Origin: Amyelois transitella
Lineage: Eukaryota > Arthropoda > Insecta > Lepidoptera > Pyralidae
NCBI RefSeq assembly: GCF_032362555.1
Contig: NC_083505.1
Coordinates: 2,037,501-2,101,500, forward strand
DNA: 64,000 nt
Direction: 5' to 3'
Shown: positions 1 through 64,000 of the stretch, piece by piece
Numbering within the stretch: position 1 is the first letter of the stretch
How the letters are laid out: every line of letters begins with the position of its first letter
Notes under the pieces: model-generated
What the model saw: the letters and a program-made list of their open reading frames with translations, nothing else
What the model was told of the DNA's origin: nothing
Databases searched by the model: none
Translations under genes and position numbers: made by a program

Positions 1-19
1 ACGTAGGACCTAATTTTAT

Positions 20-282
20 ACATACATACATACATATCATCACGTCTATATCCCTTACGGGGTAGACAGAGCCAACAGTCTTGAAATGACTGAAAGGCCA
101 CGTTCAGCTATTTGGCTTAATGATAGAATTGAGATTCAAATAGTGACAGGTTGCTAGCCTGTCGCCTAAAAAAGAATCCCAAGTTTGTAAGCCTATCCCT
201 TAGTCGCCTTTTACGACATCCATGGGAAAGAGATGAAGTGGTCCTATTCTTCTTTTTATTGGTGCCGGGAACCACACGGCAC
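20..282 (-). mobile_element. SINE with (TATG)n tail, near full-length
   Basis: On the minus strand it begins GTGCCGTGTGGTTCCCGGCACC and ends CCCGTAAGGGATATAGACGTG followed by TATG repeats. It belongs to the commonest repeat family in the window. Confidence 0.8.
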
Positions 283-289
283 CTAATTT

Positions 290-600
290 TATTTTATCTT
301 TAAATGTCCTGAGTTTTACACTAACACTCGCTTCACCTTTCACTTTTCCAACGGTCAGGGAAAACATCGTGAGGAAACCTGCACATTCAGTCAACTGGAT
401 ATGTAACCATGATCGATCCAATACGGGTTAGGTTCCCATGCAAAGGTTGTGAAGGTTAGACGGGAGTCGCTTCGCATAAAAACCTGACTCTTTCAAACCA
501 GGATCCATGGTCAAAGGCTTTCCACGGGCTCCTCTCCAGAGTGATGAGAGGATGCATCTGGGACTTAACTTGCTAGGAGGCAGACTTGTTTCACTTTTCA
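290..600 (+). repeat. Dispersed repeat of unknown class (GGGAGTCGCTTCG family)
   Basis: Homologous stretches occur near 31755-31870 (same strand) and on the minus strand near 35118-35185 and 61560-61680. Shared blocks include GGGAGTCGCTTCG and GGCTCCTCTCCA. It looks like the 3' part of a retrotransposon, with no coding capacity visible. Confidence 0.5.
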
Positions 601-692
601 AAACATTGTAGGGTTGGGGGCTTTGTAAAATTTACGACTCCTAGACTATTTACTTAAGTTCTTATTATTCCTATAGTATTTCATTTTATATA

Positions 693-796
693 CATACATA
701 CATATAATCACGTCTATATACCTTGCGGGGTAGACAGAGCCAACAGTCTTGTAAAGACTGATAGGCTACGTTCAGCTATTTGGCTTTCAGATAGAA
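693..796 (-). mobile_element. SINE (TATG tail), truncated
   Basis: Only the tail-proximal 100 bases remain, matching the copy at 20-282. Confidence 0.7.
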
Positions 797-1208
797 TTCA
801 TTTTCATGGAATTTTTTTTTGTTTATTATTTTTTTTTTATTGTTTTATTTAAAATATTTATTTTGCTCTTCTAAAAATAAATTATAATTTTTTTTAAATT
901 AAATATATTGATAGGTATTATTGTTTCATGAAAACTAATTATGAATCGGTAAACACCGTTAACAATGTGATTATTATTTTATCACGGCCTCTATTTGTAA
1001 GTGCGCCCTTGAGATTGAGACAGCACACGTGACAATTCCACTAGAAAATAACAATGGACATAGCAATTATAGTTATTACTTGATGACCACTATTTCCCTC
1101 TAATAGTTATTTAAATTTTTTCACAAGTACTTCTTGTTACCCGGCATAACTCTTAGTGCGGAGTGAGTTTCATGTAATAGTGGAATCACTTTTAAAACGT
1201 GAACGTGG

Positions 1209-1288
1209 CATATCAGTATTTTCAAGACTGCTGGCTCTGTCTACCCCGCAAGGGATATAGACGTGATTATGTGTATGTATGTATGTGT
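1209..1288 (+). mobile_element. SINE (TATG tail), 3' fragment
   Basis: TGGCTCTGTCTACCCCGCAA followed by the GTATGTATGT tail identifies a 3' fragment. Confidence 0.7.
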
Positions 1289-1339
1289 AATTTTAAATCT
1301 GATATAATTTTTATAGAAGCCATATTGGTTAAGGGAAAA

Positions 1340-1534
1340 GTTTCTACTTGTGCCATGTGGTTCTTTTTTTTGTTGGTGCCGCAACCTAAAAAAAAATAGG
1401 ACCAAACCATTTCTCTCCCATGGATGTCGTAAAAGGCGACTAATGGATGGGTTTATTGTAACTTGGGATTTACCTTTTAAGCGATGGGCTAGCAACCTAT
1501 TTGAATCTCAATTCTTTTATTAAGCCAAACAGCA
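1340..1534 (+). mobile_element. SINE (TATG tail), 5' portion
   Basis: Carries the head GTGCCATGTGG and the internal block ATGGATGTCGTAAAAGGCGA. It ends about 60 bases before the exon acceptor at 1592, so it sits next to functional splice signals. Confidence 0.7.
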
Positions 1535-1592
1535 GCAGCAATACGAATATTACAATTTTTGATGTTATATAATAAAAAATGTTTGTTTCCAG

Positions 1593-4500
1593 CATTCCGT
1601 ATCTGCGCGCATACACTAGTAGCTATTAACGTGATCTGCTCCGACCGTCTCACTCCAGAAGACTGCTCCAGACTGCACAGGGTGACAGAACTATCTAGAA
1701 CGTTGAACATCCAGGTTGCCGCAATGGGAGAGTTTTGGTCGTGGGACAATATAGAATGTGAGTAAATGCATTTTAACACCAGACGGAGAGAGAGGGGTGA
1801 TTATAAGTTTGACGTGTCCGTCTGTTTGTCTGTGTCATTATAGGTCGCAAACGGATGAAGCGATTTCAACTTATTTTTTTTTTATTAAAGGTGATTTACT
1901 TGCGAGTGTTCTTAGATGGTTGAAAGGAAATGATGAATAATTGTGAAGATGCTTTGGTAATGTCACACGTGTTACGTCATATATTTTTTTTTATAAATTG
2001 AATTTACACATGAAAATGAATATTAAATCAAGACATAGTGACGCCACCTGCGCGTTATCACAAAAATCGTAATTAATTATGTCTTATCAGTGAACAGATG
2101 TTACTGTTGAAGATGTCATGTGAAAGTTTATGTAAATAAGTATAAAACGAATTGTGGACTTCGTCATATCTGCGTACGGATTTCGTAGGAGGCGACTAAT
2201 GGAAGAAAACACAATTGCGTCCACACACACTTGTTTAATGTTTAGATTGTTGTCAAGCTAACATAGTTTTAAAGAAAGCGATTTTTTTTTTCAAATTACT
2301 TTTGTTAATATCTCGAGTTGTGAGTGACATCACGTACACCAGTACTTTAGTGACATTTGTATACTATATAACTTTAAAACTGTGAAAACGGCATCAAATT
2401 CTGTTATTTTTTTTTTAGCTGATTGATAGATAGATAGTTAGATAGATAATTCATTTATTTGATTTGCTACACACAATTTACAATTTTATATGGAATACAA
2501 ATTAATTAGGGTGTGAGTTGCAACAATACAAAAAGGTCACAACTCAACGAATTTATTGCTATAGAGCAATACGCTGATTTTCAGTTATGACCTAGGTACC
2601 TACTAGTGCAGGTCAATCTGCGCACGTAATAAAAAAAAAACATAAAGAAACAAACAAACAAACAAAGACTCGTGTCGTGACTTAAAGTTTTATTGTATAT
2701 GTGTGATATATTGTATAAACATATTATATAAACAAAAATAATAAATTTGGTCGTTTTGACTTTGTGTTATTTGTTTGTAATATCTTTATTGCATAGAAAT
2801 TTACACAGGAACAAGTATAAAAGAAACGAATATGATGAATGAAGGGATCCCTTCCAGTCAACCGGCAAACAATAAAGGAACTAGATAATTAAGTAAAAAG
2901 CGGCAAGTCACTGTGTTTTTAGCAACAATATAAAAATATACTAACAGATATACAAACAATAGACATATACCTACCCATAATACGAGTATACATGTATAAT
3001 TTGTGTTATTTTTAGGTTCACCAATCGTCTCAAAGTACAGAGTTGCAATTTTAGAATTATCTTAGATTACACGCAATTATTTTATGCGTTATTCAATGCA
3101 ATGCAATCGTATGGAGGCATCCTTTGTTTTGTTTATGTATGAATCAACCAGCGTGTTACGGGATTGTCCTATAGGAAGACCGCTGACCTGTCACATCATT
3201 GCACACGGCACCGATGCAATGAATTGCGCAAGTGAAGTAAAGTGCCGACGCAGCAGCACGTGCAAGCCTCGACGCCCGCCCGGAGACCGGACGCCTCGGC
3301 CACTTGGGCTTCACACTTCGACCCATGCACTTACTTGTAATTAGTCGTAATTATAACTTGTAATTTCATTCTTTTAATAAATTAGTATTTTAAATTTTGG
3401 TTTTTTTTGAGACCTCCGACTCGCTGGACCATAATTGGCGCAGTCTTGGTAGTAGGCTCGAGCTAGGCGTGCGCGATCGCGATCAAGATTTCCGCTGGAA
3501 TTCAGCCCGAGTCCCGCGTGACTAGCTGGTTCTCGAACCTTCGTCGAGCTGACCTACTCATCTCTACTCGTCGAGCTGAGGGCGGAGGAGATATCCGATC
3601 TTCGATATCACTCAAGAAGGACCAGGTATCGAGACATGATACTGTAAGTACGCTACAATTTATTCGTGGTGTTGCTTTCCCTATTTCCTAATTTCCTAGT
3701 GTAGTAAACTTCCAAAATTTTTCACCCTCGTAAATTACCTCATAGCTCTGCATCCAGGCAGGCTAGAGACACTTTTATTGATAGTAATAGAGATTTAGAT
3801 TCATTAGATTTAGATAGTAATAGCGTAGAAATGGCTCAGCAGCAAATACCATTAGGACAGCCGTCCACTGGGCATGTTGAACCTGACACTATAATTAAGG
3901 CCCTTCGATTGGCGCCTGACTTTGATGGCAATCCTCATACACTGCCTCGCTTTATACAATTATGCGATCAGATTGTAGGAGCCTATTGGACGGAGGATAA
4001 CCACCTCACCAATCTGTTCTTGATTAACGGCATACTAAACAAGATAAAGGGCAATGCCGCATTGACTATAAATGCGAATGGTATTCCATCCGATTGGTTA
4101 GGTATCAGAAACCATCTTATTAATAATTTCAGTGACCAAAGAGATGAGACCACTTTGTATAACGATCTAGCTATGCAAGTTCAAGGTAATAGCTCTCCTC
4201 AAGAGTTCTACGATAGGTGTCAGACATTGTTTAGCACTATAATGACGTTTGTAACCTTACACGAAAGCATCCCCACGACCGTAACTGCTAAGAGAGACCT
4301 GTATAAAAAATTGACAATGCAGGCTTTTGTTCGCGGACTCAAAGAACCTTTGGGATCTCGTATAAGGTGCATGCGTCCAGAGAGCATGGAGAAAGCATTG
4401 GAGTTTGTTCAGGAGGAGTTAAATACTATGTATTTACAGCAACGTAATGAAGGACTCCCTAAAAACTTACAAGGGTCATCCGCCTCTAAACCTGTACAGA

Positions 4501-7500
4501 CACCAACGCCATCGCCACAAACTCAACTACCTCAAATACCTAAACCTTTCACCTTTGGTCCTATGACACAATTTCCACCTCGTCAGAATTTTAATAATTA
4601 TCAACCTAAACCTAATGCACAATTCCAACTCAATCAAACTACACCTCGCATGCCTACACGCACCCAACAGATGTTCGCAGCACCACCTCGAAATTATAAT
4701 GCCAATAGTAATATGTTCAGATTACCAAATCGAAATTTTAATAATAATGCCGGTCCTCGCCCTATGAGCGGCGTTAATCATTTTACACCAAGAGTTTTAC
4801 CACCTAGTGGCCATGACTGGACCAAACATGGCAATCCGCCTCCCACAAATTATTTCAAATCTCGAGATGTGAATCTGAACGAGTGTTATGCTTATGATTC
4901 TGATTATAATTACTACCCCGTGTATTACGAACCAGACTATAGTGACTATAATAACTATAACTACGTTGAACCTATTGACTACGACAGGACTAACTATAAT
5001 GTTTTTGACGAAAACCTGTATACTGGACAAGGACCGAGTATATCGGAAGTGACTTATAATGGACAGACAGATAACCTTCCCCAGCCATCGTCTAGCCAAG
5101 CTGAGGATTTTCAGATAGCCAGCCTTACAAAAAAGTTAAAATAGAAGTTAATCTGCAAACACAACGACAGTTACCCTCATGTGCAATTGAATTATGACCC
5201 CTTTCAAATAACTAATATACACAGTACTTCTAAAAGTGATCATTCTATAACTTTACCGTGTTTCCAAGAATTCAAGTGTGATAATGACATTACATTATTC
5301 CTTTATGACTTTCACGAGTTCTTTGATGGATTAATAGGGTTAGATTTGCTCACCCAATGGGAAGCCAAACTTGATCTTAAAGACTTAATAATAGTAACTA
5401 GCAACGCGTCCAACCCTATCAAAATGTATAACTCGCGCAACGTTAACCTCTACGAGGATATCATACCAGCTAAATCTTCTAAGTTACTTAGACTTCCTAT
5501 CAATGTAGGGGACGGTGATGCTTATATACCGGAACAAGTATTGTGTAACTGCCTAATTCATGAATGTATAACCTCAGTTAAGAACAATCGCGGTGTGATA
5601 GAAATTGAAAACCCATCCGATCACGATGTTATATTATCTTTGGATAGACCCGCGAATGCCGAACTGTTCAATGTCGATAGTGCTAGCATAGATCAGCAGC
5701 CCATGTCTAAGCGAACCCAAGAGGTTCTGTCGCGTCTACGTACAGACCACCTCAACGCAGAAGAGAAAGCCAACCTACTACAGCTTTGCTCACAATACTC
5801 AGATATATTTTATATTGATGGTGAAGCCTTGACATTCACCAACCAAGTTAAACATTCTATTAAAACCACGGATGAGGTACCGATCTACACTAAAAGCCAC
5901 AGGTATCCCTTTATACACAGACAAGAAGTCCGTGATCAAATTCAAAAAATGTTAGATCAGGGAATAATAAGGCCCTCGGAGTCTGCATGGAGCTCCCCCA
6001 TCTGGGTAGTTCCCAAGAAATTAGATGCATCCGGCAAACAAAAATGGCGTTTAGTTGTCGATTTTCGTAAACTAAACGAAAAGACTATTGACGACAAGTA
6101 CCCTATACCGAACATCAATGACGTACTTGACAAGCTAGGAAAGTGTCAATACTTCACTACACTTGATTTGGCGTCCGGATTTTATCAATGCGAAATGAAT
6201 CCACAAGATATACCTAAAACAGCCTTCAATGTAGAGCACGGGCACTTTGAATTCCTTCGGATGCCGATGGGATTAAAAAATGCGCCATCAACCTTTCAAA
6301 GAGTGATGGACAATGTCCTTAGAGGCCTTCAAAATGAAATATGCCTGGTATACTTGGACGACATAATAGTCTTTAGTACTTCTCTCCAAGAGCACATCCT
6401 TAACCTTGAAAAGGTTTTTCAGAGACTCAGGGAATCTAACTTCAAAGTACAAATGGACAAGTCAGAGTTCCTCAAGCTTGAGACTGCCTATTTAGGTCAC
6501 GTCATAACTCGTGACGGTATCAAGCCAAATCCCGATAAAATATCCGCAATAGTTAAATATCCAATCCCCAAAACCAGTAAGGAAATCAAACAATTTTTAG
6601 GCCTCCTCGGTTACTACCGAAAATTCATACCAGATTTTGCCCGTATAACCAAGCCAATGACCCACTGTCTTAAGAAAGGTCAGAGAATATCAATTGATAA
6701 TCCGGCTTACGTTAAGTGTTTTGAGACATGTAAAAGCTTACTGACAAATGACCCCATACTTAAATACCCTGACTTTGAAAAAGAATTCATACTGACTACA
6801 GACGCAAGTAACTTCGCAATCGGAGCCATATTTTCTCAAGGGCCCATAGGTTCCGACAAACCTATATCCTACGCGTCTCGTACTCTTAATACCAGTGAGA
6901 CCAACTATAGCACAATAGAGAAAGAGCTATTAGCCATAGTTTGGGCCACCAAGTATTTCAGGCCATACTTGTTTGGTAGAAAATTTAAGGTGTTAACAGA
7001 TCATAAACCACTCCAGTGGCTAATGAGTCTGCGTGAACCCAATTCTCGGCTTACAAGATGGAAACTGAAATTAAGCGAGTACGATTTCAGTGTCATATAC
7101 AAAAAAGGCAAAAGCAATACGAACGCCGACGCACTGTCTAGGGTAGAAATTCACAATGAAGAATTAGACCAATTGTTAGACGACCTACAGTCCATAATAG
7201 GTAATCCATCAGAAAAACCACAGACATTACAGGGTTCCACAACAGCCACGGTACATACCAGTGAGGAGAACCCGATATTAGAAGTCCCCATTACCGATGA
7301 ACCCCTTAATAAATTTCACCGACAGCTCGTCATAACTATCGTAGGTGACGTAAAAAAGCGACCTGTCGTAACTAAACCATTTGATACACATACCCGAGTT
7401 TCAGTACAGATTTCGGAATCAAATTTAGAACAAGAAGTTATTAATACAGTCAAAGAATATGTAAATCCTAAAGTTAAGACTGGTATGTTGTTAAACCCCC

Positions 7501-10500
7501 CACTTGCGATGTATTCAATCATACCTATCATTCAAAATAATTTCAAAAATTCAGCTATGAACCTTGTACTTTGTAAAAGTGAAATAGAGAATGTCAAACA
7601 GTACTTGAGGCAACAAGAAATAATCAGCAACTATCACAATGGCAAAACTAACCATCGTGGTATAAATGAATGTTTCTTGTCCCTTTCTCATCGCTACTTT
7701 TGGCCCAAGATGAAAGAACACATCGCAAAATTTATAGGAGAATGTACCATATGCGGGCAGGCTAAATATGACAGAAACCCCGTTAAGCCACAATTTAATC
7801 TTGTCCCACCTGTGTCTAAGCCCTTCGAAGTAGTCCATATGGATCTTTTCACTGCCCAAAACGAGAAATATCTAACTTTCATTGACGTTTTCTCGAAATA
7901 TGCACAGGCATACATCCTTAGGGATGGTACAGCACTCAGCATCCTACAAGGGCTCCTAACATTCTGTACCCATCATGGACTTCCCTTAACAATAGTCACC
8001 GACCAGGGACCAGAGTTTAATAACCAAATGTTTTCAGAGTTCGTAAGATTACATAAAATAACACACCACAAGACCTTGGCCCATACACCTAGTGATAATG
8101 GCAACATAGAACGATTCCATTCTACCCTTCTTGAACATCTCCGTATTCTTAGTATCCAACAAAAAACAGAGCCCATTGTTAATCTAATGCCTTATGCTCT
8201 CATAGCTTACAATAGTTCCGTACATAGTTTTACTAAGTGTAGACCATATGATCTAATAAATGGCCACTTTAACCCCCGAGATCCCATAGACATAGATGTT
8301 ACTGGACACTTAATGCAACAGTACCTACAAACACACAAAGACCGAATGAAGACAGTGTACGAACTAATACATGACTCTACCACCGTTGAACGTGAGGCTA
8401 TTATAGAGAACCGAAATAAAAATCGCGAGCCGGAAATAGAATACCAACCCCAACAACAAGTTTTTATAACCAACCCTTCAGCCAGTAGGCAAAAGATAGC
8501 CCCAAGATATACCCAAGATACTGTATTGGCGGATTTGCCGATCCATATCTATACTTCTAAAAAGCGCGGCCCAATTGCAAAAGTTAGACTGAAAAGAATC
8601 CCCAAGTCAGCAAAATTGTTGCAGGTTACTCCTAACTCTGACCGTGACACGAGCGCAAGAAGTTCAAGTTGACAGCCTGGAAGACGGACCTGGACTTTTG
8701 CCCTTCAAATTGGGACCTACTAGACTAGTAACACATGACCACTCCTTCCTACAATACATTGAGCTTAGTAGCATTGAGAAACATATTGAACTTGTTAAAC
8801 ACCAAATCGTAGAACTAAAAGTTAGATTACCTAATGATACTTATCAAATATTTGAACACCAGGTAGATTACTTAAGTAACAAATTAAATAAAACAACATA
8901 CGAACTGGACAGTCTAGAACCCCATCGTTTACGAAGAGGTCTCGTAGATGGTCTAGGGTCTATGATAAAAAGTATAACAGGAAATTTAGATTATACAGAC
9001 GCTATAAACTATAATAAGGCCATTGAATCTCTTGAAACCAATCAAAAGAAATTAGCTAGTAACTATAATACCCACGTTAGCTTAAATAAGGAGTGGATGG
9101 CTCATCATGCGAGTGTATTAGTTAGTCTAGTAGAAAATCAAAAGAAACTTAACCATACATTGAATATTCTTCTAGACGACGAGATCCATAAGAATAGCAA
9201 TCTGATAAAATACGCTAAGTTAGCTCAGTTCTTATCGATCGTCACCAATAATATAGATGAACTCTCAAACGAATTACGCAGAATAGAAGATATATTGGCG
9301 TTCACTCGTACATCAAGTGTCCATCACTCGATGTTAAGAGTCGACATTTTAAGTAAGATTATTAGAAAACTTAAGGAATTATATAATAACGAACAATTAT
9401 TAGATATAGATTTAAGAGACTATTATAATATCATACAGGCAGGTTCATATTATATGAATAGACAAATAGTTATAGTTTTCAAGTTTCCAATACTTTCAAC
9501 AGAAACCTATGATCTTTATAAATTACCTATAGTACCCAACCAATATAACCAAATCCTAATACCCCCTCATCCTTTACTAGCAACCAACGGTAAAGAGTAC
9601 ATGTACATAGAGGCAGAATGCCCGAAGATACAATCTCGATACCTATGTCAACCAACAACTTACCAGCAAATTAGATCGGATTCTGACTGTATCCAGACAC
9701 TCATCTTCAGACAGGCCATCGACGACTCCTGCCAGCAGATCACCGTCAATCTTACAAGAGAGACGCTAGAAAAGTTGGATGACAGACATTACATCCTAAC
9801 TCTTCCACGGCCAACCAAAGTACGATTTACATGTGAGCGAGATGAATACCGAATTCTGCATCGTAGCCATCTCATTACTATTCCACGTCGGTGTTCAGTT
9901 CAAACAGATGACTTCACCATCTACAACTCTCAAGATCGCGTCGAAGGACAACCCGTCAAGATATTCAACATCCCCGATAACCCGGACCTACACATCTCAT
10001 CGCAGCCAGCGATAACTCTTAATTCTATCGACCTGAAGATGCTTCGGAACATTCAAGATAGAGTTTTATCCCAGAAACCCATGGAAATGGACGAAGTGAA
10101 TACAGCATCCCTATACCACACTACAGTACCATTATATGTATTGCTGAGCATCACTGCAGTCGCAGCTACGGTTATATTAAGCCGCAAATATATGAACCGA
10201 AGACAGAATCCTGGAACCACAGACGATATCCCGAAGACTGAAGAAACTTCCAGATCCACAACTATATACAGCATCCCAAGCCCTGCAAACAGAATATCGA
10301 ACGCAACATTTTCGTTAAAGAACCTAAAATAGTTGCGTTTCTAAGGGTGGAGGTGTTACGGGATTGTCCTATAGGAAGACCGCTGACCTGTCACATCATT
10401 GCACACGGCACCGATGCAATGAATTGCGCAAGTGAAGTAAAGTGCCGACGCAGCAGCACGTGCAAGCCTCGACGCCCGCCCGGAGACCGGACGCCTCGGC

Positions 10501-13500
10501 CACTTGGGCTTCACACTTCGACCCATGCACTTACTTGTAATTAGTCGTAATTATAACTTGTAATTTCATTCTTTTAATAAATTAGTATTTTAAATTTTGG
10601 TTTTTTTTGAGACCTCCGACTCGCTGGACCATAATTAGCGTACAGTCAAAAGGTCGTCTGATAGTTCACGCGTAACCAGTAAATCTTATTAGCTTAAACA
10701 CCGAGACTCGAGGCAAACAACTGTTACTCTTTGTATTATGATAAACAGTGTATTTTTAGAGACGCGTTTTATCAGTTTTCCTTATACGATCATAGGGGTT
10801 AGTGCGAGTTTCACACGATTCAGCGAGTAATCACGAATTTGTATGGAATTTGCATTAGTTCCATCGCGTTACCACTAGATGGCGCTTATCGAATCACATA
10901 CAAATTAGCGTTTACTCGCTCGACGCGTTTTATAGAGTAAAACTCGCACTTAGCCCTCAGTAGCTACGTCTAAAGTGACTTACAGTCTATGTGTCACAGT
11001 CAATGTAATAATGTTCTTTAATTTTATGAAAATCGTTATTAATTAAACAAATGGTAGTCTTTAAATATTACAAAGAAAATAGGCAGTTGTATGTATTATT
11101 GTGCTTAGTTTACACGTTAAACTAAGTCTAAGCGTTAAACAGTCTAAAAACTACATATATATCGCTGTTGCGCTTTTTAGTATGACGTGAAACGGTGACA
11201 GCGATAGTTTTATCGCGCGATAAAAACGGAATTTGATTTTGCAAGACAGCGTAGATTTCAAACTTCATTTTGAATTAAAAATAAATTTAAACTCGAAACT
11301 ATCTCTCGTCTCGCCGAGTCGCTGTAATTTTGAAAATGGCACCCCAGGTCTTCATTTGTTATTCAGCTATTGTTGCCGTTTCAGTGAAGTAGGGCACAGT
11401 GTTTTTGTTAGTTTTTTTGTTCATTGTACAGTTTACTTGCTACCCTGGATATGTATCCGACTCTTTTAAAAGCGCATCTTCATATTGATTAACATACATA
11501 CACATATGGTCACGTCTATATCCCTTGCGGGGTAGACAGAGCCAACAGTCATGAAAAGACTGAATGGCCACGTTCAGCTATTTGGCTTAATGATAGAATT
11601 CAGATTCAAATAGTGACAGGTTGCTAACCCATCGCCCAAAAAAGGAATACCAAGTTTGTAAGCCTATCCCTTAGTCGCTTTTACGACATCCATGGGAAAG
11701 AGATGGAATGGTCATATTCTTTTTTGTATTCTTGCCGGGAACCACACGGATCATATGGATTAATAAGTAGGAAAATCAACAATTAATCACATACTGAGTC
11801 CGTAATCTGCTAATATTTTTAAGAGAGTAAGTTTGTATATAGTTTTTGTTACGCACTTATGGACTGTTTTTGAAGAAATTTACATAGACAGACAGACAGG
11901 GATAGATTAGCCCAAGGCAACTTTTATTTGAGAAAATTTTTAGTTATGTGCACATTTAATTGCCTGAATGTGCTACGATTTTTCCCCTACCTAAAATCAG
12001 GCATTTTCATAAATTCATAAAAATAATACATACATAGGTACATAAAATCACGCCTCTTTCCCGGAAGTGTAGGCAGAGACTACCTCTTTCCACTTGCCAC
12101 GATCTCTACATACTTCCTTCGCTTCATCCACATTCATAACTCTTTTCATGCAAGCTCGACGGTTTCGGGTACTCTTAACCTGACCCTTTGCCAGGATGTC
12201 CTTAATTTGATCAAGATAATTTCGTCTAGGCCTTCCCAAATAAAAATAATGTAAGCAAAGAATTACTCAGTGTGTTTACCTAGACAGCGTTACGAATGCA
12301 AACATGTCAGTCTAGACATTTCTTTCAACCTATCACTCGTAACACTTTAGCTAAGCAATGTAAATAATATGATAACATACACTGTGACGGGTGTTTTCGG
12401 CGTTTGTAATGTCTTCATAAAGTTCCAGGCTCGATCAAAATTAGAAAAAAAATATGTCCCCGGGCGCTAAAAAGGGGAAGCTCTTTCACCAGGTACCGCA
12501 ATGTACCAGGGCGCTTCACGCCGACACGTTAGGCCCTTAAGGCAAGATAGGTTAGCCAAGTTAGAACCCCTAAGGTTATGAGCGTTGCACCCGCTCGCGA
12601 GTTTGCATTGTTGTTGTTTCGTGCAAGGCAAAGTCAAAGGCCGAGTTTGGCCCACCCTTGCGCGCTTTTGCCGAAAAGGCTGCTGGAGGAGAGTCAAGCC
12701 CCCGCCTAAAATAGTCCCGGTGTAATAATGAATGCCCTTCAGGCAAATTATGTTCTATGAGAACTCTCTCAAGAACATATTTAGTCATGACGCAATCTTT
12801 GACGTGGGTGCGAACGCTATAGTTTCCTAATTCGTGTAAGATATCGGGATATGAATGCAATTTTCCGGGTGTATGTAGTGTGGTTATTCTATAAAATGTC
12901 TATTGTTCTAAACGTATTTTGTTATCGTTTAGGTACCTTGCAAATGCGATAATGGCTCAATCGACAAAAGATATATTTTTTTAAATATTTTATGCAACTT
13001 TGTTGTAATCTCTGATATCTGATATATGTGGCTATACCGGACGTGATTTTAATGACATTTTTATATTCGGGGCAAATTACACAGATTAAGTTAGCCTCGA
13101 AGTAAGTTCGAAATTTATGTTACGATTACGAGATACCAACTCAACGATACTATGTTTTTTTAACTTAATAACCGAGTGGCTTAAGGCATTTTAGAATAGC
13201 ACCACTCCATCTCCTTCCCATAGATATCGTAAAAGACCACTGAGGGATAGGCTAAAGGAATAATAACTATAGATATATTAATAAGGTAAAACTGAACTAT
13301 GGTAACTATTTAAAGAGGCTGTTAAATTATAACTGTACCATTTTTAACACGTATATAACATGTAACATCTTTTTTTTTGCAGCGTTGAATTCGTGCGAAT
13401 CACTGGTAGACGAGGACGTTGTCACGACCATAAACTCAAAACACACTGGCAGGAGCTCCATTCTGTGCCCTGGGACCATAGACAAGAGCAACTTCAATGG

Positions 13501-13618
13501 CCACTCCGGCGCAATCAGGTCAGGACTCTGCCATTTAGCGATACCACGCGATTGGTCCTGGGGTGGACCGGCGTCGCCATTTTGCCCAATCTGGGCTGAA
13601 CTTAACGTCCCAGATTGA
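1593..13618 (+). CDS. Unrecognised protein-coding gene, last two exons (5' part outside window)
   Basis: Two exons are visible: 1593-1757 and 13383-13618. The first follows a TTTCCAG acceptor, enters with two bases of a split codon, and ends at a GTGAGT donor in phase 1. The second follows a T-rich TTGCAG acceptor, completes that codon as serine, and runs 78 codons to TGA at 13616-13618. Together they read open for about 132 residues. The segment is cysteine-rich, with a tryptophan-rich end (DWSWGGP ... FCPIW). I see no membrane helix, and I do not recognise the family. The roughly 11.6-kb intron holds an endogenous retrovirus in the same orientation. That the two exons are adjacent is inferred from matching phase and could be wrong if a small exon lies between them. 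Confidence 0.6.
1758..3153. other. Intron segment upstream of the retrovirus
   Basis: AT-rich. 2415-2860 contains GATA-repeat and 'CTTTATTGCA'-type sequence that looks like minus-strand ends of old retroposons. No coding exon seen. Confidence 0.4.
3154..3436 (+). repeat. 5' LTR
   Basis: The LTR starts TGTTACGGG and ends CCATAATT. It matches the 3' LTR base for base. AATAAA at 3376-3381 is the likely polyadenylation signal. The GC-rich first half and AT-rich end suggest U3/R and U5 portions, but the boundaries cannot be set from sequence alone. Confidence 0.95.
3436..3452 (+). other. Primer-binding site of the retrovirus
   Basis: TGGCGCAGTCTTGGTAG begins with the last T of the 5' LTR. The TGGCGCAG start is typical of insect gypsy-group elements and would pair with the CCA end of a tRNA. 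From memory it resembles the serine-tRNA site of 17.6/297, which is not checked. Confidence 0.75.
3831..5144 (+). CDS. gag: Retroviral Gag-like protein
   Basis: This 437-residue structural polyprotein would form the particle core. The N-terminal half is a folded helical capsid-like region (a run near residue 155 reads LTMQAFVRGLKEPLGSRI, as in gypsy-group Gag). The C-terminal half is low complexity, rich in Pro, Gln, Asn and Tyr, with DYNNYNY-type repeats. No CCHC zinc knuckle is seen, as is usual in errantiviruses. The frame ends in TAG at 5142-5144. An A AAA AAG slippery heptamer sits at 5129-5135, just before the stop, in the right register for -1 frameshifting. The ATG at 3831 is the first long open start after the leader. 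Confidence 0.9.
   Translation: MAQQQIPLGQPSTGHVEPDTIIKALRLAPDFDGNPHTLPRFIQLCDQIVGAYWTEDNHLTNLFLINGILNKIKGNAALTINANGIPSDWLGIRNHLINNFSDQRDETTLYNDLAMQVQGNSSPQEFYDRCQTLFSTIMTFVTLHESIPTTVTAKRDLYKKLTMQAFVRGLKEPLGSRIRCMRPESMEKALEFVQEELNTMYLQQRNEGLPKNLQGSSASKPVQTPTPSPQTQLPQIPKPFTFGPMTQFPPRQNFNNYQPKPNAQFQLNQTTPRMPTRTQQMFAAPPRNYNANSNMFRLPNRNFNNNAGPRPMSGVNHFTPRVLPPSGHDWTKHGNPPPTNYFKSRDVNLNECYAYDSDYNYYPVYYEPDYSDYNNYNYVEPIDYDRTNYNVFDENLYTGQGPSISEVTYNGQTDNLPQPSSSQAEDFQIASLTKKLK
5145..8672 (+). CDS. pol: Retroviral Pol-like polyprotein lacking the protease active site
   Basis: The frame opens right after the gag stop, in the same frame. No ATG start is evident: the first usable codon is GTG at 5181, and residue numbers below count from it. 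Residues 1 to about 70 resemble the C-terminal half of a retroviral protease (FFDGLIGLDLL), but no Asp-Thr/Ser-Gly is present. Reverse transcriptase spans roughly 235-420, with YLDD at 391-394. RNase H spans about 530-650, with TDAS at D541 and the LTDHKPL motif. Integrase has a His-His-Cys-Cys zinc region with C855 and C858, then D888, D941 and E977 (35 residues between the last two). RT, RNase H and IN look intact. Translation would need stop readthrough, reinitiation, or supply in trans. Confidence 0.93.
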   Translation, partial: KLICKHNDSYPHVQLNYDPFQITNIHSTSKSDHSITLPCFQEFKCDNDITLFLYDFHEFFDGLIGLDLLTQWEAKLDLKDLIIVTSNASNPIKMYNSRNVNLYEDIIPAKSSKLLRLPINVGDGDAYIPEQVLCNCLIHECITSVKNNRGVIEIENPSDHDVILSLDRPANAELFNVDSASIDQQPMSKRTQEVLSRLRTDHLNAEEKANLLQLCSQYSDIFYIDGEALTFTNQVKHSIKTTDEVPIYTKSHRYPFIHRQEVRDQIQKMLDQGIIRPSESAWSSPIWVVPKKLDASGKQKWRLVVDFRKLNEKTIDDKYPIPNINDVLDKLGKCQYFTTLDLASGFYQCEMNPQDIPKTAFNVEHGHFEFLRMPMGLKNAPSTFQRVMDNVLRGLQNEICLVYLDDIIVFSTSLQEHILNLEKVFQRLRESNFKVQMDKSEFLKLETAYLGHVITRDGIKPNPDKISAIVKYPIPKTSKEIKQFLGLLGYYRKFIPDFARITKPMTHCLKKGQRISIDNPAYVKCFETCKSLLTNDPILKYPDFEKEFILTTDASNFAIGAIFSQGPIGSDKPISYASRTLNTSETNYSTIEKELLAIVWATKYFRPYLFGRKFKVLTDHKPLQWLMSLREPNSRLTRWKLKLSEYDFSVIYKKGKSNTNADALSRVEIHNEELDQLLDDLQSIIGNPSEKPQTLQGSTTATVHTSEENPILEVPITDEPLNKFHRQLVITIVGDVKKRPVVTKPFDTHTRVSVQISESNLEQEVINTVKEYVNPKVKTGMLLNPPLAMYSIIPIIQNNFKNSAMNLVLCKSEIENVKQYLRQQEIISNYHNGKTNHRGINECFLSLSHRYFWPKMKEHIAKFIGECTICGQAKYDRNPVKPQFNLVPPVSKPFEVVHMDLFTAQNEKYLTFIDVFSKYAQAYILRDGTALSILQGLLTFCTHHGLPLTIVTDQGPEFNNQMFSEFVRLHKITHHKTLAHTPSDNGNIERFHSTLLEHLRILSIQQKTEPIVNLMPYALIAYNSSVHSFTKCRPYDLINGHFNPRDPIDIDVTGHLMQQYLQTHKDRMKTVYELIHDSTTVEREAIIENRNKNREPEIEYQPQQQVFITNPSASRQKIAPRYTQDTVLADLPIHIYTSKKRGPIAKVRLKRIPKSAKLLQVTPNSDRDTSARSSS
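8644..10332 (+). CDS. env: Retroviral envelope glycoprotein-like protein
   Basis: This 562-residue frame overlaps the end of pol by 29 bases in a different frame. Residues 95-98 (RLRR) form a furin-type cleavage site, followed by GLVDGLGSMIKS, a fusion-peptide-like segment as in errantivirus Env and baculovirus F proteins. A coiled-coil-prone region follows. A single membrane helix lies at about 495-513 (VPLYVLLSITAVAATVILS), with a basic stop and a tail of about 50 residues. No signal peptide is visible at the N terminus and the first codon is GTG. Translation therefore probably uses a spliced mRNA that supplies the start, as known for gypsy-group env genes. No stop or frameshift is seen. 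Confidence 0.9.
   Translation: MTRAQEVQVDSLEDGPGLLPFKLGPTRLVTHDHSFLQYIELSSIEKHIELVKHQIVELKVRLPNDTYQIFEHQVDYLSNKLNKTTYELDSLEPHRLRRGLVDGLGSMIKSITGNLDYTDAINYNKAIESLETNQKKLASNYNTHVSLNKEWMAHHASVLVSLVENQKKLNHTLNILLDDEIHKNSNLIKYAKLAQFLSIVTNNIDELSNELRRIEDILAFTRTSSVHHSMLRVDILSKIIRKLKELYNNEQLLDIDLRDYYNIIQAGSYYMNRQIVIVFKFPILSTETYDLYKLPIVPNQYNQILIPPHPLLATNGKEYMYIEAECPKIQSRYLCQPTTYQQIRSDSDCIQTLIFRQAIDDSCQQITVNLTRETLEKLDDRHYILTLPRPTKVRFTCERDEYRILHRSHLITIPRRCSVQTDDFTIYNSQDRVEGQPVKIFNIPDNPDLHISSQPAITLNSIDLKMLRNIQDRVLSQKPMEMDEVNTASLYHTTVPLYVLLSITAVAATVILSRKYMNRRQNPGTTDDIPKTEETSRSTTIYSIPSPANRISNATFSLKNLK
10342..10353 (+). other. Polypurine tract before the 3' LTR
   Basis: AAGGGTGGAGG (10343-10353) directly abuts the TGTTAC start of the 3' LTR. 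This is the expected primer for plus-strand synthesis. Confidence 0.8.
10354..10636 (+). repeat. 3' LTR
   Basis: The copy is identical to the 5' LTR. AATAAA lies at 10576-10581. It is followed by the AGCG target duplication at 10637-10640. Confidence 0.95.
10794..10957. mobile_element. MITE-like foldback element, 164 bp
   Basis: The ends are inverted repeats (AGGGGTTAGTGCGAGTTT against AGGGCTAAGTGCGAGTTTT on the other strand). A second inner inverted pair starts AGCGAGTAA and ends AATTTGTATG. This nested structure is typical of a non-autonomous DNA transposon. No clear target duplication was found. Confidence 0.65.
11161..11229 (+). repeat. Short dispersed repeat, copy 1
   Basis: Shares most of its sequence with 23753-23821, including GACGTRAAACGG and CGCGCGATAA. 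Probably a MITE end or other small transposon piece. Confidence 0.5.
11490..11752 (-). mobile_element. SINE (TATG tail), near full-length
   Basis: Full head and tail blocks in minus orientation, with a CATACATACACATA tail at 11490 and the GTGTGGTTCCCGGC head at the other end. Confidence 0.75.
12028..12240 (-). mobile_element. RTE-like LINE, 5'-truncated 3' end
   Basis: On the minus strand it encodes GRPRRNYLDQIKDIL, then the conserved 3' UTR and a TATG-type tail. It matches the end of the longer LINE at 58855-59013. Confidence 0.75.
12460..12870. other. GC-rich unidentified segment, probably transposon-derived
   Basis: About 400 bases stand out in base composition from the AT-rich surroundings. 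Both overlapping minus-strand frames stay open for 76-94 codons, one reading ILHELGNYSVRTHVKDCVMT. I do not recognise the protein and cannot tell a coding fragment from a retrotransposon untranslated region. Confidence 0.35.
13065..13165 (-). mobile_element. tRNA-derived SINE, 3' fragment
   Basis: AATTACACAGATTAAGTTAG and CCTCGAAGTAAGTTCGA match the 3' half of the SINE at 33637-33869. Confidence 0.6.
13192..13265 (+). mobile_element. SINE (TATG tail), internal fragment
   Basis: Contains decayed copies of ACCACTCCATCTC...CATAGATATCGTAAAAG. Confidence 0.5.
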
Positions 13619-13632
13619 CGAGTGAAGAAAAA

Positions 13633-13638
13633 AATAAA
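13633..13638 (+). promoter_or_regulatory. Polyadenylation signal AATAAA
   Basis: A canonical AATAAA lies 15 bases after the TGA stop of the upstream gene, in A-rich sequence. This spacing fits a very short 3' UTR. Confidence 0.5.
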
Positions 13639-13639
13639 T

Positions 13640-14896
13640 TATAAAAAAAATATAGTTTTATTACCATCGGCTGTGTTGATCAAATGCCTTGTATTGTGAA
13701 GTGTAGCGGCCATTTTGAATTTTTTGACATATCGCTGGCGAACGAGAGCCGGTTCTAAATTTGAATTTCGTGTTTTAATTGTTTGTTGATTTTAATGAGT
13801 TTGACTTATGGTGTGTAAATATGAATAATTTCAAAGTATTTAGAATGGTTATAATGTACTGAAAATGTGTAGAAGAGTTAGGTTTCTATAATTGAGGAGA
13901 TATTTTTTTAAAACTTTTTTTTTCCAAATATTTGCTGGTTATCTTTGAGAATTATTTAAGACACCAGAATTCAGAAACTTCCTTTATTTCGTTCCAGTCC
14001 TAGTATAGCTTATACTTCCAAGGGCATTTACCAATCATCTTTTCCAACTTTTGATGTAAATATTTAGAATTTTTATATAGGCATGAATTATATATTTTAA
14101 GATTTAATTATTGTGACCTAAGTATCGCCATGTATTATATCTTATTATTAAACCTCTATGAAAATGCTTGCTTTACGTTTTCATTATACAAAATGTTTGT
14201 ATATAATATCGTAGTAATAAAACCACAACAGAGAATATTTTGTATATAGATAGTTATATTGAAAAACATAGTTACTTAAAAAGGATGTATTTTATATTTA
14301 AATTCTTATAAGATGTGAAAGTAATAGATACTTTTTGTGGGGATCCCAGGACACCAGATATTGCACATCATGGTCCCAAGAGTTCTAACACCTATAAATC
14401 TAAGTCAGGCACGATTTCTTTGAAACTATAGATTCATTTGCTTACTACGCTGAGAAGACATTTGAGTCAAAATATACATGGAATTTTGTCAAATTGTATG
14501 ATATTATATTATCTACCATTATTATTATCATCCTCGAGTTGTGTATCCTTGGAAAATTACTTTAGACAGAATTATTTGTCCCAAAATAGCCCCAATATAA
14601 CACTCCATTAAAGAGTAGTTATGACAAAACGTAGGCGAGGAAAACCTCACATTCAGGCAACTGAATGTGTATCATCCAAGCTTAGACTAAACTCTCTCTC
14701 GGAAATAAACTGAGAGATTAGTTAACATATACGTTCTTTACAACTAGAACCACATTATCTCTGACAAAGTGTCCGAATAATAGGTTCATCAAGGGACAGA
14801 TCCATATAGCTGCAGCCATCTCACTTTAGAACAAAGGTACCAAAGGGCCTCTTCATGTTGGCTTCGACCAAATCTCTGGGCCCGTACACATTTTAC
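13640..14896. other. Non-coding AT-rich stretch downstream of the first gene
   Basis: No convincing exon. 14640-14700 carries a short piece (CCTCACATTCAGGCAACTG) similar to part of the 290-600 repeat. The rest shows nothing I can name. Confidence 0.4.
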
Positions 14897-15469
14897 ATAT
14901 CGTCGGTGATACTGCAATACCGCGTAAGCAACAATTGCTAATACCGCGTAACTAGTGGGTGATAAACTTTACAGGAGAGCAAAAAAACTGAATATATTCT
15001 AAATTATGACAGCTTTGGCTGACTGAACTTTATACGAACTGTAAATATATGTACTCTAGCTATTAGTAAAGTCCATTGGTAAAAAAACTCCATAGATGAT
15101 ATAAAAATACCACTTTCGCGGTATTGAATCATCAAAAATTAACACTTATTTAGCCTTTTCATTATTTACGCGTAATTGTAAGAGGGATGAAATAAAACAT
15201 TGTGTATTCAATATTATTATTATTTTATGTTATACAACACCTTATCAGTCTTTTTTTTTAAATTAAGTCTTTGCAAGTACTATATTATTAATTTAAGACA
15301 TGGAAGTAGTTGAACAGCTACCTACTAATGCGAATATCAACATCTAACACATACAAATAAACATTTAGAAACAAAAACCGTACTAAGTACTTAAAATTCT
15401 TCCAAAACAAAAACAAAATTCTAACAGAACTTACAACATAATTTATGTAATACTAGTAGTAGTAACAAG

Positions 15470-16342
15470 GTAATGCGACCTAAACATTTTGATGAGCAAT
15501 CCCACGTTTTGCAATTTCTTTATCTTTACTCTTTTCAGCTCGAGGCTAATTTTTCAATTCGATGTGACGCTGATAATCCTTTTCAGAAACATTACCTACT
15601 GCATAAGAACAACAATAGTCACAGGCATCTTTTTTTGGCTGAAAAAGACCTACGTTTTCCTCATTTAATATGTCAAAAAATAATTTCTCGAAGCCTATAC
15701 TGGCTTGCATTCTGACGACGAATATTCGACGTACTTATATATTGTATAATTGTGATTTTGATTGTATTATCGGTTCAACATACTGCTTTGTGGTTGATTG
15801 GGGACAATAATGTAAGGGCAACTTGGGCAATAAAGATAAGTAGCATTCAACAGTCTCGTTTAAATCTGTGCAAAATCGGAGTAAGGTTCGGATTTACTGA
15901 ATTCACAAGTGTTCTATTAGCCAAGCTAGTAGCGGATAGTCCACTCTTTTATGCTTAATGTCGCCAGAAATGTCTTCAAACAAAATCTTTCTTTTTTACC
16001 GTCTATTTGTAAGTCTAGAATAACCTTCAGTTGTCTTCCTTTTAACATGTTCCGTATCAATCATTGACCGTACATACATCTTTTTCTCAGTCCATGTCAT
16101 GCTCCAAAAACGATTCAAAATGTCTTTTCTAATGTCCTCAGGCAGATTTTAACAAAATTTAACAAGAAAGATTTTATTTACTTCGACCACAAAATGCTAA
16201 CATACAGTTAGGGGCCCATAGATCTTTCCGGTTTCGGTTGTTTTTGATGGTACTTATTGTCTCCTTTTTTATACCCAAGATAAGCTTTTCCTGACATTCT
16301 GTCCTTCTTATTTAGTTGTCTTCTCCAGGTTTCACAGTCAGC

Positions 16343-16374
<32 letters not shown>

Positions 16375-17067
16375 CGTTTTCTTTTTCTTGAGTCTCTTGC
16401 AGCTTCTGGCTTCAAATTTCTTTCAGGAAAACTTTCAGAATCATAAGGTTCTATAGGCTCTATGTTGGTAATATCAGATAAAGATACGCAGTCAGGATCG
16501 GCGGTAGAGTCATTGGGAGTAGGATGTATGAGATTTTTTTGGGAAACATGCGGGACATCAGTGGACGAAGTGTTAGGATTATCCAGACAAAATTGTACAA
16601 CCGTTTTTTCTGCTATGTTTGGGGTGACAGTACATAAACAGTTGGGATCAATTTGAGTAAATTCAGTAACCATTTCTTCTACGACTACCGGTACTTGAAG
16701 TACTCGGATAGTCTGAAGTCATTTCTAAAATTGTTATTTCTTTAACATCTGAGACAGCAGTGGAAAAAGTGGGATCATCACGGGAAAAATCACCGTGGAA
16801 GTACTGGGAGTTTGGAGTAAAAGTTACAAGTGTTTGATCAATAATATCTGGGATATCAGTAAATGAAGTCTGGCTGGGACAAATGGGGAAAATTGTTGTT
16901 AAAGTATCGCTATTAGCTATTTCATAACCAATATCTGTTATGTTCATCGGTGAGTCATTAATTTTTTGAGGTATGTTCATAATGGATTGTTTTTGTGAAA
17001 GTTTTTTATCTGAAATATTCTGCCTTTTCTGAAGAAGTTCCTGTCGTTGTCTTTGAAGATCTGTCAT
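15470..17067 (-). pseudogene. Decayed DUF7869-family transposon protein (N-terminal two-thirds)
   Basis: Reading downward from ATG at 17067, the first frame runs to 16663 (starts MTDLQRQRQELLQKRQ). A frameshift leads into a second frame ending near 16344, where a tetranucleotide repeat interrupts. Further shifted blocks read KDRMSGKAYLGYKKGDNKYH, RKDILNRFWSMTWTEKKMYV, RFCLKTFLATLSIKEWTIRY, LPKLPLHYC...YVEPIIQSK and GLFQPKKDACDYC. Their order and spacing match, from memory, large insect proteins annotated with DUF7869. In-frame stops and frameshifts are several. The DUF7869 domain itself should follow and is absent. The function is presumed to be transposition. Confidence 0.65.
16346..16376. 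repeat. (CATA)n microsatellite inside the transposon gene
   Basis: About seven tandem CATA units. They fall between a basic run (RKRKR) and the continuation ADCETWRRQL of the decayed protein. Confidence 0.8.
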
Positions 17068-17697
17068 ATTGGATTTTATTTTATTTTCTTAAAACTTCAA
17101 TGACTGTTCATTGTTTATCTCTTTCATAATTATTTTATTAGTTACCTGAAATATAATATAAAGAAAATTTAATTCATAATCGCATAATCCACTAAGCTAT
17201 TCCAACAACATTAGAGTGTAAATACCGCGTAAGTACACGAACCATGATGTAAAGAGAATGTTAAAATACCGCGTAACTACAATAGAAAAGTTATTTACCT
17301 TTTTAGTATTAATTATGCTAATTTAAAATAAATAAATTATTGAACATAGTGCCAAATGTAATAATATATAAAAATAAAACATATACTTACCGTTCAATTG
17401 AATAAACTCTGCTTAAATCACTAATATTACGGAGACACTTACCAAACCACCAAACGCTCATAGTAATTCTGTGTAGATTCGCGGTTTTGAAGCAAAATTC
17501 GACAGTTCGCTATTCGCGCGGTTTTGAAAAGCTTGATTTGAACCGTTTTGATTGGATAAAGCGCTCGTGTGATCGCACAGGACGATGCCAATCGCTATCA
17601 AGAACATGTAGGCGCGAAATCTCAATTTTGATTTTTTCGTACTTCCGCGGTTTTTGCAACAGTTGGTTACGCGGTATTGCAGTATCACCGACGATAT

Positions 17698-20288
17698 ACC
17701 AACATAATAATAATAAGTCTTTATTCACATAAAACATGGTTGCATCGGATGTAACAAATATATTTCTCATTCAGAAATGAGCAGTGATTTATTTACATTA
17801 AAATTTAATTTTGAATGGTATTGTATAAATCTGGAATGTGACGTTAAAAAAAAGTGATGAGTTTTTTTTTTGTTCTCATCGGTTTATTATACAGTTGATC
17901 GAAGGAAGATAAGACATAAATCGACAATCTGAAGAAACGCCAGGAGATAAGCTATTCTTAACTGCGCTATAAACATAACAATGTACCTGACACCGGTTTT
18001 CCTTTGTAAGTAATAAGATGTCAAAATCTGTTTGACACGTTAGGTGCAATCTGTATTTGAATTCTGAACCTTAATGTCAAAGCACAAGGTTCAATTTGAT
18101 TCACGCTGAGGTCATTTCAGGCTGAAAAATACTAGATACTTTTAAGTTTTAAAATCACATAAAAATTTATTTCCAGTTGCGCGTCTACTGGAAATTTCTT
18201 TAGAAATAAGTAAGTTTTTTTTATATAAAGTTTCTCAAGTTCTTTGTTACAGTAATTTTAAGTAGTTTGCTTAAACTTGCATTTGACAGCTTTATGTGTA
18301 TGGAATAAGGTTGATATAGCTACAATGTTTTGTTACCCATAGGGGTAGGCAGTCAGGTAAGATACCATATATATTTGGAAATTGTTGTGCGTTTGACCTT
18401 AATTTTAAATGATAAGTCAAATAATGCCTATTCAGTCTTGCCTTGAAAATCCCTAAGGTATCGGGGAAGAGAGACGCAGGTGGGGAATTCTTGGTGATTT
18501 AAATAATACTGGCTTCCGCCCGCAAAACGGAAAAAAGTTTTATGTTTATAGGAAATTAACATATAAAGTACTCGAGCATTTTAACGTTCAATCTGAATTG
18601 ACCCTTAGCGTTCCATCTTCAACACCGTTACTCCATTAGTGAATATTCTGATAAACTACTTAGTATTTTTGTATTGCTATATTGATCTCTGTAGATAGAT
18701 CATTAATCGATATTTTTGACATTTTACACTAACGGTAACGGAACGCGTATTTTAATATTTATTGAATTAATAAGTATGCACATTATGAAGTATTATTTTA
18801 TGGTTTAGAAATAAGTAACATGGTCCAAATAGTCAGGATTTGATGATATTTCTAATCCAAACCTCCCCATTATGCTTAAATTTATTAAACAAATGTTGTA
18901 GTTGATATTGTGTGATTTCTTTGGGGAAATGTCATGGAAACTCTTTATAGTCAACAAAATAGAAGATACTACGTTGTATGAAAATTGAATGATGTAGAAT
19001 CGAATATTTATACTATTTGAAATAAACTTTAAAGTAAGTTTTAATGGTATAGCGTTGGCTTGTGATTTTTCATCGATTTGTAATTAATAGATAATTGAAA
19101 ATTTTCCGCTTTTTGTGGTAAAGTGAGAGCGTTAAACTAAATCTTAGAATATGTATAGAAAACTATTGTTATTACATTACATTGAGAACAATAAAAAATC
19201 CGTTAAAAAAATATTTCTACATTGAGTTTATAGTTTTGAGTGATCTCTATGCTTTACTAAGAAATTTTTTGAGTCTGGTTATGACCAAAGAGAAAAATAT
19301 TGAAAAAAAAACATGTTTAGTTTTATAAAAAATATGTACATATATTAATTAACCTCACTACAATAACTAGACACTTATAGTAAAGATTTAAAATGTGATG
19401 AAATGAGAAACGAACTATCTAGAATTGTTAAAAATAATTACCTCTTTATCATGTCAATGATTAATAATATTTACGTTAATTAGGCCGTGTGTTTTACACG
19501 GCGTAACTAACTTTTTCTTATATTTTTTAAAAAAATTTCTTAAAATATTTGTTGGTCATTTCATTTCACGAATTTATATCTTTGCTGCTGGCGCCAAACT
19601 CATTCGGAACTAACGATATAAAAATATTTTTAAATATGTATTGATTAATGAACTAATCCATTACACTTTTGCCTTCAAATGTCTGTGAAACTGAATCACT
19701 TTTATTATGTCAAATAATTTTATGTACTGTATTAAAATTGGTTTCTTCAGTTGAAATAATGTTATTATTTGTAATATTACTAACTGACTCAACGTATGTA
19801 TATTCAGGTTTTGATCGTTATGTGATATGTGAAATATTTTATTTTTTATCATTTATTTTGATTATTGTTATACTTGGTGTAAATTATAGGTGAATTTTAA
19901 TAAATCATTGGAATGGATTGAGTAGTTTCATTTTTTGGTTTTAAAATATCCTTAATTTAAAAGTAATTCTACAATTGCATTTATGTCTAGAAATATTTTT
20001 AACAGTTGCTGTTAAACTTTTTTAAAATTAAATTTGTTAAGGAAATGACTAAAGGGGAAAGGTTTAAGGTTATTTTGTAGCAAAATAAGACTTCAAAAGG
20101 CGTCACTGACACAGGAATGACATAGTCGCGGGAAATATTTCGAACTTTTTGAAAAGTTCGTTGCCAAGGTAACTTGTACGTTTAAAAACTGTAATTGACA
20201 AGATAATTTATGTCAATCTAAGTAAATAAATCATTCTTATTTTTCATATTCTTTTTCACGCACACACAAACGTTTTAATTCTCCAAAA
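17698..20288. other. Intergenic stretch before gene A
   Basis: AT-rich. A 'CTTTATTCACATAAAA' retroposon-like end lies just outside the transposon at 17711. A possible two-exon signal-peptide start at 17981-18209 is discussed under findings. 18340-18500 carries a fragment with GGGGTAGGCAG and GGTGGGGAATTC that looks repeat-derived. Otherwise nothing is recognised. Confidence 0.4.
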
Positions 20289-22700
20289 ATGGCTGACAAA
20301 GCGAGAATGGAATCCATGCTTTTCAGTTACGAGACCACTAACAGGACTGACTACAGACCTTATGAACTTCGAGCGTCAGAAGTCACCAGATACGTGGAGA
20401 AACCTAAGAAAAAGCGACCGCCTTACGTGAAGAGCGTTAAGGGCATTCAGACGATGACGCCGTGGCAGTGCGATGTGCCCTTCTACCTTCTACACAAGCC
20501 TAAAGAAATAATACGCACGAATCCCTATGAAATTCAGCGGCGTTTTGTAAGTTAACTAGATGGCTTGTATTTGCAAGGTATATGCAGGAGCTGACTTAAC
20601 ATATCGCAGCAGTAGTGCGCTTGTCTGTGACACCGGAGGTCCCAGATTCAAATCCCGGCCAGGGCATGATGAGAAACGAACCCTCTCTGATTGGCCTGGT
20701 TCTTGGATGTTTATCATATATACTCGTATATATATATATATATATACTTTTAATATTTTCTAACTGATCTTTCGCTGACTAAGACTTCATATTTACCTAC
20801 CTACCACACCTACTACCACAAAATTATACACCAATAAGACGTTCGTAGACTTCTTCAGTTCCATTAACCAATCTGTAACGTAGGAAAAGCCTAAGGACAC
20901 TGATCGCGAGGTCGTCCAGAAGAGTCGCCCCCGCCTCGTGATGACTCCGTCAGTGAGTATGGACGACATCGAAGACCCTGAAGCTCGTCAGATCCTGTGC
21001 GATGACATGTATACCAGCACAGCGACCGCCGGCATGAGGGAGGCGGTGAAACCGTATTACAAGGTAGAAGCGCCGTTCCCAGGCTTGCCCGCCAAAGCTA
21101 ATCCGGTTGGTATTTTCATACATACATATGGTCACGTCTATATCCCTTGTGTGGTAGACAGAGCAGTATTGAAAAGACTGATAGGCCACGTTCAGCTGTT
21201 TGGCTTAATGATAGAATTGAGATTCGAATAGTGACAGGTTGCTAGCCCATCGCCTTAAAAAGAATCTCAAGTTTGTAAGCCTATCCCTTAGTCGTCTTTC
21301 ACGACATCCACGGGAAAGAGATGGAGTGGTCTTATTCTTTCCTGTATTGGTGCCGGGAACCACATGGCATTATATATATTTATTTTTGTAATATACACTA
21401 CAAAAGTTCATTTTACGGATATTGATAAACTCTCTATTGTGTCTTAGAAAATTTTATCTTTTTTAATAAAATTAATTTTTTTACAGCTTTTTTTTCACGG
21501 GAAAGAGATGGAGTGGTCCTATTTTTTTTTGTATTGGTGCCGTTGGTATTTTCTTTACACGATGAATCTCAATTCTATAATCAAACCACGTCTATATCCT
21601 TTGCGGGATAGACAGAGCCAACAGTATTGAAAAGACTGATAGGCCACGTTCAGCTGTCTTGCTGTGTTTCTATCATTAAATAGAATTGAGATTCAAATAG
21701 TGTCACTATTGCTCGCCCATCGCCTAAAAGAAGAATACATAGTTGGCTTGAATGGCATTTGTCTCTTCAAATCTTTACGCTCTTTAAATTGTTGGTACCT
21801 CAGGTGGTTCTGCCGAAGTACAGCCCGCCAGTGGTGCCTCCGGAGTGGCGCATGGATTCCGTGTCCTGGGACAGCAGACAACTGCGCTGCTTCTGCGACC
21901 CCACCAAGGAGTTTTGGCTGTCCTACCCATTGTTCAAGTGTGTAGAATTTTGAATAGCATAATTAAAAGTTAATCTGTTATTATGATCAGTAGCTCCAGT
22001 GGCAATTCCCATGTTACTCCTTCTAATTCCTTTGTTACTCCTGAGGAGTTCGTAGATATGTCTTTTTGCTAAATACTTATCATCAAAATAGTTCCAGTAG
22101 TGTTTATGTTGTTTTCGTTGCAAACAACGAAACAATATCCAATAAAAATCTTTTCTCTTTATTAAATTCCAAAATAAGTTTTGCCAAAAAATATGAAGTA
22201 AGTATTCCTACAAAGTGCGAGTATAAGTAAGTACTTATCTGTGCCTCATCACCTCTAACACGCGTAATTACTTTGAGGCCACTATCTTTTGATGATGAAA
22301 TTTAGATTCAGATCAAGTTATTTAATTTTTCTTAAAGGTCCATTTTCATTTCATTCACAACCGTAAATTTTTCAATAGCCTTAAATACGTTGAACAATAA
22401 AAAAGTATTTAAGAAATGCAACATTGTATTCAAAACTTCCCCTCCGGGAAAGAGGCGTGATTTTATGTATGTATGTATTTAAAACTTTAGGCTGAGCCAA
22501 AACATTAAGTTATTTAATGCTTCCCCATGATTACAATTTGCACGATGCAAAAGAGAAGCAGCTGGCATACCCTGTTTTTTTTTTTACCAAATGACTTTCA
22601 TAAACTTTAATTTACTTATTTGATTTACAGATGCAGGGCTTGCGAAGAATCTGCCATTGTCGAGGCACACAGGAAGGCTAAGAGACTGGCAAAACATTGA
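20289..22700 (+). CDS. Gene A: unrecognised 227-residue protein, paralogue of gene B
   Basis: Four exons: 20289-20546, 20884-21105, 21804-21937 and 22631-22700 (TGA). Introns are in phases 0, 0 and 2, with donors GTAAGT, GTTGGT and GTGTGT. The total is 684 bases. The protein is soluble, basic and proline-rich, with no signal peptide or membrane helix. Conserved with gene B are ESMLF-ETT-RTD near the start, KPKEI-TNP, RPR-VMTP and PEWRMDSV-WD-RQ near the end, then PTKEFW. The style (short repeats of Thr-Asp/Asn-Pro-Tyr, no fold signature) recalls axonemal microtubule inner proteins, but that is a guess and no family is assigned. The ATG at 20289 is preceded by AAAA and is the first in frame. 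Confidence 0.8.
20600..20730 (+). mobile_element. tRNA-derived SINE in intron 1 of gene A
   Basis: Degraded A-box region then GGTCCCAGATTCAAATCCCG (B box) and GGCATGATGAGAAACGAAC. Same family as 30801-31034. Confidence 0.75.
21116..21368 (-). mobile_element. SINE (TATG tail) at the start of gene A intron 2
   Basis: Near full-length, minus orientation. Its tail begins only about 10 bases after the GTTGGT donor of exon 2. Confidence 0.75.
21497..21745 (-). mobile_element. SINE (TATG tail), rearranged copy
   Basis: Head, middle and tail blocks are present but out of order, with two copies of the ATAGAATTGAGATTC type block. Suggests insertion plus rearrangement. Confidence 0.6.
22438..22480 (+). 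mobile_element. RTE-like LINE, extreme 3' tail
   Basis: CCCCTCCGGGAAAGAGGCGT followed by GATTTTATGTATGTATG is the LINE's terminal block. Confidence 0.7.
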
Positions 22701-23560
22701 CATGATGTTCTTGAGATTTCTTGATTGAGAGAAAAGCAAGAGACATACAATCATTGAAAAAAAAAACATAATTGTACCCTACCTATTCATTAATTAATTG
22801 CTTTAAATTAATTAAGATTCCTTGTAAGATTATCTACACTCGTTTTTTTAGTTAGAACCTTTTTAGTAATATTTGTAATAATATATGTTTTTATGTTGTA
22901 ACTTTTTGTTTTTGTTTTTATTTAAAAACCCGATTTTTTAATTTCAAAAATATATTAATTGTACTGCACAAGTGTACACTTTTTCAGATGCCAAAAAAAC
23001 TTACCTATTTACTTTTTGGACGGATTTAACTGTAACCGGTAAGCATGTGGGGTCGGATCATGATCATTTTAATGTTTACCACAAATAGGTAATGTGTTGA
23101 CCGTAAAATAATATGAAAGTGATGTGTGATGTGTTCTCGGCGTCTCAGAAAACGTACACCTGTAAAAGTCTATCACGCAAGATATATAGACGTGATTATA
23201 TTTATGAAAAGGGTAAAGTGGAAGGCTCTCGACCGCGCGGAAGGTCACCCATGCGATGGACCGACCAAATAAAGTCTGTGATTGGCGGTTCACTTAACGA
23301 GTGCAGCAGGATGACTTCCAGCAGGGAGAAATGGCGGGACATCGTAAGGCGCACATTGGCCCCGCCTCCAACACTACATGATGACCACGACCACTCTGTC
23401 AAGAGTGACACGACTAAGAAGATATTTATGAACTGTATTTGTTTTTTCTACAATTATGACTTCTTTATACATGACATTCTGTCAATCATTTTCGTTCGTC
23501 GAGTTTCAGAGCACGTTTTTTTTTATTTTTAACATTTATTTATTTTTTAATCAATTTACA
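22701..23560. other. Spacer between genes A and B
   Basis: Mostly AT-rich 3' flank of gene A with no clear AATAAA, followed by a LINE remnant at 23170-23410. Confidence 0.4.
23170..23410 (+). pseudogene. LINE ORF2 C-terminal remnant
   Basis: The frame reads RPRGRSPMRWTDQIK and then REKWRDIVRRTL, ending HDDHDHS. This is the usual C-terminal tail of insect non-LTR retrotransposon ORF2 proteins. It differs in sequence from the RTE-like copy at 57.8 kb, so it is another family. Confidence 0.6.
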
Positions 23561-26500
23561 ATGAATAAAACTGATAAAACTTTCAAACTCCCGAACCAAG
23601 ATCACTTTGAATCTATGTTGTTTAATAACGAGACGACAGTGCGAACGGATTTCAGATATGAACGGAGTTTTGAACCGCCGACTAAAACTGAGTACAAGGT
23701 ATCTATACTAATGAGTACTATCTATTTATCTATCTCAAGGTATGTAAAAGCTATCGCTGTTTCGCTTTTTATCATGACGTAAAACGGGACAGGGATAGTT
23801 TTTTCGCGCGATAATAACGGCGTTGCGCGTGCCGCGCCACGGGGGCTGGCGTTATTTTCTTCCATCCTAACCTTTCTAGAGAGGAGGAGGAGATGACTGG
23901 GATTAGGTAAAATTGTCAACGAAGTCCCGTCTTTGCGAAAAAACGCGACCTTTGCGAAGTTAACCCTTACTGAATGAAATCAAATTGGCGAAAGCTGCAC
24001 TAGCTAAATGTAAGTCTAATCCCTTAGTCACCTTTTACGACATCCATAGGAACGTTGGGAATGGTCTATCCAAGTGCTGAACGTGGCCAACAGTCAACAG
24101 TCTCGTAAAAACCAATTGGTTTTTTCGAGACTGTTGGCTCTGTCTATCCCGCAAGAGATATAGACGGGATTGTTAGTATGTATGTATGTATGTATGCCAG
24201 GATTTTAAAGTTGAAGTTTGTACACACTTTAAGTTTGTGCCGTGTGGTATAACCTGACTCAATCAATATCAATCATTCTCTCATCAGTACAAACGATTCT
24301 TACTGGTCATATTAGTATGACATGCCATTATGACCGGTGCAATAATTGTACTGTACTGTACTTGTATTTTACCATAAGGAACCAAGGAAATTACTCAGGA
24401 CCTGGAAGGACCCATTGAAAGAAACCCAGACGTTGACGGACTGGAACAACGGGAAAGTCCGCTTCGACCTGTTCCTGAAGCCGAAGGAAATCCTCCAGAC
24501 TAACCCTAGGAAAATACAGGAGTTCCAAGTAAGTGATTTTTACAATGCCATCATTATCCATTATGATGATATATTTAGGGCTAGGTCGATCTCTTTGAAG
24601 CCCAGAAAGCGATCTACGGACTACGACGTAGACACTACGACGTTCGTAGCACATTTGTAGCGCTACGCAGTAGCGTCTACGACATAAGCTGAGCTGAACC
24701 AACTTCAAAGCGACCAACATACATTGTAATTCATTTTCTATTCTTTTTTTTATATAACCTCGCCTATTTTCCTTACGGGATAGACAAACAAAACAATTAA
24801 GTTTTCTATTATACTAGTGGATATAACAGAAACTGTACTTAATACTTTTTAACGATGAAGGAAGTAACTCAAGAGGATTTGGAGCTGAAAGAAGTGCGGA
24901 AGACCAGGCCCAGGGTCGTGATGACTCCAGCGATCAGCGTCGACGATGCCAATGACGAGTATGTTTTTTTAAACATTTTATTTCATGCTTTAATAAATTA
25001 CATACTGATTATAGTCATATCTGACTTAGCACGTAATGTTTGACGAAGTTTAATTTCCGTCTAAGACACGTGATGTCTGAATAAGCGATGCCGATCGATA
25101 GTCAACTATCGATACTTAACTATGGATATTGTAGATGATTTCCGAGGTTAACACTACACGTGATCTCTGAAGAAGACACGCAGAACACTACAACAAATAG
25201 TTACCGTGTATTTATTTGATGTCGAATCAACTTTTTGCAAGACTAATTCACGTAGATAATCAACATAATTTTATAAGGGCGCGCAAGATCGTTCTAGAAG
25301 ATACATACGTGACGAGCACGCAGCAAGCTTACTGTGACGTCACTAAAATGGCCGCCAGAAACTCCGTGGTGTCACCACTCGTGCCCATATCCGCTCCCGC
25401 GCAACCCGTTAGTCCTACTTATATTAAAAATGCTAAAGTTTGTGAGTATATCAGTACGGATGTTTGTTACTCTTTCACGCAAAAACTACTGAACCGATTA
25501 CGATTAAATTTTGTATGTAGGTAGCTGAAGACCCAGAATAATATGTAGGCTTTATCCCGGAGTTCCCGGGGGATTGATTCCACGCGGACGAAGTTGCGGG
25601 CGGCCTCTAGTATTACATAATACAATCCAATTTCAATTGTTCGAAGGATTGGCAGCTGGCAAAGTTAGGTTAAGAGTAAATTTGCGTCGCGAATGGGAGC
25701 GAGGACAGCTCATGCTCCTGGCAACAAAGCGGTAGGCGATGGCACCGTGTGACACATAACCGACATTTTCTTGTTCTTATGGTGCAATAAAGAGTCTACT
25801 TATCTATCTATCTTTAACCCGTCCGGCTTCCCGCGGCCGGCCGGGTAGACGAAGGTATTTATTTCAACACGTTAATAAAAAAGAGTAAATTTGAACGAAG
25901 AGTTATGAAAGTAGATGGATGATAATAAAATTACATTCATTCATTCCTATTATCACGTCTATATCCCTTGGGGTAGACAGAGCCAGCAGTCTTTAAAAAC
26001 TGTCAGGCCATGTTGCAGACTTGTTGGACTCAATGATAGAATTGATATCAAATAGTGACAGGTTGCTAACCCATCGCCTATAAGAATAATCCCAAAAGTA
26101 TAATGCTATCTCTAAGTCGCCTTTTACGACATCCATGGAAAAGAGATGGAGTGGTCCTATCCTTTTTTATATTGGTGCCGGGAACCACACGGCCATTAAA
26201 AATACATTATGCAGGGATCGTGACAAGTCGAAAGTTATAGTCTCTGTCTATCGTTCCACGGCAGAAGAGTAAGGAGGTTAAAATAAGATTTTATGTTTGT
26301 ATTGTATAACTTAGATGTGGATGACAAAAGAGAGAGATAAAAGTGATTAAATTATATGACAAAGATTTCTTTGTAACCTTCAATTATCCAAATCCGTGTT
26401 GCTTTAATTTTATTAGGTATTATTCTATTTTTCACTAAATCTTGGTTCCATCATAAAGCCATTCAGGGTGGCCTTTAAGTCTTGCGGATATTGGCTCCGT

Positions 26501-27177
26501 CTACACCGTAGGCAAAAAAGTTATGTTAGTGCTTTCTAAAATAACAATGCAAAAGTGTGTAACGTTTACAAATTTTTCAAACAGGCACATTGATTAGTTT
26601 TTTTTTTTTCACCAGATAAAACTGGAGAAGTATGTTCCTCGTGTAGTTTCACCGGAATGGCGAATGGACTCTGTAAAATGGGACGGGAGACAGGTACGAG
26701 CCCACTGTGAGCCTACCAAGGAGTTTTGGACACGCTGTAGACCGTGAGTTTGTTTCTTTTGTTACCTTATAAACTATTCAGCTTTGAAGAAGAAGAGTTC
26801 TCCTTCGAATAATTCCAAAGATATAATTGTACAAATTAATTTTGATTATATAAATGAACTACAAATGGTTGCTATACTCTTATCTACGTCACTAGATTAC
26901 TCGTAGATTAAAGATACTTACATAGTTTTAATTTTTGGGATTTTGATACATTCTGAAAATTAAACTTTTTGTAAACTCAACATGTTAAGAATTCAACTTT
27001 CCGGTCCTCTGTTGAATATATTTAGACATTAATACATTGTTCGTTTTTTTATTGATAACTTTATTATTAAAAAAGAAAATATTAAAAAAATATTTTATTA
27101 AGGCACAATTTTTTTATGTCCTGTGATGTTTAAAACACATTTTTCTTAATAGCACGGACCAACCCCAAGGGAATTGA
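23561..27177 (+). CDS. Gene B: unrecognised protein of about 222 residues, paralogue of gene A
   Basis: Exons: 23561-23698, 24379-24528, 24861-24958, 25278-25407, 26616-26743 and probably 27153-27177. Phases 0, 0, 2, 0 and 2 are consistent throughout. Donors are GTATCT, GTAAGT, GTATGT, GTTAGT and GTGAGT. The protein matches gene A along its length: FESMLF-ETT-RTDFR, KPKEILQTNP, RPRVVMTP, EARKIV-EDTY-TST, and PEWRMDSVKWDGRQ then PTKEFW. The acceptor at 25277 was chosen because EARKIVLEDTYVTST then aligns with EARQILCDDMYTST of gene A. The last exon is weak: in phase it gives only TDQPQGN and a stop, whereas another frame (RELKAKK) looks more like gene A's end. The C terminus may therefore be frameshifted. 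Confidence 0.75.
23753..23821 (+). repeat. Short dispersed repeat, copy 2
   Basis: Second copy of the 11161-11229 repeat, here inside intron 1 of gene B. Confidence 0.5.
24019..24200 (+). mobile_element. SINE (TATG tail), fragmented, in gene B intron 1
   Basis: An inverted piece of the CCTTTTACGACATCCAT block is followed by GACTGTTGGCTCTGTCTATC and a long TATG tail. Confidence 0.6.
25413..25610 (+). mobile_element. Helitron-like element (CTAG end) in gene B intron 4
   Basis: Starts TCCTACTTATATTAAAAATG, contains the common AAAACTACTGAACCGATT block, and ends with CCACGCGGACGAAGT...CTCTAG followed by T. The 3' hairpin and CTAG terminus match lepidopteran Helitron-like repeats. It starts five bases into the intron. 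Confidence 0.7.
25640..25860 (+). repeat. Retroposon 3' fragment with TCTA repeat tail
   Basis: GTGCAATAAAGAGTCTACTT is followed by TATCTATCTATC, which looks like the 3' end of a non-LTR element. The class is not determined. Confidence 0.4.
25950..26195 (-). mobile_element. SINE (TATG tail), near full-length, in gene B intron 4
   Basis: All blocks are present from ATCACGTCTATATCCCTTG to GGTGCCGGGAACCACACGGC. Confidence 0.75.
26212..26262 (+). mobile_element. RTE-like LINE 3' fragment, decayed
   Basis: GCAGGGATCGTGACAAGTCG then AAAGTTATAGTCTCTGTCTA matches the LINE 3' UTR. Confidence 0.45.
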
Positions 27178-29829
27178 AGGCGAAGAAATGAAACAACAAA
27201 TATAACTGGAACGTTTATTGAAATGCGAACACCGCCTTCTACTATGCTGGTTAAACATTAAACTTAAAACTAAAAATAATACCTAAACAAAAACATTTAC
27301 TTATCACATCATATGACTAAAATCGATTGCATTCAGCGAAGCAATTTTTATAAACTGTTTTTCATATATTTTTGATAACAAATTGTTTTTTTAATTGATC
27401 TTCATACATTATTTAATTAAGAGCTATTTATTGTTTGATAATTTTATTTTAGCTTCGTCGTGTTCCAACTACTGGGTAAAATTTATTATATTTATATTGT
27501 AACGAACTATAAAAAACATAAAATAGCTTATACACTTAATCTATATTTTGTAAGTAATTTTTTCATAGCATTTATTGCACCGTCTGTTTTTAGCGTTCTT
27601 CATAAATTTATTTCTTAATAAAGTAATTTCTTTAACAATAAAGTAGTTTTAATTAATGAATCAAAAGCTAATAAATAAAAGCTCCTATGTTTAACAACCT
27701 GAGGCTTTATTTACACCGTTACGAAAAAATACGGGATCATATCTATTATTATTATTTATTACAAATAACCTGAAGAGATTTAAATCTAGCACATCTAAAA
27801 ATACCATTAATAGCACGCACTTGAAAGTAGTACAATAATTTTTAAGCCTTAAGTTGTACTTTTAACTTAACGGCTCGCATTGCACTTTGTAAATGAGCCT
27901 TTAGGCATCCGCTTTAAAACGATACTTATTTAAAAGGAATAAACTAATTAAATATACAATAATATTGATTCAAGGTCTTGAAGCTCTGGGTTTGATGGTA
28001 CAAGTGGGAACACACAAAGATAAGAAAGAGATGAATAGAACTCTGTACGAGGCGCCTCTTAAATAACTATCCGACGTGCCTCTACTGGCTATCGACTTTT
28101 TACAATTAAATATTAAAGCCGATATAAACCTTTTTTAGCCGTTCCATATTATTTTAAAATTGCGATGTCCAACAGGGTTCATATTGTACCTACTTATAAG
28201 CAGTGACTGTAATTCAACTGATGTACTATATGTTATGCAATAAAGATTTTAAAATTAATTGTTGGCTTCAAGGCTTAGGGTCTGTGAAAGAGTACATGAT
28301 GAGCAGAGATCGGAATAGGTAGATTGAATTGGGGTCAATGAACTGAAACGTATATATTAATATAGACATGCCTCCAGGATTGCGGGATTTGTAAATTATT
28401 AAGATTTTTCCGGAATTTTTACAAGTGGGATGAAGAATATATTAGTGGTAGCTGTTTTCCCCCGACTTCGTTCACGTAAATTGTAGTCCTATGTTACCCG
28501 CGGACAATGTAGTTTACTGTAAGTGTAAGTACTGAAATGGAATCCCGGAAAAGAGGCTTATCCATGTTATGCTTTCTATGGTAATTCATGATGCAAGTAC
28601 ATAAAATCAATCTACCTATTCCGATCTCTGATGATGAGATATAATGTATGTATGTAAGGCATTTTTTACAGATTTGGTAAAAGAAAAAATGTATCGGTCG
28701 TCTATGTATAGTTTGATGGATTATAGATAGCACTGTAAAAAGTTTTGATAGTCTTAATTATATTTACATCAACATTTTTCAGTCTCTTATTTAAGTGAGA
28801 GTCAAAAAATAACCAACAATAGTAAGCAATTTTGAATAAATTTCATAATAACATTAACATAACGTAACTATATTTGTTCGCCTTAAACCTCGATATTTAT
28901 TTAAATTATATATATTTATTTAATTTATTAGACATTGACCATATTTTAAATGCTTAGCATGGCGGTCGACATGTCAACGCATATTTTCAGAAGTTATTCA
29001 CTTCTTGTCAAAAATTGTTTCCCAAAACATAAAAGACAGGCATACAAAAGACTTAATTTCGATATTGTTAAGGTTGATATTATGAAAATTTCGGACAGTT
29101 ATTATAAGTTAATAGTCGTATAAGCCACGTCATAGTTGATATTTGAAAACATTGGTTAAATAGGAATCCTACCTAGCGATATTTCAAAAAACTTGAAGGA
29201 AAATAATAATTTAATTTCAAAAGGCACCCATTTCTAATTACATTCAATAAATGTCTTAACATTCATGCCCGATATACATCGTAATTATGACCAGTTTTTA
29301 AGGCATATTCGATCAACTAATTAATTAGTCGAACTGTTAAGGTAACAGATTATTAAACTGAGGTGAACAGATCCAAATCGTAAGTACCTCATGAAGATAC
29401 AAATCTTCTCTTTTTTTCCTTACATCAGAAGTTCTTCTTCTTCGTTCTTGATGTTCTATCTTTGTCGCTCCTGCATTATAATGGTAGGTATATCTGTCTC
29501 GTTGTTATTCTAGTCCCTTACTAATATTACAAATGCGAAATCCCGTCACAGCTAAACCGCTGGACAGATTCGAATGAAATTTGATATACATATAGATGAA
29601 AAGCCGCGTTTTAAAATAAGTTACTATTTTTTCAGAAATCGACCCTTAATATAATGTTGGGATTACGCAAAGAGAGACGAACACGCGGGCGTATTCACGG
29701 GCAACAGAGTTATATTTTAAGAAGTGTAGACCAGTTAAGTCTGATCTGATAGAGACAACCAGTACGAAATATGGTTACAAATAATTAAAACACCAACTTA
29801 TAACATGAAAAACTTAACTTAAACCTCAG
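27178..29829. other. Convergent intergenic region between gene B and MROH1
   Basis: AT-rich, with several AATAAA motifs (for example near 27614) that could serve gene B. Helitron-like fragments lie at 28458-28520 and 29514-29712. No exon recognised. Confidence 0.4.
29514..29712 (+). mobile_element. Helitron-like element, decayed
   Basis: Starts with TACTAATATTACAAATGCGA and CTAAACCGCTGGACAGATTC, as other members do. The 3' end is unclear. Confidence 0.5.
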
Positions 29830-32800
29830 TCATTCGGCACAGACCAAGCAGATGTTAGCCAGCGCCATAGCAGAGTTCTGTCTCACTTGGGGGTTGCTGT
29901 CTTTGAGAAGCTGCAACAGGCGAGTTCTGGCTGTCCGGGTGACGTCACTGTCAAGTTCAGTGACCTCAGGGTGTTCGGATCTGATGCGGTATAATTCTGC
30001 GTAAAGTAATCCTGGAACAAGATTCAAGGGTGTTAAGTGTGTTCGCGCGAATTGACATTGGAAATTTCACATTGGTGATTCTCAATTACATAGACAATTT
30101 TTACATTGTTAATTTCTGGACAAGCTATATGTACAATAATATCCAAGCTACACCTTATCGAAAATAAGAAACTTAGGTAATTAGGACTATTGTTATTGCA
30201 TTTAGTCAGAAAACGATTTAATCATCGCCTTTATTAGTAAACATATTGCGTGATCTATTTTGTAGCAAAGAAGACTGCGCCCAGTTAAGACTCGTCAGTC
30301 TCAACTTCGACACGCGGCCAATACTATATTTTACCTATTGATATTTCTATGAACCCACCTATCAACAAAGGAGGGTGCGGCTTCATATCGTCGGCGGCGC
30401 AATGTAGATAATTCACCGCCGTGTTCAGACACCTCACCACACTAGAAGGCATTTCATCGGCCAGCTGCCTTAGAAGAGCCGCCAGGAACTCGTCCAAATA
30501 AAGTCTACCTTCATCCAGGAGATGAGTTTGAACGAAATCGTTGGATTTCTTAACGTTGAACGTCTTGAACACTTGCTTAAGCGTGAACTTGCTGGCCTGT
30601 GGGAGGTGAAGATGAATTGGTTTTAAAACAAAGATCAGATTTATTTTCTTTTTATATGGAGTGGAATCATTGGAAAATAGGACAATTATTTTTATCGTGA
30701 CGTAGCAGAGAATATGCGAGAGAGTCGGCGTTACAAATGCGTTAGTAAGGCCACGTCTGTCTTGGTAAATTTAAGATTTTTTAAGGCACTTTTAACTAAT
30801 TTGCGGTCTATGTGGCGCAGCGGTATTGCGCTTGTCTGTGACACCGGATGTCCCGAGTTCGAATCCCGGCCAGGGCATGATGAGAAACAAACTTTCTCTG
30901 ATCTGTCCTGGGTCTTGGATGTTTATCTAGTATATATAATTAAAATTGAGTTAGTATCTCTCGTTAGCAACTCTCGAACTTACTTCGAGGCTAACTCGAT
31001 CTGTATAATTTGTCCCGTATATATTTCTTTATTTATCTAAATGTCTGGATGAAACCTCACCCTGATTGGACCATGGTTACACTCATGAATTTGCATGTTT
31101 CCTCAATATGTTTTCCCTCGTAAGAGCATTAGATAGCACATTGTTGTCACAGATATCAGTCACAGATATATATTTTACGGAGAATAAATGATTGTCAACT
31201 CACCCTGACCACGGCCGGGTTGTGGTCACAGAGGTGCAACAAGAAACAAGGCAGCGAGCTCACTGCTTGCTCCACCAGCGATTCCGACTTCACCATGTGA
31301 GCTATGATGCCGAATAACCTGACAAATTGACAATTATTACATGATTATTATATAATAAAAAAATATATTTTGAAAATCGGATACAAGGTATCACTTATTG
31401 ACGTTACATCAATGAAATCTAATTATATCTACTACCGCTTCCAAAGCACTCGAGCAAGATGATAATTGGCCGAGCGAGTGTAGCGGGTGACGTCTTCAAA
31501 TCAACTTGGAGCTTTTTTCTATATATGTATGTATGTTTATAACGCAATAACTTTAGAACTTTTGGTCGGATTTTGATAAATTTTTTTTGATGTATGTACC
31601 TATGATCTTTCAATTGAATTTTCAATTTCGTATGGCATCTGAACCAGAACCAAGCTTCAGAATAGGTTCATTTGTTCAGTTAAATCTTTTTGGTTTATGA
31701 CTTCTAATGAAAGATAACTATGATCAAATACGTGTTAAATTCCTTAGCAAAAAAGATTGCGGAGGTCAGATGGGAGTCGCTTCGTATAGAAAAACATGAT
31801 TCACCAAATCTTGGATCATGGTCATAAAGGTGTACACAGGCCTCCTTTCTAGAAAGGTGAGGATGTAAGCGAAACTGCTGACAGGAGAAAAAAAAGAAGA
31901 TAACTTGTTCTGAAAAGATCTATCAGAAGGGAGACAAGAAATTGAAATCTCCAGAAATCTAGTGTCTAGGTAAACTTGTGACGTCGTGCCGCTTTGGTCT
32001 CCCCGGCGCCCCTCTCCGGGAGTCCTATACCTTCGGACTATGAGCATTGACCAAGTGGCTCGCTATACTGCGGCTACTTGCTGGATCACGAGATCTATAG
32101 CTAAACCCACGACCTCTTCCAACTTGTAAAGATTGTCTTTATTCTAATTTTTTTTTATTATTAATACATATAATACAACAGAGTTCACCTCTGGCTGGAG
32201 GTTAGTTCCTGTGCTACAGATAGCTAGGTCCCATCCTTGGGATTACATAGCATTGATTTTAGGCTGTCTATGTGTTGTATAAAGTGGAATTTCTTTTACC
32301 TGCTCTCTCATTTACCAGCGATGTTTTAACTTAAACGCCACAAGCTTACCTGATAGAATTCTCCCTCAACTGTGCGCACTCAGTGTTCATGAAAGGTCGT
32401 ATTTTCTGAGAGATCGCCAGCAGCTCTCTCTCAAATTCTCTGTCTATCTTCTCGGTCTCGATCAACAACCGGCTGAGACCTTGCATCGCGGCTAAGGGGA
32501 CGCATTCTATTGGCGTTCTGGAGGGATATAAAACATATACTTATTAATAACATTAATTTTCTTTATTCAATTTTCTTAAAATATTAAGTGAAGTATAAAT
32601 TAATTAAGAAAATTTTTATACATCCAATCATCATAAAAAAAAATTATTTCTCGAAACCCATAGATGGAATCATTAACATACGCTACGACTTGACCGATTC
32701 TCATGAAATATTTTGAACATATTGAGAAGGTCTGTGTTTAGTATAATTCAAAATGAGTATTGGGTAAAACTCTTTACTTCGTTTACCAGGTTGCAACTGG

Positions 32801-35800
32801 CCACATACAAAAAAATAAAAAGAAAATTTTTGAGTCCACTTGGAATTCCATTAAGAAAAAAGTTAAGTCCGATTTGATGTTTAGCATAAGTATTATTATT
32901 TTATTAAAGTGCATGTTTTTAAGATCAAATCAAAGTGCAGTTCCAGATCATTAAGAGTTCATATAATTATTTTTCAACGAGTGCTTAAACAGTCTGAGAA
33001 TCCTTAAATATGAATCCCCTTAGTTAAAAAGGTTGCCCAACCTTAACATTTTTTTTTAACTAGAATTTACTAAAAAAATTTTATTAGTACATAAAAATGA
33101 CTCACAACGAGTGTTGCTCATCTAACGCCTGGTTTAATGCGGCGAGTGCGGCAGGCAGCGCGTGTTGTTGCGCAACATGTTGCAGGCGCGACACGTTCGC
33201 GGCGCCGCGGAGACTGCAACACCGGACTAGCGGATGCGAGTCTTTCCAGCCCGTGTTGAGAGTGGCTAGCACTGTCTCGACTAACACGGCATTGTCGTTA
33301 CATCTGTAATTAATTTTGTTTTTGTTTTACAAACTCTTTATTGCACAACAAAAAAAAATTAAATTTAATACAGAAATGGAATTTAAAAAAAAAGTACAAT
33401 GGCTGACTTAACCCAGTTACGATTTTAATATTGAAAAATGAAAATACAGTTTATTTTCCACAAACACCAATACAATGTGATATTATACAATAGTGCCGTG
33501 TAGAAAGAATAAGATCTCTTTCCCATGAATGTCGTAAACGGATTCATGATGGAATTGAGGTACAAATAGTTACAAATTGCTTTCCCATCGCATACAAGAG
33601 GAGTATCAAGTTTATAAGCCTATAGTCTCTTTTTTTGACAAATTACACAGATTGAGTTAGCCTCGAAGTAAGTTCGAGACTTGTGTAACGAGATACTAAC
33701 TGAACGATACTATATCTCATAATAAATACTTATTACATAAACATCCAAAACCCAGGCCAATCAGAAAAAGTTCTTTTCTCATCATGCCCTGGCCGGGATT
33801 CGAACCCAGGGCCTCCGGTGTCACAGACAGCGAACTAACACCACTGCGCCACAGAGGCCGTCGCCTTAAGGCACTAAAACAAACTTACCTATAGTTCAAG
33901 AAGTCCGCCAACAAAGCCAGGGCCGCCCATCTTTGCGGCGGGAGCGGTGACCTTGAATATTGCGCCACCCTGGACACCAATTTCGCGAGTTGCGCCGGAC
34001 ACCACCGACAGAGGGCGCCGCTCAGTATTGGCGCCAGTTCCAGGAGGGTGCTTGAGGAGTCGCCATGTTCCACGCTCAGGCATAGGGAGCAGGCTTCTTT
34101 TACCTGCCAACAATATATGGTTTGAAAAAGGAATGCAATATGTGGAATGTTGCCAATAATTTATCGACGCACGATAATTATTATCGACGATCATTGCAGA
34201 CTATTTAGTGGTTTTTCACGATTACTCCATACTTATTTCTTCCACTCCATACTTTCATCTTCACCTTCATTCATAAAACATTAATTCATTTATGAAACTT
34301 CTCATCTCATGCTCGTGGGTATAAAATTAAAAAAAAAGAAATATACTTTTGACCAAACACCAGAATCTTCCGGATTAGATCAAGGTATAATTCCCGTTCA
34401 CACTCGCTTTGTATATAAAATATAGCTTAATCTCTGTAACTACTCTCTTAATAACTTAATCTCTCTACCACTTTTGCTTCATCCACAATCATCAATCTTG
34501 TCATGCAAGCTTATCAATCAAGTGTACCATTCAACATTTAGATTAAAGAATGTTCCGTCTAGGCCACCCTATAAACACTCGCCTTGTATACTCATATATT
34601 CTATGTAAAACGAATATAATTTAATCTGTGACAGATGTCAAAAACAAACATTATATCGTTCCATCCTGCTCACACACAGAAAAAATAAATGATAAAATCT
34701 TACCTTTTGACAGTCGGCCTGATCGAGAAACGCGTTGAAAGTGTGCACTGTGATCTTAGCGGGAGACAGCTTTATAGCGTCCCTGTTGGGAATGAATCCG
34801 AACCTCTCCTGGGGCCTGTTGGTGGGTATCACATACGCCGGCGGCTCAGCGTCCATATAACATGCCAATGTTGTGTACAACACTGAGAACAGTTCGGGAA
34901 ACTTGTTGAGACAGATGGGTCTCATCGCTGGTTCTTGCAGCATCTCGCCTAAGGCACTTATGAGCTGTAAAAGAGAATGATCTGATGGTATAGTCTTCTC
35001 TTCTTCCTTCTAGATATTGCACGCAACGACATACCTACATTTGTATAGTCTAAGCCTAGATTCTAAGTTCTCATGTAAGTGAATATTTTTCTTATGAGAA
35101 TAAAGATTTCTTTAACCCGAGATATAGTCCCGGTTGCATCCTCACCACTATGGAGAGGAGCCCGGGGTAAGCCCTTGACCATTAGAAAAATTGTGATGCG
35201 CTGATGAATGTAGAAACTATCAATAGGATTGGGTGCTATTGAATTCCAAAATAAAATGGTCCATGCAGCATATGAAATTAACAAATTTAACGAGTATAGT
35301 TACCGTCAATGGTTGAAGCGCAGCTATGTGGTTGTCAGTGATGTGATAAGGGTCCTCATACAATTCTATGGACCCCATTAGTCGTAGGAAGTTCTCCACT
35401 ATCGCAGCGGACAACGCCACGTCTTTCGCTAATGAACGCCAGCAAGACACTACGCATCTGGTGAAGAAATAAATAATTTAAGTGAAACTTATACTTTTGT
35501 GCGGTTAGTGCCTGTGACATAGTAGGTTCCGGTTCGAATCTCGGCCAGGGCATGGTGAGAAATGATGAGAAATCTATAAAAAATAATGTTATATAATATA
35601 GTAGTTTCGTTGAGTTAGTATCTCGCAACACAAGTCTCAAGCTTAGAGACTTACTCAATACATATGTTTAATTTGACCTGAATATATTTATTTATCAAAC
35701 TGTTTTGACAGACATACAGCCCATAAATACACTATTAAAGAGGAATTTATATATTTTATTTACATAAAGAATATATAAAACAAACGATAAAATAAAATAC

Positions 35801-38800
35801 AAAAACAGTAAGAAATATTAAACTCACTCTTTCAAAGGGATCCGTTGAGCCAACAGCACCGCCGTCACAGCATTGGAGTGATGCCTGGTCAACGACGTCA
35901 ACGGCTTCATCAGCCTCATCCTAGCCTCCACATCAACCGCGTCCATCGTGCTCAACATCACCTCAACTATCCGCTCTATACTCTGGTACAAATCCTGGCC
36001 CTTCTTCGTGATAAACGCATCCAAAACTGAACTAATTCCAACACTCCTCAACTCGTGATCGTCATAGCCTTCTAACAAACTCTCGATAAACTGCATTGTG
36101 TGCTGGTGAGGTATCTTAACAGTAATCGTATCACATAGAGCCATACAATAGTCACTAATCATGTTCACGTCATTAGTTAATATATTATTCTGCAGATTTG
36201 CCAAGTTGCCCATACATTCGTCGTCCGGTTCCACTGTGTGACCTTCGTAAAGATCTTGTATTTGAATTATCAATTTTATGCAATCAACCGTCGTTAATCT
36301 CACTGGGAAATTCGTGTCTGCCACACCAGGAACCACTAACCCTAGTAGGTAACCCATCTGACCAAATTTGCTTGGAGTCTCGTAATTCAATTTCACGTTT
36401 TTAATGTAAGTATCGAATACTACTTGGAGAATCAGCACGGACGCCGTTCGAATTTCATCGTTTTCGTTTCTCAGCCATTCGGTTAAAAGGCCGATTAAAT
36501 CATCGATTGTGCTCAAACATGTCGATTGGATTATCAACTCCCGTATCAACTGGTGAAGTAAAGTCAAACTGTCGTTCAAAGTCTTAGCTAGCAAGTCATT
36601 CTTATCACCGTTGCCTTCGATTTCATATTTCCTCTTGAAGGATGACAATTCTCCAAAAATACTATTGAACAGTACGCGCAATATTGTGTTTCTCTCCTCT
36701 GGCAGTATTCCTTTCTGCAGCTTCGTCAATGCTTTTGAAGCCTTCACAATCATAGGGAACAATTCAACGTTGCGCTTATCCAAATTGGAGTTGTAGATTT
36801 GTTCCAAAACAGCGTTCAAAAGTTGCCAACGATTCCTCAAGGCAACATTATGATGCGCCGCCGGTTGTAAAGCCTTGCTAATTTGGTACAGAGTAGTAAC
36901 ACTAGCTTTGCACAAGTCGAATTGTGGTGCGGTCTTCAAGATCTCATACAAAATCGTGGTAACGTTATCGCCTAATCTTGCTAAAACATGCACGTCTAGA
37001 CACTCCGTTGCCACTCTGCCGTAGCACGTTATCAACGTATACTTCACGATATTCAATTCTAATTCATTTTTAGCATTTCTCGATGATAAGAAATTAAGAA
37101 TTTTGTTGCCTCTTCTACCTTCGTTTTCTTTGTAAATAGCATCTAATTCGTTCAAAATGAATTCTCCGTGTTGTCTAGCTGCGATTCCTACAGCGTTGCT
37201 CACATACTCGCAGCCCTCCATAGGTATTGACTTCAGAGCTAATAGGATAATCTTTAGGACGTTCTCGACTACCGCTGCATTGGCTATGTGGCATGACAAC
37301 ACCGCTAAGTACTGCAGTGACACTCCTTTCACCATTGGCGGTTGCTTTTTGGCCACAACCTGCTGTGTTATCAGCATCGCTATGGTTTCCACCCATTTGC
37401 TATTGTTCACTTGCTCTACTGCCGAAACCAGCAAGTCCAACAACATGTTATGCCACTGTTCTCTCGGTTCCGCTTTATCGACAAACTTCAACAACCTCTG
37501 AATTTCCACTGTCCATGAATTCTTGAGATTCCTATGTATATCACCTGAATATTCTTCCAGAAACATTAATAGATTCTTATTTTTCTCCGTCGCGTCTGGT
37601 TCTACTACATGCGTTATGCATCTTATGAAAACTAGATCTGGATTGCATTTGAATTCGTCTATATTTTTTGTCGTATCTTCAGTGGCATCAGAATTGTTTT
37701 GTAACAACGATGTAAGGCAGTGGCTCACGGTAGACATCGAAGCAGTGAAATCATCCACAGTTAGAGCCGTCAGTAATAAGTTCCTCAGTTGCGTACGCAC
37801 GCTAGTTACAGTATTGCACATTAATATTAAAGAACTCTTGCAAGTGTCATGTAAATCAGTTAAATCATGTTTGGTCACATTTGAATTAGCTTCATAACTG
37901 CAATGTTTTACAATAAACTCGATCATAGCGAAATCTTCCGTCGACACTATGCAATTTCTGTAAACTAAACCGACAATAGCTTTTACTAACAATTTCTTCA
38001 TTTTTAATCCCTGTTCCATATTTGTCATAACTTTTAGTAAAGCTATGAATTTCTTCGCATAATTTTCGACGAAAACTTGTGACGAAGTGGTCAGATGGGT
38101 TAGAATTATCACCGCTTTCATTCTGTCCTTTTCTTGGTTGTTTTTGCATTGGTGAAGTAAACTTTCTATAGTCTGTTCTGGAAACTGTCCGGCCATATGA
38201 TCGAAGCATCGTAACACTTCGAAATGATTTTTAACTGTGTGGGGCTGATCATAATCCGGCTCAAGAAGGACCAAGTTGAAAAGAACATGATTTATAGAGT
38301 TTATTACGTTTTCGTTCAATGTCAGTTTGGGGTTTAGGGGCGATGGCGAGAGTAAATACGATATACATTGACTGATGCAGTAGAAATTAATTATTGGTTT
38401 TCTGTACAATGAGAGTAATGACAGTACAAATTTATTGACTGTTTCATTGAATTGTCGTTCTGGTATGAGCCTGGTGATGGGGCCTAGGGCTTCGAGGACT
38501 GATTCGGAGACTTTGTGTTCGTGTGAAGGCAGCCATTGGTTGTACAGCACGTCAAAGATGATTGAAAACTCCGTGACAAAATTGTCCTTTATGGCTGTTA
38601 TGTTGTCGTTCTCGACGTTGTCGCCTATTTGCTCCGACACGGCAATGGCGAAGTGGCCGAACGCTGATGACAAGAATATTTAATATTATTTCTTACAAGA
38701 CTATTTCTATTAGCTTAACACTTTGATAACAAATTGATTTAATTTTTTATTAAACGGAATGTATTGCAACTTTAGCATCCATTCAGAGTTAGAGCGTCAG

Positions 38801-41033
38801 TGGTTGAACTGAGAAAATGCCCGCTACAAATGTGCAGAAACTAAACGCGCGGGAAGTCACCAATACAAATTCAAAGTGGCCTTTCAGTCTTTGCGAGACT
38901 GTTGGCTCTGTTTACCCCGTAAAGTATCTAGACGTGATTATATGTTTATAGTAAATAAACTCACCATAAGCAAACGCCTGCTTGACGCCATCTTGCTTGA
39001 CCAGAGACAACAGGGGCAGCATTTTGCCCAGGATCTCCTTGACGTGCGGCACCAGGCCGTGCGTGTTGACTGCCGCCAGCGTGCCCAGGGTGTGGGCTAC
39101 CGTGTAGTGCGGTACAGACGCGGGGGAAAGCTGGTTTATGAGCGAGCGTAGTACCTGGTGGACGGGTATTATAAAACAATTCTTTTTATTGTTAAGAAAT
39201 GAAATTGGTTCATACAAATAGCTAATAGTTACTGTTGTGCCTATGAAAAAATAGGATATTAGTATTTATATTATATTTATCTGTTATTTGGTAAACCAAC
39301 ATACACACATAGGTACATACATAAAACCACGCCTTTTTCCCGGAGGGGTAGGCAGAGACTACATCTTTCCATTTGCCATGATCTCTGCATACTTGCTTCG
39401 CTTCATCCACATTTCAACTCTCTTCATGCAAGCTCGGCGGTTTCTGGTACTTTTGCCCCGACCCTTTGCCAGGACGTCATTAATTGATCAAGATACGTTT
39501 GTCTAGGCCTTTCTACTCCGACTTATACCTCCACTCTCTCAAACTAACATTGTTATAATTTTCATATCTTTATTGCAAAATAAATTTAAAAATGATTTCT
39601 AGTATAGCTTTCTTGGCTGCTCATTCAAAAGTTATAAAGTAATTGAAATAAAATGCAAACTTCGCTGCTTTTGTTATCATCAGAATAAAATCTGGTCCAT
39701 TAGTTTTTGTGTAACATAATACATTACTGTATCATATACAAGTAGGTATTGCACCTAATATTACAACTGATAACATGAATTCCCTGATAAAACTTTCATT
39801 TCATAAAATCTTTTGTTTTAGAAAAAAATTGGTATTATTAATGATAATTTAAAATTTCACTTGTTATTGTGTAGCCTCAAACAAAAATTTATTTATATTA
39901 ATTGGTAAACATCTTGGTAGACCAAGATAAAAAGTGGTAGAAGAGAGAATTCTGACTTGACATAAAATATCTGTTACATGTCAATGGTCTTAAAACTAAA
40001 TATAGTAGAAAAAGAAATGTCGGCAAAACGAGAGAGAGAGAGAGAAAGACAGGTAAATATCACACCAGATCCAGATGTTCATGGCTGACTGCCACCAACA
40101 CGGCCGAGGCTCCCATCTGCACGACCGGCTCGTAGGAAGGGTTCTCTATCATGGCACGTAACATTGATGTGACCAATTCCGAAGCTGTTCGCTCCTCCAG
40201 TCTCTTTACTTGGTTCACGCATGTTTGTTCTAGAACCCTGGAATATGAAGATGGATTAGGTACACAAGTAATAAATATTTATTTATTTATTTACACCAAT
40301 AATACAACGTAATATGTAAGGATACATACAGATTAGGCTGGTAAAATCTTTGGAACTTCTGTTATTTGGTACTTATTCAACAAAATGTATTTGTTTCTTT
40401 GTGACGCACAGACAAACACACGATCACTGTACCACAACTGCCAATAAGAACAATACATAACAACTAATGGTGTTTGGGTTGGAAATATCTAGTTTTTAAG
40501 TATTAAATTAATATCAATAGTTGGATTTTGTATTTGGTTGCCATCTTGTCATATATATGTAATTGGAAATGTCCAAAGAGATACCTTAACAAATGTACCC
40601 TTATCAAATGGAGGACTTTTGGTCAAACATTGATGTAAGTAGATAATGTATGCAGGGATTGTAGCAAATGAAACATTTTGTGTCAATCCAGGAAAAAGGC
40701 CTGATCATATGTATAAAAGAAAAAACTTACTTGACTATATTTCCCAACTGAGTTGTATTTGGTTTGACTGTATTTTTGTAAAATTCACAAAATATCTCTA
40801 TGAATTCATTTGGATAACAGTTTGCTATTTTAGTCAACGATTTAATCACCACATTATTAACGGAGTTGTCGGTATCCCCTATTGCATTTATTAACACTGA
40901 CACTGTTTCTGTAAAAAGAAACATTCAAAATTATAAAGATGCAGAAACCCTAAAAAAATTTAGTTTGAAAGGGTAAGAAAATAATTCTATTAAGAAACAT
41001 ACCTTTTAGACAATCTGTCTTTGTTGTAGCCAT
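29830..41033 (-). CDS. MROH1: Maestro heat-like repeat protein family member 1 (MROH1), complete
   Basis: Thirteen exons, 5' to 3' on the minus strand: 41033-41003, 40908-40731, 40237-40066, 39154-38965, 38663-35828, 35457-35304, 34964-34704, 34103-33889, 33303-33106, 32517-32350, 31318-31204, 30596-30359, 30011-29830. All have GT-AG borders and matching phases. The sum is 4938 bases, or 1645 residues, close to my memory of human MROH1 (about 1640). The protein is helical HEAT repeats throughout. It begins MATTKTDCLKETVSVLINAI and contains VLYNQWLPSHEHKVSESVLE and LGPITRLIP, which I associate with MROH1. The protein has been linked to lysosomes and WASH/actin in Dictyostelium and mammals. No signal peptide. 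The exon at 35828-38663 (2836 bp) holds over half the protein. SINEs occupy several introns, including 33637-33869. Confidence 0.92.
30801..31034 (+). mobile_element. tRNA-derived SINE
   Basis: The tRNA-like head has GTGGCGCAGCGGTATTGCGC (A box) and GAGTTCGAATCCCGGCC (B box), then the body GGCATGATGAGAAAC and an AT-rich TTATTTATC end. Lies in an MROH1 intron, opposite strand. Confidence 0.85.
31755..31870 (+). repeat. Dispersed repeat (GGGAGTCGCTTCG family)
   Basis: Aligns with 447-590: GGAGTCGCTTCGTATAGAAA, GGATCATGGTCA and GGCCTCCTTTC blocks. Confidence 0.5.
33492..33630. mobile_element. SINE (TATG tail), scrambled fragment
   Basis: GTGCCGTGTAGAAAGAATAA is joined to pieces of the middle block in inconsistent orientation. 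Confidence 0.5.
33637..33869 (-). mobile_element. tRNA-derived SINE, full-length
   Basis: Minus-strand head CTCTGTGGCGCAGTGGTG with B box GGTTCGAATCCCGGCC, and tail block CTTACTTCGAGGCTAAC. Lies in the intron just 3' of MROH1 exon 33889-34103. Confidence 0.85.
34462..34560 (-). mobile_element. RTE-like LINE 3' fragment, decayed
   Basis: GCTTCATCCACAATCATCAA, CATGCAAGCTT and CCGTCTAGGCC follow the order of the LINE 3' end in minus orientation. Confidence 0.5.
35118..35185 (-). repeat. Dispersed repeat (GGGAGTCGCTTCG family), fragment
   Basis: The reverse complement carries GGGCTCCTCTCCATAGTG and GAGGATGCAACCGGGAC, matching 530-560. Confidence 0.45.
35492..35696 (+). mobile_element. tRNA-derived SINE, degraded head
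   Basis: The B box GGTTCGAATCTCGGCC and GGGCATGGTGAGAAATG are kept. The A box is lost and the tail block is preserved. Confidence 0.7.
38876..38945 (+). mobile_element. SINE (TATG tail), 3' fragment
   Basis: GACTGTTGGCTCTGTTTACC then TAGACGTGATTATATG, in an MROH1 intron. Confidence 0.6.
39299..39535 (-). mobile_element. RTE-like LINE, 5'-truncated 3' end
   Basis: TACATACATAAAACCACGCC tail, then the 3' UTR block, then reverse-strand sequence encoding the LINE C terminus. Confidence 0.7.
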
Positions 41034-42113
41034 ATTATGGCCGTCATATGATAATAAAACAGCAATATTCAATAAAATTGCGTGATTTGATGCACAAAAT
41101 AAGTGAGATACACCTCCCAAAAGAGGAAAATACAAAAAGAAAACAAGAGACAAGAGTGAATAGTGATACAGCAAAGTAGATCGAACGTGAATGAAAATAA
41201 TCAATGTCAAACTGTCAAACTACTTTGACGTAGACATGACGTTAGAATCCAATGACATTGATTCTTGTTAATTTTTCCACAATGTAAGGCAATGACTTAC
41301 AATAGTCATAGAAGTCATTATAAAAATACAATTCTATTTCTTTTATGGAATCATTTCCAAATATATAAAAACTAGAAAGAACTTATTTAAATGAAAATAC
41401 CTCTGCATGTTTTATGTATATCATGACGTACGGTTCCATACATACGAAATGTTTGTTGTTGGTTTGTTGACTGTTTTCTAAACAATTAAACAATCTAGGT
41501 ACCTAGGTATCTTTACTCTAAGTCTTGTATAATTAGTTACATTTCAAATTTACTTTTTTGTGGTTTGGTTTTTACTAAAGCATAAATCTCGACAAATGAA
41601 TGAGAATTTCGATTGTTATGAGTCTATGGACACTGCAAGGCCCGGGCTAGGTTGTGCTGTGTAAAAATTATACTTATACTACCTACATAATATTCTACAC
41701 TTAATTACCTACGTCTTGGTCAAATTCAATAATAGATTATTATTCTTATAAAAAATTAGAACCGCCGGCAATATCGCACGCTGCGTACCCGTACTTTCTG
41801 CCTATGCGTTCTTATAGATAAAATCGCATAAAATAATTTCATATAATAATCATTTTGAAATCAGTAGTCGTTTTACAAAAATTAAAAAGTACCTGCATAA
41901 TATCACTTATACGTCAATTTACATTCTATTAGGTTCTCAGTTACAAATTAAGCGAAATATTTGTCTGTTACTTACGTTGTCATGTCTTAACCGCTGGACC
42001 AAATTCTATGAATATTTGAGGAAGGTTAAAGACCCGAAGAATAACCCGGATAGTAAATCATATCATTAAGAAATAATTGGTTTTTGGTTTTCCGAATCCC
42101 AAATGTATAAATA

Positions 42114-42338
42114 TCATAAAATTATCTCAACTCCCAATCTTTGAATTCGATTTGTATTTAGTAAGTACCTAGTCCCTCCCTCTGATTTTGCATTTAGTCT
42201 ATGCTCTTCCTGTTGGGCGAATACAGAGGCGAGTTCACGTTCTCTCAAATCGCGGATTTTATTTCGTGCGATTTGTTCGACGGACAGAATTATAATCATT
42301 AGTAAAACGAAAAACAAACCCTTAATAATAATTACCAT
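42114..42338 (-). CDS. Possible small single-pass membrane protein or first exon
   Basis: A 74-codon frame begins with a hydrophobic helix (GLFFVLLMIIILSV, residues 7-20) followed by a charged helix rich in Arg, Glu and Gln (RDLRERELASVFAQQEEHR). That pattern is more protein-like than most chance frames here. No homologue is recognised. A GTAC donor-like site follows the charged part, so the last 17 codons may be intron. It lies between two divergent genes and could be chance. Confidence 0.3.
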   Translation of the reverse strand: MVIIIKGLFFVLLMIIILSVEQIARNKIRDLRERELASVFAQQEEHRLNAKSEGGTRYLLNTNRIQRLGVEIIL

Positions 42339-43000
42339 AACAATCGAATTGTCTTACGAATATTTCGTATAACTTTCACCGGATACATCGATAATTTGAT
42401 TAACGAAGAACATCGTAAATTATCCCATAATTTCAAGTGAATTTATATTACAATGAATTCGTGCGTGTGGTCAGTTATCAATAAACGTGTGTGATGGACT
42501 GTGTGGTTCGTTTAAGCAACAAAGCAAAATTGTTGGCTCCCGTTCGAGACTATTATCCCATACGTGATTACGTTGGGCCGGGACCGGGAACTGGCCACTT
42601 GGGTTAGTCGCCGCGGGGAGCCCAAAGGGGCAAATACGGAGTCGCAGATCCTGCACCGCATCATTTACCGTCAGGATTGCGGTGAGTGAACATGCAGCCG
42701 CAGAGGGCTAGCTTTTCATACAATAATTTTGACTAGAAATTATCACGCCCGCGATCACTCTGCATGCCTCGGATTTGGCATCTGACATTGAAGCGCGCCC
42801 GATCAGCTGCCCAAAGTCTTAAAATAGCTATAAAATGTCAAGTCTGCCCTGGCAGCGTAACAATCAGCTGATACATACTCTTTTAATTATATCCAATTAG
42901 GCAACAAAGATTGCCATTCGGCTGAGTAAAGGTCACTTTATCTGTGATTCAATTACAGAACTTTATCTGAGTTAGTGGTTTAATTGTTTCAGATTTAAAA

Positions 43001-43024
43001 ATGGTGCAGCAGGATTTGACTTAG
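43001..43024 (+). promoter_or_regulatory. Upstream ORF in the skywalker-like leader
   Basis: ATG to TAG, seven codons, about 120 bases before the main ATG. A second short one lies at 43050-43082. They matter only if the leader exon starting at 42993 is real. Confidence 0.35.
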
Positions 43025-43143
43025 GCATTGAGACTGTTTATACCGTGTAATGGTTTGGGCTCAAAGTGTGAGCTCCGGTTAACTACGGACCAGGAGCATA
43101 AGTGAAGTGTTGTGTAGTGTCTAGTCAGTGTGTGTGTGCCGGG

Positions 43144-46100
43144 ATGCCCTCAGCTATGTTGTCGGCAGTGCTTGAAGAGGAGCCCGACCTGTATGAGGCA
43201 TTCCCTCCACATGTTGACCCATCCGGAATCACTATTCTGACTGACAGTCCCCCAGGTGAGTTTAAAGCATACTTTAATTCATGTTTAGTGAGAGTAAATC
43301 TTTATAGAATTTAGTCACTTTATTGCATTCAAAATATTAAACTGATTGATAGAGTTCTTATGACATTATTAGGGAATGATGTTTTGTTTCTAAATATTTC
43401 TGTAGTCTGCTAACAAGTACTTAATTCACTTACACTTAATGGGCAGCGGTCTGCATACTCTATAGATCTTACCTCTTATAAGCTTGTTAAGTTTTACCAT
43501 ATGTAGTTAATTTACAAAACTACCTAACAAGAAGATATTAAAGCAAAGACACTCATATACATGGGTTAATTTCTTCAATATATTTGTACATTAATCACCA
43601 TCATCAGATCTTCATCATCATTACAGTAACATGATGAGGAGCAACATTTTCTGTAAGAAAATATCTGTTCAGAGTTACATACTCTTGTCACCCTGGCAAA
43701 ACAGTTTTAAAGTCATATAATTATCATTAGTATGCTAGTATATTGTAGTTATTAATGGAAGACTTCTAATCACTGAGTTAATAAACTAAGCAGAAAATGT
43801 GACCTAATTAATTTGTAAACAATGGAAATATTTAGATAAAAATTATCAGAAGATGATCTTCTTAGATAAACAGTGTACTCAGTCTACTACAGATTTCTGT
43901 TATCAGTTCCATACTTAAGATAACTTTACATTACCACTCATATTTTTATTTGACTGTTTGTGCATGTGTGATAATTTGCTATCAACTTGCCAAGTCTATA
44001 TATACATAAAATCATGATTTTCTCTTGGAGGGGTAGGCGGAGACCACATCTTTCCATTTGCCACAATTTCTGCATAATTCTTTCGCTTCATCCACATTCA
44101 TAACTCTTCATGCAAACTTGTCAGTTTCTTTCTTTTCTAAGAAAAGTAAGATTATTGCCTCTTTAACTAAGCCAATCTTTTCTGGAAACTTCTGACTATT
44201 GTATTTATTACTTTCAGTCGAAGCACAGAATTAACCCTATAAGCATTTATATATTGAAAATAATTTTATAATTTTGGAAGCAATGTATTTTGCCAGAAGC
44301 CAATTTTGATACAATCACTGTGTGTGCAACAAAATGAACTCTACCTTTAGTAGATTGTAGTTGATTGTTATAAAATTTGGTTACCAAAAAAATCTCTGAA
44401 TATAAGCTGTGTCAAATCCAATTAACTCAGAATCTGAACAAATGAACCCAATTAGCCTCCTTGAGTCCTTGCCATTTTTGTGTTTCTTGTTGAATACTTC
44501 TTTTATGGATAAATTTGAGATTCACTCTTGTTGGGAATTTCCAGAAAAAAATAACCTGGATTATTTATTTCCATTATACTTAACTTAATTTATTCTGAAA
44601 GTTTTGTCTGTCTTTATGCCAAATATCAAAATCGGTACACTAATTTTTTCGTTACAATTTATGATTACTTTATTTTTATTTATTTAATTTATCTTTATTT
44701 AGGCAACAAACAGTCGTTTACAAATAGAAATTTACATAAACTATGAGTACAATTTAAAGACCTATAGTGCCCTAAAGTGATGTACTTAATAAAAAGGGTT
44801 AATTACATGGCAGGAATTTGTAAACAAAATCAACTAAGAATAGCTTACAGTGTTAGGTTAATTAAGTTTGTTATATAAGTATAAGTGTTTTATAAAATTA
44901 TATTACTATCAGTTGAACTAGATTGAAAACTGAGTTTTAATCATTTTAGAGTAGTGTTTAGTAGATCTATATTTCCAAATTCTTTATTATATAATATGGT
45001 GGTGGAACGATGTATAAATGTGTTACGAGTATAGTTTTTGTGTAAATGTGGAGGAGAGAAAAGTGGAATTTTACGTGAGCCGTACAGGATTACAAACAAA
45101 AACAAAAAAATACAATTTTTTTCTCTTTATAATATTTTTACCTTATTCTTAATGAAAATGAACATATCCTATTTTATGGATAAGTATGGATCTAATTACT
45201 CAGTCTTAGACTATGTTCTGTTCATTGTTGAACCATGGTCACCTCCCCAAGGTAGAATCAATAAACTCCAGGGTTTCTCCTTTAATGGCCTTTAGATATA
45301 TTCACAAATACAGAGAGATTCATTCATTCTGTTTTACGCATCCCCAATCCACGGCTACGAATACGGCGTTCCTATTAGGAACTATACTTGGAACTAGGAA
45401 CTGTAGCTTGATCAAATCGGGCGATAGTTCAGGTCAAGGGCAGTTATCCTTAACCGGTGAGCTTTCGTGAAGAGAGTTGAATCCGTGAATATGGTTGAAG
45501 CGACAGAAGTTTGCAGGGATCGTGTAAAGTCGAAAGTTGTAGCTACAGCCTACCCCTCCGGGAAAGAGGCGTGATTGTATCATGTTTTTCTGCTTTTTTT
45601 TTTTGCAAGACATGTCGTCATTCCAACCCATCGTAGGTCCGCGTACATATGGTGAAAGTTAAATTCGCTCGTCTGTGAATCGTACAGTTTCTCTGAATCG
45701 GCGTAATATTGTTGGTGTTAGTGAAACACCGAGTCGTGTTGTCGGTCCGTGTCTAAACATGTGAGAACAATAGAACTGCCCTGTGTCACTTTCTGAAATT
45801 CCTGTGTTCAGTAATTATTTTTTTTACTTGTTTCGGTAAAGCGGTCATTAGTTCGGCCTTTATTTAGGTGATTGCAAAACTTTATGTCATATTGAGTTAT
45901 AGATTTTGATTTTGATCAGACTAGAGGACGCCCGCGGCTTCGCCCACGTTAAAAGAAGTCCGTTAATTCCCGTGGGAATTTCGGGAAGATTTCTCTTAGT
46001 GCTCATCTACAGCCAGACCTTCCTACCACCTACCCAGAGAACCTTAATTTTATGCCAAACTTGAGCTTTCTACTACCAATAGTTTCAGCTGTACTTTGTC

Positions 46101-49100
46101 TGTCATATATCTGACGTATATTAGAAGATATTAACTTACATACATGCAATGACATAGTATGGTGACATCTATATCCCTTGCGGGGTAGACAGAACTTTTA
46201 GTCTTGTAAAGGCAGAAAAGCCATGTTCGCCGCATGGTTATTGATATTAACATACTAGGGAACACTCCAAGTTACGAAGAAATTGGTTTAGAAGTTTTTG
46301 AAGGGTTTCTAAACATATCATTTCATAATGCACAAAGCAGAGAAGTTCCTAACTTTGTTATCGGCCTATTTTATAGAACCTTTTTTTGACTTTAACCAAC
46401 CTTGTTATAATGTTCAATCGTTTTTTTTAAATAATACGAAAATGGAATTAAAGACTTACTTGAAGGAACACCATGAAAGCACTCCAAATGTTAGAGAAAA
46501 AACCGTGTGGTATGCCGGGAGGGCACTATGAGAATAGGACCACTCCATCTCTTCCCTTCAATGGGATTGGCTTGACAACTTTTAGGCGATTGGCTTGCAA
46601 CCTGTCACAATATGAATCTCAATTCCATCATTAAGCCATACAGCTGAACGGGGCCTTCCAGCCTTTTCGAGATTGTGGGTTTTGTCTACCCCGTAATGCA
46701 TAAAGACGTGACTATGTATGTACAAGGGAAATGATGAAACTCCAATGTACGGATCCCTCATCCGCGCATTAAACTCTCACCTTGTTGAGTTTTTTTTTTA
46801 TATCCTCGACCTTTCCAACGCTACCGGTAACAACGATAGCTTCCTTTAAACATGTATGTATGTATGTATCTATTCAGAAACATGTAGTCTTGTCTACGTG
46901 ATGTTTTTCGAACGGTTCATTTAATTTTAGATGGTTTGAAATTTTCACAAATTATACATTTTGTTATCTTGCGCGGTGCGAGAGGCATATAGATTTTAAT
47001 TCTGACGGGGACATACATAAAAAAAAATTGTGGTTTTAATGGTCCAAGTGCATATAACGAAGATTCACGATGGAGAAGAATGTAAGTCGAATTTCAATTT
47101 TTACCTTTTATTTTCCCAGCGTGGAGAAGTAATTTAAGTACTTTCGAGTAATATATTACGTACATTTCTATGACAACTCAAAATAGTTTACATACATTTC
47201 CATGACAACTGAAAAGAGTATTGCTCTTTGTTATCAGAGCTCTTCTCGTCTCGGTACGCGTTATCAGCTTAAGAAATCTGTGCGCTGATAACGTGACCCC
47301 TTTAACTCGAGTTGCGCCTGATAAAATTGTATTAAACCTTCATTAAAGTGCAAAAGTGATAACTGCGATGCAAGTATGATTAGGCGTGAAATCAATGCGT
47401 TGATTTCTTACATATCACGTCTATATCCCTAACTGGGTAGACATAGTCAGCAGTCTCAAAAAGTCTACGGCCACGATGAGCTGTATGCCTTAATGATAGA
47501 ATTGGGAATTGAGTACATAAATATATTTTTTTAAAATATACTTAAAAGCTTTGTTAAAAGAAAAGCTCTCTTAAAAGAAAGGTGTCATGTTTTCCGTGTT
47601 TCTCTCTCTCATCGTTGCTTGCTCCCAGTTGCACCCTCTGCCTCTGTGCTTTCCGGCCTAAGATTATGTTTTAGGTACATGTATCTCTGCGTATGTCTTT
47701 GCCAATTCAGAGAAGCAGGCCAAGCCAAAATACTAATGGTATTGGCAACTGTCAAAGTGGCGCTAGTATACCTTGTATACCCTTAACAAAGCGGATTTTA
47801 TATGGTAGCGGTTCTTTAATTTATAGCGAAATAACAAGTTGTGCAAGTCTCCATTGTAGTAAAGTGGAATACCACCGCTTACCGAAACACATACAAATTA
47901 GCAGACTATTGCTTAAGGCAATATATCGTCCAAAATCACTACAAATGCTAACTTTGACATCTCTTAAACTAAGAAGAAACTGTAAAAACTGTTGTTTTTG
48001 ACAATGAATGCGTTCGCGTAAATCTAGGCGTAAATTTCGTCCATTATGTTAATTTTGGTGATTTTATTTCCACTACAAAACCTCCAAAACTATAACTAGA
48101 CACGCACGATTGTGCCAAACATGATAACACATCTAATTTGGTGTCATTTTTCCTTGTTTTGTTAAAAAAGCAAACGTGTTTTGGAGCTCTTAAAAACGAC
48201 AGATTGATTGATAGTACTCGTAGTGTAGTGGTGTGTTTTTGACATAAGTTTTAACTGTTTTTAAACTTTCGCGTTATATTATACCATTGATAAATACTAC
48301 ATGTATTAAACGCGTACGAAACGTACCTTTTAATTATATCTCGGACGTTCGAATCATGTTACAATGTTCCGTGGTCACGGAGAGACATTACGTCCGCGTT
48401 TAATACCTTGTAGTATTTGCAAATAGTACTATAAGGGTTTTACCTAATTGAAAGTACGAATACAAATTTTCTCATGGAGTGGATACTTACTTCACCTATT
48501 TGTGAAAAAGGCGTGGAAATCTCTTCAGTAATAACGCAGATTTCCTCACGATATCTTCCTTCATTGAGGATCTCAGGTAAATGTTACATTCAATCTTTTG
48601 TTTCCAATTAGGTGTTGAGATTGGCACAATGAATGAAAATAAGGAAAACTACACGCGAATCTTAGTCATTTTTGTTTTTTTTTTTACAAACCGGTCACAT
48701 GGTCGGCTGTTATTGGTAGATTACCATGTGCGACCAGTGGTGGGGGGAACACGCCACCTGTACGGTGAAGCGAAAGGTGTGCGCGCGCGGCGCCTCGCCG
48801 GTTGTACTCGTACGAGTCTGATTGACCCAGATTGAATTGAAGCAAACAAGACAACTATCTTTGCAGTTATTTCTTAGAGTTAATAACTCGTAGGAATTTA
48901 CTACTTAAAAAGGCTTTTTTCTCGTGAAAAATGCGCTATGATTTCGCACCTTTTTTAAAGAGTCTACTAAGAACCCTAGAAAGCTTCTACGTTATTCTTT
49001 CTAAGAAGTTTGGCGGCCATTAATGCCACTTGTTGATATATTCGTTTTATTGCGTATAGTCATTGCGTTTATAATTAAAAACAATAAAAGGTAATCGCCA

Positions 49101-52100
49101 GAGAGAAAAATTAAAATGAAAGTCATAAAAGCGCAGTTAACTGCAGATTGTCATAGATTAAAAGAAATTTATCAAATCAACAGACTAATGGTGATCATTA
49201 TCGTAAGCATGGAACAATGGAAATTGCAATAACCTTTTAGTTATAGAAAAATCCTTGTATGTAACATAATCAAGGTCAATTTCCCATCCCATGTGATCAA
49301 CGGTTTGAAAATACAAAGGGTCAACCACTGAAACATACAAAAATATGTAACCTTTCTATGTCGCCCACGGTACAGTGAGATAAATTGATCCCACGATGTT
49401 TTCTTTCACCGTTAGTAAATCAGATAGCAAAGAGTTTCCTGTCACTCTATAAAGTTTTTTTTTAGGTAACCAACTAGATACGTATTATAGGGATAAACAA
49501 AAACTGCCAGTCAAACTTTGACTTAGTACAGTAAATATTGTTTCTGATATTTATTAAAATTAGGTACGTCCTGGCGAAAGGTCAGGTCGAGAGTACCCGA
49601 TATCACCGAGCTTGCATGAGAAGAGTTATGAATATGAATGTAGCGAAGAAGCGAAAGAAGTATGCAGGAATCGTGGCAAGTGGAAAGGTTATAGTCTCAG
49701 CCAACCCTTCTGGGAAAGAGGCGTGATTATATAAGTAAGTATGTATGTATTAAATTGTTCACATTGCACAACACGTGGCCTTTGAAAAGCATAGGTTACG
49801 ATGTGGAAACACATAAAATTGGCTTTCCAGGCGTCTGCATAGGATCTCTGTGACAGAAACAGCGTTTACAATATACACTGAGATAATAAAGCCCGGAGCA
49901 GCCAATTGACTCTTATTGTTTATGGGCTGTTCAAATTGAGACGACATTTGAAGCACGTAGACGTTATTATATGTAACTAGTTGGAGCCCGCGACTTCGTC
50001 CGCCTTAAATCTCTAATCTAATAACTTATTATTTTATTCCAATGTGTCAGCTATATTATTGCAAAATTTCATCCGTTCAGTACATTTGGTGTGACAGATT
50101 AACAAACACACACACATTTACACACCCTTACAAACTTTCGCTTTTATAATATTAGTAGAATTAGCCCTTACTTTCCTTGGAACTCCTGCAAGAAAAATAC
50201 ATAAAGGAAAGCTTTTGGCAGATGACTGTTTATTTACCGATGATTCAGTAGAAATAGTCATCAGATTCTTTGAAGCAATAAGGGAAAATCTCAAGGACAA
50301 ATTATTTCTTAAAATCATGAACTGTATATTTGGATTATTATCAATGAAGTGTCGTCATGTTCATCTGTCCGCCCGTATGTCACTTGCCAAAAGGATGAAA
50401 TAAAGAAGGTAGACGTAATCAGTGATCCATGCTACAAAATTGAATAGTAACTATGATAATTGAAATATGAAATGACTTAGGATAGCATTCCATAGATATT
50501 TTCATTCCATACGTCCTAACTAAGTCAAAAAACGAATTTGTTTTTTGAGAACAAGTCTTGTGCTTTATTGTTAAATAGGTCTTGTTATTTATATGGTGAA
50601 ACCTATTGAAAAAAAAAAAAACAAAAACATTGATCGAATAATAAATACATATCAGTTATAGTAACAATGCTCTAAAATTATGCAATACAATGCAACTAGC
50701 AACATTATAGTATTTTATCACAATGTTACTTAGTTTTTTACTGTTCTGTTGACCGTACGTGACCTACCGCAATCCGAAGGTTGTGTGGTTCGAGTCATCG
50801 TCCAGCTCTGATAGCCAATACTTCCATATCCATTATAAATGCGTAATTGTTGTTTTTTTTTTAATCGATGTGGACAATAAAGGAACAAGCCGGTTTGGTT
50901 ATCCGACCGTGTTAATATTGTAAAGAGAAAACTGTTTGTATTTTTTTTTGTAATCAGTTATATATTGATACATCATACACATAAAATCACGTCTATATCC
51001 CTTGCGGGGAAGACAGAGTCAACAGACTTTAAAATACTGATAGGTCACGTTCAGCTGTTTGGCTTAATGATAGAATTGAGATTCAAATAAGTAGTGATAG
51101 GTTGCTAGCCTGTCGCTTGAAAGAAGAATCTCAAGGTCATAAGTCTATCCCTTAGTCGCCTTTTACGACATACACCGTATACTCGTGTAAAATTCTTCTA
51201 ATACTGACTGACAGACAAAGGATAGTCCAAGCCGTTCAGTCTAAAAACTTGAAATTTGACATGTAGGATCCTTATATGATCTGTCTGCAGAACTAAGATA
51301 CAATTTCGCGTAATATCCCCGGGAGCATAAGTTAATTGGTTTTTCGTTTATTCGGAGCCGTGCAGGTCTTAGGCTTAGCCCAACAGTAACATCAAGTTGG
51401 CTAAGTACTTTTATTTCAAAAATTACCGATGGACTCAAAATAAAGCGCAAAACGTTTAATTTCATAATAGCCGCCTATTCCCGATTTAATTTGTATCAAC
51501 ACAACAGTTTACTTTTGTAACTTTTAACATAGGTACATCAGAAAAACTTAACAATTTGTCTACGTCAATCACCAACAAAAGGAACCTTGAATTTTAATTT
51601 AAAAACCTCGTCACGTGAACACCTGCATTTTTAAAATTGCTGTATGGGTTTCCCCGAGGTCCTTCCTATTCTTAATAAAATAGGGACCATAAAAAAAAGG
51701 GACAGTCCTTGTGGTGCAACCCGGAAACATTCTGATGCAACAGCGAGGGGTGTTATGATACACGTCACAACATGTTTGTGTCATTGTAGCTCCTAGAAGG
51801 GAACATGCTGGGCGTCACGTCTTTAAAGAATAAATCTATACTAATATTATAAATCTGAAGAGTTTGTTTGTTTATTTAAACGCGCTAATCTCAGGAACTA
51901 CTGGTTCGAATTGAAAAATTCTTATTGTGTTGAATAGACTATTAATCGAGGAAGGCTTCAGGCTATAAAAATATAACATCAAGCTGCAATGTTGGAACAA
52001 AAATTAGGGGCAAAGAAATAATGGAAAATGTGGATAAAAAAACGGGGACAATTATTCATCCTTGACTGGCTTCAATGATGCCCAAAATAACTATTCCACG

Positions 52101-55100
52101 CGGACGAAGTCGCGGGCACAGCTAGTAAACCGTAAATGTGATGATAGTCTAATTGAATTTGTTTTTGACATTTGGTGTCGTCTACTAAATATTACTACAA
52201 GGTAATGTCCCGCGTGTTTATGGTACCAGGGACCACTTGCCGCCTATTAAAATAATTTAATAGTAATCTGGCACCCAAAAATAATTCATTTTTACGAATC
52301 GGCCGTAACGTCGGCGCATACTAGAGTTCGTTCGCGTCTTCCATTATTAATTTGATTAGGTTATACCCTAAAATCTGTAATCAATTACATTTTTTAAACA
52401 AAACGTTTTTCAGTTCATTACTACTTAGTCCAGTAATTCAGGAAAAGAATCATTCCTAAGAAAACCAGTGGATTTTTAACTTCCTACAATATTTGTCAAG
52501 TCACGATGAGATATCAACCTTGGTCAAGTCTCGCACAATGTTATGATTCACAGCAAAATAAGCGAACGAACTTAACTGGTTGCTTAAATTGACTAATTTA
52601 AGCAACCAGTTAAGTTCGTTTTTTGTTTTGTTCATTGTTATGAAACTTGTACGCAATACTTGCACTTTGTTACATATTATTATGATGTAATTACTTAGCA
52701 CTCTGATGAACTTAACGTCCTGGGGTTGCGTCGGTATGAATTACCTGGTCTGGACCTAACTTGCATCAGTCGCTTCGATACCGACGCGATATTGGTGTAG
52801 TCTTGATTCAACTAGGGCTTTCAACCTTCACTCAAATTCAAATTCAAAATCTTATATCATATATTATCACTATTTATCTATATACTATCATAATTGCATA
52901 TCATAAAGTACATCAGTTGAATTACAGTTACTGCTTATAACTAGGTACAATATGAACCCTGTTGGGCATCGCAATTATATAATAATATGGAAAGGCGGGC
53001 AGGTTTATTCCCATCTGAACGACCTTCCCTCCCATCTGACCCATCTCTCCTTGCGTGTCGATTTAATTTCACTTTTATTAACGGGGTATTAAATTTTATC
53101 GGACCAATAGTGAGCCAATTAAACGTCTTTATCAGAGTCTCAATTGCTCAAATCCATTCACAAAGAGATGGGGTTGGTCTGCCTTCAAACTTCTCGATAA
53201 ATCTGTTAAAGCTCAGATAGGAAGCTTCAAAGCTCGTACAATTTGTTTTAGACAAATCTGCTGATCTATAAACTGACAGTTTAGATATAACTATATCAGA
53301 CTTTGCCTTGGCACGGTCTCATTATTCATCATTTTGTAGATCATCTCGATTCATAACTTGATTGATGGTAGCCTCAGTAGAGATGTACAGACAAATGTAC
53401 ATTTTAATATTTAAGCCTCATTACAAAGGGTCTTATAATTTACTTGTGGTTGCCCGCGATTTCGTCCGCCTTTAATCCATAAATTTAAACTTATAATGGT
53501 ATTCTAATGTCTTAGCTAGATTAGTACAAAATTTCTTAAAATTTCGTTTGAGTAAAATAGTAACAAACTCTAGACACGCTCATTCTTGCAAAGACTTTCG
53601 CATTTATAAGTAGGAAGTAGGATTATAGATTAAGTTTTAGTCCCAGGTTTTTCTCTCGAGGGAATGGCTATCTGCCTACATGCCAAGAACTATTTTTAAT
53701 TATTGTAATCATTATTGGACGTTCTGAATATTCTCACGCGTCGTGATTCATTTCTAATATTTGTACTTTCAAACATATGTGCGATCACGCCACGGACCCG
53801 TTGTTATCTTATCACAACAGATGTTTACCTTTCCTCAATGATACAGAAGCACATACACTATACTAGGTTTTAAAAATAGCAATACTTAATACTATGCTTT
53901 GCTATGACCGCTGGGTCTCGATACTTGAAATTTGGCGTGTAGGCTCTCTAATTGGGTCTTGAGGCGCACTAGCGAGGATTTCCAAAAAATCCCGCGTGAA
54001 CGGGAATGGTTATTTTTGATTTACAGCCGATCTCTAGGTTTTTCAAAATAAATGGAATCATCAAAGTCGGTTCATAATTGGCCGAGCCACGAATCAAATA
54101 AACAGTCTAATTAGCAGTCGGAAACCCAGGTGTATGAGATCTAATCAGATGCAGACGATCTAAAATTTATAAAATAAATGCTCAAATTACCGTTCGCCAG
54201 CCGCTTCGAGCAACAACTGAGTAGATAACCTCTTATCACAGCCTGTTGTTTACTTAACACTTGTGTGATAGTGCTCGGTCTTTTAGGCCCTACACGAGTC
54301 TCGAGAAATGCCGACTGAGAAAGGAGGGTTATGTTTCTAAAAGTCGCGTCATACAGCTTCGCGATTAGGCTGTTGATATGAAAGCGTAGTGTCTGTTAAC
54401 GACACCGTGTTAGTGAGATTATGCAGTGTAATTTGGGCAGATTTTTTTGCTTTATCTGTAGTACTTTAGGTAGTAATTAATTTATGGTTTTGTATTGTCT
54501 TCTAGTTTCTTGTGTGTTTATGGATAGTTTTCTTTAATAGAGGCCTTTATTACTAGGACCACTCTATCTTACCCTGAGTCTTGTGAGAGGCGATGAAAGA
54601 AACAGTTTTAAAATATCTCTTCACAGCTAGATTCCGGTGCTGGTTCTTGATATTTGACAGGTAGCCGACCTTATAACTGGTCATTTATTTCATACGCTGT
54701 CAATTTTAAGGCGGATCTCAGCTTCGCGGCATTAAAGCTAAAAACGCAACCGGGAACACAAATATGACACAAGATATTATATAGATTGAATTCATATGGT
54801 CAGCTCATGCATATCCTTGAATATTTTTCATGTTCATAGTTATTGCTTGTACTTAATTTAAACATCGCACAAGCTGTAAATGTAATTGGCATTTTTGGCA
54901 TGCACGAAAATCGTACTTACGCGCGACCTAGTGCGATTACGTATGCACTACGAAAATTTCGTTTACTTGGCAGACCGCCAGCCCCTTGCGTTTTCTCTTT
55001 GCTTTTATACTATTTTAGAATCTTGCATGTTGTTATGGCATGACTACAGTACTTTGTTTATTCGTACCTATGGTTTTCTACCCAAATGTTGGCGATAAAA

Positions 55101-55700
55101 CCGCACAGCGTACTCAGTAAACAATTACTCACGTCACGAATCCATTACGTAAATCGGAGATTATTATTAGATTAGTGTTAAGGAATATTATGTAATAACT
55201 TTGTAACCAATTAAGTTAAAGAAATTAATGAGAGTTGGGTCTTGGCGACCGATCGCGGCGTTACACGGTCAAACAAACAATCGAAGTGTGACAGTGTTGG
55301 GGCACGCTATCGCGTTATCCGGAGGCTGGCGAGCTTGGCAGTGCCGCCGGCGCGCGCGCACCGAAAGCATGTGCTGCGCGCCAACTAAGCGATGTACATA
55401 GAACCCGCCGCGTTTCGCGCCGCCAGCGCAGAGTCGCTCGCCGCCCCCGACTCTCCGACTCTTTGGACGCAGTGCTTACCCTCACCGTTATTCGCAGGCA
55501 AAAAAGCGCCCCTCAAAACCTTCGACGAGGTCCAGTCTATCATCCAGCAGGGCCGCAAGCGCGAACTCAAGATCCTCATCAGAGAAAACTCCTGGCCGAT
55601 CAACAGCCCCGTTCGAGCCTCGCTCTGGCCCGCGCTCTGCAAGCAACACCAACATGGAAAATCTATGCTCGACGGATTCTACTGGGACATGGTTACACAG
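43144..55700 (+). CDS. sky: Skywalker/TBC1D24-like TBC-domain GTPase-activating protein, first two coding exons
   Basis: Exon 43144-43255 encodes MPSAMLSAVLEEEPDLYEAF and onward to a GTGAGT donor in phase 1. Exon 55498-55700 follows TTATTCGCAG, completes a glycine codon, and reads KKAPLKTFDEVQSIIQQG, then RENSWPINSPVRASLWPALC and MLDGFYWDMVTQ, ending at GTCAGT in phase 0. These are the start of a TBC domain. I recall the same text from insect Skywalker proteins, which are Rab35 GAPs acting on synaptic vesicle and endosomal sorting. The remaining TBC part and the C-terminal TLDc domain must lie beyond the window, since no further exon is seen. The intron is 12.2 kb and holds only repeats. The start ATG has a CCGGG context. 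Confidence 0.8.
43998..44130 (-). mobile_element. RTE-like LINE 3' end
   Basis: Minus orientation, with CTACCCCTCCAAGAGAAAAT and GAATGTGGATGAAGCGAAAG blocks. Confidence 0.65.
45466..45582 (+). mobile_element. RTE-like LINE 3' end
   Basis: GTGAAGAGAGTTGAATCCGT then CCTACCCCTCCGGGAAAGAG and GCGTGATTGTATCATG. Confidence 0.7.
45921..46090 (-). mobile_element. Helitron-like element
   Basis: On the minus strand it ends in a CGTGGGCGAAGCCGCGGGCG hairpin block and CTAG. The other end is decayed. Confidence 0.55.
46140..46235 (-). mobile_element. SINE (TATG tail), truncated
   Basis: TGACATCTATATCCCTTGCG then GGGTAGACAGAAC; the head is missing. Confidence 0.6.
46500..46722 (+). mobile_element. SINE (TATG tail), diverged copy
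   Basis: CCGTGTGGTATGCCGG head through CTACCCCGTAATGCATAAAG to a GTATGTA tail. Confidence 0.65.
47408..47512 (-). mobile_element. SINE (TATG tail), truncated
   Basis: TATCACGTCTATATCCCTAA and GGTAGACATAGTCAGCAGTC, ending in the AATGATAGAATTG block. Confidence 0.6.
49560..49752 (+). mobile_element. RTE-like LINE, 5'-truncated 3' end
   Basis: TACGTCCTGGCGAAAGGTCA, GAGCTTGCATGAGAAGAGTT and GGGAAAGAGGCGTGATTATA followed by a TATG tail. Confidence 0.7.
49978..50158 (-). mobile_element. Helitron-like element
   Basis: Minus strand: starts TCTACTAATATTATAAAAGC, carries the GTGTGTGTGTTTG block and ends with GGCGGACGAAGTCGCGGGCT and CTAG. Confidence 0.65.
50975..51172 (-). mobile_element. SINE (TATG tail), truncated head
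   Basis: AATCACGTCTATATCCCTTG through CCCTTAGTCGCCTTTTACGA. The last 80 bases of the head are missing. Confidence 0.7.
51835..52125 (+). mobile_element. Helitron-like element, intact ends (291 bp)
   Basis: Starts TCTATACTAATATTATAAAT, ends GCACAGCTAG, and sits between A (51834) and T (52126), the classic Helitron target. A short hairpin (CGC-G-GAC loop GAA GTC-GCG) lies about 10 bases before the CTAG end. No coding capacity, so non-autonomous. Confidence 0.75.
52565..52620. other. Perfect 26-bp inverted repeat with 4-base loop
   Basis: Arms 52565-52590 and 52595-52620 are exact reverse complements around GACT. Flanking A/T runs extend the pairing imperfectly. No transposon terminus is evident. 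Confidence 0.9.
53446..53630 (-). mobile_element. Helitron-like element, decayed
   Basis: Minus strand: CGAAAGTCTTTGCAAGAATG block and the end GGCGGACGAAATCGCGGGCA. The CTAG terminus is lost. Confidence 0.5.
55300..55497 (+). promoter_or_regulatory. GC- and CpG-rich segment abutting the second skywalker-like exon
   Basis: Unusually rich in GCGCG and CGCC for this window. An ATG at 55392 is open and in frame with the exon starting at 55498, so it could be an alternative promoter and first exon. Confidence 0.4.
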
Positions 55701-57115
55701 GTCAGTGATCTAAGTTACGCAATGACATCACGCTTTTCAAGGTGCACGGCTCTCGTTTGGAATAGTAGAAATATTATATTTCAGAAACGCAAGGTGAATA
55801 AAGAAATGCCGTTATCTCGCGAAACCGGCGTGCTCGAGTTCTGAAGGTCACGTTGTATTTACTTTGCGCAATGCCGCCCAAATGTTTGTCGGATATCGCG
55901 CCCCCCAGATAAGATGGTGACGTCCCCTCAAGGTCGCCGCCTCAGAAGAATTTCCATCCAACATTGAGATAACACATAAAACACAAGAATCATTTAAAAC
56001 TCTTTTGTCTATTTTATATTAGTAGTCGTCGTGCTTATCGAGGCGGATTTGTTTTCGACCGCGAGTAACTAAAATGTTAGTCACGTGCTCGACAAATTGT
56101 GATTTCAATTCACTTGTTGATTGTAGAACTCTTTCGTAATAGTGAGTTTCTTATCATTAAAATATAAAATAAAAGAAACTTTATTTCAAAGATTTTTTTA
56201 CAATGATCCACGAGACTGAAACGTTGAGGCAAAAGCGTACATTGAGTAGGTCCTTGTATACGACATCAACGTGCGCTCGCGCATCCGTCCATCCTCCGCC
56301 CGCGACACAATGGGAGCGCCTCACGCATCTTAATTAAGCGGTCAGTTAACAATAGTCGAATAATTATACCGCAGGTGCTATCACGGTTAATGATGCTAGT
56401 TGTGTGAAATCGCAATTAATCCTTTTATTAATATGGCGAAATTTCCAACCAAATTATTAAAAAAAATTTTTACAAAGAAATGTTTTACATTTACATTGCA
56501 AACACGGTAAACGGGTAAATTGTTTGAGAGTGAGATTGGCATCCGTTCAAATGCAATGCAGGCGTTATTTTTGGTCGCCTTTTTTAATTTCGCGAGTTTT
56601 TTTTTATTATTTTCGATGTCAAATTAAGAGTACCTACAATTTGTATGGTGAGGTAGTTCAATCGGCTTTAAAGTGTTTGCCATTGAATTGGATCATAGTT
56701 CAGTTTAAAGCTTCCTTTGGTAACATAGCAAATTTTTTTTTCTTCCTTTTTGCTGCATATTTTATTTAAGCCGGTGTATTGGCTCAAGATCCATAAAAGC
56801 TCTACAAATAAATAACTATGCATGAAAGTTATACATAAGTCTCTGCTTACCCCTCCGGGAAAAAGGTGTGATTTTATGTATGTATGTATGTACAAATTTG
56901 ACTCTGTCACATTTTACATTGTCTTGCTGTGCCATGGTGCCAAATTAGATCACGGGACAAATAGGACAATATTATTAGAATTGGACTCATTCCTATTAAA
57001 TTTATTTTCCTTCTAGTATAAAGAGTCTTCTATTTACTAAATATAGAAGTATATATCAAATAAACATCTATAAATTATGAAAAAAAAACAAATCTTGAAT
57101 GGGATCATGCATAAT
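55701..57115. other. Intron 2 segment of the skywalker-like gene
   Basis: No exon recognised. One LINE tail at 56845-56893. Confidence 0.4.
56845..56893 (+). mobile_element. RTE-like LINE, extreme 3' tail
   Basis: TTACCCCTCCGGGAAAAAGG then TGTGATTTTATGTATGTATG. Confidence 0.65.
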
Positions 57116-57479
57116 TAGTGTTGTAAAATGTCGGAAACTTTCCATTAGTGGCGGTCATAAACGAATAAATGTCCGGACAGATTCGACACATATAGACAAA
57201 TTGGACATTTTCATTAATTTCGTGTATATACAAGTACTACATAAATCTTAACATTTATCGGCCTTACTCTCATTCACGCACTATTTTAACGCACGGGGAA
57301 CATGACCCCGTAGCTTCGTAAGCAGCGCGTACGGCGGCGTACCGGGACGTAGTAGGCGTAGTCGCAATATTGGAAACATGCTCTGCATTTGTTGAACTCG
57401 AACTATACAGTGCCTTCAAGACACTCTGTAAGTAGGTACCTAATACTCTACTAGACGCCGAATAGTCTCGCGTAATTGC

Positions 57480-57840
57480 GAAAATGAATGCAAAGATCCA
57501 AAGTTCATCAGCGCTCACATTGTTCACTGACAGATGGAGGAATATAAAATTGTGTCGAGCCAATTAAATACATTACTGATATTGTATCTATAGTCATCAA
57601 GTACATAAAAAACAGACACGTGATCTTGGCTCAATTCGACAAAACGCAGATAAGCATTTACGGGAACCTAAAATACTCTTTAAAGCTTCCATGTAAAACA
57701 AGGTGGAATAGCATTGTTATAACATTGGAATCGTTTATATGAAACAAGGAAGCTTTGAGAACACTAGCTATTTGTGATGCTATTGATGTGGTCATTGATA
57801 TAAAAACAGTTGTATTAGATGAACAATGATGAACTGATGA
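57480..57840 (+). pseudogene. hAT transposase remnant
   Basis: Scattered plus-strand pieces: SSALTLFTDRWRNIK (the TD-x-W region) and, at 57688-57835, PCKTRWNSIVITLESFI followed by a stop and KEALRTLAICDAIDVV. The K-TRWNS motif is characteristic of hAT transposases. Stops and frameshifts show it is dead. The LINE begins right after it. Confidence 0.65.
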
Positions 57841-59013
57841 CAAAATATGGGATGCTCAAGCCGGATTTCGAAAGGGAATGGGATGTACGGACCAGGTCTT
57901 TTCATTGCTATGCATAGCCGAAAAGTTTTTGGTCAAGAGTCAAAAAGTCTATTGCTCATTCGTGGATATGGAAAAGGCCTATGACAGAGTTGAGAGAAAT
58001 GAATTGTGGTCAGCACTTTCTACTTTCTATGTGTGCAGTCTCCTAATACGAGCACTGAAATCCTTATTGTTATTAACTTATACTCTTAGAGCGCACACTG
58101 AGTGGTTTAAGATTGAGAAAGGCGTTAGGCAATGATGTGTTGCGACACCATGGCTGTTCAACATATTTATGGATAGTCGTTTGACAGGTTTGAAAGAGTC
58201 AAAAAGTGGATTAAGATGAATGAGTTACTCGTCAAATGTCTGCTCTATGCCGACGACCAGGTAATACTGGCGTCATCAGCTGAAGAGTTACTAGAGATGT
58301 TAAACTGTATGCATGAAGCTTTGAACGAGAAAGGAATGAAAGTGAACATAAGTAAAACTAAAACACTGGTTTTTGAAATGGAGAAAGAAATGACAGCATG
58401 TAATATTTTGATTGGAGGAGAAAAAGTTGAGCAATTGAAAGAGTTTGTATATCTAGCAAGTGTGATAGTGATATTGAAAGGAGAGTGAACGCGGGGAACA
58501 TGGTGAATGGAGCTTTGCATGTCTTTATGAGCAGTCAGAAACTTTCCAAAAAGGCTCGACTGGCTGTGCATAGGGGCGTGTTAGTCCCGACATTAATGTA
58601 TGGGAGTGAAAGTTGGGTATGGCAAAAGAAGCACGAAAGCAGAATAAATGCAGTGAAAATGAAAGCGTTAAGGAGAGCGTTAAAAAGAGTGACCGGAAAA
58701 GGAACAGCGTGATAAGGGAATGTTGTGATGTGAAAGAAGATGTAGTTACTGGAATAGAAAAGAGTATGTTAAGATGGTTTGGTCATGTGGAGAGGATGAA
58801 TGAAAGCAGGTTGACTAAGCAGATATACAAGGAGAGCGTGGAGGGAAAGGTCGGAGTGGGAAGGCCTAGACGAACGTATCTTGATCAAATTAAGGACGTC
58901 CTGAAAACCGCCGAGCTTGCATGAAGAGAGTTATGAATGTGGATGAAGCGAAGGAAAAATGCAGAGATCGTGGCAAGTGGAAAGAAGTAGTCACTGCCTA
59001 CCCCTCCGGGAAA
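57838..59013 (+). pseudogene. RTE-like LINE reverse transcriptase, broken
   Basis: Frames carry AQAGFRKGMGCTDQVFSLL, FVDMEKAYDRV (motif A), a stop within the GVRQ-C motif region near 58135, LLYADDQVIL (YADD), and LRWFGHVERM then GRPRRTYLDQIKDVL at the C terminus. The 3' UTR follows to CCTACCCCTCCGGGAAA at 59013, where the TATG tail is missing. The 5' part with endonuclease is absent. Placement near the RTE clade is from remembered motif style. Several short copies of its 3' end are spread over the window. Confidence 0.8.
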
Positions 59014-59729
59014 CTCGTTGCTTCCATAGAAGATCAGATCACATTATGCAGCTTACTTACATACTGACAAATGTGAAAGAAATTATTCACAAACTAGCGA
59101 TTTTGAGTCAGTGTTCGAAACCGAAAATTGCGATAATATTGATAATTTTGCGCTAACAGAAAATAATACATTATTATTTATAAGTTTTATTCTTATTCCC
59201 TACCTCGCCGACAATCGCAGAACGGTAAACGGTAACAGCGGAGTTTTGGTTTTATTTTGCTTTTTTGTGATTAAATGTCATTAAAACATTAAATATTTTG
59301 ATTTTGTCATTTTTGTCTATTTATGTCTTAAAATGTCCGGACAAATGTCATATAAGTCAATTATGCTCGGACACTTTCGACAGACACATTGAATGTGACC
59401 GACACTTTACAACACTATGCATAATAATGGACTAATCTGAATATTAGCACTATGTTCTCTGTCTGTATGTATGGGCAAATCTCGGAAAGTTGTGGGCGGA
59501 TATTATTCCATTTTAAAATTTTGGAAAATGGGTCTATATCTATAAATTCTACCCGTGCGTAGCCGGGGCGGGTCGCTTGTGAACTATAAAATAACAAGTA
59601 TGGTTCTAATGTGAATCACTTGTGAAAAGTACACGAACTGATCTAAATACAGATCTGAAAAGGAAAAGCACACGATACGAATTCCTCAATGAATCAAGCT
59701 GAATCAACAGGATAAGTGCAGTGACAGTT

Positions 59730-59830
59730 AGCGCAGCAGATCGTGAATCGAATGACCGGCATCTAGGCCACGTGGGAAGCCAAGGTGATGAGGAACCATG
59801 CCAAATATTCCGGGCTTTTCCGAAATTCAT
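59730..59830 (+). repeat. Unnamed repeat, copy 1
   Basis: GACCGGCATCTAGGCCACGT and CATGCCAAATATTCCGGGC resemble 60645-60715. Confidence 0.45.
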
Positions 59831-59887
59831 CACTTAGCTTTATACTGTTTCGTTCAGTTTCAGTGTTTGAGATTCTTACGAGAATGT

Positions 59888-59950
59888 AATCACGATATTG
59901 ATTTGCGTGGTAGACAGAGGTAGCAGTCTTGAAAGACTGTAGGCTCCAAT
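59888..59950 (-). mobile_element. SINE (TATG tail), fragment
   Basis: GGTAGACAGAGGTAGCAGTC then TTGAAAGACTG. Confidence 0.5.
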
Positions 59951-60644
59951 GTGGTCTACGTTAGGACTTAGACAAATATGTCTTAATGACTGAAATCCCT
60001 GTACATTTATGTATTATATTTGTAATTATCCGGTGGTGATTATTCCCGGAAATAAATTATCAGTCCTGTTTACAATCAACACTGTGATTAAGATATCTTT
60101 TGGCATGTGTCTTCCAACTGAATTTAGACTCGGAAGCTCAAAACGAGTGAGCTCTGCCGTGCATTGCTTTCATAACCGTCATTGTAGATATATGCAGCTT
60201 GTTTTGTTTTGAATTTTGGCTTTGCTGTAGAAACATTTGGAATAATTGCTCCTCTTAGAAATCAATTTTTACTTTGCCTTCATAACGGCATCTTCGTATG
60301 ACTTCTATAGTTTTCTATAGTTTATTATTTCCGCCTTTACTGTAGTAAAATCTCAAATAAGTACTCTTCTTAAATATTAATTTTTATTCCCAACTTAATA
60401 ATTGCTGTTTTTGGGAATTTTTCGTGTTCTCATGGCTTTTGTGCTATTCTTAAATTTAATCTAGCAATAGACCTCAAAATTCATGGCAAAGAGTAAAATT
60501 CATCAGATGTCCCAATAAAATTATTTTTAATTTTGATCAATACAATGTTCCACATATTAAAAAGAACATTATGAAATATTTTCCTCTCATATCCAATAGT
60601 TAAAAGAGGTTATAGTATACTTATTCATATGGTACGCATCAGGG

Positions 60645-60715
60645 ATGAATCGAAATGGTCGGCATTTAGGCCATGTGGCCAGCCAAGGTGCCATGCCAAA
60701 CATTCCGGTCCTCGA
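60645..60715 (+). repeat. Unnamed repeat, copy 2
   Basis: GTCGGCATTTAGGCCATGTG and CATGCCAAACATTCCGG match copy 1 with a few changes. Confidence 0.45.
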
Positions 60716-60977
60716 TTCTACGAAGCTCTCATTGCAATCGTGTGTAAACATACTTTGATATTAACTTGTCCTTCCTTCCTATGTCGAATATTAAGGATTT
60801 TCTTCACGTGACGAATACCGGAAATGAACCGGTCTCTTGGCAATGAATGAATATGAGTGGACGAACAGAAGTTACGCTCGTAATTGATGTTGCGTTTCGT
60901 TGGTAATAAATTAGTACCAACTACCAAAATAGCACCGGTTATATGTCATATGTCAGTGAATGTTACGAGATGTTAGG

Positions 60978-61060
60978 ATTCTTTTTTAAGCGATGGGCTA
61001 GCAACCAGGGTCTATTTGAATCTCAATTCCATGATTAAGCCATGCATATGAACGGGGCCA
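60978..61060 (+). mobile_element. SINE (TATG tail), internal fragment
   Basis: TTCTTTTTTAAGCGATGGGC, TAGCAACC and CTCAATTCCATGATTAAGCC. Confidence 0.6.
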
Positions 61061-61559
61061 TTTATCAACTAATTAATTTATCAACCTCGTGCGTTAGGTA
61101 CAAACAGCAGTGCCAAATAATATAAAATTGTTGAAAAATATTGCTGCACGCGTTGGCACGTTGTCACCTTAAAAGTTTATGTTCCTCTTCCTTTGAAATT
61201 TCAAGCATATCTCTAAGTTTAATATGATAAAACCTAGAATGATAATATACGAAAAATAAACCAATTTGTAAACAATACCACTTTATCTCATTGATTGCTC
61301 GAATTAATTGTCAAAGCCATCGTCAGTTGTTATCTGAAATTGATTTGACTTTAGTGACCTTCCGTCATCGCTATCACAGAGTAAGAATTTTGTCAACGTT
61401 CCACGGGGGCAGGACTGGGGGACTGACACTTGCTGGTCTGCTGCCAACAAACATCACATATTGACCTTGCGCTGTGTCATACGCAAAAGGAATTCTTTAA
61501 AATTCAATGAAAATTCTCAACAATTCTTTTATTACTGATTGTCCTCCTGGTGTTAAGAG

Positions 61560-61680
61560 AAGCCCTGAGTCCACTTGTAACTACGATCTGGTTAGTGAGG
61601 TTTTTACATGAAGCGATTGCCGTCTGACTCCACAACCTTTTGCAGGGAAACTCACCCTGTATTACTATTTACCTGTTTTT
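61560..61680 (-). repeat. Dispersed repeat (GGGAGTCGCTTCG family)
   Basis: The reverse complement reads CCCTGCAAAAGGTTGTGGAG then AATCGCTTCATGTAAAAACC, matching 430-490. Confidence 0.5.
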
Positions 61681-62375
61681 CCATAGTAAATCCGAGTAGC
61701 CTCAACGGAGTCGTTTAGGCTTTTCAAAACTGTCACTCGGTCCAACTCGCCAGGGGTATAAACGTGTCTGTATGTTTTTATGTATTTCTTGTTATCTTAC
61801 ATAATACTCCTAGTAGTTGATTGTCTTCAAATAAATTACGTATTCTGTAATGAGCCGAAAATGAAAAACGTGCTTAAATTACTCTGGAAACGTATCTCAA
61901 TAACTTGAAAATCATTTGGAAATATCGTATTTTTAGGTGACCCTATTTCTTGTTTGACCTTTTTCATTTCCCTTTGATGTATCTCAAAGCCCAAAAAGGC
62001 CAAAAAGGGACGGCGTTATGTTCGACCTCTAATGACCATAAATATTAAAGTGGAATCGAGTTACTGACGAAAACCTAAATCCCTGGGATAATTTTATAAA
62101 AAAAAGAACTCATAATACCTGTAATTGATGGTAATATGAACTTTTTTTTGTTTATTTTTATGATAAACAAATTTATAAGTAATACAAACCTTAATTTTAA
62201 CAACTATTTGATACATTTGCTATGATTTGTAGTCTTAGTGCTTATAGCTAGTGGTTATGGTTTAACCAAATCATACGGCCACTAAAGTTAAACTTTGACA
62301 AAAGCACCAACAACTTGTGCATTGAAAATAAAAAGGAATCCACGAAATAAATAAGTTATGGTATTGTATGGTTTG

Positions 62376-62475
62376 ACGGTCTCTGTGGCGCAGTGGTAGT
62401 GCGCTTGTCTGTGATACCGAAGGTCCCGTGTTCGAATCCCGGCCATGGTATGATGAGGAACGAACTTTTTTAAAA
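62376..62475 (+). mobile_element. tRNA-derived SINE, head portion
   Basis: CTCTGTGGCGCAGTGGTAGT (A box) and GTGTTCGAATCCCGGCC (B box). The tail is lost. Confidence 0.75.
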
Positions 62476-63425
62476 TTTATTTAACTTACTGAACGTGATA
62501 GTAGCTGTTAAAATTATGACATTTTGAAAATAACAGCGAAATCTTTATAGAAAAGACATATAGTAGAACTGCTACTTAAAGATTAATGTCCAGATTTCAA
62601 CGCTAAGACAGTATTATCACCTCTTGTATCAGAAAGCTTAATGGCATGTCTTTGAAAGCTAAGCCGTGGAAAGTAGCCGTTTTAGCTCCTCAGCTTAATG
62701 TTTGATCATGAGATAAAATACATTTCGCAAATAAGAGTATTGTCGGAAGTTGCTGATTATTCGAACACCAATTATTCGGACACTGTCTCCGAATAATTTG
62801 TGTCCGAATTAATCAATCAATTTGTTGGACATGCTACGAATATAGACTGCAATGCAGTAGCAATAAAAAAAGAAACCTTTCATAAGGCATATAACAAAGT
62901 AGTCAATTGCGACTTAGCAACATCTTAAAATCGATTTATAGGGTCTCTTATACAATACGTTTTATTAGCACTGATGCATTATTTGTCAGTTTTTGATTGT
63001 GTTTTAAGATAATGCATTAAAAAGTAAATTGAGTTTATTTAGTTGATCGGTTCTAAGATTTTTAATACATCGAATCTTAAATTCAAAATGCATGATCAAT
63101 GATCGATACAGACAAAAAACGACGATTCAAAACAAAAGAATGTTAATGACGCATTATTAATTAACGTTTAGTTTCAAACAAATGACAAAGTTTATCCAGT
63201 TTACGTCATTTCACAATCTCATTACGTCAAATCGGATTACAAGGGACGGTCGAGGTCCATTAAAACACAACTCTAATTAAGTCCCAAAGGAGATTTGTTC
63301 GGTGGTCTGCAGACTTCTTAATCAACTTAGAACTAAGCTGGAATATCCAACGCAATAAGTTGAAAAGACATTCTCCAAATAGTATTTAGAATGTCTTTAG
63401 TAGTGGTTCGTGTGCGTGTAAAAGT

Positions 63426-63668
63426 GCCGTGTGGTTCCTGGCAGCAATAGAAAAAAAGAATATAGGACCGCTTCATCGATTTCCCAGGGATGACGTAAAA
63501 GGCGACTAAGGGATAGGCTTATAAATTGATATTCTTCTTATAAGCGATGGGCTAGCAACTTTTCAATATTTGAATCTCAATTCTTTCATTAAGCCCAACA
63601 GCTAAACGTAGCCTATCTGTATTTTCAAGACTATTTGTTCTGTCTACCCTGCAAGAATATAGTTGAGT
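63426..63668 (+). mobile_element. SINE (TATG tail), near full-length
   Basis: GTGCCGTGTGGTTCCTGGCA head, ACGTAAAAGGCGACTAAGGG middle and CTGTCTACCCTGCAAG near the end. The tail is decayed. Confidence 0.7.
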
Positions 63669-64000
63669 ACACTGTAGTACAGTTTTATTTTTATAATATT
63701 AATAAGAAAATATTGCTAATACCAGCGTCAGTATTTGCATGCTTTGGACACAATGTCAGACGAATGCTTATTATCTAATTGATAAATAATTAATAATTAA
63801 TTGGTCAATTTAACCTGATAAAGTTGAGACGTTATGTTTTATTATATTTCTTATTGTTTCAGTATTATCTAACATTTATCAGATCTGATAATCCTGTTCG
63901 TATAATAATATACCTATGAATAATTAAATATTATCTTGTTGTTCTTATTGACATAGATATGGTGTAACAAATATGTACTTTAGTCCAAATGAATTAATTA

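Follow-up and report, generated by a model that had tools for sequence, protein, structure and literature searches.

A DUF7869-type gene remnant of Amyelois transitella lies within a probable non-autonomous cut-and-paste DNA transposon

The window analyzed here, a 64,000-nucleotide stretch of the Amyelois transitella genome, contains an element that is very likely a non-autonomous deletion derivative of a cut-and-paste DNA transposon with a DUF7869 transposase. The explanation builds on terminal inverted repeats (TIRs) that start with CG, an exact 4-bp target-site duplication, four dispersed copies with one break, and intact relatives with like ends. That DUF7869 is a catalytic core of the RNase H-like type, with its D-D-D triad conserved, is a matter of prediction. 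As a single copy the window element is ordinary, and its useful point is the function that it suggests for DUF7869. The element, its borders and its gene remnant are as follows.

14901..17693, minus strand: whole element, 2793 bp, non-autonomous, with the gene remnant on the minus strand
14897..14900, no strand: left target-site duplication ATAT (ATAT outside CGTCGG at both ends in 4/4 copies; single ATAT in the empty site of the relative L026)
14901..14927, plus strand: left TIR, 27 bp, perfect, starting CGTCGG
17667..17693, minus strand: right TIR, 27 bp, perfect
17694..17697, no strand: right target-site duplication ATAT (same flanks in 4/4 copies)
about 15492..17127, minus strand: decayed coding remnant (tblastn match to residues 1-504 of the 785-aa relative P0001; reading frames and stops)
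15490..15492, minus strand: break point, where protein similarity ends after ...GIAH and the remaining gene is missing

Results

The window gene has lost its DUF7869 part

The gene remnant is interrupted by both frameshifts and stops. An earlier, sequence-only reading of this DNA had described a decayed minus-strand gene with four motif blocks, and we found these blocks on that strand and in the order claimed. It had also proposed that the catalytic C terminus was lost, which agrees with our finding that similarity to P0001 stops at residue 504. The break falls a few residues ahead of the first catalytic aspartate (D509 of P0001). None of the 7 window pieces matched the DUF7869 profile (Pfam cut-off 26 bits), because DUF7869 is the deleted part.

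A read-through of the broken window gene gave 18 protein matches, the best of which was P0001, 66% identical over the whole core. According to precomputed annotation, PF25273 (DUF7869) is present on 10 of these 18 proteins. Seven of the 18 were scanned and all 7 match DUF7869 further on, 2 above and 5 below the Pfam cut-off, so that the assignment of the blocks to a large insect family, usually left uncharacterised, holds. P0001 itself reaches 23 bits (cut-off 26) over residues 532-645, which is the part missing in the window copy. All 10 intact ORFs from the moth's own genome match the profile, 8 of them above the cut-off, and 3 of 13 scanned proteins with a full or near-full catalytic part (P0001, L012, and L014) fall just below it. 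The intact own-genome relatives therefore carry a domain that the window copy has lost, and for which the Pfam entry gives no function.

A profile made from 13 relatives matched 846 proteins, with DUF7869 on all 120 matches listed; the named proteins among those listed come from insects (moths and butterflies, beetles, true bugs, and a fly). A second profile, built on the most divergent local lineage, matched 229 proteins, and 115 of the 120 matches listed carry DUF7869. Most proteins in the matches listed are unnamed, and database names for such proteins are uncharacterised or DUF7869 domain-containing. No name with “Sola” or “transposase” occurs among the protein matches listed for the read-through and the two profile searches. 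One DUF7869 protein of Maniola hyperantus (P0173) is named ankyrin repeat domain-containing protein 12-like and is probably a misnamed gene model. A scan of viral contigs for relatives confirmed 0 of 20 pattern matches, and NCBIfam gave one weak, unrelated match among 4 proteins. The name DUF7869 was not found in the literature searched, a scope that covers this name and not other names for such proteins; in particular, it does not appear in the excerpts obtained of PMC3627910, PMC10294476, PMC3985635, PMC8634313, PMC5199201, PMC4455052, PMC9783078, PMC11071193, and PMC4495683.

DUF7869 is predicted to be a transposase catalytic core

The sequence-only reading had suggested that the DDE fold of an intact protein be predicted. 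For P0001, the closest intact protein, the prediction gave a DDE/D transposase core of the RNase H-like type, with the Mos1 catalytic domain as its nearest match. In structure comparison the predicted fold matches solved transposases; only one Foldseek match reached E ≤ 0.001, and its full-length superposition was poor (rmsd 19.4). All 64 aligned rows (64/64) have a D-D-D triad, and the whole region that holds it is absent from the window copy. From the predicted RNase H-like fold and the conserved triad, DUF7869 is very probably a transposase catalytic domain. Among solved-structure sequences, the ribosomal proteins mL68 and mL77 (E 0.0044 and 0.072) matched profile positions 47-139, outside the catalytic part, and were rejected as chance matches.

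Most DUF7869 relatives examined have transposon ends of one kind

A protein search of the moth's own genome gave at least 64 matches, and we examined 35 distinct copies: 29 from L009-L038 (L017 and L027 being one copy), plus L039-L043 and L048. A TIR pair was found in 27 of the 35, in several divergent families, which supports the proposed link between the DUF7869 family and defined transposon ends. In all 27 delimited copies the TIRs start with CG at both ends and are flanked by four identical bases. These duplications are ATAT in 19 copies and AAAT in 2, with AAGT, CAAA, ACAA, ACAT, ATTT, and AATT found once each. The fifth flanking base is equal in 3 of the 27 and none agrees over the next four bases, which sets the length of the duplication at four bases. 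The ends had first been chosen by ranking for equal flanks and requiring a CG start; a repeat search that used neither condition recovered the same repeat as the best 25-base inverted repeat in 27/27. Just outside the left duplication stands C in 17 and T in 6 of the 27 copies, and just outside the right duplication A in 12 and G in 8, counts which suggest a target preference wider than four bases, Y-ATAT-R. In the families delimited, intact ORFs measure 727-1072 aa, and one long ORF takes up most of the intact 3.7-4.2 kb elements.

Sola2 is the best fit by duplication and protein size

DDE/D cut-and-paste transposons likewise have TIRs, a target-site duplication of fixed length (4 bp here) and an RNase H-like fold with three acids, the fold being predicted in our case. 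A DUF7869 element would be expected to work like them, the identical copies L031 and L032 with their different duplications being an indirect sign of excision and integration. Judged by duplication and protein size alone, Sola2 fits best among known superfamilies. In the excerpt available of its description, Sola2 from two amoebozoans has AT-rich 4-bp duplications of the form AWWT (ATAT, AAAT, ATTT) and a transposase of 888 aa (PMC3627910). As far as this excerpt goes, Sola2 resembles the present elements in its AT-rich 4-bp duplication, its one large transposase gene and its TIRs (PMC3627910).

We consider it moderately probable that the DUF7869 transposons, the window one included, are Sola2, and that DUF7869 is the Pfam name for the Sola2 catalytic core. 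The AWWT pattern fits 23 of the 27 duplications, including the ATAT of the window, and the intact ORFs of 727-1072 aa are in keeping with the 888 aa given in the Sola2 excerpt (PMC3627910). However, the other 4 duplications (AAGT, CAAA, ACAA, and ACAT) lie outside this pattern, and the absence of Sola or transposase from the names of the protein matches listed also counts against it. Membership in Sola2 is compatible with a deletion derivative of a cut-and-paste transposon; it decides novelty, not mechanism. It is rather unlikely, although worth stating, that the DUF7869 transposons form a superfamily of their own apart from Sola, with CG-start TIRs, a Y-ATAT-R target, a 4-bp duplication, the spacing D-D-(40-42)-D, and an insect-wide distribution under the guise of uncharacterised host genes.

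The comparison also took in retroviral integrases and Ginger transposons; the latter make a 4-bp duplication and have an integrase core of the rve type. Ten intact ORFs searched with the rve profile, which can miss distant members, gave no match (E ≤ 0.01). The Mos1 catalytic domain (4mdb and others) of Tc1/mariner shows 10% identity to P0001, and the DUF7869 protein is much larger. The target duplication of Tc1/mariner, in the excerpt of PMC5199201, is the 2-bp TA, as opposed to 4 bp here, where CAAA and AAGT contain no TA. The same excerpt gives TTAA for piggyBac (PMC5199201), a sequence found in 0 of our 27 duplications.

Copies lacking a TIR pair

No TIR pair was found in 8 of the 35 copies examined (L010, L018, L020, L028, L035, L037, L038, and L043). 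Some of these are truncated. L020 has a single end, while L018 and L035 align with intact copies along part of their length. L038 and L048 are 100% identical across 4056 bp, the left end of L038 being outside the sequence examined. L037 has an intact 782-aa DUF7869 ORF and L010 a nearly full-length gene, both without TIRs in the sequence examined; these two may be stranded or co-opted, or their ends may lie outside the stretch. Intact family members with different or no terminal repeats had been named beforehand as evidence against the link to transposon ends. The TIR sequences differ between families and 8 of 35 copies gave no pair; the CG start and the 4-bp duplication are common to the families, in 27 of 27.

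The pairless copies, with L010 and L037 as possible stranded or co-opted genes, could also be taken to mean that DUF7869 proteins are host genes, or passengers in transposons moved by another enzyme, and the database names (uncharacterised or DUF7869 domain-containing) are in line with this. We find it highly unlikely, given that the intact 3.7-4.2 kb elements consist largely of a single long ORF, for which a transposase-type fold is predicted and in which the triad is conserved. With DUF7869 as the transposase, the 846 proteins of one profile search would gain a specific predicted function, that of a transposase catalytic core with three named acids. DUF7869 proteins entered as host genes in insect gene sets could then be reclassified as transposons.

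Borders of the element and recent movement of its relatives

In the window comparison, the ends of the element appeared as a perfect 31-bp inverted repeat (14897-14927 and 17667-17697), which can be extended with imperfect pairing to 58 nt (88%). In shuffled versions of the window the mean number of inverted-repeat matches was 0.00, with up to 3 mismatches allowed. The repeat had been described as a perfect 31-bp repeat enclosing the gene; it is real and perfect, but the true TIR appears to be 27 bp, with the outer 4 bp being the ATAT duplication. We dropped the 31-bp TIR accordingly, as relatives have their CG start inside other 4-bp flanks. The 31-bp repeat is best read as a 27-bp TIR plus a palindromic target duplication ATAT, because relatives carry other 4-bp duplications outside CG-starting TIRs and because the empty site of L026 holds a single ATAT. 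The target duplication, left to be defined by the sequence-only reading, is thereby 4 bp, ATAT in all 4 copies of the window subfamily.

Alternatively, the palindromic ATAT could belong to a 31-bp TIR, with no or a shorter duplication in the window subfamily. ATAT is present in 4/4 copies, so their ends alone cannot part TIR from target. Still, we give this alternative very little credence, as in 8 of the 27 delimited relatives the CG-starting ends are enclosed by equal 4-bp flanks other than ATAT, and as the empty site of L026 has one ATAT. Joined by one ATAT, the flanks of L026 give a sequence of 224 bases, which matched in full at 41 scored places of a repeat in the same genome (26 at 100%, 15 at 99%). 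Ten of these places were inspected and all 10 have an uninterrupted junction and no TIR. The L026 insertion duplicated ATAT, and the borders are thereby fixed for this relative.

Several relatives have evidently moved recently, since near-identical copies lie at different sites. L031 (contig C14) and L032 (contig C31) are 100% identical over 3946 bp and have different duplications (AATT vs ATAT), L025 and L026 are one base and one gap apart, and L014 and L015 differ by two bases. Identical copies at different sites of one moth genome, as a sign of recent movement, make a test of excision and integration practical.

Four copies of the window subfamily carry the same deletion

We searched the 327-Mb, 33-contig Amyelois transitella genome, in which the window lies on contig C1, with the TIR pattern. 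Eleven places had at most 3 mismatches, and the 8 exact ones form four full pairs. Pulling copies by their ends, as had been proposed, thus gave four full copies, on C1 (the window), C13, C16, and C24, while intact copies were seen only among relatives: an intact copy of the exact window subfamily was not among the matches listed in the protein search of this assembly. The window copy is 2793 bp long and the other three 2764-2781 bp. They lie in both orientations with unrelated flanks right up to ATAT, which stands outside CGTCGG at both ends in 4/4 copies. Pairwise divergence among the four is 2.8-4.0% (K2P 0.028-0.041), and a one-ended copy on C32 is at K2P 0.089-0.102 from them. The window subfamily is evidently older than the recently moved relatives, and decayed.

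In all four copies tblastn similarity to P0001 reaches no further than residue 504, and the four are almost the same in sequence around this break. The simplest reading is a single deletion, which, being common to the four copies, would predate their spread. Four copies that lost the catalytic domain at the same point suggest a deletion derivative that is non-autonomous and was presumably mobilised in trans; a helper that moved the window subfamily was not found among the matches listed in the assembly search. Segmental duplication in place of transposition would also give an internal break common to all four copies, but its probability is negligible with four contigs, both orientations and flanks that differ right up to ATAT, barring an assembly misjoined at each of the four sites.

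Subterminal motifs and a possible mechanism

The motif AATACCGCGTAA occurs 6 times in the 64-kb window (at most 1 mismatch), against 0.28 expected, and all 6 occurrences are within the element, close to its two ends:

14916..14927, plus strand: AATACCGCGTAA, overlapping the TIR
14940..14951, plus strand: AATACCGCGTAA
15114..15125, minus strand: subterminal motif with one mismatch
17221..17232, plus strand: AATACCGCGTAA
17265..17276, plus strand: AATACCGCGTAA
17667..17678, minus strand: AATACCGCGTAA, overlapping the TIR

In the mechanism that we propose, the transposase from a related intact element would bind the TIRs and the subterminal AATACCGCGTAA motifs, excise the element, and insert it at AT-rich 4-bp sites. 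The derivative would have spread in trans after the loss of its own catalytic domain, and then decayed.

The related short elements L011, L021, and L036 have the subterminal motif CCGCGTAA in common. L021 and L036 retain the C-terminal and not the N-terminal part of the gene, a mirror image of the window copy.

Other features of the window

An LTR retrotransposon occupies positions 3153-10640 of the window, with 288-bp direct repeats that are 100% identical (3153-3440 and 10353-10640). It has three long open frames, the middle one with reverse transcriptase, RNase H, and integrase domains; the third is at the position of an envelope-like gene and has no Pfam match. At 35824-38679, on the minus strand, a 951-codon open frame with Maestro/MROH-type HEAT repeats is probably an ordinary host gene.
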